IMG/VR virus record: IMGVR_UViG_3300032282_001765
Span: 1 to 41,123 of that record
Reading direction: 5' to 3' (one strand)
Length of the DNA stretch: 41,123 bases
DNA from: a virus
The position numbers and the translations under genes were made by a program. Shown one piece after another: positions 1 to 41,123 of this stretch; position 1 is the stretch's first letter; each line of letters begins with the position of its first letter. Under the pieces are notes generated by a model. It was not told where the DNA came from and did no database searches. It saw nothing but the letters and a program-made list of their open reading frames with translations.

Positions 1-116
1 ATGGCTTGAGCGGTATGGCTTGAGCGGTATGGCTTGAGCGGTATGGCTTGAGCGGTATGGCTTGAGCGGTATGGCTTGAGCGGTATGGCTTGAGCGGTAT
101 GGCTTGAGCGGTATGG
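1..116. repeat. 14-bp tandem repeat array, 8 copies
   Basis: Eight perfect head-to-tail copies of ATGGCTTGAGCGGT fill 1-112, followed by a partial unit (ATGG) and a T/A-rich stretch. There are no spacers, so it is not a CRISPR array. The array touches the window edge and may be longer in the real genome. It lies just upstream of the promoter and the first early gene. It could be an iteron-like or protein-binding array, or the place where an assembly broke. The unit length is not a multiple of three and each copy carries TGA, so it is not coding on this strand. Confidence 0.95.
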
Positions 117-136
117 TTTTTTTATATAAATTTCGC

Positions 137-165
137 TTGACACCGCCCTGGCAATTTGAGACAAT
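137..165 (+). promoter_or_regulatory. Putative sigma70-like early promoter
   Basis: A perfect -35 hexamer TTGACA (137-142) is followed after 17 bp by GACAAT (160-165), which matches TATAAT at four positions including the key A2 and T6. The first early gene starts at 204 behind an AGGAG ribosome binding site. This is the best candidate for host-polymerase transcription of the left early genes. Confidence 0.6.
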
Positions 166-203
166 TATTAGGCAATTCTTAACTACCACAAAAGGAGAAA
201 CAA

Positions 204-590
204 ATGTTATTAGATATGCAATATAAAACACACAACGATACCAAAGGTATTGATGTAGCAGGAACCTCATTACGAGGAGCCATTGATTGTAGCTTTGATC
301 AATTGGTAAAAGCTTTTGGTAATCCAATGTATGACACAAGCGGCGACGATAAAGTCAAAGCTGAATGGTACATTGAATTTGATGATGGCTCTATTGCTAC
401 CATTTATGATTGGAAATCTAATCTTGACCCAAAAGATAATACCGACTGGCACATTGGTGGGTTTGCAAAAGGTGACCCTACTGATAATGTATTATCTGTG
501 TTAGCTATGTTAGCATTAGATAAAGTACCATCGGGCGAAGATGATGTGCCTTTGCCTACCATTAATTTTTATTCAACCGTAGTCCATTAA
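204..590 (+). CDS. Early hypothetical protein, 128 aa
   Basis: Acidic 128-aa soluble protein of unknown function, first gene after the early promoter. The ATG follows AAAGGAGAAACAA, a strong ribosome binding site in a leader (AACTACCAC then AGGAGAA) that recurs before two more genes downstream. The middle is rich in Trp, Asp and Tyr (an FDDGSIATIYDWK segment), which suggests a small beta-rich fold. No signal peptide or membrane segment is seen. I do not recognise the family. First position in the early operon suggests a role in host takeover, which is inference only. Confidence 0.7.
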   Translation: MLLDMQYKTHNDTKGIDVAGTSLRGAIDCSFDQLVKAFGNPMYDTSGDDKVKAEWYIEFDDGSIATIYDWKSNLDPKDNTDWHIGGFAKGDPTDNVLSVLAMLALDKVPSGEDDVPLPTINFYSTVVH

Positions 591-600
591 GGAGAATAGC

Positions 601-753
601 ATGACCAAGAAAAGAATCGTAACACACAGGCAATTATCAAGACACAATGGTTGGCATAATGAATATAGTGACCCTATCGAACATGACCCCATTGATAAAG
701 CGGCATGGGTTGTTATTGTGATATGTGTCATTGTTTTCATTTTTGTGATTTAA
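601..753 (+). CDS. Small single-pass membrane protein, 50 aa
   Basis: This 50-aa frame starts 10 bp after the previous stop, behind a good AGGAGAATAGC ribosome binding site. The first 33 residues are polar and charged (MTKKRIV, then His/Asn/Asp). The last 17 (AWVVIVICVIVFIFVI) form one hydrophobic helix ending at the stop codon, as in a C-tail-anchored membrane protein. No family is recognised. Tight spacing and the strong ribosome binding site argue that it is expressed. Confidence 0.65.
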   Translation: MTKKRIVTHRQLSRHNGWHNEYSDPIEHDPIDKAAWVVIVICVIVFIFVI

Positions 754-755
754 TC

Positions 756-1013
756 ATGATTAACATATCAGTAGAAATCACGCGTGACCAATATGACTCA
801 ATCATCATCGATGCATTGAGTCATACTTTTATGACCTTATATAAAGAATATGAAAAGACCAAAGACGAATCGTTGATGGAATACATCACGGCTTATCGTG
901 TAGTCTTAAATGATTATATGAGACCAAGTGAATTTGAAGCATTGCTTGACAAGATTAAAAAGCCCAAAAAATATGATAGCAAAAGGTTGACCGACGCTAA
1001 TAATGGTCTATAA
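756..1013 (+). CDS. Early hypothetical protein, 85 aa
   Basis: I chose the ATG at 756, two bases after the preceding stop, because an upstream extension would run out of frame through the membrane-protein gene. The product begins MINISVEITRDQYDS. It looks helical and charged (KEYEKTKDES, DKIKKPKKYDSK) with no membrane segment. Function is unknown. Its close packing with the upstream gene suggests translational coupling within the early operon. Confidence 0.6.
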   Translation: MINISVEITRDQYDSIIIDALSHTFMTLYKEYEKTKDESLMEYITAYRVVLNDYMRPSEFEALLDKIKKPKKYDSKRLTDANNGL

Positions 1014-1054
1014 TAGATCTTGCAATTTAATTAACTACCACAGGAGAATATAGT

Positions 1055-1372
1055 ATGGGTACTAAAATTTTTAATGTTTACAACCATAACGGTACGTTTT
1101 TATGTAGCGCTGATACATTAGAGGACGCGCAAAAAGAAGCTTACTTTTACTCGGACGAAACAGGTAATGCAACTTCAGTCGTTGAAACCATTAAAGATGG
1201 TAAAACCATTGATGAAAGAAAAGAAGCACTTATTAAACGTGAAGTTGATTGGGCAATGGAGAATATGGACGCTCAAGAGTTTATGTTTTTATTTAAACAC
1301 GGCTTCAAAGGTTTTGATAACTATACTGATGAAGATATTGATCGTGATTATCGATTAGCATTTTTTGATTAA
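1055..1372 (+). CDS. Early hypothetical protein, 105 aa
   Basis: A soluble, strongly charged 105-aa protein. It starts MGTKIFNVYNHNG and has an acidic C-terminus (DEDIDRDY). The ATG is preceded by the recurrent leader AACTACCAC plus AGGAGAATA, the same arrangement as before the genes at 204 and 1394. No catalytic motif or membrane segment is visible, and I do not recognise the family. Confidence 0.7.
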   Translation: MGTKIFNVYNHNGTFLCSADTLEDAQKEAYFYSDETGNATSVVETIKDGKTIDERKEALIKREVDWAMENMDAQEFMFLFKHGFKGFDNYTDEDIDRDYRLAFFD

Positions 1373-1393
1373 CTAACCACCAAGGAGAATAGT

Positions 1394-1675
1394 ATGAATA
1401 ATGATTTAATTAAAACCATTGATACTTTAGGTATGCTTGATAAACAAATCAAAGAACTTGAAGCATCTGCTCGTAAATTAAAAGATGAATTGATTGCTCG
1501 AGGCGTTGGCAAGTATGATGGCAACTTATTCCAAGTAAGTGTGCAACAGTTTGATCGCGCGGCAATTAACCCAACGCTTGTTCGTGAATTAGCAGATAAT
1601 GATTTTGTGTCTTCTGTGACCGAAATTAAAACTGTCAATGCCGTTGTTGTTAAAGCTCTACCAATGAGAATATAG
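1394..1675 (+). CDS. Early hypothetical coiled-coil protein, 93 aa
   Basis: The N-terminal half (LDKQIKELEASARKLKDELI) is a heptad-like amphipathic helix. The C-terminal half looks like short beta strands (GNLFQVSV, VTEIKTVNAVVV). The shape, a short coiled coil plus a compact domain, is common among small phage DNA-metabolism or inhibitor proteins, but no specific family can be claimed. The gene has the recurrent leader with an AAGGAGAATAGT ribosome binding site, and its stop overlaps the next start. Confidence 0.7.
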   Translation: MNNDLIKTIDTLGMLDKQIKELEASARKLKDELIARGVGKYDGNLFQVSVQQFDRAAINPTLVRELADNDFVSSVTEIKTVNAVVVKALPMRI

Positions 1676-1857
1676 TGAGACAACCCTCATACGAACTACG
1701 AGATGAAACCGATGAAGCAATTCGTCGGTTTTATTCTATGGAGTTCGCTCAAAAATTTCTATGTGAAGGATACACCATTGTCAAATTAAATCTTCCTAAA
1801 CCACCATCCCCCTATCAGCAGTTACTTTCACTCAACCTAGGAGATCCCCCATTTTGA
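1675..1857 (+). CDS. Early hypothetical protein, 60 aa, GTG start
   Basis: The GTG start overlaps the previous stop codon (TAGTG) and is preceded by GAGAATATA, the same sequence that places the start at 1055. The 60-aa product begins MRQPSYELRDETDEA and ends in a Pro/Leu-rich tail (LPKPPSPYQQLL). Its stop overlaps the TTG start of the sigma-like gene, so it is probably coupled to it. Function is unknown. Confidence 0.5.
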   Translation: MRQPSYELRDETDEAIRRFYSMEFAQKFLCEGYTIVKLNLPKPPSPYQQLLSLNLGDPPF

Positions 1858-2435
1858 CAGAAGAATATCAACCCAATGACATACTCACCGATTATCTTCA
1901 ATCGCTCTATGGTATAGATGTACTACCCTTAGAAGAAGAGCATCGATTAGCCTATTGTATTGCATCAGGTGACCAAAAAGCTCTGGACAAACTTGTTAAG
2001 CATAACTTAAGATTTGTGGTATATATAGTACGTAAGATGACTGCATGGAAATATAGCAAGATGCCTCTTGAGGATCTTCTTGCTATGGGCAATGAACAAC
2101 TTACCATTGCGGCACGTCGATGGACACCTACGAATAATGCACGCTTTGCAACATACGCTAGATCTTTTATTGAAAAAGGAGTAAGACGAGAATTGGATAA
2201 TACTGCTAACATTATACGACTGCCTGTAAATATTATGGAGGCCGTCAAGAAAATGAATTATAATGAACGTGCATTATCACAAGTTTTAGGTCGCAAACCA
2301 AAAATAAGTGAAGTAGCTACAATGATGGGTGTTGATGAAGATCGTATAAGAATGCTTCAAGCGTATCTTACAAGAGAACCTGTATCACTCGAACACTTAA
2401 ATGATGAAAAATTTTTGGAGGAGCATGATGAGTAA
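1854..2435 (+). CDS. Sigma70-family protein with regions 2-3 only, 193 aa
   Basis: Residues about 20-105 match sigma region 1.2/2: PLEEEHRLAYCIASGDQKAL, then LVKHNLRFVVYIVRKM, PLEDLLAMGNEQL and ARFATYARSFIEKGVRREL. These correspond to the core-binding and -10-recognition helices. Residues about 118-170 (IRLPVNIMEAVKKMN through PKISEVATMMGVDEDRI) match region 3. The protein ends near the point where region 4 would begin, so -35 recognition should be absent. The start is TTG, overlapping the previous stop (TTGA), with TAGGAGA upstream. The likely role is to redirect host RNA polymerase to phage promoters. Whether it pairs with the region-4-like protein at 8508 is inference. Confidence 0.85.
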   Translation: MTEEYQPNDILTDYLQSLYGIDVLPLEEEHRLAYCIASGDQKALDKLVKHNLRFVVYIVRKMTAWKYSKMPLEDLLAMGNEQLTIAARRWTPTNNARFATYARSFIEKGVRRELDNTANIIRLPVNIMEAVKKMNYNERALSQVLGRKPKISEVATMMGVDEDRIRMLQAYLTREPVSLEHLNDEKFLEEHDE

Positions 2436-2715
2436 TATAATAGAAATGAAACGCCGCACTAAAGATATTGAGAAAGAACTGCAAGCTAAAAAAGGTACGG
2501 CACATCCTACAGATGTTTATGATAAAGAAGGCAACTTCAAAAAGATAGACTTTCATAATGGCGCAGGCAATTTTATCCTCGAGGCAGTATGGGACGAACG
2601 CGATGCTCAAAATGAAGAGAATCGCCTCGCATTTAAGAAGTGGGCTTACAATATGATGCGTCAAAAAGGATATTCAATCGATTTACCTAAAAAGGAAAAA
2701 AGTGATGAACTTTAA
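2428..2715 (+). CDS. Early hypothetical protein, 95 aa
   Basis: Two consecutive ATGs (2425 and 2428) follow GGAGGAG. The second has better spacing and was chosen. The coding sequence overlaps the end of the sigma-like gene. The N-terminus is a basic helix (IEMKRRTKDIEKELQAKK). The middle (FHNGAGNFILEAVWDERDAQNEENR) looks folded and the end is Lys-rich. There is no membrane segment. The function is unknown, and translational coupling to the sigma-like gene is likely. Confidence 0.65.
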   Translation: MSNIIEMKRRTKDIEKELQAKKGTAHPTDVYDKEGNFKKIDFHNGAGNFILEAVWDERDAQNEENRLAFKKWAYNMMRQKGYSIDLPKKEKSDEL

Positions 2716-2818
2716 TAACGAAAAAACATGGTGGCAAGTAGCAAAATGGTACGTAATCATTTTATCAGTTTACTTTTTTGGCAGAATAGCATATGACTAC
2801 GCAATTTGCTATTTGTAA
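2705..2818 (+). CDS. Small membrane protein, 37 aa
   Basis: A 37-aa frame overlapping the end of the previous gene, with AAAAGGAAAAAA just upstream as a possible ribosome binding site. The N-terminus has WW and charged residues, followed by one hydrophobic stretch (WYVIILSVYFFGRIAY). It resembles other very short membrane proteins of this phage (601-753, 5474-5596). Function is unknown. Confidence 0.45.
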   Translation: MNFNNEKTWWQVAKWYVIILSVYFFGRIAYDYAICYL

Positions 2819-2820
2819 GT

Positions 2821-3081
2821 CATTGATTTATAACAAATTGTCACACTTGTCACACTTGTCACCCTCAAAACACACATTACCCTGTACCCGTAAATTATTT
2901 TATTTTATTTTAAAATAGAATATAAGACAAAGAAGTATGACAAGTGTGACAACTTGTTTAAAATCAATGGGTTACAGAGGGTCAAAGGGTGACACACAAT
3001 TGTAACAAATTGTAACAATCCTTTATAATCAAGCACTTAGCTAAAAAGAAGTATGACAAACTGTTTAAAATCAATGACTTA
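2821..3081. repeat. Inverted and direct repeats in an AT-rich gap, possible replication origin
   Basis: This is the longest stretch in the window without a substantial gene. A 32-nt arm at 2821-2852 matches the reverse complement of 2938-2969 at 29 of 32 positions. A shortened third copy of the right arm lies near 3052-3076 (AAGAAGTATGACAA, then TGTTTAAAATCAATG). TGTCACACTTG-type and TTGTAACAA-type elements are also repeated (2840-2862, 2999-3018). The block between the arms is almost all A/T (2890-2930). Its place directly before the primase-helicase gene fits an origin or a large operator region. Confidence 0.6.
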
Positions 3082-3090
3082 CGATACTTA

Positions 3091-3120
3091 TTGACAAGGT
3101 AGAAAAAATAAAACTATAAT
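3091..3120 (+). promoter_or_regulatory. Consensus sigma70 promoter before primase-helicase
   Basis: A perfect TTGACA (3091-3096) and a perfect TATAAT (3115-3120) are separated by 18 bp. Transcription should start near 3127, about 25 nt before the primase ATG. The conserved phage element at 3132-3143 would then lie in the first transcribed bases, so it could act there as an operator or as a second, overlapping promoter. Confidence 0.75.
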
Positions 3121-3131
3121 CTAGCATTAAA

Positions 3132-3143
3132 TTTGCATTAGTT
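3132..3143 (+). promoter_or_regulatory. Conserved GCATTAGT element, copy 1
   Basis: TTTGCATTAGTT lies 10 bp before the primase-helicase start and just downstream of a consensus sigma70 promoter. It is one of seven sense-oriented copies at cluster starts in this window. A degenerate GCATTA also lies at 3124-3129. Confidence 0.6.
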
Positions 3144-3152
3144 AGGACGAAT

Positions 3153-5474
3153 ATGGAAAACACCACTACAAATAATAAACCACAATGCTTGCCTGTTATT
3201 ATGGCAAACATTCCACTTGAACTCAAAACCATACCCCGTTGGGTGCTATGGCGTATGACCCAAGTTGGCGAACCGCCAAGATGGTCAAAGCTTCCTGTGC
3301 AACCGAACGGGCAATCTGCCTCATCAACCAATTCAGCGCAATGGTCAGACTTCATGACCGTAGAGCACACCTATACCTCAAACCCAAATAAGTTCGATGG
3401 CATAGGCTTTGTGTTCTCAAATGAAGATAACCTCATTGGCGTAGACCTAGATGACTGCCTTGATCCCGTCACTCACGAATTTACCAACCCCGCATCCGCC
3501 CAAATTGCGGCGCGACTCAACGGGTATATGGAAGTCTCACCCTCGGGCACAGGCGTTAAGATATTTACTCGCGCGACTTTACCCGCGGCGCACGTAGATC
3601 ACTCGATTGGACTTGAGATTTATAACCAAGCGCGGTACTTTACTGTGACAGGGCATCACTTAACAGGATCGATCCCGACAGAAGAACAAGACATTACGTC
3701 CATCGTGCCCCCACGTCAGCTTACCAAAACAGGTGACGCGTTTGCTGACTACATTCCGCCTTTAGAAGGATATGACATTGCTAGAACAGAGGCCGAGATA
3801 TTACCAAACTTTGATCCCGACACAGGGTATGCAGAGTGGTTGAAGATCGGGGCAATACTTCATCATCAAGGTCAAGGTGATATTGAGTGGTGTGAGTTAT
3901 GGGACAGATGGTCATCGCAGTCTGCGAAGTATCAACAGACAGGATCAAACTCATGTGAATCCAAATGGAGAACCTTTAAAGGTTCGGGTGCCACCTTACG
4001 ATCACTTGTCTTTACGACCAATCAAAAAGCGTTAAAGCAAGCGCTCGCCAATGGGGACACAGTATTAGATAATAACGTGATGGCGCACGCACGCGTATTT
4101 CTCGATAACTTTTACTCATCTGAGGAAGGATATAAGTTAGTCCACTACGCAGATGACTTCTTTGTTTACGTCGGCACGCACTATGAGATCATAGAAGAAT
4201 TGACTGTACGATCTGATCTATATAAGTTTTTAGATCGATGCAAAAAGCTAGGACGTAAGCAAGAGATATTACCATTTAATCCAACGCCCGCATCTGTATC
4301 CGCCGCATTGGACGCGATTAAGTCTATCGTGCACTTACCTAACCACCCAAATACGAAACCACCTATTTGGTTAGAGAACCATCGCACGAATAAACCTAAT
4401 GCATCGAAGTTAATCTCTTTGAAGAACGGATTGTTTCATGTTGAAGATAATGTGATGATCCCGCATTCACTCGGATTCTTTACACAGAACTCGTTGAACT
4501 TTGACTATGACCAAACAACACAATGTCCAACGTGGCTAACCTTTTTACAATCAGTATGGGACGACGATAATGAATCAATTGAAACCTTACAAGAAATGTT
4601 CGGATATATTCTCAGCGGGGACACAAAACAACAAAAGTTTTTTAATATCATTGGACCTCGAAGATCGGGAAAGGGAACGATCAACAAAGTCCTCGTCTCA
4701 CTGCTCGGACAACATAACACCGTGGCTCCCGAATTGGGTGAGTTATGTGATAGCTTTGGTTTACAGCCTTGGCTTGGCAAGTTGCTTGCTAGTTTTACTG
4801 ATGCCCGCGCTCCCGAGCGTAATCGCAATGCCGTTGTTTCTCAGCTTCTTCGGATTGTTGGGGGCGATACCATTACTGTTAATAGAAAGAATAAAGAGTC
4901 GTGGAACGGATACCTCCCTACACGAATTGTTATTTACTCGAACGAAGTCCTCCAGCTCACAGAAAACTCAAACGCGCTCACTGGACGAATGATAGTACTA
5001 AAGATGACTCGATCTTTTTATAATAAAGAAGATACGGAACTATCACGCAAATTAGAAGCCGAATTATCGGGCATATTTAATTGGGCCATGGAAGGACTAC
5101 AACGCAGATTAAAAAGAGGTGGATATTTTGTTCAACCTAAATCGGGCACATCGTACTTAGAATTAATGACTGAATTAGGAAACCCTATTGGATTATTTGT
5201 TGAAGACGCATTAGAATTTGACCCAACAGGATCAGTATCAAAAGATGATGTCTTTGCTTGTTACTCTCATTGGGCGATTAGGAAGAAGCTACCCCCTGGA
5301 ACGGAGTTTTCATTTAAGCGTAGATTCTTAGCGGCAACACAAGAACATAGAATTGAAGTAGGACTTGTGCGCCAAGATGGGAAACGTGATCATGTTTATG
5401 TAGGTATTAAATTAAATGCTGATGCTCAAAAGTATATCAATAGTATTGTTAGTTTTGATGAAGGGATATTTTAA
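3153..5474 (+). CDS. Primase-polymerase / SF3 (D5-like) helicase, 773 aa
   Basis: Replicative primase-helicase. The N-terminal archaeo-eukaryotic primase-like domain shows VDLDDC (residues 97-102), SPSGTGVK (129-136) and RYFTVTGHH (161-169), matching the metal-binding and nucleotide-binding motifs of prim-pol enzymes. A PriCT-2-like segment follows (about 215-295, with YAEWLKIG and WCELWDRWS). The C-terminal SF3/D5-like ATPase has Walker A GPRRSGKGT at 501-509 and a following TDARAPERNRNA segment. It should unwind DNA and prime synthesis for the polymerase at 14998. The gene follows a consensus promoter and an origin-like repeat region. Assignment to the NrS-1/P4-type superfamily is from motif order only. 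Confidence 0.9.
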   Translation: MENTTTNNKPQCLPVIMANIPLELKTIPRWVLWRMTQVGEPPRWSKLPVQPNGQSASSTNSAQWSDFMTVEHTYTSNPNKFDGIGFVFSNEDNLIGVDLDDCLDPVTHEFTNPASAQIAARLNGYMEVSPSGTGVKIFTRATLPAAHVDHSIGLEIYNQARYFTVTGHHLTGSIPTEEQDITSIVPPRQLTKTGDAFADYIPPLEGYDIARTEAEILPNFDPDTGYAEWLKIGAILHHQGQGDIEWCELWDRWSSQSAKYQQTGSNSCESKWRTFKGSGATLRSLVFTTNQKALKQALANGDTVLDNNVMAHARVFLDNFYSSEEGYKLVHYADDFFVYVGTHYEIIEELTVRSDLYKFLDRCKKLGRKQEILPFNPTPASVSAALDAIKSIVHLPNHPNTKPPIWLENHRTNKPNASKLISLKNGLFHVEDNVMIPHSLGFFTQNSLNFDYDQTTQCPTWLTFLQSVWDDDNESIETLQEMFGYILSGDTKQQKFFNIIGPRRSGKGTINKVLVSLLGQHNTVAPELGELCDSFGLQPWLGKLLASFTDARAPERNRNAVVSQLLRIVGGDTITVNRKNKESWNGYLPTRIVIYSNEVLQLTENSNALTGRMIVLKMTRSFYNKEDTELSRKLEAELSGIFNWAMEGLQRRLKRGGYFVQPKSGTSYLELMTELGNPIGLFVEDALEFDPTGSVSKDDVFACYSHWAIRKKLPPGTEFSFKRRFLAATQEHRIEVGLVRQDGKRDHVYVGIKLNADAQKYINSIVSFDEGIF

Positions 5475-5596
5475 TGTTAGATCTATTAGTCGCGTTTATG
5501 CTATATCACTTTAATGCTAGCTACCTATGGTGGATTGGTTACATATTAGTAATGCTAATTGAAATTTTGCAAGAACTATCACACAAAGGAAAATAA
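5474..5596 (+). CDS. Small membrane protein, 40 aa
   Basis: The ATG overlaps the primase stop (TAATG), implying translational coupling. The 40 residues contain one long or two short hydrophobic segments (LLVAFMLYHF, then YLWWIGYILVMLIEIL) and end in a basic tail (SHKGK). No known family is recognised. It could be a small membrane-associated regulator, but no function can be assigned. Confidence 0.5.
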   Translation: MLDLLVAFMLYHFNASYLWWIGYILVMLIEILQELSHKGK

Positions 5597-5598
5597 AA

Positions 5599-5910
5599 AT
5601 GACAACTGAAAAACAAAAGATAATTGATGCACTGCTTGAAGAAGTTAAGATGCAGCCCGCTACATTACTAAAATTAAAATTGGAGATTGATGATGGGGGG
5701 TATTACTATGAACTTGACCCCACACGTGACATAACACCGTATGAGTGCATGTTACTATTTAAATTGGTAATGGTGGCAATGAACACAGACACAGATATAG
5801 CCATAACAAAACGCTACATCAAGTTAAATAACTTACGCAGGCACTTCACCAAAACAAACGACATCGTCGAAGAGGCAGAGTACGATGATGATGAAGAGTA
5901 TGACGACTAG
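5599..5910 (+). CDS. Hypothetical acidic-tail protein, 103 aa
   Basis: A soluble 103-aa protein, helical at the N-terminus (KQKIIDALLEEVKM), with a very acidic C-terminal tail (EEAEYDDDEEYDD). Acidic tails of this kind occur on single-strand binding proteins and DNA mimics, but the body has no recognisable OB-fold motif. The start follows ACAAAGGAAAATAAAA, a plausible ribosome binding site. It sits between the primase and the nuclease genes, so a replication role is possible. Confidence 0.65.
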   Translation: MTTEKQKIIDALLEEVKMQPATLLKLKLEIDDGGYYYELDPTRDITPYECMLLFKLVMVAMNTDTDIAITKRYIKLNNLRRHFTKTNDIVEEAEYDDDEEYDD

Positions 5911-5918
5911 GAGCTATC

Positions 5919-6167
5919 ATGGCACGAGTACTGATTAACGCGCATAGGAACATTGCGATCGAGATATCGAGAAAAGATAAGTGGTCTATCATAGTGACAG
6001 GGTGGACACCCACGCACCGTGAGAGACTGCTTAACAGTGAAATCGACCTAGAGTGGGAAACCTACGAGTACCCACTCACCTCCGCGATACAACGGTTTTT
6101 ATTACCCACACTGTCATCATCGACGATTGACGATACGGCAAAACGCGACCTTGAGGCGCTATTATGA
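5919..6167 (+). CDS. Hypothetical protein, 82 aa
   Basis: An 82-aa product beginning MARVLINAHRNIAIEISRKD, basic at the N-terminus, with GGAGCTATC upstream as a ribosome binding site. Its stop overlaps the next ATG (4-bp ATGA overlap). No motif or membrane segment is recognised. Local base composition is more GC-rich than the early genes, as in the following gene. Confidence 0.6.
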   Translation: MARVLINAHRNIAIEISRKDKWSIIVTGWTPTHRERLLNSEIDLEWETYEYPLTSAIQRFLLPTLSSSTIDDTAKRDLEALL

Positions 6168-6784
6168 AACCAAAAGAGTACTCGTACTACAACATAGACG
6201 TGGGGTTCTTTCCGCGTTGCGTAAAGCTTTGCTTCAACAATGACCAATTCCAAGAAATACTTCAAGACCAAAAGATGACAGGGCACGCCGTCACGGCGCT
6301 CGAGGTTGGGGTAGCGGAGACGCACTACATCGGCGAAGGTAAGAAAGGAATTATTGTGGCCGTGTTTAACATTGATGACATGACAAGCCTTGACGAAATG
6401 ATTGCGACTATTGCGCACGAGACCGTTCACATTATCGAGCGCATCAGCAATTACATTGAAGAAGAAGAAATGTTTAGTGAAGAAACAAGAGCCTACCTAA
6501 CCGAATCCATCGTGCGTCAGATATTTAAGGCGTGCATCATAGAAAGAGAAAACCATGCTAGAAAAACACCTAGAGCAATACTTCAAAAAATTGGTAGAAA
6601 AATCGGGGGGTCTGACGTTCAAGTGGATAAGCACGGTGACGGGGGTGCCCGACAGGATAGTGTTCCTAAACGGGAAAGTGCACCTCGTGGAGCTAAAGGC
6701 AAAGTCGGGAAGACTATCGCCAAGACAGATAATAATATTTCGGCTCCTAGAAAAACACGGGTTCGTGGTCACGGTAATATTTAG
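6164..6784 (+). CDS. HExxH metalloprotease-like protein, 206 aa
   Basis: Residues 85-89 read HETVH inside a hydrophobic helix (TIAHETVHIIERI), followed by acidic residues (EEEEMFSEETRAY), so a zinc-metallopeptidase-like or anti-restriction-like fold is possible. A clear third zinc ligand cannot be fixed by eye. The last 76 codons overlap the VRR-NUC gene in another frame and encode a very basic, Gly/Arg/Lys-rich tail with no obvious structure. That tail may be an incidental extension caused by the nuclease codons. The start overlaps the previous stop. Confidence 0.6.
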   Translation: MKPKEYSYYNIDVGFFPRCVKLCFNNDQFQEILQDQKMTGHAVTALEVGVAETHYIGEGKKGIIVAVFNIDDMTSLDEMIATIAHETVHIIERISNYIEEEEMFSEETRAYLTESIVRQIFKACIIERENHARKTPRAILQKIGRKIGGSDVQVDKHGDGGARQDSVPKRESAPRGAKGKVGKTIAKTDNNISAPRKTRVRGHGNI

Positions 6785-6824
6785 TGAAGAAGAAGCGGAT
6801 GCATTCATCAGATTTAACACCTAA
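6555..6824 (+). CDS. VRR-NUC domain nuclease, 89 aa
   Basis: A compact PD-(D/E)XK nuclease of the VRR-NUC family. It has GVPDR (residues 30-34) and VELKAK (45-50), with the expected catalytic D33, E46 and K48, followed by a Q-containing helix (SPRQIIIFRLLEK). Stand-alone phage VRR-NUC proteins are usually about 90-100 aa and are thought to act on branched DNA. Neighbouring primase, SNF2 helicase, DUF2800, DUF2815 and PolA genes form a well-known phage replication set. The start lies deep inside the previous gene with only a weak GAAAGAGA ribosome binding site. Confidence 0.85.
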   Translation: MLEKHLEQYFKKLVEKSGGLTFKWISTVTGVPDRIVFLNGKVHLVELKAKSGRLSPRQIIIFRLLEKHGFVVTVIFSEEEADAFIRFNT

Positions 6825-7167
6825 ACAAAGACAGATTAGACGTAGATTTTTTTCTAATGCTAGGTGTCGTGCTAAAAAAAATAATTTACCTTTTAATTTA
6901 ACAATAGAGTATTTAGAGTCAATCGCGTACGATGCATGCCCCATATTTAAAATACCGTTCGAGTGGGGGCAGTCTGGATTAGGTAAAGGAAAAACAAAAC
7001 AAAATTGTCCTACACTTGATCGCATCATTCCTGATAAAGGATATATTGTAGGTAATGTTGCGTTTATATCATCTAGAGCAAATCGTATTAAAGACAATGG
7101 CACAATGGAAGAACTTTATAAAATAGCAGATTGGATATGGCAACATATAAATGATGAACCGAAATAA
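6784..7167 (+). CDS. Putative HNH/His-Me-type endonuclease, 127 aa
   Basis: The core CPIFKIPFEWG...NCPTLDRI...GYIVGNVAFISSRANRIK resembles a phage family with the pattern CPxxxxxxxW, S/TLDRI, GYxxGNVxxISxRANxxK. I recall that family as HNH-like endonucleases. The first 35 residues are very basic (MKKKRMHSS, RRRFFSNARCRAKKNN), as expected for DNA binding. The GTG at 6784 overlaps the upstream stop. ATG at 6799 is an alternative start. It may be a recombination or packaging nuclease, or a free-standing homing nuclease. Confidence 0.6.
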   Translation: MKKKRMHSSDLTPKQRQIRRRFFSNARCRAKKNNLPFNLTIEYLESIAYDACPIFKIPFEWGQSGLGKGKTKQNCPTLDRIIPDKGYIVGNVAFISSRANRIKDNGTMEELYKIADWIWQHINDEPK

Positions 7168-8500
7168 TTTACATCAATACCAAAAAGATATTATTCAGCA
7201 AGCATTATCTATTCCATGTATTGGGTTACTATTAAATCCGGGCCTTGGTAAGACTGCAACAACGCTCACAATCATTGCAGAACAATGTAAAGGCCGCACA
7301 CTCATCATCGCGCCTAAGAAGGTTGCTGAATCAGTATGGTCGGAAGAAGTATCAAAATGGGAACATACCAAACACCTCCGCGTCTCAAAGATTCTTGGCA
7401 ATCCAAAAGAACGAGCAGATGCCGTACAAAAAGAAGCAGATATCTACATCATTAATTTAGAGAATGTAGTATGGTTAAGTGAATTAAAGATACCCATGAC
7501 CAAATTTGATAACCTCGTTATTGATGAGTCATCGCGCTTCAAAGATTCATCTACAAAAAGATTCAAAGCAATTAAGCCTTTTCTTAAAACATTCAAGCGT
7601 CGCATCATTCTAACAGGCACACCCACACCACAAGGATACCAAGATCTATGGGCACAAGTTGCCATATTGGATCTCGGTCAAAGATTAGAAACATCACTTA
7701 CCAAATTCCGTGATAAATATATGATGCCAATTGAACGTAATAGGCACACAGGCGTTATTTATAAATGGGGCATCATACCAAAAGCTGATGAATTAATTAA
7801 CGATAAAATTAAAGATATATGTTTTTCACTCAAAGCAGAAGATTACCTTACACTACCCGAAGTTACTAAGGTATATCATACAGTTGAGATAGGTGCAGCT
7901 ACAAGAAGCTCATATAATAAGTTACGTAAAGACATGGTGCTAGAGATTGAAGAAGACACTATTACGGCAGTTACCGCCGCGGCTTTATCAAATAAACTAT
8001 TACAGTTTACGTCAGGATCACTTTACTTGGAAGATGGCACATGGCTAAAACAACATGATGCCAAGTTAGATTATTTGGAAGACCTAATAGATGAGAATAT
8101 TCCTACATTAGTTTTCTATCATTACAAGTCATCGCTTGCTGGTTTACAAGCAAGGTTTCCCCATGCAAAACTTTTAGATAGTAATAACCAAATGATAGAG
8201 GACTGGAGACAAGGTAAAATTAAGATGTTGTTAGCCCACCCACAATCGGGGGGCATTGGCATTAACCTACAGTGTAATACCGCGGATACCGCCCAAATGG
8301 TTTGGTATGATTTACCTTGGTCGAGCGAGAACTATATACAGGCCAATGCTAGGGTGCACAGGCAAGGGCAAACAAAGCCCGTCATTATCCATCACTTAGT
8401 CATAAGTAAGAGTATTGATAACCAAGTTATTGACGTTTTGGAGGGCAAAATAAATGTTCAAAAAGCCGTACTAAATGCCTTAGAATTTGCATTAGTATAG
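7151..8500 (+). CDS. SNF2-family DNA helicase, 449 aa
   Basis: A superfamily 2 helicase/translocase of the short phage SNF2 type. Motif I is NPGLGKT (29-35), motif II is IDESSRFK (about 124-131, DESS rather than DEAH), motif III is LTGTPTP (154-160) and motif VI is ARVHRQGQ (400-407). All ATPase motifs look intact and there is no extra accessory domain, which fits the roughly 450-aa phage members. It overlaps the previous gene by 17 bp. The association with VRR-NUC, DUF2800 and DUF2815 genes is typical, so a role in replication or recombination is likely. Confidence 0.92.
   Translation: MMNRNNLHQYQKDIIQQALSIPCIGLLLNPGLGKTATTLTIIAEQCKGRTLIIAPKKVAESVWSEEVSKWEHTKHLRVSKILGNPKERADAVQKEADIYIINLENVVWLSELKIPMTKFDNLVIDESSRFKDSSTKRFKAIKPFLKTFKRRIILTGTPTPQGYQDLWAQVAILDLGQRLETSLTKFRDKYMMPIERNRHTGVIYKWGIIPKADELINDKIKDICFSLKAEDYLTLPEVTKVYHTVEIGAATRSSYNKLRKDMVLEIEEDTITAVTAAALSNKLLQFTSGSLYLEDGTWLKQHDAKLDYLEDLIDENIPTLVFYHYKSSLAGLQARFPHAKLLDSNNQMIEDWRQGKIKMLLAHPQSGGIGINLQCNTADTAQMVWYDLPWSSENYIQANARVHRQGQTKPVIIHHLVISKSIDNQVIDVLEGKINVQKAVLNALEFALV
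8481..8499 (+). promoter_or_regulatory. Conserved GCATTAGT element, copy 2
   Basis: TAGAAT (8481-8486) is followed directly by TTGCATTAGTATA (8487-8499), at the very end of the SNF2 gene and 8 bp before the next start. It has the same orientation as the following gene. It partly serves as codons for the helicase C-terminus. Confidence 0.5.
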
Positions 8501-8507
8501 TACCTAT

Positions 8508-8834
8508 ATGAAAATAACTATTATTAAGACTGTGCATGTAATTAACGCGACCGTACCCAGGCTATCAGATGAAGACCCTGATATCATGGAAAGGGACGAC
8601 TCAAGAGAAGGTATCTTTTCGGCGACGTTGATCGAAGGGTGGGTACCATGGACCGAGGAAGACATTCAAGATATTCGTAAGATTATCGATACTAAACTTG
8701 ATCCAAAGCAACAATTTATCTTTGAGGTGTACCTTGACGGGCTTAACTATAATGACATATCAGTGACCGAGAAGTACTGGCGGTATCACTTTATGAAAGG
8801 CTTAGAGATTATTAAGAGGGAGCTACAAGTATGA
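8508..8834 (+). CDS. Sigma region-4-like / HTH transcription factor, 108 aa
   Basis: The C-terminal part, LDPKQQFIFEVYLDGLNYNDI then VTEKYWRYHFMKGLEIIKREL, follows the sigma region 4 pattern: a hydrophobic helix, GLxYxxI, then a helix ending in a basic run. Recognition-helix residues (KYWRYHFMK) are aromatic and basic. The first 60 residues are acidic and not recognised. It follows a conserved GCATTAGT element directly. It could be a late activator (ArpU/RinA-like) or the missing region 4 of a two-piece sigma with the 1854 gene. Both readings are inference. Confidence 0.55.
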   Translation: MKITIIKTVHVINATVPRLSDEDPDIMERDDSREGIFSATLIEGWVPWTEEDIQDIRKIIDTKLDPKQQFIFEVYLDGLNYNDISVTEKYWRYHFMKGLEIIKRELQV

Positions 8835-9037
8835 AGAACGATTTAGTGAATCATCCAAAGCACTACACCGCTCACCCAAGCGGTGTTGAGTGCATTCAAG
8901 TAACCGAACACATGAATTTTTGTTTAGGTAATGCAGTAAAATATATTTGGCGAGCAGATTTAAAACATGACGCCTTCGAGGATATTGAAAAAGCAATATG
9001 GTATTTACAACGTGAACTAAAAAGGAGAAAAGTATGA
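8831..9037 (+). CDS. DUF3310 (SaV-like) protein, 68 aa
   Basis: A clear DUF3310 match: VNHPKHYTAHPSGVECI, GNAVKYIWRADLKH and EDIEKAIWYLQREL follow the family consensus (NHPxHY, ECI, GNAxKYxxR, K, DxxKAxxYL). Family members are short phage proteins. From memory, T7 gp1.7, a nucleotide kinase, is related, but that function cannot be assumed here. ATG overlaps the previous stop, and the next gene overlaps in turn, so these form a coupled trio. Confidence 0.85.
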   Translation: MKNDLVNHPKHYTAHPSGVECIQVTEHMNFCLGNAVKYIWRADLKHDAFEDIEKAIWYLQRELKRRKV

Positions 9038-9258
9038 ACGAGAAGCAAGATATCAATGAGGAAATATTAACCTTTAATTTTACAATTAATCAGGTTAACG
9101 CAATCTTAAATGTTTTGGGTCAGGCACCATTCGTAGCGTCAGCTAACTTGGTAACAGAGATTCAAAGACAGGGCATGCCACAGTTTGACAAGATCAAGGC
9201 TGAGTACGACGCGTTACCAAAAGACGCCGAGATCATTGAAGAAACGAAGAGCGAGTAA
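9034..9258 (+). CDS. Hypothetical protein, 74 aa
   Basis: A 74-aa protein with strong ribosome binding site AAAGGAGAAAAGT. Central residues (FTINQVNAILNVLGQAPF, then LVTEIQRQGMPQ) follow a pattern I have seen in short phage and prophage proteins of unknown function, in which a helix with LNxxL is followed by a Q-rich helix. Acidic C-terminus. No enzymatic motif. Coupled to DUF3310 by an ATGA overlap. Confidence 0.65.
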   Translation: MNEKQDINEEILTFNFTINQVNAILNVLGQAPFVASANLVTEIQRQGMPQFDKIKAEYDALPKDAEIIEETKSE

Positions 9259-9455
9259 TGGCATCCGATCTATTAAATAAAATGATGGAGTCGGGCGGAT
9301 TCTCAAATGCCGATAACATTGAAAAGAAGCGCCAAGAACTAGCGGGAGCTATTACCCGTATGGTCATCAACGAGTCAATGGCTGAAATGCGAGCAAGGAA
9401 AGCTGAAATTGAGCGCATGTCAGTAAAGACTGACGATGGGGCGAAAAAGGACTAA
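9258..9455 (+). CDS. Hypothetical protein, 65 aa
   Basis: A 65-aa, highly charged helical protein (NIEKKRQELAGAITRMV, MAEMRARKAEIERM). ATG overlaps the upstream stop (TAATG). No motif is recognised. It is the last gene before a conserved promoter-like element, so it may end one transcription unit. Confidence 0.6.
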   Translation: MASDLLNKMMESGGFSNADNIEKKRQELAGAITRMVINESMAEMRARKAEIERMSVKTDDGAKKD

Positions 9456-9473
9456 ATTGTGCATTAGTAGATA
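9455..9473 (+). promoter_or_regulatory. Conserved GCATTAGT element, copy 3
   Basis: TAAATT precedes GTGCATTAGTAGA immediately before the DUF1289 gene (ATG at 9485). A poor -35-like CTGACG lies 17 bp before TAAATT. Same strand as the downstream gene. Confidence 0.6.
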
Positions 9474-9484
9474 TAGGGAGACTT

Positions 9485-9652
9485 ATGTCTACTAAAAGCC
9501 CATGCATAGGTGTTTGTCGGTTAGAAAATGACTATTGCCGTGGGTGCAAACGCCACGTTGACGAAATCGTTGAGTGGTACAACCTTTCTGAAAAGAAAAA
9601 ACAAGCAGTCATTGAAAGAATAAAAAATGGCAACCCCCATAAAAAAATTTAA
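9485..9652 (+). CDS. DUF1289 Cys-rich protein, 55 aa
   Basis: MSTKSPCIGVCRLENDYCRG then CKRHVDEIVEWYNLSEKKKQ matches DUF1289: SPCIxxC, CxGCxR, DEIxxW and an S/EKxxxV helix. Four cysteines (C7, C11, C18, C21) probably bind a metal. The family is common in proteobacteria, usually encoded by the host and often next to other genes, and I know of no proven function. The ribosome binding site is AGGGAGACTT. Its 3' end overlaps the next gene by 26 bp. A proteobacterial host is consistent with this acquisition. Confidence 0.85.
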   Translation: MSTKSPCIGVCRLENDYCRGCKRHVDEIVEWYNLSEKKKQAVIERIKNGNPHKKI

Positions 9653-10013
9653 ACTTACAGAAGATCATATTAAGATTATCTTATCTCTTGGTCAGCAAGG
9701 CGCGTCTCAAAAAGCTATGTATGCCGCTATTGGCATAAGTAAAACGACTGCGCTCAAACTTAAAAAAGAGGATGCTGTATTTGCTGAAGCGATGGACTTA
9801 GCTACAACATATGGTCAAGCGTTTTGGGAAAATATGATGTTGGCAAATATTGAGAATAAAGCATTTAATTCTCGTGTTGCTGAGATTGCTCTTCGTGGTC
9901 AGTACCCTGATGACTACAAAGATTCAAGAGAACAAAAGATTGACCTCAAAGCAGAAATAGTTGTAGATTTTAATAAAGAAATAGCTAACCTAATTTCCGC
10001 CTTAAAGCAATAA
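9627..10013 (+). CDS. Terminase small subunit-like HTH protein, 128 aa
   Basis: An N-terminal helix-turn-helix (DHIKIILSLGQQGASQKAMY then IGISKTTALKLKKED) is followed by a helical segment (AEAMDLATTYGQAFWENMM) and ALRGQYPDDYKDSREQKIDL. These features are typical of small terminase subunits, in which an N-terminal DNA-binding domain precedes an oligomerisation domain. The large terminase is not in the window. Most phages place the two together, so a role as a transcription regulator remains possible. A hairpin terminator follows. Confidence 0.55.
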   Translation: MATPIKKFKLTEDHIKIILSLGQQGASQKAMYAAIGISKTTALKLKKEDAVFAEAMDLATTYGQAFWENMMLANIENKAFNSRVAEIALRGQYPDDYKDSREQKIDLKAEIVVDFNKEIANLISALKQ

Positions 10014-10038
10014 AAATATTTAAAAAATAGTTAAAAAT

Positions 10039-10064
10039 AAATGCCCCGAAAGGGGCATTTCTTT
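10039..10064 (+). terminator. Putative rho-independent terminator
   Basis: A perfect 9-bp stem, AAATGCCCC / GGGGCATTT (10039-10047 and 10052-10060), closes a GAAA tetraloop, with a short CTTT after it. The U-tract is weak, but the fold is stable. It separates the TerS-like gene from the unit starting at 10106. Confidence 0.7.
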
Positions 10065-10076
10065 GCATTAGTATAT
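10062..10076 (+). promoter_or_regulatory. Conserved GCATTAGT element, copy 4
   Basis: TTTGCATTAGTATA lies directly after the terminator hairpin and 30 bp before the DUF2800 gene. Terminator followed at once by this element is the clearest argument that the element starts transcription. Confidence 0.65.
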
Positions 10077-10105
10077 GTACATTTTTAACGACTTGAAAGA
10101 ATATT

Positions 10106-11245
10106 ATGGTTGCTCACGCTTTTTTATCGGCCTCGGGATCTAAACGATGGCTTACATGTACTCCAAGTGCTCGCTTGGAAAGTACTCTCCCTGATACACA
10201 AAAGAATCCAAATGCGTTTGATTTCTCTGCCGAGGGCACAACAGCCCATACGCTATCAGAAATAAAACTACGATTGCATTACGGACAGATTAGTAGTGAA
10301 GAATACAAGCGTGAATTAGAAATAATTAAGTTGACACAGTACTACAATGATGATATGGAAGCTTTCACAGATAACTATGTTGTCTATGTTAGGTCTCAGA
10401 TCGGTGCCAATGATGAGCCCTTATTCGAGCAAAAGGTAGACTTCTCTGACTGGGTCAATGACGGATTTGGTACCGCGGACGTTGTGGTACTATCAGAAAA
10501 TTCAATCCATGTTATGGATTTAAAATACGGCGCGGGAATTCCTGTGTCGGCCATGGACAACCCACAATTAAGATTATATGCATTAGGTGCTTGGAATAAG
10601 TTTAAGGATAAGTATCCAAACATTAAAGAAGTTAAGTACACGATCATCCAACCAAGATTGGATAGCATTACAACAGATAGCACAACACTTCATAAGCTCG
10701 TAGATTGGGCTCAATTTTTCGTAGCACCAAAAGCAGCAAAAGCCTGGACAGGCTCAGGCAATTACGTTCCCGGGGATCATTGTCAATTCTGTAAAGCAAA
10801 AGCTTTATGTAGAGCACGCTCGGACTATAACAATGAGCTTGCTAAACTAGATTTTAAAGAGCCTCCTTTGCTATCAGAAGAAGAGCTTAATACTGTATTA
10901 TCAAAAGCTCAAGACTTACGCACATGGGTAAATGATGTAGAGGCTCACGCACTCGATCGAGCAGTCAATGAGCAAAAGATTCCTATAGGTTTTAAATTAG
11001 CTACGACTGTCACCCATAGAAAAATTATGGATACCGAACTTGCAGCCAAAGTGCTTGTTGAAAAAGGTCTTCCTAAAGATTCAATTTACGAACCTGTCAA
11101 ATTGAAGTCAATTGCAACGTTAGAAAAGTTAGCGGCCAAGGGTCAAGTAGTTTCTTGGTTAGGTGAATTAGTACAACGTCCTGAGGGATCTCCTAAATTG
11201 GTACGCGATACAACGGCCAAAGATGCGCAAGAAGATTTTAAGTAA
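10106..11245 (+). CDS. DUF2800 RecB/Cas4-like nuclease, 379 aa
   Basis: A PD-(D/E)XK nuclease of the DUF2800 family. An N-terminal LSASGSKRWLTCTPSARL segment is followed by EGTTAH, a catalytic core with GTADVVV (D125) and MDLKYG (D138, K140), and QPRLDSI. A C-terminal cysteine set (GDHCQFCKAKALC; C226, C229, C235) resembles the iron-sulfur site of Cas4/AddB-type nucleases. A long helical region follows. Family members are usually 370-400 aa and sit beside DUF2815 and PolA genes in phages, as here. It is likely an exonuclease for recombination or replication. Confidence 0.9.
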   Translation: MVAHAFLSASGSKRWLTCTPSARLESTLPDTQKNPNAFDFSAEGTTAHTLSEIKLRLHYGQISSEEYKRELEIIKLTQYYNDDMEAFTDNYVVYVRSQIGANDEPLFEQKVDFSDWVNDGFGTADVVVLSENSIHVMDLKYGAGIPVSAMDNPQLRLYALGAWNKFKDKYPNIKEVKYTIIQPRLDSITTDSTTLHKLVDWAQFFVAPKAAKAWTGSGNYVPGDHCQFCKAKALCRARSDYNNELAKLDFKEPPLLSEEELNTVLSKAQDLRTWVNDVEAHALDRAVNEQKIPIGFKLATTVTHRKIMDTELAAKVLVEKGLPKDSIYEPVKLKSIATLEKLAAKGQVVSWLGELVQRPEGSPKLVRDTTAKDAQEDFK

Positions 11246-11502
11246 TGCTAGTTAAGTGTTATGAAAAAGTATATAAAATTCCCGATGAACTTATTAGTAA
11301 GTATACGAAAGAGTTTGAGGTATTACCAAACAAAGGATTTGGGGAAGAGATCAATTTGCTCCGCGATTCAGTCTACCAAATATTATTGCTTGTATCGGTA
11401 GATCCTGATATGCTTAACGAAGTAAATTATAAAAAAGATTTTATTAACGCACTAGCAATTAAAAAAGCGATGGAAAACAATGGCATACTACACGACGATT
11501 AG
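11245..11502 (+). CDS. Hypothetical protein, 85 aa
   Basis: An 85-aa, mostly helical protein starting MLVKCYEKVYKIPDELISKY. ATG overlaps the DUF2800 stop (TAATG). No motif is recognised. Its end overlaps the small membrane gene at 11480. Its position between the DUF2800 and DUF2815 genes suggests a co-transcribed replication accessory. Confidence 0.65.
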   Translation: MLVKCYEKVYKIPDELISKYTKEFEVLPNKGFGEEINLLRDSVYQILLLVSVDPDMLNEVNYKKDFINALAIKKAMENNGILHDD

Positions 11503-11635
11503 TTTTTTATTAGTTCCATTAATTTTACTAGCTTTAATGGTTTTATGTGCTATTATACAAGTTGAGCTAAAAACTCGATTTAAAGGGAAGACGAATCAGC
11601 CCCGATTGAAGTCTGGTTCTAACGTTAAGGAGTAA
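11480..11635 (+). CDS. Small single-pass membrane protein, 51 aa
   Basis: A 51-aa frame beginning inside the end of the previous gene. Residues about 7-26 (ISFLLVPLILLALMVLCAII) form a strong transmembrane helix, followed by a basic cytoplasmic-type tail (LKTRFKGKTNQPRLK). It ends six bases before the DUF2815 ATG, and its last codons supply that gene's AAGGAG ribosome binding site. Function is unknown. Confidence 0.55.
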   Translation: MAYYTTISFLLVPLILLALMVLCAIIQVELKTRFKGKTNQPRLKSGSNVKE

Positions 11636-11640
11636 TAGAT

Positions 11641-12159
11641 ATGGCAACAACAAATAAAATTAAAATTGTAACTGGTAAAGTACGTTTCTCATACGCGCAT
11701 GTATTCCAACCAAATGCTGCAGTTGAAGGCGGAACACCTAAGTATTCAGTATCATTGATCATTCCAAAATCAGATACTGAAACAGTTGCTAAGTTTCAAA
11801 AAGCTTTTGAGGATGCGGCAAATACAAACGCGGCGTTCTTTGGAGGTGCAGTACCAAAAGGTTTAAAAGGTGGTTTACGTGACGGTGACGCAGAAAAAGA
11901 TGATCCAGCATATGCTAATTCATTCTTTGTAAATGCTAACTCAGCAAATAAACCAGGTGTTGTAGATGCAGAGATGCAAGCTATCATAGACCCATCAGAG
12001 TTCTATAGTGGTTGCTTTGGACGTGCATCAGTAACATTATACCCATACAATGCTCAAGGCTCTAAAGGCATTGCAGTAGGTTTAAATAATGTTCAAAAGA
12101 CAGAAGAAGGCGAAAAACTAGGTGGTGGTACGTCTGCCGCAGTAGATTTCGCAATTTAA
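11641..12159 (+). CDS. DUF2815 ssDNA-binding-like protein, 172 aa
   Basis: A DUF2815 protein: GKVRFSYAHVFQP near the start, KYSVSLIIPKSD, DGDAEKDDPAYANSFFVNA, then EFYSGCFGRASVTLYPY and GIAVGLNNVQK are the family landmarks. Family proteins are about 170-190 aa, have an OB-fold-like pattern and are thought to bind single-stranded DNA. The gene lies just after DUF2800 with a good AAGGAG ribosome binding site and ends at a strong terminator, so it may be highly expressed. Confidence 0.9.
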   Translation: MATTNKIKIVTGKVRFSYAHVFQPNAAVEGGTPKYSVSLIIPKSDTETVAKFQKAFEDAANTNAAFFGGAVPKGLKGGLRDGDAEKDDPAYANSFFVNANSANKPGVVDAEMQAIIDPSEFYSGCFGRASVTLYPYNAQGSKGIAVGLNNVQKTEEGEKLGGGTSAAVDFAI

Positions 12160-12171
12160 GTACTAAGGGTC

Positions 12172-12197
12172 GGGGCTCGCAACAGAGCCCCTTTTTT
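12172..12197 (+). terminator. Rho-independent terminator after DUF2815
   Basis: A 7-bp stem, GGGGCTC / GAGCCCC (12172-12178 and 12185-12191), with a GCAACA loop, is followed by six T (12192-12197). This is a textbook intrinsic terminator on the plus strand. Confidence 0.9.
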
Positions 12198-12224
12198 CCA
12201 CCACAATTTAAAAGAAGAAATATT

Positions 12225-14099
12225 TTGGATCAATACAGAGAATATATTGCCGCGAGTCGATACGCTAGATTTATCGATGAAAAAGGAAGACGCGAAACTT
12301 GGGGTGAAACAACCCAAAGATTTGTAGATTACATTTTTAGTCATACCGAATCTATTAAAGATAATGAAGAATTAAAAAAAGAAATTTTTGACTCAATTTT
12401 TAACCATAAACTAATGCCGTCCATGCGTGCCATGATGACGGCAGGAAAGAGTGCCGATCGTGATAACACGTGTGTTTATAATTGTTCGTATTTACCTGTT
12501 GATGATCCTAAGTCATTTGACGAGGCCATGTTTATCTTGCTCTGTGGCACAGGAGTTGGTTTTTCGGTCGAAGCGAGTAATATTAACAAGTTGCCCGAGG
12601 TGCCAGACACTCTATATGAATCCAATCACACCATCGCAGTCCACGACTCGAAAGAAGGTTGGGCAAAATCATTAAGATTAATCTTGGCTCATTTATGGGC
12701 AGGTGAAGTCCCACAATGGGACATAAGTAAAATACGCCCAGCGGGCGCTCGATTAAAAACATTTGGTGGTAGGGCATCTGGTCCACAACCGTTAATTGAT
12801 TTATTTGAATTTGTAGTAGCTGTATTTAAAAATGCTAGAGGACGTAAATTAAACTCCCTCGAATGTCATGATATTATGTGTAAAATCGGTGAAGTTGTTG
12901 TAGTGGGCGGCGTACGTCGTTCAGCTATGATCTCACTATCAGACTTAGATGATGAAAGGATTAGACATGCAAAAGCGGGACCTTGGTGGGACACTGCACC
13001 GCACCGTGCATTGGCGAATAATTCCGCAGTGTACGACGAGACGCCTACAGTTGGCAAATTCATGGAGGAATGGCTCTCCCTTTACAATTCGCACTCGGGT
13101 GAACGAGGCATTTTTAATCGCGAAGCAGCTAAGAAGACGGTTTCCAAATTCGGGCACCGCGATCCAAATTTCGAGTTCGGTACTAACCCGTGCTCCGAGA
13201 TCATTCTTCGTCCGTATCAATTTTGTAACCTCACGGAAGCTGTTGTACGTCACGACGATACCAAAGAAACACTTATGCACAAGGTCAAATTGGCTACCAT
13301 TTTGGGTACAATTCAATCGACGTTCACAAAATTCCCGTATCTAAGAAAAGTGTGGCAAAATAATACCGAAGCAGAACGCTTGCTTGGAGTGTCATTAACT
13401 GGTATATTTGACAATAAATTATTAACTACACAGGGAACAAAACTAAATGAAATTCTTAACGAACTTAGAGATGTGGCAAGAGTTACAAACAAAGAGTGGG
13501 CAGAAAAACTTGGCATCGAACCAAGTACCGCAATCACTTGCGTCAAACCAAGCGGAACAGTATCACAACTCGTTGACTCTGCGTCTGGAATCCATCCAAG
13601 ACATTCTAAGTATTATATCAGAAGAGTACGAGGCGACAAAAAAGATCCACTTACAACCTTCCTTGTGGAACAGGGCGTTCCTAGCGAAGACTGCGTATAT
13701 AAACCAACGCAAACAACAGTCTTTAGCTTTCCTCAAAAAGCGCCAGATGGATTAACAAGAGAAGATGTTACACCAATTGACCATCTTGAATTATGGTTAA
13801 CTTATCAAAGAGAATGGTGTGAACATAAACCTTCTGTTACAATATCGGTTGAAGAAAAAGATTGGCCAAGTGTTGGTGCGTGGGTGTGGGATCACTTTGA
13901 TGAGATTAGTGGAGTATCATTCCTACCGTACGATGGTGGCACATATCGCCAAGCGCCGTATGAAGAGTGCACAGAAGAAGAATACAATGCGTTAAAAGCA
14001 AAGATGCCTAAGATTAACTGGGATGACTTTAAAGAGATCACAGATAATGTTGAAGGCGCACAAATGCTAGCATGCGTGGCGGGCGTTTGTGAAATCTAA
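12225..14099 (+). CDS. nrdJ: Class II (adenosylcobalamin) ribonucleotide reductase, 624 aa
   Basis: A monomeric B12-dependent ribonucleoside triphosphate reductase. NCSY carries C87. NPCSEI has the thiyl-radical cysteine C323 and E325. The C-terminal CVAGVC (C617, C622) is the redox pair. CGTGVGFSVE and HSGERGIFNREAAKK are also conserved. The Lactobacillus enzyme is about 740 aa, so this is a shorter form, as phage versions often are. It makes deoxynucleotides without oxygen and needs host or environmental cobalamin. TTG is the most likely start, with a modest AAAGAAG site. The gene stands alone between two terminator-like hairpins. Confidence 0.93.
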   Translation: MDQYREYIAASRYARFIDEKGRRETWGETTQRFVDYIFSHTESIKDNEELKKEIFDSIFNHKLMPSMRAMMTAGKSADRDNTCVYNCSYLPVDDPKSFDEAMFILLCGTGVGFSVEASNINKLPEVPDTLYESNHTIAVHDSKEGWAKSLRLILAHLWAGEVPQWDISKIRPAGARLKTFGGRASGPQPLIDLFEFVVAVFKNARGRKLNSLECHDIMCKIGEVVVVGGVRRSAMISLSDLDDERIRHAKAGPWWDTAPHRALANNSAVYDETPTVGKFMEEWLSLYNSHSGERGIFNREAAKKTVSKFGHRDPNFEFGTNPCSEIILRPYQFCNLTEAVVRHDDTKETLMHKVKLATILGTIQSTFTKFPYLRKVWQNNTEAERLLGVSLTGIFDNKLLTTQGTKLNEILNELRDVARVTNKEWAEKLGIEPSTAITCVKPSGTVSQLVDSASGIHPRHSKYYIRRVRGDKKDPLTTFLVEQGVPSEDCVYKPTQTTVFSFPQKAPDGLTREDVTPIDHLELWLTYQREWCEHKPSVTISVEEKDWPSVGAWVWDHFDEISGVSFLPYDGGTYRQAPYEECTEEEYNALKAKMPKINWDDFKEITDNVEGAQMLACVAGVCEI

Positions 14100-14124
14100 C
14101 AGAACTTTCACGTGGTGGTGAAGT

Positions 14125-14156
14125 AGGGGGCTCTGTAGTTTAGGGCCTCTTTTTAT
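14125..14156 (+). terminator. Weak terminator-like hairpin after the reductase
   Basis: AGGGGGCTC and GGGCCTCT can form an imperfect, G/U-containing stem with a bulge around a TGTAGTTTA-type loop, followed by TTTT. The pairing is less perfect than at 12172, so it is only suggestive. Confidence 0.4.
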
Positions 14157-14170
14157 TTAAGGAGAACAAT

Positions 14171-14404
14171 ATGCAACCTGAATTAAACGAAGCGTTTACC
14201 TATTGGTATGAAAGATTTTTTTGTCAAAGCCCCAGCCTATCATCATTAAAATATGATGATGAGAGAATGTGGGAAGCTTGGAAAGCAGGATATAAATTAG
14301 GTCGTGACAATGCTTATAAAAGAAAAGATATACCTATTGAAATATTTACCATATCAAAAGAAAAACATATCCATACAATGAATAAAGATAAGGATAAAGA
14401 ATGA
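14171..14404 (+). CDS. Hypothetical protein, 77 aa
   Basis: A 77-aa soluble protein with strong ribosome binding site AAGGAGAACAAT. MQPELNEAFTYWYERFF then DERMWEAWKAGYKLGRDNAY has the look of a small phage protein with a conserved W-x-A-G-Y/x-x-G-R motif, which I have seen but cannot name. The basic C-terminal part (KEKHIHTMNKDKDKE) overlaps the next start. Function is unknown. Confidence 0.65.
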   Translation: MQPELNEAFTYWYERFFCQSPSLSSLKYDDERMWEAWKAGYKLGRDNAYKRKDIPIEIFTISKEKHIHTMNKDKDKE

Positions 14405-14649
14405 TGTGGAACTATAGAATCATGAAACGTAAGTGCCCAGAAACTGGTGAAATTTACTACGCATTAAATGAAGTCTTTTATAAAGATAAAGGAAAGCCTT
14501 GGATGTATAGTGAACGAGACGATATTGTGGGTGGTAGTCCAGAAGAGATTATAGAGACCTTGGAGATGATGTTGACTGACGCTAAGAAGGATGCCCCTAT
14601 CTTAACAGAGAAAGATTTTAAGAAGAAGGATAAAAAAAATGGCAAGTGA
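14401..14649 (+). CDS. Hypothetical protein, 82 aa
   Basis: MWNYRIMKRKCPETGEIYYA then NEVFYKDKGKPW and GGSPEEIIETLEMML follow a short family common in phages (pattern WNYR, Y-x-x-NEVFY, a Glu-rich helix and a DAPIL-like end). Its function is unknown to me. Two start codons are adjacent (14401 and 14404). ATG overlaps the previous stop. The Lys-rich end overlaps the next gene. Confidence 0.7.
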   Translation: MMWNYRIMKRKCPETGEIYYALNEVFYKDKGKPWMYSERDDIVGGSPEEIIETLEMMLTDAKKDAPILTEKDFKKKDKKNGK

Positions 14650-15001
14650 AGCAGGCAAGGGAGATAAACGTAGACCCACGGATACAGAATTATTTGAAGC
14701 CAATTTTGATCTTATATTCCGTAAAAAAGAAGCCTTTAAAAAGACATTAGAATTTATAGAAGAACATAGTGAGCTTTTTGAAATGTTAAAAGAATCAGAA
14801 CAGCAAGATAAAGATGTAGGTAATAAAACTATAGATCCTATTACAAAACCTTTTCCGCATAACATACTTAGACAATCTCGTATGGATACCATTGGACAAA
14901 ATGGTAATGAGGGTATACACTATGACTCTGATGATGCAGTTGACCGATGGTCAGCCGTATTGCGAGATGAATACGATTCTAAATACTGGAAAGATCAATG
15001 A
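14639..15001 (+). CDS. Hypothetical protein, 120 aa
   Basis: Begins MASEAGKGDKRRPTDTELFE, a small-phage-protein signature (GKGDxxRPT, then a Phe/Asn-Asp segment). Residues 40-70 are helical and acidic. The C-terminus (DAVDRWSAVLRDEYDSKYW) is aromatic and charged. No enzymatic motif. The end overlaps the PolA start by 4 bp (ATGA type), suggesting coupling with the polymerase. Confidence 0.65.
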   Translation: MASEAGKGDKRRPTDTELFEANFDLIFRKKEAFKKTLEFIEEHSELFEMLKESEQQDKDVGNKTIDPITKPFPHNILRQSRMDTIGQNGNEGIHYDSDDAVDRWSAVLRDEYDSKYWKDQ

Positions 15002-16908
15002 TATATAGCATAGACTTTGAAACACGTAGCCACATAGATCTCAAAGATAGAGGATTGGATGTATATGCCAACGACAAATCTACTGAGGTTATTTGCATCG
15101 CATACGGCTCTGAGCCAGACAACGTAGTTGTCAATGAGCCAACACACGCCGCGATACAGCCACTATTAAACCATGTTGCCAGTGGGGGTAAGATCACGGC
15201 TTGGAACGCGCTTTTTGAATACGCCATATGGAATTGTGTTTGCGTTCCAAAGTACGGATGGCCACCACTAAAATTAGAACAATGTATTGACACCATGGCC
15301 ATAGCAGCTGCCAATAATATTCCACAGAGCTTGGATGACGCGGGTAACTTTTTAGATTCAGATTTTAAGAAAGACCCTATTGGCAAGAGGCTTATTCAAA
15401 AACTATGCAAACCACACAAAAACGAGTTTAATAAAGACCCAGAGCTCCTAAATCAGCTATTTGAGTACTGTAAACAAGACGTTAAGACAGAGATGGCCAT
15501 AGGACGCATTTTAAGGCCCTTAGACGCGATTGAACAAAAAGTATGGGAGATGACACAACGCATTAACGTTCGTGGCGTACCAGTCGATCCCTGTGAGTTG
15601 GAAAATGCAGTTAAGGCGGTAGAAAACGCTCAAAACCATATTGACCAAGAAACAGTAAGTTTAACAGGATGTAAACCATCAGAACGAGCCAAACTATTAA
15701 AATGGCTTAATGATCACGGCGCTCACTTAGAAAATTTAACAGCGGAAACGGTTGAAGCTAAACTCAAAGAATTTAATTTATACCCAATTGTAAAACGCGC
15801 GTTAGAATTAAGACAAGAAGGAAGCCAAACTAGCGTGGCTAAGTACGCTAAAATGTTGGAGATACAAAATAATGGAAGAATTAGAAACACGTTGGTCTAT
15901 CATGGCGCGAGTACTGGCCGTTGGGCTTCGAGGGGTGGACTTAATTTGCAGAATATTGCGCGTCCTACACTGGGCGATGACAAAATTGCAGACGCGATTA
16001 CACGAGTCTTTAGCACAGGAGTTGGCACGATGTCCGAACTCTCCTCCCTTGTGCGATCTTCAATTCGTGCTCCACAAGGGCAGACCTTCGTGGACGTCGA
16101 TTTTTCTTCGATCGAAAACAGAGTGGCGTCTTGGATCGCTAACCAAACTGATAAGGTAGAGCTTTTTAGAAAAGGGTTAGATGAGTACAAAGTATTTGCA
16201 TCTCAGTCATTGTACCGAGTACCTTATGAAGAAGTTACTAAAGATCAACGTCAAGTATCTAAATCAGCCGTACTGGGTTGCATGTTTGGACAGGGATCTA
16301 AAGGGCTTGTTGAGTACGCTAAAGGCATGGGTGTATCACTTAACCTAGTGCAGTCAAAGAATGCCGTAGACAATTACCGGGCGTCATATCCAAAGGTTAA
16401 AGAGCTATGGTACGCATGTGAGAACGCCGCAATTGAGGCTACACAAAACCCTGGTATGCCATTTGCCGCTAATAATAAAATTGTGATGAAGGTAGATCGA
16501 GGAGCTTTATGGATAAAACTACCGAGTGGTAGATTAATTTGTTGGCAACGCCCTCAATTAGAAAACGTCATGACCCCATGGGGTGCTGAGAAGCTTGCTG
16601 TCACTGTGCACGGACTTAATACTTTTACCCGTAAGTGGACGCGCAATGCTTTGATCGGTAGTTCGATATTCCAAAGCGCCGTCCAAGGTACCGCTAGGGA
16701 TTTCCTTGCCATGGCTATGCTCAACCTTGAAGGTCGAGGTTATAATGTGTGTAATAGTATCCATGATGAGGTGTTACTCCTTGTTGACGAATCAAAACAA
16801 GATGTTGCGTTAGATGAAGTCATTAAAATTATGACTACACCACCAAGTTGGGCGCCCGATTTTCCTCTTGCTGCCGAAGGGTGGGTAGGAACTCGCTATC
16901 GCAAGTAA
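14998..16908 (+). CDS. Family A DNA polymerase with 3'-5' exonuclease, 636 aa
   Basis: The phage replicative polymerase. The N-terminal exonuclease has Exo I IDFETR (D6, E8), an Exo II-like segment NALFEY and Exo III YCKQDVKTE. The Exo II acid is E rather than the usual D. The polymerase domain has motif A FVDVDFSSIENR (D366/D368 region), motif B RQVSKSAVLGCMFG (R418, K422) and motif C IHDEV (588-592). No 5' nuclease domain is present, as expected for phage PolA of this type. The stop codon ends 1 bp before the stop of the convergent gene. It is the last gene of the right-going arm. Confidence 0.95.
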   Translation: MIYSIDFETRSHIDLKDRGLDVYANDKSTEVICIAYGSEPDNVVVNEPTHAAIQPLLNHVASGGKITAWNALFEYAIWNCVCVPKYGWPPLKLEQCIDTMAIAAANNIPQSLDDAGNFLDSDFKKDPIGKRLIQKLCKPHKNEFNKDPELLNQLFEYCKQDVKTEMAIGRILRPLDAIEQKVWEMTQRINVRGVPVDPCELENAVKAVENAQNHIDQETVSLTGCKPSERAKLLKWLNDHGAHLENLTAETVEAKLKEFNLYPIVKRALELRQEGSQTSVAKYAKMLEIQNNGRIRNTLVYHGASTGRWASRGGLNLQNIARPTLGDDKIADAITRVFSTGVGTMSELSSLVRSSIRAPQGQTFVDVDFSSIENRVASWIANQTDKVELFRKGLDEYKVFASQSLYRVPYEEVTKDQRQVSKSAVLGCMFGQGSKGLVEYAKGMGVSLNLVQSKNAVDNYRASYPKVKELWYACENAAIEATQNPGMPFAANNKIVMKVDRGALWIKLPSGRLICWQRPQLENVMTPWGAEKLAVTVHGLNTFTRKWTRNALIGSSIFQSAVQGTARDFLAMAMLNLEGRGYNVCNSIHDEVLLLVDESKQDVALDEVIKIMTTPPSWAPDFPLAAEGWVGTRYRK

Positions 16909-16909
16909 T

Positions 16910-17311
16910 TTAGCATTTCCAACGTTTTAATGATGCTGCTTTTCTTGTAGGTCTGCCTTGCTCGTCCTTCATAGGACCCTTCATACCAGACATTCTCGCA
17001 CAAAACGATTCTTTACGAGCGCCGCCTTCTGGTTGTGGTGCTTTTAAATGACTGCCTGTTTCTCTATTATATTTTTCACGACCCTTGGCAGTTAAGCCCG
17101 CACCTTGAGATACAGGTAATTTTTCACCACGACCTACGGCTAGAGATGGCCCACCTTTTTTCATAGGCTTTGCGGTCTTTGCTGACTCTTTAAAATTCTG
17201 TGCAGTAGGTGCTCCTTTAGATCCAACCTTACGCATACGCTCTCCACTACCTTCTGCAATACGTTTTTGTTTAGCGTGGATATTTGCATATAGTCCTGGT
17301 TTTGTTGCCAT
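16910..17311 (-). CDS. Basic conserved phage protein (DUF6321-like), 133 aa
   Basis: A very basic protein. GLTAKGREKYNRETGSHLKA then GGARKESFCARMSGMKG and DEQGRPTRKAASLKRWKC are a signature I associate with DUF6321, a conserved marine-phage family of unknown function. The family name is from memory. Cysteines are at the end and in SFCARM. It is the last gene of the leftward arm, and its stop lies 1 bp from the PolA stop. The ribosome binding site is AGGAGAATAATT. A DNA- or RNA-binding or virion-internal role is plausible. Confidence 0.7.
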   Translation of the reverse strand: MATKPGLYANIHAKQKRIAEGSGERMRKVGSKGAPTAQNFKESAKTAKPMKKGGPSLAVGRGEKLPVSQGAGLTAKGREKYNRETGSHLKAPQPEGGARKESFCARMSGMKGPMKDEQGRPTRKAASLKRWKC

Positions 17312-17321
17312 AATTATTCTC

Positions 17322-19742
17322 CTAATTATAATCTTTAAATGGTGATTTACCTTGATCCATAAGGCGTTGTGCTTCTTTTCTTGCGTGTTTTAATAGTGCT
17401 CGTGCATCAGGGTGATCAGCTTCAATAAGGCCTGCTTCAAAATCTTTTACTCTTGATATCATATCAGGTGTCATGTTTTGAGTGATCATTGGATAGAAAG
17501 GTTCATCTGGAGTATTACCACCTAATGATAACTCTGTCATAACATCACCTGTTAAGGTAGGAATCTCACCTTGCCAGCCTGATGTTTTAGGCATCATTTG
17601 ACCGTGGTATTCGCCAGACTCATCTTGCCATGATCTTAATCCATATGGATTAGGATAGTTAGTAGCTTTTAAGCCACCATGTCTAGGATCTCTTTCTGTG
17701 ACTTTACCACCATCTGCAAATTGTTGCGTAGGTGGTTTAGGTAAATGGTTTTCTTTTATATGATCAATTAAATCATTAACGGTAAAATAATGCATATTTT
17801 TATTTTGTAATTCTTGAACTATATTAAGAATCATATCTTTTTTATTATTTGCGTCTTGTTTAGCCCAAGCGTTAATTTCTGGAACTGAGTTTGCATTTTT
17901 CCAAGCTTTATCATGTTCGGGATAAGCTAATTTTGCAGCATCTTTAAAATGAGGATCATTAATTATCAGATCGGCAAATTTATTACCATGATCATAAGCA
18001 TATACACCTTTTGATTTTACATCTTTAGCACTAATTAAATCAGTATTATATAATTCACCTATATCACCATAACCCCCAGATACCGTTGGTTTGTTTATAA
18101 AATCAGATATATAAGACTGGTATTTATCTAAAGGTTTTTTATTTTCTTTACCTTTAACTTGAGCTATATCATAAGTATCTAATTCAGGAAACATTTGTCT
18201 TGCCACATTCGCAAAATCTTTAGTGGTTCCATTAGATCCATGAATTTCTTCAAGTAATGCTGCTGCACGTTGCTCTCCCATAACATTGGCAACATCACTA
18301 AATACTATTGGTTTTTTATTAAGTTCTAAAGTTACATGAGGTTTATTATTAGCATCGCGTAATGAAATAATTTTTGTATCACCATTTATAACATTATTAA
18401 AATAACGATCACTGCTTCCTACACAATGCCCCATTTGATTACCTTCGGATTGTAAAGCTTCCTTGGTAATATTATCATTAGAAGGGTGTTTTAATTCTAT
18501 CCATTTATAACTATCGCCATATTCTTTATGAACAGGCATGCCTTGAATTCTATCAACGTCTGCTTTTTCTGCTATTTTAGCTTTTTCTGCATCATATTCT
18601 GATGTGCGTTTAATAGCTTTTTCTATAGACATCTGATTAAGTTGTTCGGGTCTTAAACGACCATTTTGTAAATCTTCATAAAGAACATCAGATACGTGGT
18701 TAAGACCTAATTTGTTTGGTAAATCCATATACACACTATGAACTTTTTCATCAGGTATATGATGAATTAATGAGATAGCTTCTAAATCTTGACTATTATT
18801 AATAGGAAGATCATGCTCCATACGTAACATCGACATTTTGTATTTGTCAGCCGCATTTTTATACCCTTCAGTGTAATCAGGCATATTTTTATTTAAAATA
18901 TCTTTAATGTCTTGAGATTTAACTATATTAAATTGTGAGTCAACTTTATTTTCCCAAGCCTTACCTGCTTCAGTTTTTGCAATACCTTCTAAAGGTTTGC
19001 CAGCTTTCATTCTTTCACGTTCTGCATAATTTTTTGCATCGTGGGCAACTTCCCCATGATTATATTGAACACCTTCATCAATAGCTTTTAAAATAGGATC
19101 ATCTTTTGAACCTAATTGATTACGTAAATATTTTTTAACTTTTGTATCAATCCAACCATTTAGTGCAACAGCATGAGGATCTTTTGGGGCAGTATCTGTG
19201 CGTATACTTTCAAATGTAGCCCCTGGTCTTTCATTTACTTGCATATCGCGCAATTGATTAGTTAATTCTTTTTCACCGCCAACCATCATACCACCAGGGT
19301 CTTTGACAATGTTCATACGTGGATCAAGCATATTGCGACCAAGGAATCCCGTGCCTGTTTCTATTTGTCTTGCGGCTTCTCGAACGGCATTTTTACCTAC
19401 ATTAGATGCAAGTTTTGTAGCACTACCTACCGTTGGTATTAAGGCAGCTACGTCTATAACTCTAGGATCAACGGAAGTTGTTTGGATGTTTTTGGTATTG
19501 CGGAATATTGGAGCACCATAACTTACATCTTCTGCAAGTGACTGTGTGCCTTTGAGTCCACTAAGATCAGCAAATGTTTGACCACCGATGAATGGGATAT
19601 GTTTATTTAAAGCGTAAACATCTGTTGCGTTTACTGCGGGTTTTAATACATCAGCTATTGAGCCAAAAAAATTATTTCGCGGAGTTTCTTTAAGTACATC
19701 CGTTTGATTTACATCTCCGCCCCCTTCAAAGGCGGGAACTAT
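17322..19742 (-). CDS. PcfJ-like large protein, likely expressed as a frameshift fusion
   Basis: The frame is open from 19742 to 17322 (806 codons) but has no ATG, GTG or TTG until ATG 19331. The coding sequence before that ATG (IVPAFEGGGDV, ... KHIPFIGGQTFADLSGLKG) is clearly protein-like. It is therefore most likely entered by a -1 shift from the 274-aa gene upstream, giving a 1080-aa fusion. A segment with EGNQMGHCVGSSDRYF then KIISLRDANNKPHVTLELN (Cys codon 440 of this frame) matches the PcfJ-like domain. A GG box (QFADGGKV) occurs near the C-terminus. It is probably a virion-internal ejection protein. Internal initiation at 19331 has no good ribosome binding site. Confidence 0.7.
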   Translation of the reverse strand: MVPAFEGGGDVNQTDVLKETPRNNFFGSIADVLKPAVNATDVYALNKHIPFIGGQTFADLSGLKGTQSLAEDVSYGAPIFRNTKNIQTTSVDPRVIDVAALIPTVGSATKLASNVGKNAVREAARQIETGTGFLGRNMLDPRMNIVKDPGGMMVGGEKELTNQLRDMQVNERPGATFESIRTDTAPKDPHAVALNGWIDTKVKKYLRNQLGSKDDPILKAIDEGVQYNHGEVAHDAKNYAERERMKAGKPLEGIAKTEAGKAWENKVDSQFNIVKSQDIKDILNKNMPDYTEGYKNAADKYKMSMLRMEHDLPINNSQDLEAISLIHHIPDEKVHSVYMDLPNKLGLNHVSDVLYEDLQNGRLRPEQLNQMSIEKAIKRTSEYDAEKAKIAEKADVDRIQGMPVHKEYGDSYKWIELKHPSNDNITKEALQSEGNQMGHCVGSSDRYFNNVINGDTKIISLRDANNKPHVTLELNKKPIVFSDVANVMGEQRAAALLEEIHGSNGTTKDFANVARQMFPELDTYDIAQVKGKENKKPLDKYQSYISDFINKPTVSGGYGDIGELYNTDLISAKDVKSKGVYAYDHGNKFADLIINDPHFKDAAKLAYPEHDKAWKNANSVPEINAWAKQDANNKKDMILNIVQELQNKNMHYFTVNDLIDHIKENHLPKPPTQQFADGGKVTERDPRHGGLKATNYPNPYGLRSWQDESGEYHGQMMPKTSGWQGEIPTLTGDVMTELSLGGNTPDEPFYPMITQNMTPDMISRVKDFEAGLIEADHPDARALLKHARKEAQRLMDQGKSPFKDYN

Positions 19743-19748
19743 TTTTTT
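19717..19748 (-). promoter_or_regulatory. Candidate -1 programmed ribosomal frameshift signal
   Basis: Reading leftward: CTA AAA AAA TAG has the slippery heptamer A AAA AAA at 19748-19742, next to the in-frame stop (19741-19739). After a 6-nt spacer (TAGTTC), a hairpin occupies 19735-19717. It has five GC pairs (CCGCC with GGCGG) plus two G-U pairs and a 5-nt loop. Slipping back one base gives AAA ATA GTT CCC and enters the 806-codon frame exactly. An assembly error in the run of seven A would give the same fusion, so sequencing evidence is needed. Confidence 0.65.
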
Positions 19749-20563
19749 AGATAAACAGGCCCTCCATCGGCTTTATGTTTCATCATTTTATCCAAGCGCA
19801 TTTTAATAAGTGGAGCTGTTGCACCAACACCAAATTCTGCTGCCCTAAGCATAGGAGGTTGCCAAGGAAATGTTGATGCTGCGGATCCGAGAGCACCTAA
19901 TCCACCAATAATTGAACGGCCATAATTACCTCTGTTCCAATCATTATAAGCCTCTACACCTTCCGCACCTGCCATAGGCAATGTTACTAAAGGAGCTAAT
20001 GATTTAGTTATTGGATTATTTAAAATTGGAGAAACTTTTGATGAAATAGAAGCAAATTTAGATGCAGGTTTAGCTGCAGCTTTTAATTCTTCAACAGTAG
20101 CCGTAGGAGTTATAACTCTACGATTACCCTCAATCATAAATCCAGGAGCTGGTTTTTTTGAAAGGCCTAAATGAAGATCATTTGCTAAAGTTTGATCTAC
20201 ATTATGTACTGCATTTTTTACAGCACCCATACCAAAACCATGTTCTGATACAGCACCCAAATTACTACGCGCAATATCATTAGCTTCTTGAAGCATAGCA
20301 TTTTTATCTGCCATATATTTAAAGAAAGCTTTAGCAGCTACTGTTCCACCACTTATTCCTGAAATTGGTTTTGCAACTTCCCAACCAGCTAAAGCACCAG
20401 CGTATGGACTAGTAGCATGAAAAGGTTGAGCTGGAATAGCTGGAGGAGATTCTATATCTTTTTCAGAATCAGGAACTCTTGTATTATTTTCTGAAATTTC
20501 AGCTTTAGGACTTAGGTTATCCGTTGCTAAATGATCAGGAACTATTTCGTAATTATCAGCCAT
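19739..20563 (-). CDS. Virion-associated protein, 274 aa (upstream part of frameshift fusion)
   Basis: The N-terminus is polar. The middle has amphipathic and hydrophobic helices with small residues (PLVTLPMAGAEGVEAYNDW, GRSIIGGLGALGSAAS). The C-terminus ends KHKADGGPVYLKK, containing the GG box seen in its neighbours. The stop lies in the slippery site described above. Its ATG overlaps the stop of the transglycosylase gene, so they are translationally coupled. It is likely an ejection (internal virion) protein. As a separate product it may coexist with the 1080-aa fusion. Confidence 0.7.
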   Translation of the reverse strand: MADNYEIVPDHLATDNLSPKAEISENNTRVPDSEKDIESPPAIPAQPFHATSPYAGALAGWEVAKPISGISGGTVAAKAFFKYMADKNAMLQEANDIARSNLGAVSEHGFGMGAVKNAVHNVDQTLANDLHLGLSKKPAPGFMIEGNRRVITPTATVEELKAAAKPASKFASISSKVSPILNNPITKSLAPLVTLPMAGAEGVEAYNDWNRGNYGRSIIGGLGALGSAASTFPWQPPMLRAAEFGVGATAPLIKMRLDKMMKHKADGGPVYLKK

Positions 20564-22776
20564 TATAAATACACCCTATCTCCATTACTTAATATAGTAT
20601 ATGGTCTTTTATTTTTATCAGCATGAATATACCCTGGTTTATTTTTAGAAGGATCTGCATAAATCTCAGGTACTCCAGCATCTTTAAATATTTTACCTAC
20701 AATTATTTTAGCTTGATCTCTTGCAGCTTTATAATTAGGGGACATTTCAAAATCTGATGTAGTAGCATTTGGATTTTTTTCATGGAAGTCATGCCATCCT
20801 TTAGCACGAAGTTCCATTATTTTTGCAGTTTCCATATTGTGAGCTAAATTATTCATATGAGCATCATATGTCATGTCTGTACCAACACCTTTTGCAAGAG
20901 ATCCTAATTTTAAGTCCGCATTAGTTAATCGATTACCACCACCATTAGATACTAATTGTTTAGCCCAAGCCCCTGTTGCATTGGCAGAACCTACTCCAAT
21001 ATTATGGTAAGCCGTTTGATTTTCTGGACTTTCTAATTGGATAAGTTCAGCATTTGGAGATTGAAGATGTTCAGCACCCCCTGGTTGTAATTTTTTACCT
21101 AGCCAATAATTAACTAAACTTTGTCCTCTAAGATTAAATACAGCATGATGATTTTTAGATGCTTCTAATAAATTATTAAAGTTACTAAAAGCACTATCAG
21201 CAGAATTATAATCTGTATCATATTCTTTACGTTTTGCAGCTTCATTGGTAGACTGAGCTTCACTTGCTTTGGCTACTGTTTGGGCATTAGTTTCAGCCAT
21301 TTTTTTATATTGAGCATCATAAACTTCGCGTGCTTTTTGTTTTTCTGTTTTTAATGCTTCTAAACGGGCACTATAAGATGCCGCTGTTTCATTTGCAAGT
21401 GGATGTTTTTCTTCAGGAGTAATAACCGTTGAAGGAGGATCATAAGGAACCTCTTTAATTGGGGAGCTTTGTGAAGATATTCCTACACCAGGAGAAGCCG
21501 AAGGCATTGTAATATTCTTTTTATTATCAATTGACTGAGATGGTTTGACTATATTATCTGTAGCAGAAGTTAAATGAGCTTTAGCTATATAATCTTTAGT
21601 TTCTTGAGGTATTTTACTAATGTCTGCACCATTTGCAAGCCATTTATCAACATTACCTGGACCCCAATTTTGTGCCATAGAAGCTAATGTATCATTTTTA
21701 TATTTATCTTTCATGGCGTTAAAATATTCTGTTCCTACACGTACACGTTCAGCTTCGTCATGAACAGGATCACCATTTAATTGAGCAGGTTTAACTCCAA
21801 ACCCCGGATCTGTAGCTGTTGCATCCATTACTTGCATGGCACTTTTAGCTGAACCTTGACCTGAAACTTCTGGACCTACTGCAAAAGGTCTATTTCCAGA
21901 TTCTATTTGAGCAATATGTTGTGGTTGAATCCCAGTTTGATTTGTAGGAGGAACTGCAGTAGCTGGTTGGGAAGGAGCAGTAGCATTATTAGAAATAGGA
22001 AGATTAGGTAAATTTGATTCATCATAATTTGCAGCTTTAGATAATGGAACTTGAATTAATCCACGATCTTTATCCATTACGTTAACAAGTTCTCGCATCT
22101 TAGGACTATATTCAAGTTCAGATTTAGCTTTATTAGTTTGCTCAAGTAATTTACCAATATACGCTTGCGCGGCCGCAGGGTCTCTGGCATTTAGATTTAA
22201 AATGTATTGTACTGTTTGAGCATCAAAACCTTTGTTTGTTAGAGCAGTACCAAGTGATGCATTATCTACGCCACCAGCACCGCCTGCGTTATTAGTACCT
22301 CCAGCACCACCAACTCCTAATTGACCATAGACTTGATTACGTATGACGTCTTGTGTTGATTGAGCTGATTTTAGGGCTGCCATCTGAGCACGAACGGATT
22401 GAAGGTCTTGCATTTCTTCTAATTTTTGTTTATCTCTCTCGTTCATGGCGCGTGTAAAGTTACCGTCCATGTTAGATACGCCCCATGCTGCGGCGTCTTT
22501 AAGATGACTTTGAATTTTATTGAAAGGGCTATTTCTTTCATCTAAATACTTTTGCATATTACTAAGTATCTCTTGAGAGTTTGAAGAATCTAACGCCACA
22601 TTACCATAATTAAATCCACCCTTTGTAGCAGGGGACTTAACGTTAGTTAATCCTCCGGTAGGTGTCTCTTTAGTGGAAGTATCGTTTTGTGATTTTTCAG
22701 ATCCAAAAGAAGAAAGCGCTAAAGTTAATGGACTGGTAATGCCTGAAATAGAACTAATGATGTCTTCTAAAGCCAT
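20563..22776 (-). CDS. Internal virion / ejection protein with SLT transglycosylase, 737 aa
   Basis: Residues about 285-400 match the lytic transglycosylase fold: QIESGNRPF with catalytic E292, AKSAMQVMDATATDPGF, ERVRVGTEYFNAMKDKY, and AQNWGPGNVDKWL. The rest is Gln/Ser/Asn-rich and helical, suiting a structural protein. It is analogous in role to T7 gp16-type proteins that cut the peptidoglycan during DNA entry. The ATG is preceded by TTAAGGAAATTAA. It lies among other ejection-type proteins, before the frameshift pair. Confidence 0.85.
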   Translation of the reverse strand: MALEDIISSISGITSPLTLALSSFGSEKSQNDTSTKETPTGGLTNVKSPATKGGFNYGNVALDSSNSQEILSNMQKYLDERNSPFNKIQSHLKDAAAWGVSNMDGNFTRAMNERDKQKLEEMQDLQSVRAQMAALKSAQSTQDVIRNQVYGQLGVGGAGGTNNAGGAGGVDNASLGTALTNKGFDAQTVQYILNLNARDPAAAQAYIGKLLEQTNKAKSELEYSPKMRELVNVMDKDRGLIQVPLSKAANYDESNLPNLPISNNATAPSQPATAVPPTNQTGIQPQHIAQIESGNRPFAVGPEVSGQGSAKSAMQVMDATATDPGFGVKPAQLNGDPVHDEAERVRVGTEYFNAMKDKYKNDTLASMAQNWGPGNVDKWLANGADISKIPQETKDYIAKAHLTSATDNIVKPSQSIDNKKNITMPSASPGVGISSQSSPIKEVPYDPPSTVITPEEKHPLANETAASYSARLEALKTEKQKAREVYDAQYKKMAETNAQTVAKASEAQSTNEAAKRKEYDTDYNSADSAFSNFNNLLEASKNHHAVFNLRGQSLVNYWLGKKLQPGGAEHLQSPNAELIQLESPENQTAYHNIGVGSANATGAWAKQLVSNGGGNRLTNADLKLGSLAKGVGTDMTYDAHMNNLAHNMETAKIMELRAKGWHDFHEKNPNATTSDFEMSPNYKAARDQAKIIVGKIFKDAGVPEIYADPSKNKPGYIHADKNKRPYTILSNGDRVYL

Positions 22777-22790
22777 TTAATTTCCTTAAA

Positions 22791-23828
22791 TTATGGACCA
22801 GTGTATGCGTTTGGATCGTATGAGTAAGCATTAGCATACGCATTAGGATCATATCCACCGCCTGTGTAATCAGCACTTTGACCGTATGATGGAGTCCAAT
22901 TAGGGCTCATGGTTGTGTCTGTTGGCGTCCAATTACTTGTATCCCAAGATGATGTTCCTAAATATGATGGATAGTTACCACCCGATCCTGATGTATCAGT
23001 AGGAACATAATTAGAGTACCCGGGAGCATATGAATTATATGTAGGTCCCGTAATATCAGAACCAGAAGATGGAAATAAATTGCCAATTTTATTAAGCATT
23101 CCTGGTATCTGACCTAGTACATCAGTACCCGCACCTAATAAAGAACCCAATCCACCTAATTGCTGAGCTAATGGAAGTGTTTGAGACATTGTTGTGGTTG
23201 CGGGAGCTTTAATTGTATTTAAAATTTGAGCTAAATTAGAGGAAGCTAAAAATGGTTGAGCTTGTTGAAGCTGACCAAGTTGCGACATTGTAGATGCTTG
23301 TTGAGAACCTAAATTACCTAAACCTTGATAGGCTTGCATACCTAATTGTTGGCCTGTTAGAGCGGCTTTCATTTGTTCAGAAGTTAGATTTGCTTGAGCG
23401 TTACCGATAGCAGTATCTGCGGCAGTTGCATTTCTTAATGAACCAAACTGACCTCCTGATATTGCATTTGCATCAGAGGGAGCTACAACACCAGGGATTG
23501 ATCTTTTTAATTGTGCGTCTTGCGCTGAGAATAATCCACCAAGCGCTGTTGATGTATTCGGTGTAACATTTCCTGTTGAAGGATCTACATTCCATGGATT
23601 AGCAGCACCAGCACCAATTTGTTGTAATCCTTGTTGAGCCGTATTAAAAGGATTATTTGTACCACTGAATTGATTAACAACCTGACCACCAAGTGTTTGA
23701 TCAAAGGAAGGCATAGTATTTGCTGCTGTTTGAGCATTTTTTACTATATTTTGTTGCGCCTGATCATACCACGCTGGCATCGTGGTGGTTGATGATTGTG
23801 TTCCTGTAAGTAAACTATTAAGAGACAT
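22791..23828 (-). CDS. Gln/Ala/Asn-rich virion protein, 345 aa
   Basis: An Ala/Gln/Asn/Gly-rich protein with long amphipathic helices (LQQIGAGAAN, GGQFGSLRNATAADTAIGNA, QASTMSQLGQLQQ) and a Tyr/Pro/Asn-rich C-terminus with repeated YDPNAY. The composition resembles internal or ejection proteins of short-tailed phages. I cannot name a family. No enzymatic motif. It is placed between the transglycosylase and the glycine-rich gene, so it is probably virion-internal. Confidence 0.65.
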   Translation of the reverse strand: MSLNSLLTGTQSSTTTMPAWYDQAQQNIVKNAQTAANTMPSFDQTLGGQVVNQFSGTNNPFNTAQQGLQQIGAGAANPWNVDPSTGNVTPNTSTALGGLFSAQDAQLKRSIPGVVAPSDANAISGGQFGSLRNATAADTAIGNAQANLTSEQMKAALTGQQLGMQAYQGLGNLGSQQASTMSQLGQLQQAQPFLASSNLAQILNTIKAPATTTMSQTLPLAQQLGGLGSLLGAGTDVLGQIPGMLNKIGNLFPSSGSDITGPTYNSYAPGYSNYVPTDTSGSGGNYPSYLGTSSWDTSNWTPTDTTMSPNWTPSYGQSADYTGGGYDPNAYANAYSYDPNAYTGP

Positions 23829-24667
23829 TATGCAATTCCTCCAGCTCTATGTGATGCTACTGATAAGTACTCTAAAGCACCTTTACTATCGGGTGGTAAT
23901 TCTTTTGGGTCATGCGATTGCTTATGCTCACGAACAGTTTGAAGTAGCTCATCTAAAACCTTAGAACCGCTGTCACTGCTACCATTACCAAGCGCTGATA
24001 CTACGTCAGCAGGAATAACAAACTCACCGTTAGCAAGCATAGCAGGAACGCCGTCTGATGTTCCATCACCATCGCCTTGTACATAACGATGTTGTATTCC
24101 ACCCTCGCTATAGAATTCAGGATTATGTTCAATCTCACCACCTTCAGCATATGTTTCTGCTTTAACTGCAGGCATCGTAGAACTTAATTGTTCAAAATGT
24201 GGACCTACGTGGTGGAAAAGATCAATAGGGGAAAATGAGTAACCTTGAGAAATTTGATGTTGGAAGGATAAAGGTCCGCCTTTAGCGTACCCTTCGATTA
24301 GACCACCTTGTGCTACATAAGATAAAGGACCCGATGCAGAATTAGTTAATTGAGGTGTTACATTAATACCTGTGCCTAAATTAATTGCGCCTGAACTACC
24401 TTGAGTTATTTGTGGGGTTAAACTAGATTGGAAGAAACCACCGTTCCCACCACTTCCACCGCCGCCTGAACCGCCACCACCACCACCACCACTACCTCCA
24501 CCAGGAGCACCCGTTGGGGTATCTCCGAATAGTTGGTTACCTAAAGATAGGGCTCCGTTAGCAACGCCAAGACCTGCGGCAATACCGCTTAATCCTCCCA
24601 TTGCTGCAACGCCGCTACCTATAGCACCAGCTACACTAGCTACTGCACTACTTACAAGTCCTGACAT
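23828..24667 (-). CDS. Glycine-rich virion protein with DGVPAMLxxGEFVIP motif, 279 aa
   Basis: The N-terminal third is hydrophobic and Gly/Ala-rich (SAVASVAGAIGSGVAAMGG) followed by a long Gly/Ser run. Several GG boxes occur (YAKGGPL, YAEGGEI, YSEGGIQ). The C-terminal DGVPAMLANGEFVIPADVVS is a motif widely seen in tail and ejection proteins (PAMLTPGEFV type). It is probably a membrane-interacting ejection or structural protein. It overlaps the cupin-SET gene by 16 bp. Confidence 0.7.
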   Translation of the reverse strand: MSGLVSSAVASVAGAIGSGVAAMGGLSGIAAGLGVANGALSLGNQLFGDTPTGAPGGGSGGGGGGGSGGGGSGGNGGFFQSSLTPQITQGSSGAINLGTGINVTPQLTNSASGPLSYVAQGGLIEGYAKGGPLSFQHQISQGYSFSPIDLFHHVGPHFEQLSSTMPAVKAETYAEGGEIEHNPEFYSEGGIQHRYVQGDGDGTSDGVPAMLANGEFVIPADVVSALGNGSSDSGSKVLDELLQTVREHKQSHDPKELPPDSKGALEYLSVASHRAGGIA

Positions 24668-25533
24668 TTATCTATCCCATCCCATAAATTATTTATTTTC
24701 ATAACTTGCCTGTAGTCTAAGGTAAGTTCTTCTCCTAATTGCCCGCCAAACATTCCGTGTATGTCCCTTGACGCTACTAAGAATGCATCACCACTAGGGT
24801 AGATGACGGCAACCGTGTTCGGTGTCTTTGAATGATTAATTAAGTATCCCGCTGGCGTTCTTTTTCCGTTCAAACGCATAGGAGCAATTAATTCATCTTT
24901 CTTTATTGCTGCGCTAGAAAACATTCCCTTGCCCTGTATGGGTGAATTACCTGGTGCTAATTTATAGTTACCGTAAGGAAATGGAATTCTATCCTCCATA
25001 TTACTTGCAGCCTCGTGGACTTGTTCTTTTGTCCATCCAGTCTGTTTGAGCATTAATTCAAAATCGTTGCGATCTTCTTCGTGCTCAGGATATTCTTTTT
25101 CTAATTTATTCTTTAAAAAATCTTTAAAGAATTGTGGTACATCAAAAATAGCTTCTTCTATTTTTTCAACATCTGTTTCTGTGGTGGCATAAATATTTTG
25201 CCAAACTACATCTTCCAACGTAAGTCCAGCTTTGCTGCCTTCTTTTGCAACAAACATAAACGGAGCTTCTAACGTAACAACTTTTCTATCATCAGCTATA
25301 ACATTAATCTTGCCTCTAAGTAGCATGTTAATGTGCTCGCCTACGTGCTCCATACCCATAAGAAGTGAGTTCTTCTCATAGTGAGCCTCTCTTATGTAGA
25401 CTCCTGGACCAAATCTGTGTATTACAGAATTGTAGGTCTGTGGGCCTTTTAATATTTCTTTTGATATCTCATGTCTACCTTCTACGGTAGTTAAATCATA
25501 CTGCTTCTGTTGTTCTGTAACATTAGTCGTCAT
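24652..25533 (-). CDS. Cupin-SET domain fusion, putative protein lysine methyltransferase, 293 aa
   Basis: Two parts. Residues about 35-125 look like a cupin: PGVYIREAHYEKNSLLMGM, GEHINMLLRGKINV, EAPFMFVAKEGSKAGL. Residues about 185-280 carry SET hallmarks: GKGMF (201-205), NHSKTPN (233-239) and GEELTLDY near 270, corresponding to the SAM-binding GxG, RxxNHxxxPN and ELTxDY motifs. No pre- or post-SET cysteines were seen. It follows a conserved GCATTAGT element and is the first gene after it, ahead of the ejection proteins. A virion or Lys-rich protein could be the substrate, but this is inference. Confidence 0.85.
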   Translation of the reverse strand: MTTNVTEQQKQYDLTTVEGRHEISKEILKGPQTYNSVIHRFGPGVYIREAHYEKNSLLMGMEHVGEHINMLLRGKINVIADDRKVVTLEAPFMFVAKEGSKAGLTLEDVVWQNIYATTETDVEKIEEAIFDVPQFFKDFLKNKLEKEYPEHEEDRNDFELMLKQTGWTKEQVHEAASNMEDRIPFPYGNYKLAPGNSPIQGKGMFSSAAIKKDELIAPMRLNGKRTPAGYLINHSKTPNTVAVIYPSGDAFLVASRDIHGMFGGQLGEELTLDYRQVMKINNLWDGIDKCQDL

Positions 25534-25559
25534 TAGCGTTTACCTAGTATACTCTATGT

Positions 25560-25577
25560 ATACTAATGCAAATTATG
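25560..25577 (-). promoter_or_regulatory. Conserved GCATTAGT element, copy 5
   Basis: Reading leftward, CATAAT (25577-25572) runs into TTGCATTAGTATA (about 25571-25559) and then ACATAGAG. The cupin-SET gene starts 26 bp after it. No good -35 lies 17 bp upstream. Confidence 0.65.
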
Positions 25578-25592
25578 TCTAATTTACGCCCA

Positions 25593-25853
25593 TTATTTGT
25601 TAGGTTTTCCGTTAATAATTAACACAAACTGATGAGCCCAATCCTGCCAAGTATTGTATAATTCAGGGTTTGGGACCATATAGCTTGCAAAAGACGGTAA
25701 TTCAGAAATGTCCCTAGCTGTATTTATCCAATTAACCTCATCAGAATAAGGTATTGGTTCTTGTCCGTAGTACATCACAAGGTTACCATTAAAGTTTTCC
25801 CATGTTGTGTACTCAGGTAAGAATGGGAATACTGACTGTGCTAAGTTAGCCAT
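25593..25853 (-). CDS. Hypothetical virion-associated protein, 86 aa
   Basis: An 86-aa protein with many Trp and Tyr residues (PFLPEYTTWENFNGNLVMYY, then ELYNTWQDWAHQFVLIING). ATG overlaps the stop of the tail protein gene (TAATG). There is no membrane segment. The family is not recognised, though its position between the large tail protein and the cupin-SET promoter element suggests a tail or connector accessory. Confidence 0.6.
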   Translation of the reverse strand: MANLAQSVFPFLPEYTTWENFNGNLVMYYGQEPIPYSDEVNWINTARDISELPSFASYMVPNPELYNTWQDWAHQFVLIINGKPNK

Positions 25854-28564
25854 TACGGACGCTCGTCACCGTACTCTGCGGTAATAAGTAAACGTCCCAT
25901 TTCATAATTACCACTAAGTTCATTAGACTCAAATTGTAGTCTGACCTCACGATGTTCAATCCTTAGATCTATTTTTTCTGTGTTCTCATTAAATGTGAAT
26001 GGCCCTGAGTTCTCTATCGGCCCACGTGCAAACTTACGACCATAGATAGTCATATTAATATTGCCCGATTGTACAAAGTCTGGCTCAAGCCTACGTAAGT
26101 GCATACGTCTATTGACACCAACGGCCGTATCCTCAGAAGGTGTTCCCCCAACCCAGCTAATGTCGCAGGTTGTGAATGATGAGTAGATTGCATCCTCTTG
26201 AGTAAGAGATACTTTATTTAATCCTATTTCGTGTTGCCAAATTGGGAAACCACCAGAGATGATATAAACCACGGTGCCCGCAGTTAAAATAGCAGGGAAT
26301 ACTGTTGATGTATTCACAAGAGTGTACCCAATTAAGCTAGTGTCTGTGTTTGTAATATATGGTGTTGTTGAGGCAGACATGGTTTGAGATGCAAAAGTTC
26401 CGCCAACAGAAACTACCCAAGAATTAACTGAACCACTAACAATTCTACCTAAAGAAGTTCCGTCAGCAGCCACAACATTCATACCTACTAGCAATGCAGG
26501 GGATCCTGTGGTAGTTAACGCAGTGCCTGCGCACGAAGCGGAAGTAAGAGATATAGATGAGTAAGTACGTACGTAACTGCTAGAACTAATTAAGTACTTA
26601 GTTGCCGTAGGATCAAGATTACTTAGTGTTACGTATTGCCCTGGGGAGAACTTAGCTGTTTGATCTCCAGCCACATAAAATTGAGATGTCGTTGCGGCGG
26701 GCGATATGGACGCTGACATTGTTTGTGATGCGTAAGTGCCACCGATAGTTACAACCCAAGAATTACCTGATCCACTAGAAATGGTTCCTAAAGAGGTTCC
26801 GGTACTTGATAAAATGGTCATACCTATTATGAGTGTTGGGAATCCTGTGGTAGTGAGCGTTGTTCCCGAGCATGATGCTGTAATAGAAACCGTAGTAATG
26901 GTTGAAGTTGAGAATCCGTAAGAAGAGGTTAAGTTCCAATCAGCCCACACAGGTGTTGGGAATACTTCGGTTGTGTATCCACTTGATCTTTGAGCACCCT
27001 CGGCCTGTCCTGCGTCATACCAAATCTTATCTTTTACATTATATATAATTGCGTCAGTACACTCTGATGCGCCACCACGAGGGTAGAAGAACCAAATTTC
27101 ATTATACCTAGGAACCTTAGTTGCCCATACTTTTTGGCGTTGTGAATAATTTAGATTATCAAACAGCCAATTAACGTTTTTGTCATTTGGTAATACGTTA
27201 ACTTGACCATTGTAAACATAGAATCTATCTACTCCCATCCAGAAATATAGACCGTCCATTTCAACAACGGCGTTAGATGACATGATAGAGATTTGACTTG
27301 AGATAATGTCATACTGCCAATATGTAGGAGGATTGTTGACAAAAGACACACGAATTAAACTGTCTGTTGCCCAAAATAATCCTGAGGGTGAAGAAGTACC
27401 ACCACGTACGGGCATACCTTTTACAATTTTACCTGTGGCAACGTTAACCTGATTAGCTAACGCACCATTCCAATCAGCTAAGTTTTGATTTGCGTAAACA
27501 GAGCTAACGTTATTATTAGCAATAAATCCGTTTGATCCATACACAAACACAAACGGGTGAAGCACGCAAACACCACCATCAACAGTAATAGGCCTATAGG
27601 TAGGGGCCGTTCCTGATGTGTCAGCTAGTCCTGTAAATGTCCATTCGTTATATGCATTAGGAACAGTAGATCCAATAAATACTTGAGAAGTTACACCACT
27701 ATCAATGTTAGATAAGTTTTGTCCTGGGTGAGCTACTAAATTTAAAATACCACCAAGAGGAGCGTACTGAAAATCAAACTGCCAAAGTAAGTTTGCGTTT
27801 GCTGTAAAATTAGTATTATCTAAGTATGCAGTATTAATAACTGTACCCGCTGGTACAACCGGAGTAAACGTAACAGTAGTTGTTGGTGTTGTGAATGAGG
27901 ATGATGCTACGGTGTATATCGTTGGATTAGTAGATTGCTGTGTTGATACGGTGCCTGTTCCAAGACCTGACGTAGTACCGATCGCCGATGTAAATGTATT
28001 TCCTACTGCGTACGTAACACTTGATGTTCCAGCTATAGTATTCCATTGTGCGTTTGTGGTCGTACCTAAAGATAGGATTGTGTATCTTGTACCTAAGGTC
28101 AGTGCAGTTACGTTTACAGTTAATGTAAATACAATCTTAGTGCCTGCTGTGAATGTGCTGACTAAACTAGTAGACGGTGTTGAAATTGCAAATGTGTTAG
28201 TAGTATTACTGGCTGGTGTAAATGGCGCGTAACCTACATTAAACTTAGCAGGGTAAGGTCCACTACCTACACCTAATGATTGACCTGTTGTAAATACATC
28301 AACGCCCGTTGAGTTACCGCCAAAAATATAATTAACGCCATTGTAGGCGTTCATGGTCATACCACGAATAATACCGTTGAATGTTGATGATATTTGATTG
28401 TACCCTCCCATTTTCTTTGGGGTACCACGTTGGAATCTACACCAAACACCATCACTGTACTCACGAGCCTCAAACATAGTACCATCACGTTTAATCCCTG
28501 GCTGAACGCCTAGGGTATAAATTTGACTGTACTGCGGGTTTGCTTGTTGGACTTCACCCACCAT
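25853..28564 (-). CDS. Tail accessory / DNA-stabilisation protein (P22 gp10-like), 903 aa
   Basis: A long beta-rich protein. Early residues (GIKRDGTMFEAREYSDGVWC then KKMGGYNQI) and blade-like segments (VFVYGSNGFIANNN, SGLFWATDSLIRVSF, DGLYFWMGVDRFYVYNG, KVPRYNEIWFFYPRGG) recall beta-propeller tail proteins such as P22 gp10. A duplicated, about 65-residue Ser/Thr-rich insert is present. The ATG at 28564, one base after the previous stop, is more likely than the GTG at 28591, which would overlap. It probably belongs to the tail hub or plug. Family assignment is by appearance only. Confidence 0.7.
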   Translation of the reverse strand: MVGEVQQANPQYSQIYTLGVQPGIKRDGTMFEAREYSDGVWCRFQRGTPKKMGGYNQISSTFNGIIRGMTMNAYNGVNYIFGGNSTGVDVFTTGQSLGVGSGPYPAKFNVGYAPFTPASNTTNTFAISTPSTSLVSTFTAGTKIVFTLTVNVTALTLGTRYTILSLGTTTNAQWNTIAGTSSVTYAVGNTFTSAIGTTSGLGTGTVSTQQSTNPTIYTVASSSFTTPTTTVTFTPVVPAGTVINTAYLDNTNFTANANLLWQFDFQYAPLGGILNLVAHPGQNLSNIDSGVTSQVFIGSTVPNAYNEWTFTGLADTSGTAPTYRPITVDGGVCVLHPFVFVYGSNGFIANNNVSSVYANQNLADWNGALANQVNVATGKIVKGMPVRGGTSSPSGLFWATDSLIRVSFVNNPPTYWQYDIISSQISIMSSNAVVEMDGLYFWMGVDRFYVYNGQVNVLPNDKNVNWLFDNLNYSQRQKVWATKVPRYNEIWFFYPRGGASECTDAIIYNVKDKIWYDAGQAEGAQRSSGYTTEVFPTPVWADWNLTSSYGFSTSTITTVSITASCSGTTLTTTGFPTLIIGMTILSSTGTSLGTISSGSGNSWVVTIGGTYASQTMSASISPAATTSQFYVAGDQTAKFSPGQYVTLSNLDPTATKYLISSSSYVRTYSSISLTSASCAGTALTTTGSPALLVGMNVVAADGTSLGRIVSGSVNSWVVSVGGTFASQTMSASTTPYITNTDTSLIGYTLVNTSTVFPAILTAGTVVYIISGGFPIWQHEIGLNKVSLTQEDAIYSSFTTCDISWVGGTPSEDTAVGVNRRMHLRRLEPDFVQSGNINMTIYGRKFARGPIENSGPFTFNENTEKIDLRIEHREVRLQFESNELSGNYEMGRLLITAEYGDERP

Positions 28565-28565
28565 G

Positions 28566-29837
28566 TTAGAACGTTCCGCCTGTGATACCACCTGTCGCTG
28601 TAAATGCTGCCGCTGTTGTTATTTGAAGAGCTGACGTATTAGTGCCGTCTAGTGTCATCATGTTTGTACTATTAGCAGATAGTCCTAGTTTACTTGTACC
28701 TACTAAGTACATACCTGAGTGAATATCAGTTGTAAATGAGAAACCTGGGAGTGATACTGTTCCAGGAAGCGCTTGGAATGTTGATGTGGTTGATTGTGTA
28801 ATTGAATACATTTGACCAGCATCAACCACAATAGTTACCACGCTATTTGCGGCGAGTGTTACTGTTGTTCCTGCTCCAGAGAATCCTGAGATACCAAAAA
28901 TAATACTGTACGCTGATGAGGATGACTGATTAATAAGAACATATAATTGTGTAATATTAGGAAGAGTAACTGTTAAGTTAGTTGTTCTTGTTCCTGATAA
29001 TGCTACGTACGTTTGAATAATTGGAGCGTTAGATACTAGACTTAATGAACTACCTGAAATGGAGTCCATGTCATATGTAGCAGAAGAGAACGTTACATTA
29101 TTTGGTGCTGTCCAACCCACGGTAAAGAATCTGTTTGCCCCAGAATCAAATAATATAATACCTGAGTCGCCTGGGTTTGTTGTTATACTTGAAACACCAT
29201 TAAGTAATGCAGGGCTTGTTGTTTGAATAGTAAGCGTACCCGTACCCGCATTTCTAAAGCTAATAAACCAACCTGATGATAAAGAAGATCCTGCAGGAAG
29301 TGTGTAAGTACCCGAACCGCCAGTCCACACAAATGTTGCTGCTCGGCTTGTGTCTGTGATAGAAGGAGCTGATGAAACCTGAACAATGTTACCCGTGACT
29401 GCTAGTTTGCCAGCGATCGTTGTAAGACCGTAGCTCATGAGTGACGCAGCGTCAGCGGATGATGTGCCAGCACCAAACGTTACATTTTCCCAAATACCAG
29501 CGGATGATGTATTATTAGATAGGTAAAAATAAATTGAAGTACCCGCAGTAACAGTTACACCTGCGCCACCTGAGAAGTTAGTAACCGTGAATGAAGCAGC
29601 ACCTAAGTTTCTAATAAGTACGTCAGTACCTACGGAGCCTTGATTAGCCTCAGGTAGAGCAATAGAAAGACCTGCGGTTGATGGAGTGCAATCCATAATA
29701 CGGGCCGCAGGTACTTGCGTTGGGTTAACAACAGCAGGCCAATAGAGCATTTGATTAGTAGAGAAATCTAAGGCGTAGTACGAAACGTCCGTTGGTTCAA
29801 CAACGGTTCCAGTAAATGGTGAGGTAAATGTAGGCAT
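28566..29837 (-). CDS. Tail protein, Ser/Thr/Gly-rich beta structure, 423 aa
   Basis: A beta-rich protein with many short Ser/Thr/Gly strands (FTVTNFSGGAGVTVTAGTSI, TLTIQTTSPALLNG) typical of tail appendages. The N-terminus (PTFTSPFTGTVVEPTDVSYY) and the C-terminal GG-rich end are not domain-diagnostic. It lies between the connector genes and the large tail protein, so a tail fibre or tail-tip role is likely. The next gene starts just after its stop. Confidence 0.65.
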   Translation of the reverse strand: MPTFTSPFTGTVVEPTDVSYYALDFSTNQMLYWPAVVNPTQVPAARIMDCTPSTAGLSIALPEANQGSVGTDVLIRNLGAASFTVTNFSGGAGVTVTAGTSIYFYLSNNTSSAGIWENVTFGAGTSSADAASLMSYGLTTIAGKLAVTGNIVQVSSAPSITDTSRAATFVWTGGSGTYTLPAGSSLSSGWFISFRNAGTGTLTIQTTSPALLNGVSSITTNPGDSGIILFDSGANRFFTVGWTAPNNVTFSSATYDMDSISGSSLSLVSNAPIIQTYVALSGTRTTNLTVTLPNITQLYVLINQSSSSAYSIIFGISGFSGAGTTVTLAANSVVTIVVDAGQMYSITQSTTSTFQALPGTVSLPGFSFTTDIHSGMYLVGTSKLGLSANSTNMMTLDGTNTSALQITTAAAFTATGGITGGTF

Positions 29838-29840
29838 AGA

Positions 29841-30461
29841 TTAAGGTTCCTGAATGGTTGTGTTGCGATCCATACGACGTGAATCGTCTTCTTTTTTGAG
29901 TGCAGATAATGAATCAGTGTAGTATTGTTTCCACACAGGTAATTTATCAAGCGCTTTTAAGTAGCCTTGTGCTTGAAGTAAAGTACCAAATAGCATGGCT
30001 TGTGGGCACTCACGTGTGAATAGGTTTTGTTGATTCGTAGTATCTAACGGTTGAATCAAACTGTAGTAAGTAATTTCTACAGGGTAGGCCGCGTCAGGTG
30101 CTGGGGCAATTGCCCAATTGTTGTAGTCATACTCACCATAGTAAAGTGGTGTACTTGCTGTAGACTCAGATTGGTACTGCGCAATGTAGTCTTGTGATCT
30201 AATAAGCATAGGCTTGCCATTTGTCTTAATAGATACTGTCTTACGCCACCTAGCAGGTTTTTGAAGTACAACCTGATTCTGAGCTAGTGTTGTTTCTACA
30301 ACAGTTAATTGTAAGTATGTTTTTAGTTCTGCAGCGATCGCAGACTCTGCTAATCCAATTAATGAAGGGATTTGAGCGACAAAACCATCGTCATCTCTTT
30401 CCATATAATTAATAACATCTTGGACTAGGTTATCGTAAGTTTGTTGGTATGCGCCTGTCAT
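29841..30461 (-). CDS. Head-tail adaptor / tail tubular-like protein, 206 aa
   Basis: Helical N-terminus (YDNLVQDVINYMERDDDGF, IPSLIGLAESAIAAELKTYL) followed by a beta segment (ARWRKTVSIKTNGKPMLI) and helical end. The helix-strand-helix architecture matches podovirus adaptor or T7 gp11-like tubular proteins that join portal and tail. Length near 200 aa fits. ATG overlaps the stop of the upstream gp4-like gene (TAATG). Confidence 0.7.
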   Translation of the reverse strand: MTGAYQQTYDNLVQDVINYMERDDDGFVAQIPSLIGLAESAIAAELKTYLQLTVVETTLAQNQVVLQKPARWRKTVSIKTNGKPMLIRSQDYIAQYQSESTASTPLYYGEYDYNNWAIAPAPDAAYPVEITYYSLIQPLDTTNQQNLFTRECPQAMLFGTLLQAQGYLKALDKLPVWKQYYTDSLSALKKEDDSRRMDRNTTIQEP

Positions 30462-31531
30462 TATCTAGTGTAGTACGAATAGTTAGGTTGGAAATAGATA
30501 GGAGAATTGTCTCTGTCTTCTTCTTCTGCTTGTGTTCGTAAATCAAGTGCCATAGATTGTAAGTACGTAACTCTGTTTAAATCAATATTAGGTAATTGCA
30601 TTGCAAGTTTATGTGATAGTGCTGATTGAATATAAGATATCCAACGATTAGGTAAGTAGAGCTCATTTGTTAATGAACCAACATCGGGCATTTCTTTTTC
30701 AATGATGAGTTGGAACATTTGGAAATTGTTATTAGGCACGGGCCATAAGTACATAGAAGGATCAATCGTACGATCAAACCAGTACTGTAATGATCTGCCA
30801 CTTGGGAATTGTTTATTTGGTAAGCTCCAGTAATCATCACGATTTAAACGAGCTAATGGAATAACTTGTTGACTCTGATAAAAACCAACGTATCTTACTG
30901 AGAATGTTGTTGCAACAGTCTCTCTAAATCTCCAGTAGTAATATGCTTGTGTCTTATTGATAGAAACATAGTACCACTCTTTATCAGCTAGTGTTAAAGT
31001 AGGTAATGTTTCAATCACATCCCAGTTTGTGCCATCATTACTTGCTTCTAATACAAAGTTGTATGTAACAGAACCTGATGGAGCATAAGCATTAAAGCCT
31101 GCATAAAACACTCTTGTTTGATCTGCGTATGAAGCGCCAAAATAGTTTTCTGAAATTGTAGATGTACCAAAGTCTGCTAAATCAAGCGCTTGGTCTGTTA
31201 CAATTTGAGAATCTGAATTATCAGTAGGAAGTGATGCTGAGAAACTAGGATTAATTAAATAAACCCAATTGGCTTCCCTAACATCAATAGTGCCGTTTGG
31301 CATTGATACAAATTGTTGAGCGGTTTGCGCACCTAAAAGTTTATTTTCAAGAAGCCATAAATTCACTCCACGGTTGGAGAGATTTTGAAGAACATAAAAT
31401 AAGGCTTGCTTACCTGCATTAACATATTCAGGAGTTATTTCTTCTGCTGCTTTTCCCGCGTCACGGTAAGCATAAGAAATAAGCTGATCTACATTAATTT
31501 TGGTTTGATTAGTAGTTCCTGAATAAGCCAA
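30461..31531 (-). CDS. P22 gp4-like connector with F5/8C-like insert, 356 aa
   Basis: The N-terminal helical part (VDQLISYAYRDAGKAAEEIT, VNAGKQALFYVLQNLSNRG) and EANWVYL resemble the P22 gp4-type head-to-tail protein. Residues about 145-215 (VTYNFVLEASNDGTNWDVIE, EWYYVSINKTQAYYYWRFRE) look like an F5/8 type C (discoidin) domain, a carbohydrate-binding fold. C-terminal residues return to helical (RNEL-like, YIQSALSHKLAMQLPN). The insert is unusual in a connector. It follows the small basic gene at 31534 by 2 bp. Confidence 0.7.
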   Translation of the reverse strand: MAYSGTTNQTKINVDQLISYAYRDAGKAAEEITPEYVNAGKQALFYVLQNLSNRGVNLWLLENKLLGAQTAQQFVSMPNGTIDVREANWVYLINPSFSASLPTDNSDSQIVTDQALDLADFGTSTISENYFGASYADQTRVFYAGFNAYAPSGSVTYNFVLEASNDGTNWDVIETLPTLTLADKEWYYVSINKTQAYYYWRFRETVATTFSVRYVGFYQSQQVIPLARLNRDDYWSLPNKQFPSGRSLQYWFDRTIDPSMYLWPVPNNNFQMFQLIIEKEMPDVGSLTNELYLPNRWISYIQSALSHKLAMQLPNIDLNRVTYLQSMALDLRTQAEEEDRDNSPIYFQPNYSYYTR

Positions 31532-31533
31532 CG

Positions 31534-31707
31534 TTATCTCCCGCGACCGGCAGCTTTACGCATAGGCTTATTAGCAAAGGATCTTCCTTTATCGGCCTTG
31601 GCAAACTCCTTACCAACTTTTTGAGGGATGCCTACTTTTTTAGCAAACTTTTCAGAATGCGCGACACCTTCCATTAAATTATGCTGCTTATTAGATACGC
31701 TAGGCAT
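31534..31707 (-). CDS. Small basic phage protein, 57 aa
   Basis: MPSVSNKQHNLMEGVAHSEK then KVGIPQKVGKEFAKADKGRS matches a short conserved phage family (pattern PSVSKxQHN, VGIPxxVGKEFxxADKG) whose function is unknown to me. It is rich in Lys and Arg. AGGAGATTAAGA is a good ribosome binding site that overlaps the end of the upstream gene. Position among virion genes suggests a virion component. Confidence 0.8.
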   Translation of the reverse strand: MPSVSNKQHNLMEGVAHSEKFAKKVGIPQKVGKEFAKADKGRSFANKPMRKAAGRGR

Positions 31708-31709
31708 TC

Positions 31710-32624
31710 TTAATCTCCTGTGTGGGAAAAGTCACCGCGATTTTTCATTGATCCTAATAAAGAATCTACTGCTTTATTATTTAAGCCACTTCTTGAGTAT
31801 TGATTATTCATTACATCATTTGAAGCGCTTGGATACGCAGGAGGTTGATTTGCATTAAACGTTGTGTTCATTGCATTAGGGTTACCAGCTTGTTGTGGTG
31901 CTATACCTTGACCCTGACCCATAGATACTAATCTATCTCTATCTGTCATTGCCCCTTGACCCATACCTGCTTTTTGCAAGCCCATTTGCATTTGTTGATG
32001 TAATTTTTGAATTACTTCAGGAGGTAGTCTCTCTTTTAATTTTTGTGCCACTGCAATAGCTTGTTGCGGATCAACTGCACCACCGTCGGCCATACCAAAA
32101 CCGCCTTGATTACCAAAACTATTATTTGCAGGATTTAAATTTGGATTCATTGGCGTCATGTTACCACCAAGTCCAGCAGGAGGAGGTGCCATATTACCAG
32201 CATTAGCAACAGGGGAAGTTAATCCACCAATTGCAAATTTTTTAGGTGTGTTCTTTGGAGCGATTGCTGCTTTGCTTGGAGCGTCGGCTTTTTTAGCGCC
32301 CGTTGCTTTGATCTTTTTAATTGTGTCGATGTCGCCTGATGATTTTTTCATCTCAATAGCGCCACCTACCTTGAATTTTTTAACAGACCCAACTTCCTTT
32401 TTAGAGCGACCACCTTTTTTTAATTTGATTTCTGTAGGTGACTTGTCGTGCTCTGCTTTGTCATGTTGCGTGAATGCTTTTTTAATGAGCGCTTTATCTT
32501 GTTTAAGATCAACATTGCCGCCTTCTTTGTATTTGCCTTTAGTCATGCCGCCGCCACATTTTTTAACTGCCGCAGACACACTGCCGCCACACTTCATTTT
32601 TGGTAGTTTTTTAAATCCGTCCAT
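31710..32624 (-). CDS. Lys- and Gly-rich virion-associated protein, 304 aa
   Basis: Very Lys-rich N-terminal half with repeated GG boxes (MKCGGSV, KEGGNV, LKKGGRSKK, KFKVGGAI, FAIGGLT), followed by a Pro/Asn/Gln/Gly-rich half (QGGFGMADGGAVDPQQA, LPPEVIQKLHQQMQMG). Basic, low-complexity composition suggests binding of DNA or a structural role, like an internal protein. The gene is downstream of a conserved GCATTAGT element. It is a reasonable but unproven substrate for the SET protein. Confidence 0.7.
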   Translation of the reverse strand: MDGFKKLPKMKCGGSVSAAVKKCGGGMTKGKYKEGGNVDLKQDKALIKKAFTQHDKAEHDKSPTEIKLKKGGRSKKEVGSVKKFKVGGAIEMKKSSGDIDTIKKIKATGAKKADAPSKAAIAPKNTPKKFAIGGLTSPVANAGNMAPPPAGLGGNMTPMNPNLNPANNSFGNQGGFGMADGGAVDPQQAIAVAQKLKERLPPEVIQKLHQQMQMGLQKAGMGQGAMTDRDRLVSMGQGQGIAPQQAGNPNAMNTTFNANQPPAYPSASNDVMNNQYSRSGLNNKAVDSLLGSMKNRGDFSHTGD

Positions 32625-32679
32625 TGTGATATTACCTCGAGGTTAAATTTGAATAGAATAGGATGATCAGTCCTTATTC

Positions 32680-32701
32680 CTACTAATGCATAAATATTAT
32701 A
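32680..32701 (-). promoter_or_regulatory. Conserved GCATTAGT element, copy 6
   Basis: Reading leftward, TATAAT (32701-32696) is followed by ATTTATGCATTAGTAGG, 57 bp before the Lys-rich gene start. TATAAT overlaps the lysozyme stop codon. Same orientation as the downstream genes. Confidence 0.6.
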
Positions 32702-33212
32702 CTTTTCGCCCTGTTAAGAATAATTCTCTTTCGACCCTACGTCTTACCTCTAAATTGGCGGGTTTGTTCCATAAAAGCATGGCGTTTGCGGCGCCTATGT
32801 AGTCATTCTTATTGAGCCTTTTGACCACGGTGGATCGTTTAAAATTATCTGAGCCTATGTTAAAGCACAGACTGTAAAGCGCGTCATATTGGAATTGTGT
32901 TAATCGGGCGTTTACAGACTCCGCAATAGCTGTTTGGCAGACCTCAATATCTTTATTAAATAAAGCAACAATCTCCTTATCAGACAAGACGGCTGTTTTA
33001 AGGTGCTTCTCAGATGGTTTAATAAGGTGACCTATACCAATGGTATAGAGCCCTTTAGCGTCGCGATAGGCAGTATTTCTAAAGCCCTCCAAGCGTTTAA
33101 TGAACACGAGGTGGTGTGGCTTAAAGTTATCAAATGTAAACTCTTGTTCGGTGTTACATACAGATGAGAACAGTAGAGCGAATATGGCGAAACATAGCAT
33201 TAGTTTTTGCAT
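32697..33212 (-). CDS. GH24 lysozyme (endolysin) with N-terminal signal or anchor, 171 aa
   Basis: A GH24 muramidase: RLEGFRNTAYRDAKGLYTIG has the catalytic triad E42, D51 and T57 in correct order, followed by GIGHL, QFQYDALYSLCFNIG and the R-rich end. The first 19 residues (MQKLMLCFAIFALLFSSVC) form a hydrophobic signal or SAR-type anchor. I chose ATG 33212, with AAGGAAAGGACTTACT upstream, over a longer in-frame start that would add polar residues before the hydrophobic segment. It cuts the host cell wall and forms a lysis set with the holins and the M15 peptidase. Confidence 0.93.
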   Translation of the reverse strand: MQKLMLCFAIFALLFSSVCNTEQEFTFDNFKPHHLVFIKRLEGFRNTAYRDAKGLYTIGIGHLIKPSEKHLKTAVLSDKEIVALFNKDIEVCQTAIAESVNARLTQFQYDALYSLCFNIGSDNFKRSTVVKRLNKNDYIGAANAMLLWNKPANLEVRRRVERELFLTGRKV

Positions 33213-33286
33213 AGTAAGTCCTTTCCTTGCGTCATAATACCGCAATTTAAGTTTTAAGTCTAGTAATTAGATTTGGCTTGAGAAGC

Positions 33287-33328
33287 CTAAGATTGGATGA
33301 TGATCCAAGGTTTGAATGAGTATTTCAT
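33287..33328 (-). CDS. Possible 13-aa leader peptide
   Basis: An unusually strong AGGAGG ribosome binding site (with TACTCTT spacing) precedes ATG at 33328 and a 13-codon frame, MKYSFKPWIIIQS. A TTGGAT / ATCCAA hairpin overlaps its end (near 33292-33307) and a second, GGCTT / AAGCC, follows (near 33274-33288). The arrangement looks like a translated leader before the lysozyme gene, but a chance site is possible. Confidence 0.35.
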   Translation of the reverse strand: MKYSFKPWIIIQS

Positions 33329-33339
33329 AAGAGTACCTC

Positions 33340-33780
33340 CTAAGAGAATAGACGTGTTCCGTTTTTGTCTATAGTGAGTTTTTGTAGTCTTGGCTTTTGT
33401 CCTTTGGGGGCAAAGCCAATGTGACACCATCGATCGAACTCGAGGATGACTTGGTCGTACTGAATATTGCTTGCAATGATTTTGCTAACAATATTGCGAG
33501 GAGAGCCGAAAGCTGGACAAATAATATCCGCCGCAAGGCCTTTTGTGTGGGCAGAGGTTGACTTACTGCCCAGAATGCTGTTAACAGCATCACACCGATA
33601 AGCGCTGTTAACATGAATAGGATGACTAAGAAGAGTTCTAACATACTCCAAATTATCGGCTAAATACTTGAGGTTGTCAAGTACTTCGTTACTTTTTGGA
33701 GAGTTGTCGATATTGTTTCTATCGGCTATTTCTGATGCGTAGAGCTCTTCTAATGTGAAGTGCGTTGTGACTTGGGTCAT
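33340..33780 (-). CDS. M15-family peptidase (endolysin or accessory), 146 aa
   Basis: Zinc-ligand motifs SAHTKGLAAD (H78, D85) and WCHIGF (H120) with NSAYRC before them match the M15 peptidase/DD-carboxypeptidase family, which cuts D-Ala cross-links or stem peptides. Length and motif spacing fit M15_3-type phage enzymes. No signal peptide. The start overlaps the end of the holin gene by 4 bp (ATGA-type). It lies with the lysozyme and holin, so it may be a second endolysin or a tail-associated cutting enzyme. Confidence 0.88.
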   Translation of the reverse strand: MTQVTTHFTLEELYASEIADRNNIDNSPKSNEVLDNLKYLADNLEYVRTLLSHPIHVNSAYRCDAVNSILGSKSTSAHTKGLAADIICPAFGSPRNIVSKIIASNIQYDQVILEFDRWCHIGFAPKGQKPRLQKLTIDKNGTRLFS

Positions 33781-34169
33781 TTAATCTTTATTTTTTCAAC
33801 TGTTCTTAGTGTGCCCATACCAAGAAGGCCTAGTAATACAGTTAAAAGAGTATCCATTTGAAATGGCACAAGAACTGGTTGTTTTCCGCAGAACATGAGA
33901 ATGTAGTTGAATAGAGGAAGGATGACAAAGTGAAGTCCAAAGGCAATGCTACAAATCCAGCCAACGCTAGGTCTCCAACCCGATTTGAAAAAACTGTCGG
34001 ATTGAGCTTCAATAGCATTAATCTTAATTTGTTCAATAGCAATTTGAAAGTCTTCGTCATTAATAGCCTTTGCTAATTCTTCTTTAGCCTGTGCTCTGGC
34101 ATTCGTATCTGGTACAACTCTGTCAAGAATCTTTGAGCCAATATCTAGTACTGAATCAATTAATCCCAT
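33777..34169 (-). CDS. Holin-like membrane protein (GTA 3TM type), 130 aa
   Basis: The N-terminal half is helical and charged (ARAQAKEELAKAINDEDFQI, then KINAIEAQSDSFFKSGWRPS). The C-terminal half has two or three membrane helices (GWICSIAFGLHFVILPLFNY and TLLTVLLGLLGMGTLRT). GWRPSVGW and GMGTLRTVEKIK are landmarks of the GTA_holin_3TM family. It would make membrane holes to release the lysozyme. Close packing with the peptidase gene supports a lysis role. Confidence 0.85.
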   Translation of the reverse strand: MGLIDSVLDIGSKILDRVVPDTNARAQAKEELAKAINDEDFQIAIEQIKINAIEAQSDSFFKSGWRPSVGWICSIAFGLHFVILPLFNYILMFCGKQPVLVPFQMDTLLTVLLGLLGMGTLRTVEKIKIK

Positions 34170-34170
34170 T

Positions 34171-34311
34171 TTAGTTTAGGAATGAATTAATAGCTTGAAG
34201 TAATAGAATAGTTTCTTCAAGAACAATTTTTAATACTTTTTTAGCAATGTTTAAAGCCCAAAGTACTGGAGCTTTTACACCATTCCAAACTTTTAATAGT
34301 ATTGCTTTCAT
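34171..34311 (-). CDS. Small amphipathic protein, 46 aa
   Basis: MKAILLKVWNGVKAPVLWAL then NIAKKVLKIVLEETILLLQA is one long hydrophobic, Lys-punctuated helix or two short ones. ATG overlaps the stop of the previous small gene (ATGA). It sits between two holin-like genes and could act as an antiholin, pinholin or unrelated membrane peptide. No family recognised. Confidence 0.5.
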   Translation of the reverse strand: MKAILLKVWNGVKAPVLWALNIAKKVLKIVLEETILLLQAINSFLN

Positions 34312-34505
34312 TTAGTTTTCCTTTTTGAATGAATCCAATTTTGAACTGTCTTTGTTTCATATATACGGATAATAGACCATACAAGTGAAAATAATGCGGC
34401 GAGGGCTGGTAGCACTTGCATAAGTGTGCCTAGTACTGTTGCAATTGACGCCCAATCAATTAAATGTTTGGTGTGCTCTTGCATGTCGTGAAATTTGTCA
34501 ATCAT
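34308..34505 (-). CDS. Holin-like small membrane protein, 65 aa
   Basis: MIDKFHDMQEHTKHLIDWAS then VLGTLMQVLPALAALFSLVW and a basic tail (WIHSKRKTK). Charged N-terminus, one or two membrane helices and a basic C-terminus fit a class II or III holin, and the sequence resembles the short holin-annotated proteins of marine podoviruses that I have seen. It is the first gene after a conserved GCATTAGT element. Two holin-like proteins in one cassette suggests holin plus antiholin. Confidence 0.7.
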   Translation of the reverse strand: MIDKFHDMQEHTKHLIDWASIATVLGTLMQVLPALAALFSLVWSIIRIYETKTVQNWIHSKRKTK

Positions 34506-34539
34506 GTCTTATCCTAAAAAATGTTGCTCTTTACAATCT

Positions 34540-34558
34540 TTACTAATGCAAGAATTAG
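34540..34558 (-). promoter_or_regulatory. Conserved GCATTAGT element, copy 7
   Basis: Reading leftward, CTAATTC (34558-34552) is followed by TTGCATTAGTAAAG, 36 bp before the first holin-like gene and directly at the end of the tail gene. Same orientation as the lysis cassette. Confidence 0.65.
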
Positions 34559-35076
34559 CTTAATTCCGCCCATCTATTTATAATAGTGTTTCCTGTAACC
34601 GTACAAATATATGAAGCGCCTACCGGTACTATAAATGAAAATGCAAAAGGAAGACTACCACCACTAGTAGCAATACTAAAAGTAGAGTTTAAAATAGTTA
34701 CACCCCCAACTGCAATAGTAGCAGTAGGAGAGCCAGAACTAGTAGTATTATAAGAAAACACAATAGATACAAAAATAGGCTTTGTTCCACTATTTGTATA
34801 AGTAGTTCCTGATACTCTTGTTGGTATTGAATACACTTGATTCACACCAACTGCTCCTGCAGAAGATACCCAATTTGTTCCATCAGAAGTTAAAACATTG
34901 CCTGATGTTGCTGGAGCTGGTAATCCGCCAGCCACCCAAGTGGTACCGTTGTATGTTTCTAAAGTATTAAGAGTTGTGTTGTACCCTACTTGTCCTGTTG
35001 CCGCAGGGGATGGTCTTCCCGCAGTTATCCACGATGGAAATGTTTCTCCGTTTGTTCCGTCTAATATAATGCTCAT
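34555..35076 (-). CDS. Tail fibre-like protein, 173 aa
   Basis: The N-terminal part (TNGETFPSWITAGRPSPAAT, then GQVGYNTTLNTLETYNGTTW) is a repeat type typical of phage tail fibre shafts, followed by TSDGTNW and a beta-rich C-terminal domain (VSIVFSYNTTSSGSPTATIA). It probably forms or decorates a tail fibre. It is coupled to the 56-aa gene upstream (ATGA overlap). Confidence 0.75.
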   Translation of the reverse strand: MSIILDGTNGETFPSWITAGRPSPAATGQVGYNTTLNTLETYNGTTWVAGGLPAPATSGNVLTSDGTNWVSSAGAVGVNQVYSIPTRVSGTTYTNSGTKPIFVSIVFSYNTTSSGSPTATIAVGGVTILNSTFSIATSGGSLPFAFSFIVPVGASYICTVTGNTIINRWAELS

Positions 35077-35243
35077 GCTACACTCCCATTATTTTCAAAT
35101 ATAACTTCTTTTGGTGGCCATGAATCTGTTACATCAATCCATGTTTCATCAATTGCTTTTTGCATATAAGGTATTTGAGTAGGATCAGATATATCATATG
35201 CATAAACTTTTCCTTTAGTATTTCTAAAATATTTAAATTCCAT
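35073..35243 (-). CDS. Small tail fibre-associated protein, 56 aa
   Basis: A 56-aa frame (MEFKYFRNTKGKVYAYDISD then QIPYMQKAIDETWIDVTDSW) with the K-x-x-x-N-x-x-G-x-V/Y-A-Y pattern seen in short fibre-assembly or tail-associated proteins. It overlaps the next gene start. It may be a fibre chaperone. The ribosome binding site (AAGGATATATT) is modest. Confidence 0.6.
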   Translation of the reverse strand: MEFKYFRNTKGKVYAYDISDPTQIPYMQKAIDETWIDVTDSWPPKEVIFENNGSVA

Positions 35244-35252
35244 AATATATCC

Positions 35253-35954
35253 TTATTCGTAACTAATATTAATTGAACCAGCATCAAATGTATTTGCGCC
35301 AAGTTGGGTTGTAAGTCTTATCATATCTAAAGTACCACTTAGGGCTTTATATGCAGTTCCAGTCATTGTATTCCAAGGTACTGTTTGTCCTGAGGTGGTC
35401 CATAAAACATTGTTATGATTTTCATACCAAGTATTTGACCCATAGTAATCAATAATCATTTTTCCTGATCTTGCATAGGCAGCATTAGCTACAAATGCAT
35501 TATATTCAAAAGAAAACCCATTGGCTGCACATAGGCTTGAACCATAAGAGTTATTAGACTGCATATTCATGCCACCACCAACATATCCAGTAGTTTCTGG
35601 AACTCCACCAGTACCTAATTGCAAAATAAGAGTATCAGTGCCAGATAATGATACGCCTGTATACATAATAACAATTCTTTTTGCCCATGATGGAATACCA
35701 GTAAAATCAACTGACGTTCCTGATGTTGTAGGTTTAGCTGTACCTGTTGTAATTACGCTAGAAGCCATAGAGCTAACTACAGCTCCAGTAATAGTTGGAC
35801 TAGTAAGTGTTTTATTGGTAAGTGTTTGTGTTGCCGTATCTACAACCGCATTACCGGTTGTCGTTGGCAATGTAATAGTTGTTGATCCCGCTATTGCAGG
35901 GGCCTGAAGTGTGACGCTACCAGAGGTATCGCCTGCTATAACTAATGAACTCAT
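35253..35954 (-). CDS. Tail fibre-like protein, 233 aa
   Basis: Starts MSSLVIAGDTSGSVTLQAPA then DTATQTLTNKTLTSPTITGA, the last a shaft repeat common in fibre proteins. A beta-rich C-terminal domain (LILQLGTGGVPETTGYVGGG, YGSNTWYENHNNVLWTTSGQ) could be a receptor-binding tip. One of at least six consecutive appendage genes, so likely part of a modular fibre system. Confidence 0.75.
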   Translation of the reverse strand: MSSLVIAGDTSGSVTLQAPAIAGSTTITLPTTTGNAVVDTATQTLTNKTLTSPTITGAVVSSMASSVITTGTAKPTTSGTSVDFTGIPSWAKRIVIMYTGVSLSGTDTLILQLGTGGVPETTGYVGGGMNMQSNNSYGSSLCAANGFSFEYNAFVANAAYARSGKMIIDYYGSNTWYENHNNVLWTTSGQTVPWNTMTGTAYKALSGTLDMIRLTTQLGANTFDAGSINISYE

Positions 35955-35968
35955 TTTTTATTTTTCCT

Positions 35969-36655
35969 TTAACTATATTCGTAAATAATAACTATACCAT
36001 CGCCACCAGTAGCAGTACATGTACCAACACCGTTGTTACCACCACCACCACCATATACGCCTGATTGATTTTGACCAGCGCAACCGCCTATAGCACTCCA
36101 TCCACCAGGAACACCTGGAGAACCTGATGAACCACCTCCATTACCAAGAGCGCCTCTAATATTAATATCTCCGCCTGTAGCTACACCTGAGTTTAAATTG
36201 GGAGCACCTACACCAGTTGTACCATAACCACCACCACAAGTAACAATAGAACCAAAAGAACTAGAACCTGCTTGTGTTGCTGTATTAGCAGAAGTTTTAG
36301 CTCCTACAGTAACAGTAACGCCACTAAATGATGATGTAATTTTTTTACGAGCATAAGCACCACCACCACCACTTGGTCCTGCTCCTGTACCATTACCATT
36401 TGTACCACCAGCTCCTGCACCAACAACTTCTACAATAATATACTTAGTGCCTGTAGTAGGTGTGTAAGTAGAAGTACCTGCTGTAGTAAAATACTGAGTA
36501 TTTAATAATGAACTTACTGTACTGCCCAATATTGAAGCCCCTGTACTAGTAACAGATACAACAGTTGAACCATTAGATTGTAATTCTAAAATTCCACTTG
36601 TATCCGCTGTTTGGATAAGCCCTGATACGGTTGATGCATTAATTGTTGTTGCCAT
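35969..36655 (-). CDS. Glycine-rich tail appendage protein, 228 aa
   Basis: The N-terminus is shaft-like (SGLIQTADTSGILELQSNGS). The C-terminal half is a glycine-rich region (GAGAGGTNGNGTGAGPSGGG, YGGGGGNNGVG) ending GGDGIVIIYEYS, a Gly-rich domain pattern found in many phage adhesins. Glycine-rich loops are often variable and receptor-binding. No catalytic motif. Confidence 0.8.
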   Translation of the reverse strand: MATTINASTVSGLIQTADTSGILELQSNGSTVVSVTSTGASILGSTVSSLLNTQYFTTAGTSTYTPTTGTKYIIVEVVGAGAGGTNGNGTGAGPSGGGGAYARKKITSSFSGVTVTVGAKTSANTATQAGSSSFGSIVTCGGGYGTTGVGAPNLNSGVATGGDINIRGALGNGGGSSGSPGVPGGWSAIGGCAGQNQSGVYGGGGGNNGVGTCTATGGDGIVIIYEYS

Positions 36656-36664
36656 TTATGTCTC

Positions 36665-37114
36665 CTATAATATATGGTATTGATTACAAGCTTTTAAATA
36701 TGAGTTTCTAGCATCAATTTCATTAATGAATTGTCCTAAAAATTTAAGTTTTCCTTGAATATAAATGCTTGCATGCCATTTTTTATCTTTTTTATTCCAA
36801 GTATATCCTTTAGCATTTAGTTTACTTCTATTGTGGCAATTTTGTTGTGCGGTAACTAATCGAAGATTTTTTATTGAGTTATTATCTTTATTACCATCTA
36901 TATGATCTATTTGTAAATTAACATCTATGTTTCCATAATGATATACCCAAATTAATCTATGTGCTGGATAACTAATATTTTGCAATTTTATTTGTCGATA
37001 TCCAGATTTATGGATCCCCCCAGCAATTTTATTATTTTTAAATAATTGCTTTCCGTCATATGTAAATATTTTTTTTAAATATTCTTTTGTAAATATTATT
37101 TCTTTTGGTTTCAT
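36665..37114 (-). CDS. HNH/AP2 homing endonuclease, 149 aa
   Basis: HNH motif LQIDHIDGNKDNNSIKNLRL with H/D/N residues, preceded by PAHRLIWVYHYG and followed by an AP2-like segment (GYTWNKKDKKWHASIYIQGK then FLGQFINEIDARNSY). This is a typical free-standing phage homing nuclease. It sits between tail fibre genes, with 1 bp to the next gene, so it was probably inserted without disrupting them. AT content looks higher than its neighbours, consistent with transfer. Confidence 0.92.
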   Translation of the reverse strand: MKPKEIIFTKEYLKKIFTYDGKQLFKNNKIAGGIHKSGYRQIKLQNISYPAHRLIWVYHYGNIDVNLQIDHIDGNKDNNSIKNLRLVTAQQNCHNRSKLNAKGYTWNKKDKKWHASIYIQGKLKFLGQFINEIDARNSYLKACNQYHIL

Positions 37115-37115
37115 T

Positions 37116-37856
37116 TTACAATATAACCCAGCGTGATGTTGCAGGAACTATCACAGTGTATCCTGATGATACTGTGATTGGTCCCACTGACTCGGCACCA
37201 TTACCCGCAGTGATTGTGTAGTTGGATGCTATTGTTCTTGTGTTCTCATAGATCGCACCGCCTGCTACTGAGCCACCAATAGGAGCCCATATGATACCAT
37301 TAAATCCCTCAAATAGGTTGGTTGATGTATTGAACCTAATACGTGCGGGAGTGATGGTTGCTACAGGAACGCTGAAGCCTGATCCTGTACCACCGATCAA
37401 CGCCGCTGATGCGGTAAGCACAGTACCAATAGAAGTAAAGCCGGTGCCTGCTGATGTAATAGTCACTGAGAACACAGCACCGCTTGTTACTACAATCGTG
37501 GCGATTGGGTATGTCGTGGCCGTTGATCCTGACACATATGACATTTGCACGCCCGTGTACGTTCCATTAACGTAGCCTGTACCACCAGTGATTGTGCCTA
37601 AAGTTGTCACACCACCCGTTGATCGTTGTCCTGTTGTACCTGCAGGAATTTGAATAGTGCCCGTAGTATTAAAAATACCAATCGCAGCATTGTGATTAGC
37701 TATTACTTGAACAGCACCAGTATTATCTTTGTAATAAAGATTACCGTCAGTGTAGTTAATTGCCAGCTCACCATTGACTAAGTTACCCGCAATTGGCGCA
37801 GTACCTAGTGTACCAGTGTTATATAATGTTATCGGGGTGTATCCTGATGCTGCCAT
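37116..37856 (-). CDS. Tail fibre-like protein, 246 aa
   Basis: N-terminal MAASGYTPITLYNTGTLGTA, NGELAINYTDGNLYYKDNTG and QVIANHNA form a phage-fibre attachment-domain pattern (GELAINxxDGxLYYKD). A Gly/Thr-rich body follows (GGTGYVNGTYTGVQMSYVSG). The C-terminus (TITAGNGAESVGPITVSSGY) is beta-rich. It is probably a fibre or baseplate-type appendage. HNH gene insertion lies 1 bp after its stop. Confidence 0.75.
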   Translation of the reverse strand: MAASGYTPITLYNTGTLGTAPIAGNLVNGELAINYTDGNLYYKDNTGAVQVIANHNAAIGIFNTTGTIQIPAGTTGQRSTGGVTTLGTITGGTGYVNGTYTGVQMSYVSGSTATTYPIATIVVTSGAVFSVTITSAGTGFTSIGTVLTASAALIGGTGSGFSVPVATITPARIRFNTSTNLFEGFNGIIWAPIGGSVAGGAIYENTRTIASNYTITAGNGAESVGPITVSSGYTVIVPATSRWVIL

Positions 37857-37888
37857 AATATATCCTTTTTGTTAAATTGTATTACTAA

Positions 37889-40831
37889 TTATTTAAGTCG
37901 TTCCATTGTTATTTGTTGTATAACCCAAGATTCTGCAGCTACTGCTGTTGATACTCTTACTTGTAAATCTAGTGTTTGTGCACCTGGCGACACTGTTGTT
38001 GATGCGGGCGTTGCATTATCTATTGCTACTTGTGTATTTGCTGCAACTTTGCTTATTAAAGTGCCTGTAGTCCAAATAGCAGTTGTAGATGTTGCTGCTA
38101 ACTCAAATTCTACTTGCCATTGTGATGTTGCTGTTACTGATACTAATACAGAAGGAGTGATTGCTACTAACTGAGTTGCTCCCCAGAAACATGCTATTTG
38201 AGCTGTTCTAGCTGTAGCTGAAGATTGAGCAACAAATTGACCATAAGCTCTTACTCTCCATACTGATCCTGTAGTTGCTGTTTGAGATGCTAAAGTTAAA
38301 CCTGCTGTAGTAAACGTAGCAGTATTAGTAACTGTCGTATTAGCTGTTAAACCAGTATTTGCCGCTAAAACACCAGCAGTTCCTCTTGATGTTGATGTTA
38401 AACTAGTGAATGATCCTGTACCTGCAGTTGTAGCACCTACGTTCATATTATCTATTGATCCCGTAGTGCCAGAGGACAAGGTTATAGTGCCTGCTCCTGT
38501 AGTGGTATAGGATTGGTTATTTGTAGTTGTATCAATATTAACTGTACTATTAGCACCTAATGTTGTAAATGCGCCGGATGCTCTTGTTGTAGAGCCCACG
38601 CTCATATTATCTATTGATCCCGTAGTGCCGGAAGACAATGATATGACGCCTGCACCTGTAGTGGTATAGGATTGGTTATTTGTAGTTGTTTGAATTGTTA
38701 CAGCACCGTTAGCGCCTAATGTTGTAAATGCTCCTGTTGATCTTGTTGTAGCTCCAACTGAAACACCATTTAACGCACTAGACCAAGTAGGTGTTGCAGC
38801 AGATCCAGCAGATTGTATAAATTGACCCGCTGTACCAAAGTTAGTAGTACCTGTGGTTGCGGGTGAAACGCCTAAGTTAGTATTTAATCCAATAGCGCCT
38901 GATGCATTAATGACATGAGCTGATTGACCTGTTGATCCCCAAGCAAAGTATGTTTTAAATCCATTGCCTGAACCTAGTGTTATATCAGCATCATGACCTG
39001 AGAAATAAATACCATTATTGATAGAGAAGAAGTCAGCAAAAGTGCCCGATGCGGTGTATCCAGATGAGTTCATTCCAAACTCACCATAGTATGTAGTATC
39101 TGTACCTAAGTTGTTTGATATTATATAATTGGTAGAAGCTCCAGCAGTTCCTGATTGATTTTGAATAATCAATTGATTGAAAGAGTTTGCTGTTGTTGTT
39201 CCGAATGAAGCAATTGTATTTGAAGCATTAAAATTTAATACAGGCGTTGTGCTTGTTAATGTATTTCCTGATAGTGTTGTAAAGTCACCTGAAGCTCTTG
39301 TTGTAGCACCTATAGATACTGCATTTAAAGCTGAAACTGTACCACCTAGACTAACTGCTGTTGCTCCAAAGGTAATGGATGAGTTAGTTAATGCTCCATT
39401 AGGAATATTTGTTAATGTGTTTGTTGATCCACTAATTGATTTGTTGGTTAGCGTTTGTGAACCTGATAACGTTGCAACTGTTGAATCAATAGCTACAGTA
39501 ACCGCAGCTGATCCATTAAATGATGTACCAGATAAGCCTGTGCCAATAGTTAATGCATTATTAGTACTTGCCGTTACTGTGGTTGAGCTACCTAAACTTA
39601 CTGAGTTACCATTGATTGTTACAGCACTATTTGTAAGTGAACTGTTACCAATATTAGACAATGTACTTGTAAGTCCGCTGATTGTTTTATTTGTTAAAAT
39701 CTGACTGCCTGTTAAAGTGACTACTGTTGAATCAATGTCAATAGTGACAGCCGCCGATCCATTATAGCTAGTGCCTGATAGGCCTGTGCCAATGGTTAGT
39801 GCGTTAGTGGCTGTTGCTGTTACTGTGGTTGATCCACCTAAAGAAACAGAGTTACCATTAATTGTCAATGCGCTATATGCTAACTGTGCATTTGTTACCG
39901 TGCCACTTAGTGCTATGGTTGGTATTGTGGTTGATGCTGTCATGGCGCTCGTACCATTGCCGTACACGTAGCCTGTGAGTGTTGATGCTCCTGTACCACC
40001 GTTTGCTACAATTAATGTGCCACCTAAAACAAGTGTGCCGTTTGTAGTGACTGGACCACCACTAAAGCTAAGTCCTGTTGTGCCACCGGAAGCATTGATG
40101 CTTGTCACAGTACCTGTACCTGAAACAGTTACCCAGCCTGTATCAAAGTCCGCGCCTGTTAATTTAGTTAAAATTTGACCCGCGGAGCCCCCTACATTAA
40201 TACCAGCGCCACGAGGAATTGTAAAATCAAAGATGGCTGAACTTGATGTGCCTGAGTTAATTACGTTTGCGTTAGTGCCAGGGTTTGATGTTGTTGTGGT
40301 ACCCGCTGAAATTGTTGCCGCGGCTCCTGCAGTGCCTCTTGGTATTGAGAAATTAAACACTGCGGCGGATGATGAACCAACGTTAGTCACTACTGCAGGC
40401 GAACCTGGAGCGATCGTTGATGTTGATCCGACCGCTACTGTTGCAGCAGTTCCTGTAGCGCCCGTGGCGCCTGTAGCTCCCGCTGGGCCTGTAGGTCCGA
40501 GATCACCTTGTGGTCCCTGAGGACCAATGACGTTGCCTGCGTTAACAGTGCCGCCTGTTGAATTAGTGAGAATTAAATCGCCGCTACCGTTGACTGTTGC
40601 TGATACAAATCCTGGGATCGGGCCCACGGATGATGATGTGCCGTCTGTGTAGTAAAACACAAGATTGCTTCCAACAAATGACACACTGGTGATTAATTTA
40701 CCAGGTGATACCGCGTTGGCAACTAATGATATAAGTGCTTGTTTAGTTACGCCATCTTGAACAACTGCCGTAACCTCATTGCCTGTGAGGGTGGTTGCGA
40801 CGGGTAATTGGGTTATTGGTTGATCAGCCAT
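37889..40831 (-). CDS. Long tail fibre with collagen-like segment, 980 aa
   Basis: Starts MADQPITQLPVATTLTGNEV, a fibre N-terminus pattern. A collagen-like stretch (GPQGPQGDLGPTGPAGATGA) lies around residue 105. The body has repeated shaft modules: three with SLGxSTTVTA then ALTIGTGLSGTS and TLTNKSISG, and two with TTTNNQSYTTTGAG then SSGTTGSIDNM. The C-terminal domain (TNTATFTTAGLTLASQTATT, VRAYGQFVAQSSATARTAQI) is probably the receptor-binding tip. It is the largest appendage gene here. It is read leftward, with an AGAGAATATCAA start context. Confidence 0.9.
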   Translation of the reverse strand: MADQPITQLPVATTLTGNEVTAVVQDGVTKQALISLVANAVSPGKLITSVSFVGSNLVFYYTDGTSSSVGPIPGFVSATVNGSGDLILTNSTGGTVNAGNVIGPQGPQGDLGPTGPAGATGATGATGTAATVAVGSTSTIAPGSPAVVTNVGSSSAAVFNFSIPRGTAGAAATISAGTTTTSNPGTNANVINSGTSSSAIFDFTIPRGAGINVGGSAGQILTKLTGADFDTGWVTVSGTGTVTSINASGGTTGLSFSGGPVTTNGTLVLGGTLIVANGGTGASTLTGYVYGNGTSAMTASTTIPTIALSGTVTNAQLAYSALTINGNSVSLGGSTTVTATATNALTIGTGLSGTSYNGSAAVTIDIDSTVVTLTGSQILTNKTISGLTSTLSNIGNSSLTNSAVTINGNSVSLGSSTTVTASTNNALTIGTGLSGTSFNGSAAVTVAIDSTVATLSGSQTLTNKSISGSTNTLTNIPNGALTNSSITFGATAVSLGGTVSALNAVSIGATTRASGDFTTLSGNTLTSTTPVLNFNASNTIASFGTTTANSFNQLIIQNQSGTAGASTNYIISNNLGTDTTYYGEFGMNSSGYTASGTFADFFSINNGIYFSGHDADITLGSGNGFKTYFAWGSTGQSAHVINASGAIGLNTNLGVSPATTGTTNFGTAGQFIQSAGSAATPTWSSALNGVSVGATTRSTGAFTTLGANGAVTIQTTTNNQSYTTTGAGVISLSSGTTGSIDNMSVGSTTRASGAFTTLGANSTVNIDTTTNNQSYTTTGAGTITLSSGTTGSIDNMNVGATTAGTGSFTSLTSTSRGTAGVLAANTGLTANTTVTNTATFTTAGLTLASQTATTGSVWRVRAYGQFVAQSSATARTAQIACFWGATQLVAITPSVLVSVTATSQWQVEFELAATSTTAIWTTGTLISKVAANTQVAIDNATPASTTVSPGAQTLDLQVRVSTAVAAESWVIQQITMERLK

Positions 40832-40850
40832 TTGATATTCTCTTTATAAA

Positions 40851-41123
40851 TTATGTATATTGAAATAAGTTAACGCCAGATCCTGTACCAAAGCTATTAG
40901 ATACAGTTACATTTATGTATCCAGCGCTATGGGCAGGTGCTATCAATGTTATAGTGTTTGAATTCACTACCGTGAAGCTTGATATATTAACACCACCAAA
41001 CGTTACTGCTGTTGCTCCAGTAAAATATAATCCCTGTATGGTCACAGAGAAACCGCCTGCTGTTGTGCCTGTGGCAGGAAGAATGCCTAGAATGCTAGGT
41101 TGGTTGCCTGTCACAGGTGGAGG
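40851..41123 (-). CDS. Partial tail protein with IPT/TIG domain
   Basis: The frame is open to the right edge and the GTG at 41114 lies inside a continuing PPPVTGNQP sequence, so the gene is most likely cut at the window end. PATGTTAGGFSVTIQGLYFT then GATAVTFGGVNISSFTVVNS and VTVSNSFGTGSG match an IPT/TIG (immunoglobulin-like) domain, often at the ends of fibres and baseplate proteins. Its C-terminus is complete (stop at 40851). Confidence 0.75.
   Translation of the reverse strand, partial: PPPVTGNQPSILGILPATGTTAGGFSVTIQGLYFTGATAVTFGGVNISSFTVVNSNTITLIAPAHSAGYINVTVSNSFGTGSGVNLFQYT

Follow-up and report, generated by a model that had tools for sequence, protein, structure and literature searches.

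Is the break in reading frame between two long open frames of this virus the trace of a lost base, or a place where ribosomes are programmed to change frame? The window, by which we mean all 41,123 bases of the IMG/VR virus record, carries the junction gene on its minus strand, and the bases quoted in the first-pass annotation are accordingly the reverse complement of the window. Re-reading that strand recovered the 274-codon zero frame (20563..19739) ending CTA AAA AAA TAG before a GC-rich hairpin, as had been described; its product, a putative ejection or internal virion protein (hereafter the N module), ends ...KADGGPVYLKK. Frame analysis likewise confirmed that the -1 frame (19742..17322, minus strand) is open for 806 codons, and that its first ATG, GTG or TTG is the ATG at 19331, codon 138, which leaves 137 codons before it with no start. 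Slippage by a single base at A_AAA_AAA would join the 274 and 806 residues into a fusion of 1080 aa, with the junction peptide ...VYLKK/IVPAFEGGGDVNQ...

Anatomy of the proposed slip site

The site reads 5'-CTA AAA AAA TAG TTCCCGCCTTTGAAGGGGGCGGAG-3'. The slippery heptamer (19748-19742, minus strand) is in frame with the upstream gene and abuts the zero-frame stop, TAG (19741-19739, minus strand). TT and the palindrome CCCGCCTTTGAAGGGGGCGG follow directly; the latter would form the GC-rich hairpin (about 19736-19717, minus strand), 5-6 nt past the heptamer and within the 5-9 nt spacing of structures that stimulate -1 frameshifting, a role predicted here from the sequence. The 25 nt past the stop are 64% GC, as compared to 39.5% across the window. 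When the 59 nt that start with the heptamer are folded, the minimum-free-energy structure (-13.8 kcal/mol) contains 8-10 pairs, and its core stem (about 19735-19717) is set off from the heptamer by about 6 nt, in agreement with the hairpin and spacer noted at first. In the junctions of the three phages described below, the hairpin energies range from -10.6 to -13.8 kcal/mol, only moderately beyond those of dinucleotide shuffles (z -1.3 to -1.8, with -1.55 for the 59-nt fold of the window and -1.81 as a further value). In stability, the hairpin of the window is in the top 0.25% among 4,874 32-nt segments of the late genes. An in-frame A_AAA_AAR occurs at 3 of the 5,687 codon steps of 11 window genes. 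A second in-frame A_AAA_AAA in the N-module gene (about 20159) was rejected as a site because the -1 frame closes there after 7 codons. A possible Shine-Dalgarno-like GGAGGG (19760..19765, minus strand) lies 11 nt upstream of the heptamer; it may be an element of the site but is strong only in the window, the position being occupied by GGCGGT in L002 and by GGTGGG in L014, so that its conservation is weak.

Glycine boxes of the form KxGGxV...F[AE][DG]GG recur in several late proteins of the window, of L002 and of L014, and the frameshift falls between the two halves of one such box.

Conservation of the junction

Two relatives, L002 and L003, emerged when the -1-frame product was used as a protein query, the best segment being 69% identical in amino acid sequence to the window. 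In L002, a 299-aa frame ends ...GGLTHLKK and is followed by TTA AAA AAG TAG and then by TCCCCGCCTTTGAAGGGGGCGGAG; its -1 frame, of 614 codons, begins VVPAFEGGGDV. L002 and L003 are identical over 13.8 kb and come from two metagenomes. A search with a DNA pattern brought in a third phage, represented by L014, L015 and L018, with ATA AAA AAA TAG, the same hairpin, and a -1 frame of 461 codons that begins IVPAFEGGGNV. The conservation set is thus made of three lineages (the window, L002/L003 and L014/L015/L018), all of them metagenome assemblies. The A-run has 7, 6 (followed by G) and 7 bases in the window, L002 and L014, respectively, and in each case forms an in-frame A_AAA_AAR directly before TAG; a heptamer of the X_XXY_YYZ type is therefore present in the zero frame of all three phages, the position of the stop is identical, and the hairpin is invariant. 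The stem never varies among the three, and hence offers no covariation.

The closest relatives thus keep the slippery site, the stop and the hairpin, and none has an uninterrupted frame. Among 2.9 million IMG/VR viral contigs, a frame-blind search for the pattern PAFEGGG-V matched only these frameshifted loci and no continuous-frame junction, and the cassette was absent from the 84,980 bacterial and archaeal genomes searched. A looser pattern (slip site, stop, VPAF), used as a negative control, gave nine other loci, none of them flanked on either side by a pair of long frames as here; we regard all nine as chance matches. A further A6-TAG site, in L013, was rejected because it lies inside an ordinary gene. 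Other searches left the set as it was: the N-module query P0001 found no relatives at the sensitivity of that search, the N module of L014 led back to its own phage and to a truncated copy but to nothing else, and the upstream gene returned the same phages and no further ones. Nor did the tail domain widen the set, this C-terminal domain being free-standing in many other phages; the sequence of L006/L017 begins within the cargo, so that the junction is not visible there.

At the nucleotide level, a block of about 32 nt, AAAAAARTAGTYCCCGCCTTTGAAGGGGGCGG, is nearly invariant in the three phages, while both flanks have diverged. This cassette holds CCC, GCC, GGG and GGC, four codons that are rare in these genomes of 38-40% GC, and the chance of drawing its six-codon set from the codon usage of each phage, assuming independence, is 3e-5, 7e-6 and 2e-5. 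Inside the cassette all four rare codons are kept in all three phages; at identical residues outside it, the same codon is kept in 0/6 cases for CCC, 0/9 for GCC, 2/11 for GGG and 4/22 for GGC. Simple conservation of the same codon is unimpressive alone (p 0.03-0.2), because common codons often agree, and it is the rare-codon test that is informative. Retention of the rare codons together with divergence of the flanks indicates that the signal is conserved beyond the needs of the protein. Conservation in two diverged phages, and not the stability of the hairpin alone, provides what we regard as strong sequence evidence for the junction.

The -1 frame also evolves as a protein. L002 and L018 have their first 46-47 -1-frame residues in common, and in the 35 codons past the cassette they differ at 3, 4 and 11 sites in codon positions 1, 2 and 3, respectively. 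For this stretch, which ends at the first ATG region and on which the selection test rests with L002 and L018 as its two sequences, dN is 0.12 and dS 0.47 (dN/dS about 0.26), and the other frames contain stops. Residues 1-137 of the window -1 frame, when compared with L004, were no more similar than shuffled sequence. Judged by the codon-position pattern, with dN below dS, the -1 frame is subject to protein-type selection right from the slip site, before any start codon.

Mechanism and competing explanations

The slippery site, stop and hairpin are kept in the relatives and the -1 frame shows protein-type evolution. A programmed -1 ribosomal frameshift, as first proposed from the window alone, is strongly supported by these features, and on the sequences at hand we consider it highly likely. 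Ribosomes translating the 274-aa gene would reach A_AAA_AAA (A_AAA_AAG in L002) just before the UAG, where the majority would terminate and release the short protein. The hairpin, at the usual distance of a stimulator, would cause a fraction to slip back by one base, both Lys tRNAs re-pairing with AAA AAA, and to continue in the -1 frame to yield the 1,080-aa fusion. Frameshifting would then fix how much of a short protein, putatively for ejection, is made relative to a long form of polyvalent type. The short form is probably an abundant structural or ejection protein, and the long, minority form probably carries polyvalent-type cargo into the next host cell. We infer that it is the ribosome that slips and not the polymerase, with an efficiency that is likewise an assumption, that the virion takes up both products, and that their ratio matters.

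The same fusion would arise if RNA polymerase added an A in some transcripts and the ribosome simply read on. A-runs are sites of polymerase slippage, and the junction has one. Runs of 6-7 A, however, are short for efficient transcriptional slippage, and those found here have only 7, 6 and 7 A; moreover, the AAG variant preserves the ribosomal heptamer exactly, and the hairpin stands at the distance expected of a ribosomal stimulator. Transcriptional slippage thus seems improbable.

A sequencing or assembly error, in which a base lost from the homopolymer splits an ordinary, continuous gene, had been named as the main rival to programmed frameshifting. The 7-A run of the window is indeed error-prone, and a single-base change would yield the same fusion protein. 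L002, however, has AAAAAAG and not a run of seven A, in a sequence found identical in two metagenomes; since its run is six A and a G, an error would have to have occurred separately in separate genomes. The same break is present in L014, and the stop, the spacing and the hairpin are conserved along with the rare codons. An error is strongly disfavored by the L002 and L014 junctions and we hold it to be very unlikely; the frame break is very probably real and useful.

Equally hard to sustain is the production of two separate proteins, with no fusion, by termination-reinitiation or from an internal start. The stop and the downstream frame do overlap, and ATG codons occur later in that frame (codon 138 in the window, about codons 42-46 in L002 and L014), but none of the three phages has an ATG, GTG or TTG at its stop or close to it. 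Were translation to restart at a later ATG, the stretch before that codon would stay untranslated, contrary to the protein-type selection seen on those residues, and the slippery heptamer and the hairpin would have no role. Lastly, although a frame break is a usual sign of decay, a non-functional remnant inherited by three lineages is scarcely credible, given cargo frames that stay open for 806, 614 and 461 codons, the amino acid identity between the window and L002, and the selection on the -1 frame.

The putative ejection module, its cargo and known systems

The N modules of the window (274 aa), L002 (299 aa) and L014 (286 aa) are homologous, with local scores of 718 for L002 against L014 and of 98 for the window against L002, as compared to a shuffled maximum of 69. 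The designation of the 274-aa product as an ejection protein, made in the first-pass annotation, is favored by the position of the gene but finds no homology of the protein itself behind it. The gene lies among late genes, past a homologue of the phage (P22 gp10-type) stabilization proteins (25853..28591, minus strand; 912 aa), which gives late-gene synteny; in relatives from the phage collection, too, the stabilization-protein homologue is followed by late genes whose function is either unknown or related to the tail. The gene immediately upstream (20563..22776, minus strand; 737 aa) has a PHROG match to a segment of the virion structural/endolysin type and is a relative of the gene that precedes the site in L002. 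The gene downstream of the cargo (16910..17311, minus strand) carries DUF6321, and in L002 and L006 a similar gene comes after that for the cargo. The N module had no confident match in Pfam, PHROGs or the PDB, and its structure model (pLDDT 32) is unusable; a PDB match to the outer capsid protein VP5* (E 0.0093) was taken as chance. Because ejection proteins diverge to less than 10% identity (PMC8954989), the missing match decides little. Gene order and synteny make the 274-aa product a probable ejection protein.

The 806-aa cargo of the window comprises the linker IVPAFEGGGDV, a PcfJ-like domain (PF14284, residues 406-477; E 3.7e-10, 40.2 bits against a curated cut-off of 25), a FADGG box, and a C-terminal domain that is common to the cargoes of L015 and L006 and free-standing in other phages. 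The polypeptide thus joins PcfJ to a separate domain that is found alone or on other cargo, with no second named enzyme domain. The cargo is PcfJ-like in the window and in L002; L015 has a different domain, which in L002 is a stand-alone neighboring gene (E 9e-31). In the L015 cargo, the motif GHEGRHR recalls ParB-like domains; Pfam gave no confirmation of a ParB domain in this cargo, and the motif is a lead only. Distantly related PcfJ proteins are encoded in one continuous frame in L004 (1,403 aa), in L005 and in phage DSL-LC04, where the gene lies between those for the terminase and the portal, so that frameshifting is not needed for the PcfJ domain in general. Whether the cassette of about 32 nt is an exchange joint, which couples a common ejection-type N module to swapped effector cargoes (PcfJ-like, or with the ParB-like motif) and sets a minority of cargo-bearing ejection proteins per virion, is to our mind an evenly balanced matter.

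The structure model of the PcfJ core (residues 350-563) is fairly confident and had no significant match in the PDB (best E 0.11); the top weak matches are mostly GNAT acetyltransferases, a possible lead for the biochemistry of PcfJ. The tail of the window cargo (17325-17825) is a very conserved domain, ATNYPNPYGLRSW...GKSPFKDYN, that occurs as a lone gene in many phages (L017, L019-L032).

At E. coli dnaX, a downstream stem and an upstream Shine-Dalgarno-like element accompany the slip site, and the shift enters a frame that stops at once. In contrast, a shift of the type proposed here avoids a stop and opens 461-806 codons. The class of heptamer is the same: in E. coli, A_AAA_AAG, the dnaX site, strongly promotes shifting, and A_AAA_AAA reportedly does so less (PMC5009743). 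Nearly all annotated phage frameshifts are in capsid or tail proteins or in tail assembly chaperones, the last with a joined frameshift gene in 2,397 of 2,476 SEA-PHAGES genomes (PMC10885494), and the phage examples reviewed elsewhere are mainly in tail assembly, capsid and tail proteins (PMC5009743). As in T7/T3 gene 10, in the Ig-like C-terminal domains and in lambda gpG/gpGT, a minority product would gain an extra, in some cases movable, C-terminal domain (PMC5009743), but other genes and domains are involved in those cases, and here a large cargo of polyvalent type is placed on a putative ejection protein. Polyvalent proteins are large, multidomain proteins, encoded near virion genes and predicted to be co-injected with the DNA (Iyer et al., 2017; PMC5512222). 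The proteins described here resemble them in size, in adjoining virion genes and in their exchangeable domains, and the PcfJ-like and similar large proteins beside virion genes fit the idea of injected effectors; the difference is that the cargo would be attached by frameshifting, and neither PcfJ nor frameshifting occurs in that account (PMC5512222).

In the literature we found one predicted ejection-protein frameshift, in the genome note of Alteromonas phage vB_AspP-H4/4, where a -1 shift from an endolysin frame into an internal virion protein is proposed (PMC5658483). The gp39/gp40 site of H4/4 (Foturvirus; MF278336), as read here, is GTA AAA AAG TAG (L038, 32826-32837), between a 161-aa "endolysin" frame and a -1 frame of 1,795 codons, and phage R8W has the same arrangement (L048, 1972-1983). 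The likeness lies in A_AAA_AAG directly before TAG and in the long -1 frame, for which the H4/4 annotation gives an internal virion protein produced by -1 frameshift. In contrast to the window, to which it has no detected protein relation, H4/4 lacks a GC-rich hairpin of this kind, as does R8W (the best fold reaches about -4 to -7 kcal/mol), and its short form is annotated as an endolysin; there, too, the frameshift is only predicted. The A_AAA_AAG-TAG design was thus already on record, and is found here with a GC-rich hairpin and exchangeable cargo. Judged from these sites, two podovirus groups that are unrelated to each other have the heptamer with UAG in putative ejection genes, and the recurrence in Foturvirus hints at further cases that went unnoticed. 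Such proteins are split or truncated by gene callers, to which the 137 start-less codons of the window would be lost. If the reading is correct, a conserved frameshift that adds exchangeable cargo to a putative ejection protein might allow a phage to set the number of effectors packed and injected.

In R8W the two frames are annotated as separate genes, and the fusion was missed. Elsewhere in the window, the product of 24652-25533 (minus strand) has a C-terminal SET domain (PF00856, E 2.2e-5) and a first half that matches short tail fiber families, an unusual fusion for a phage, and positions 11584-11643 (plus strand) match the Rfam family RF03084, "DUF2815 RNA" (56.2 bits; gathering threshold 41.2), a candidate structured RNA.
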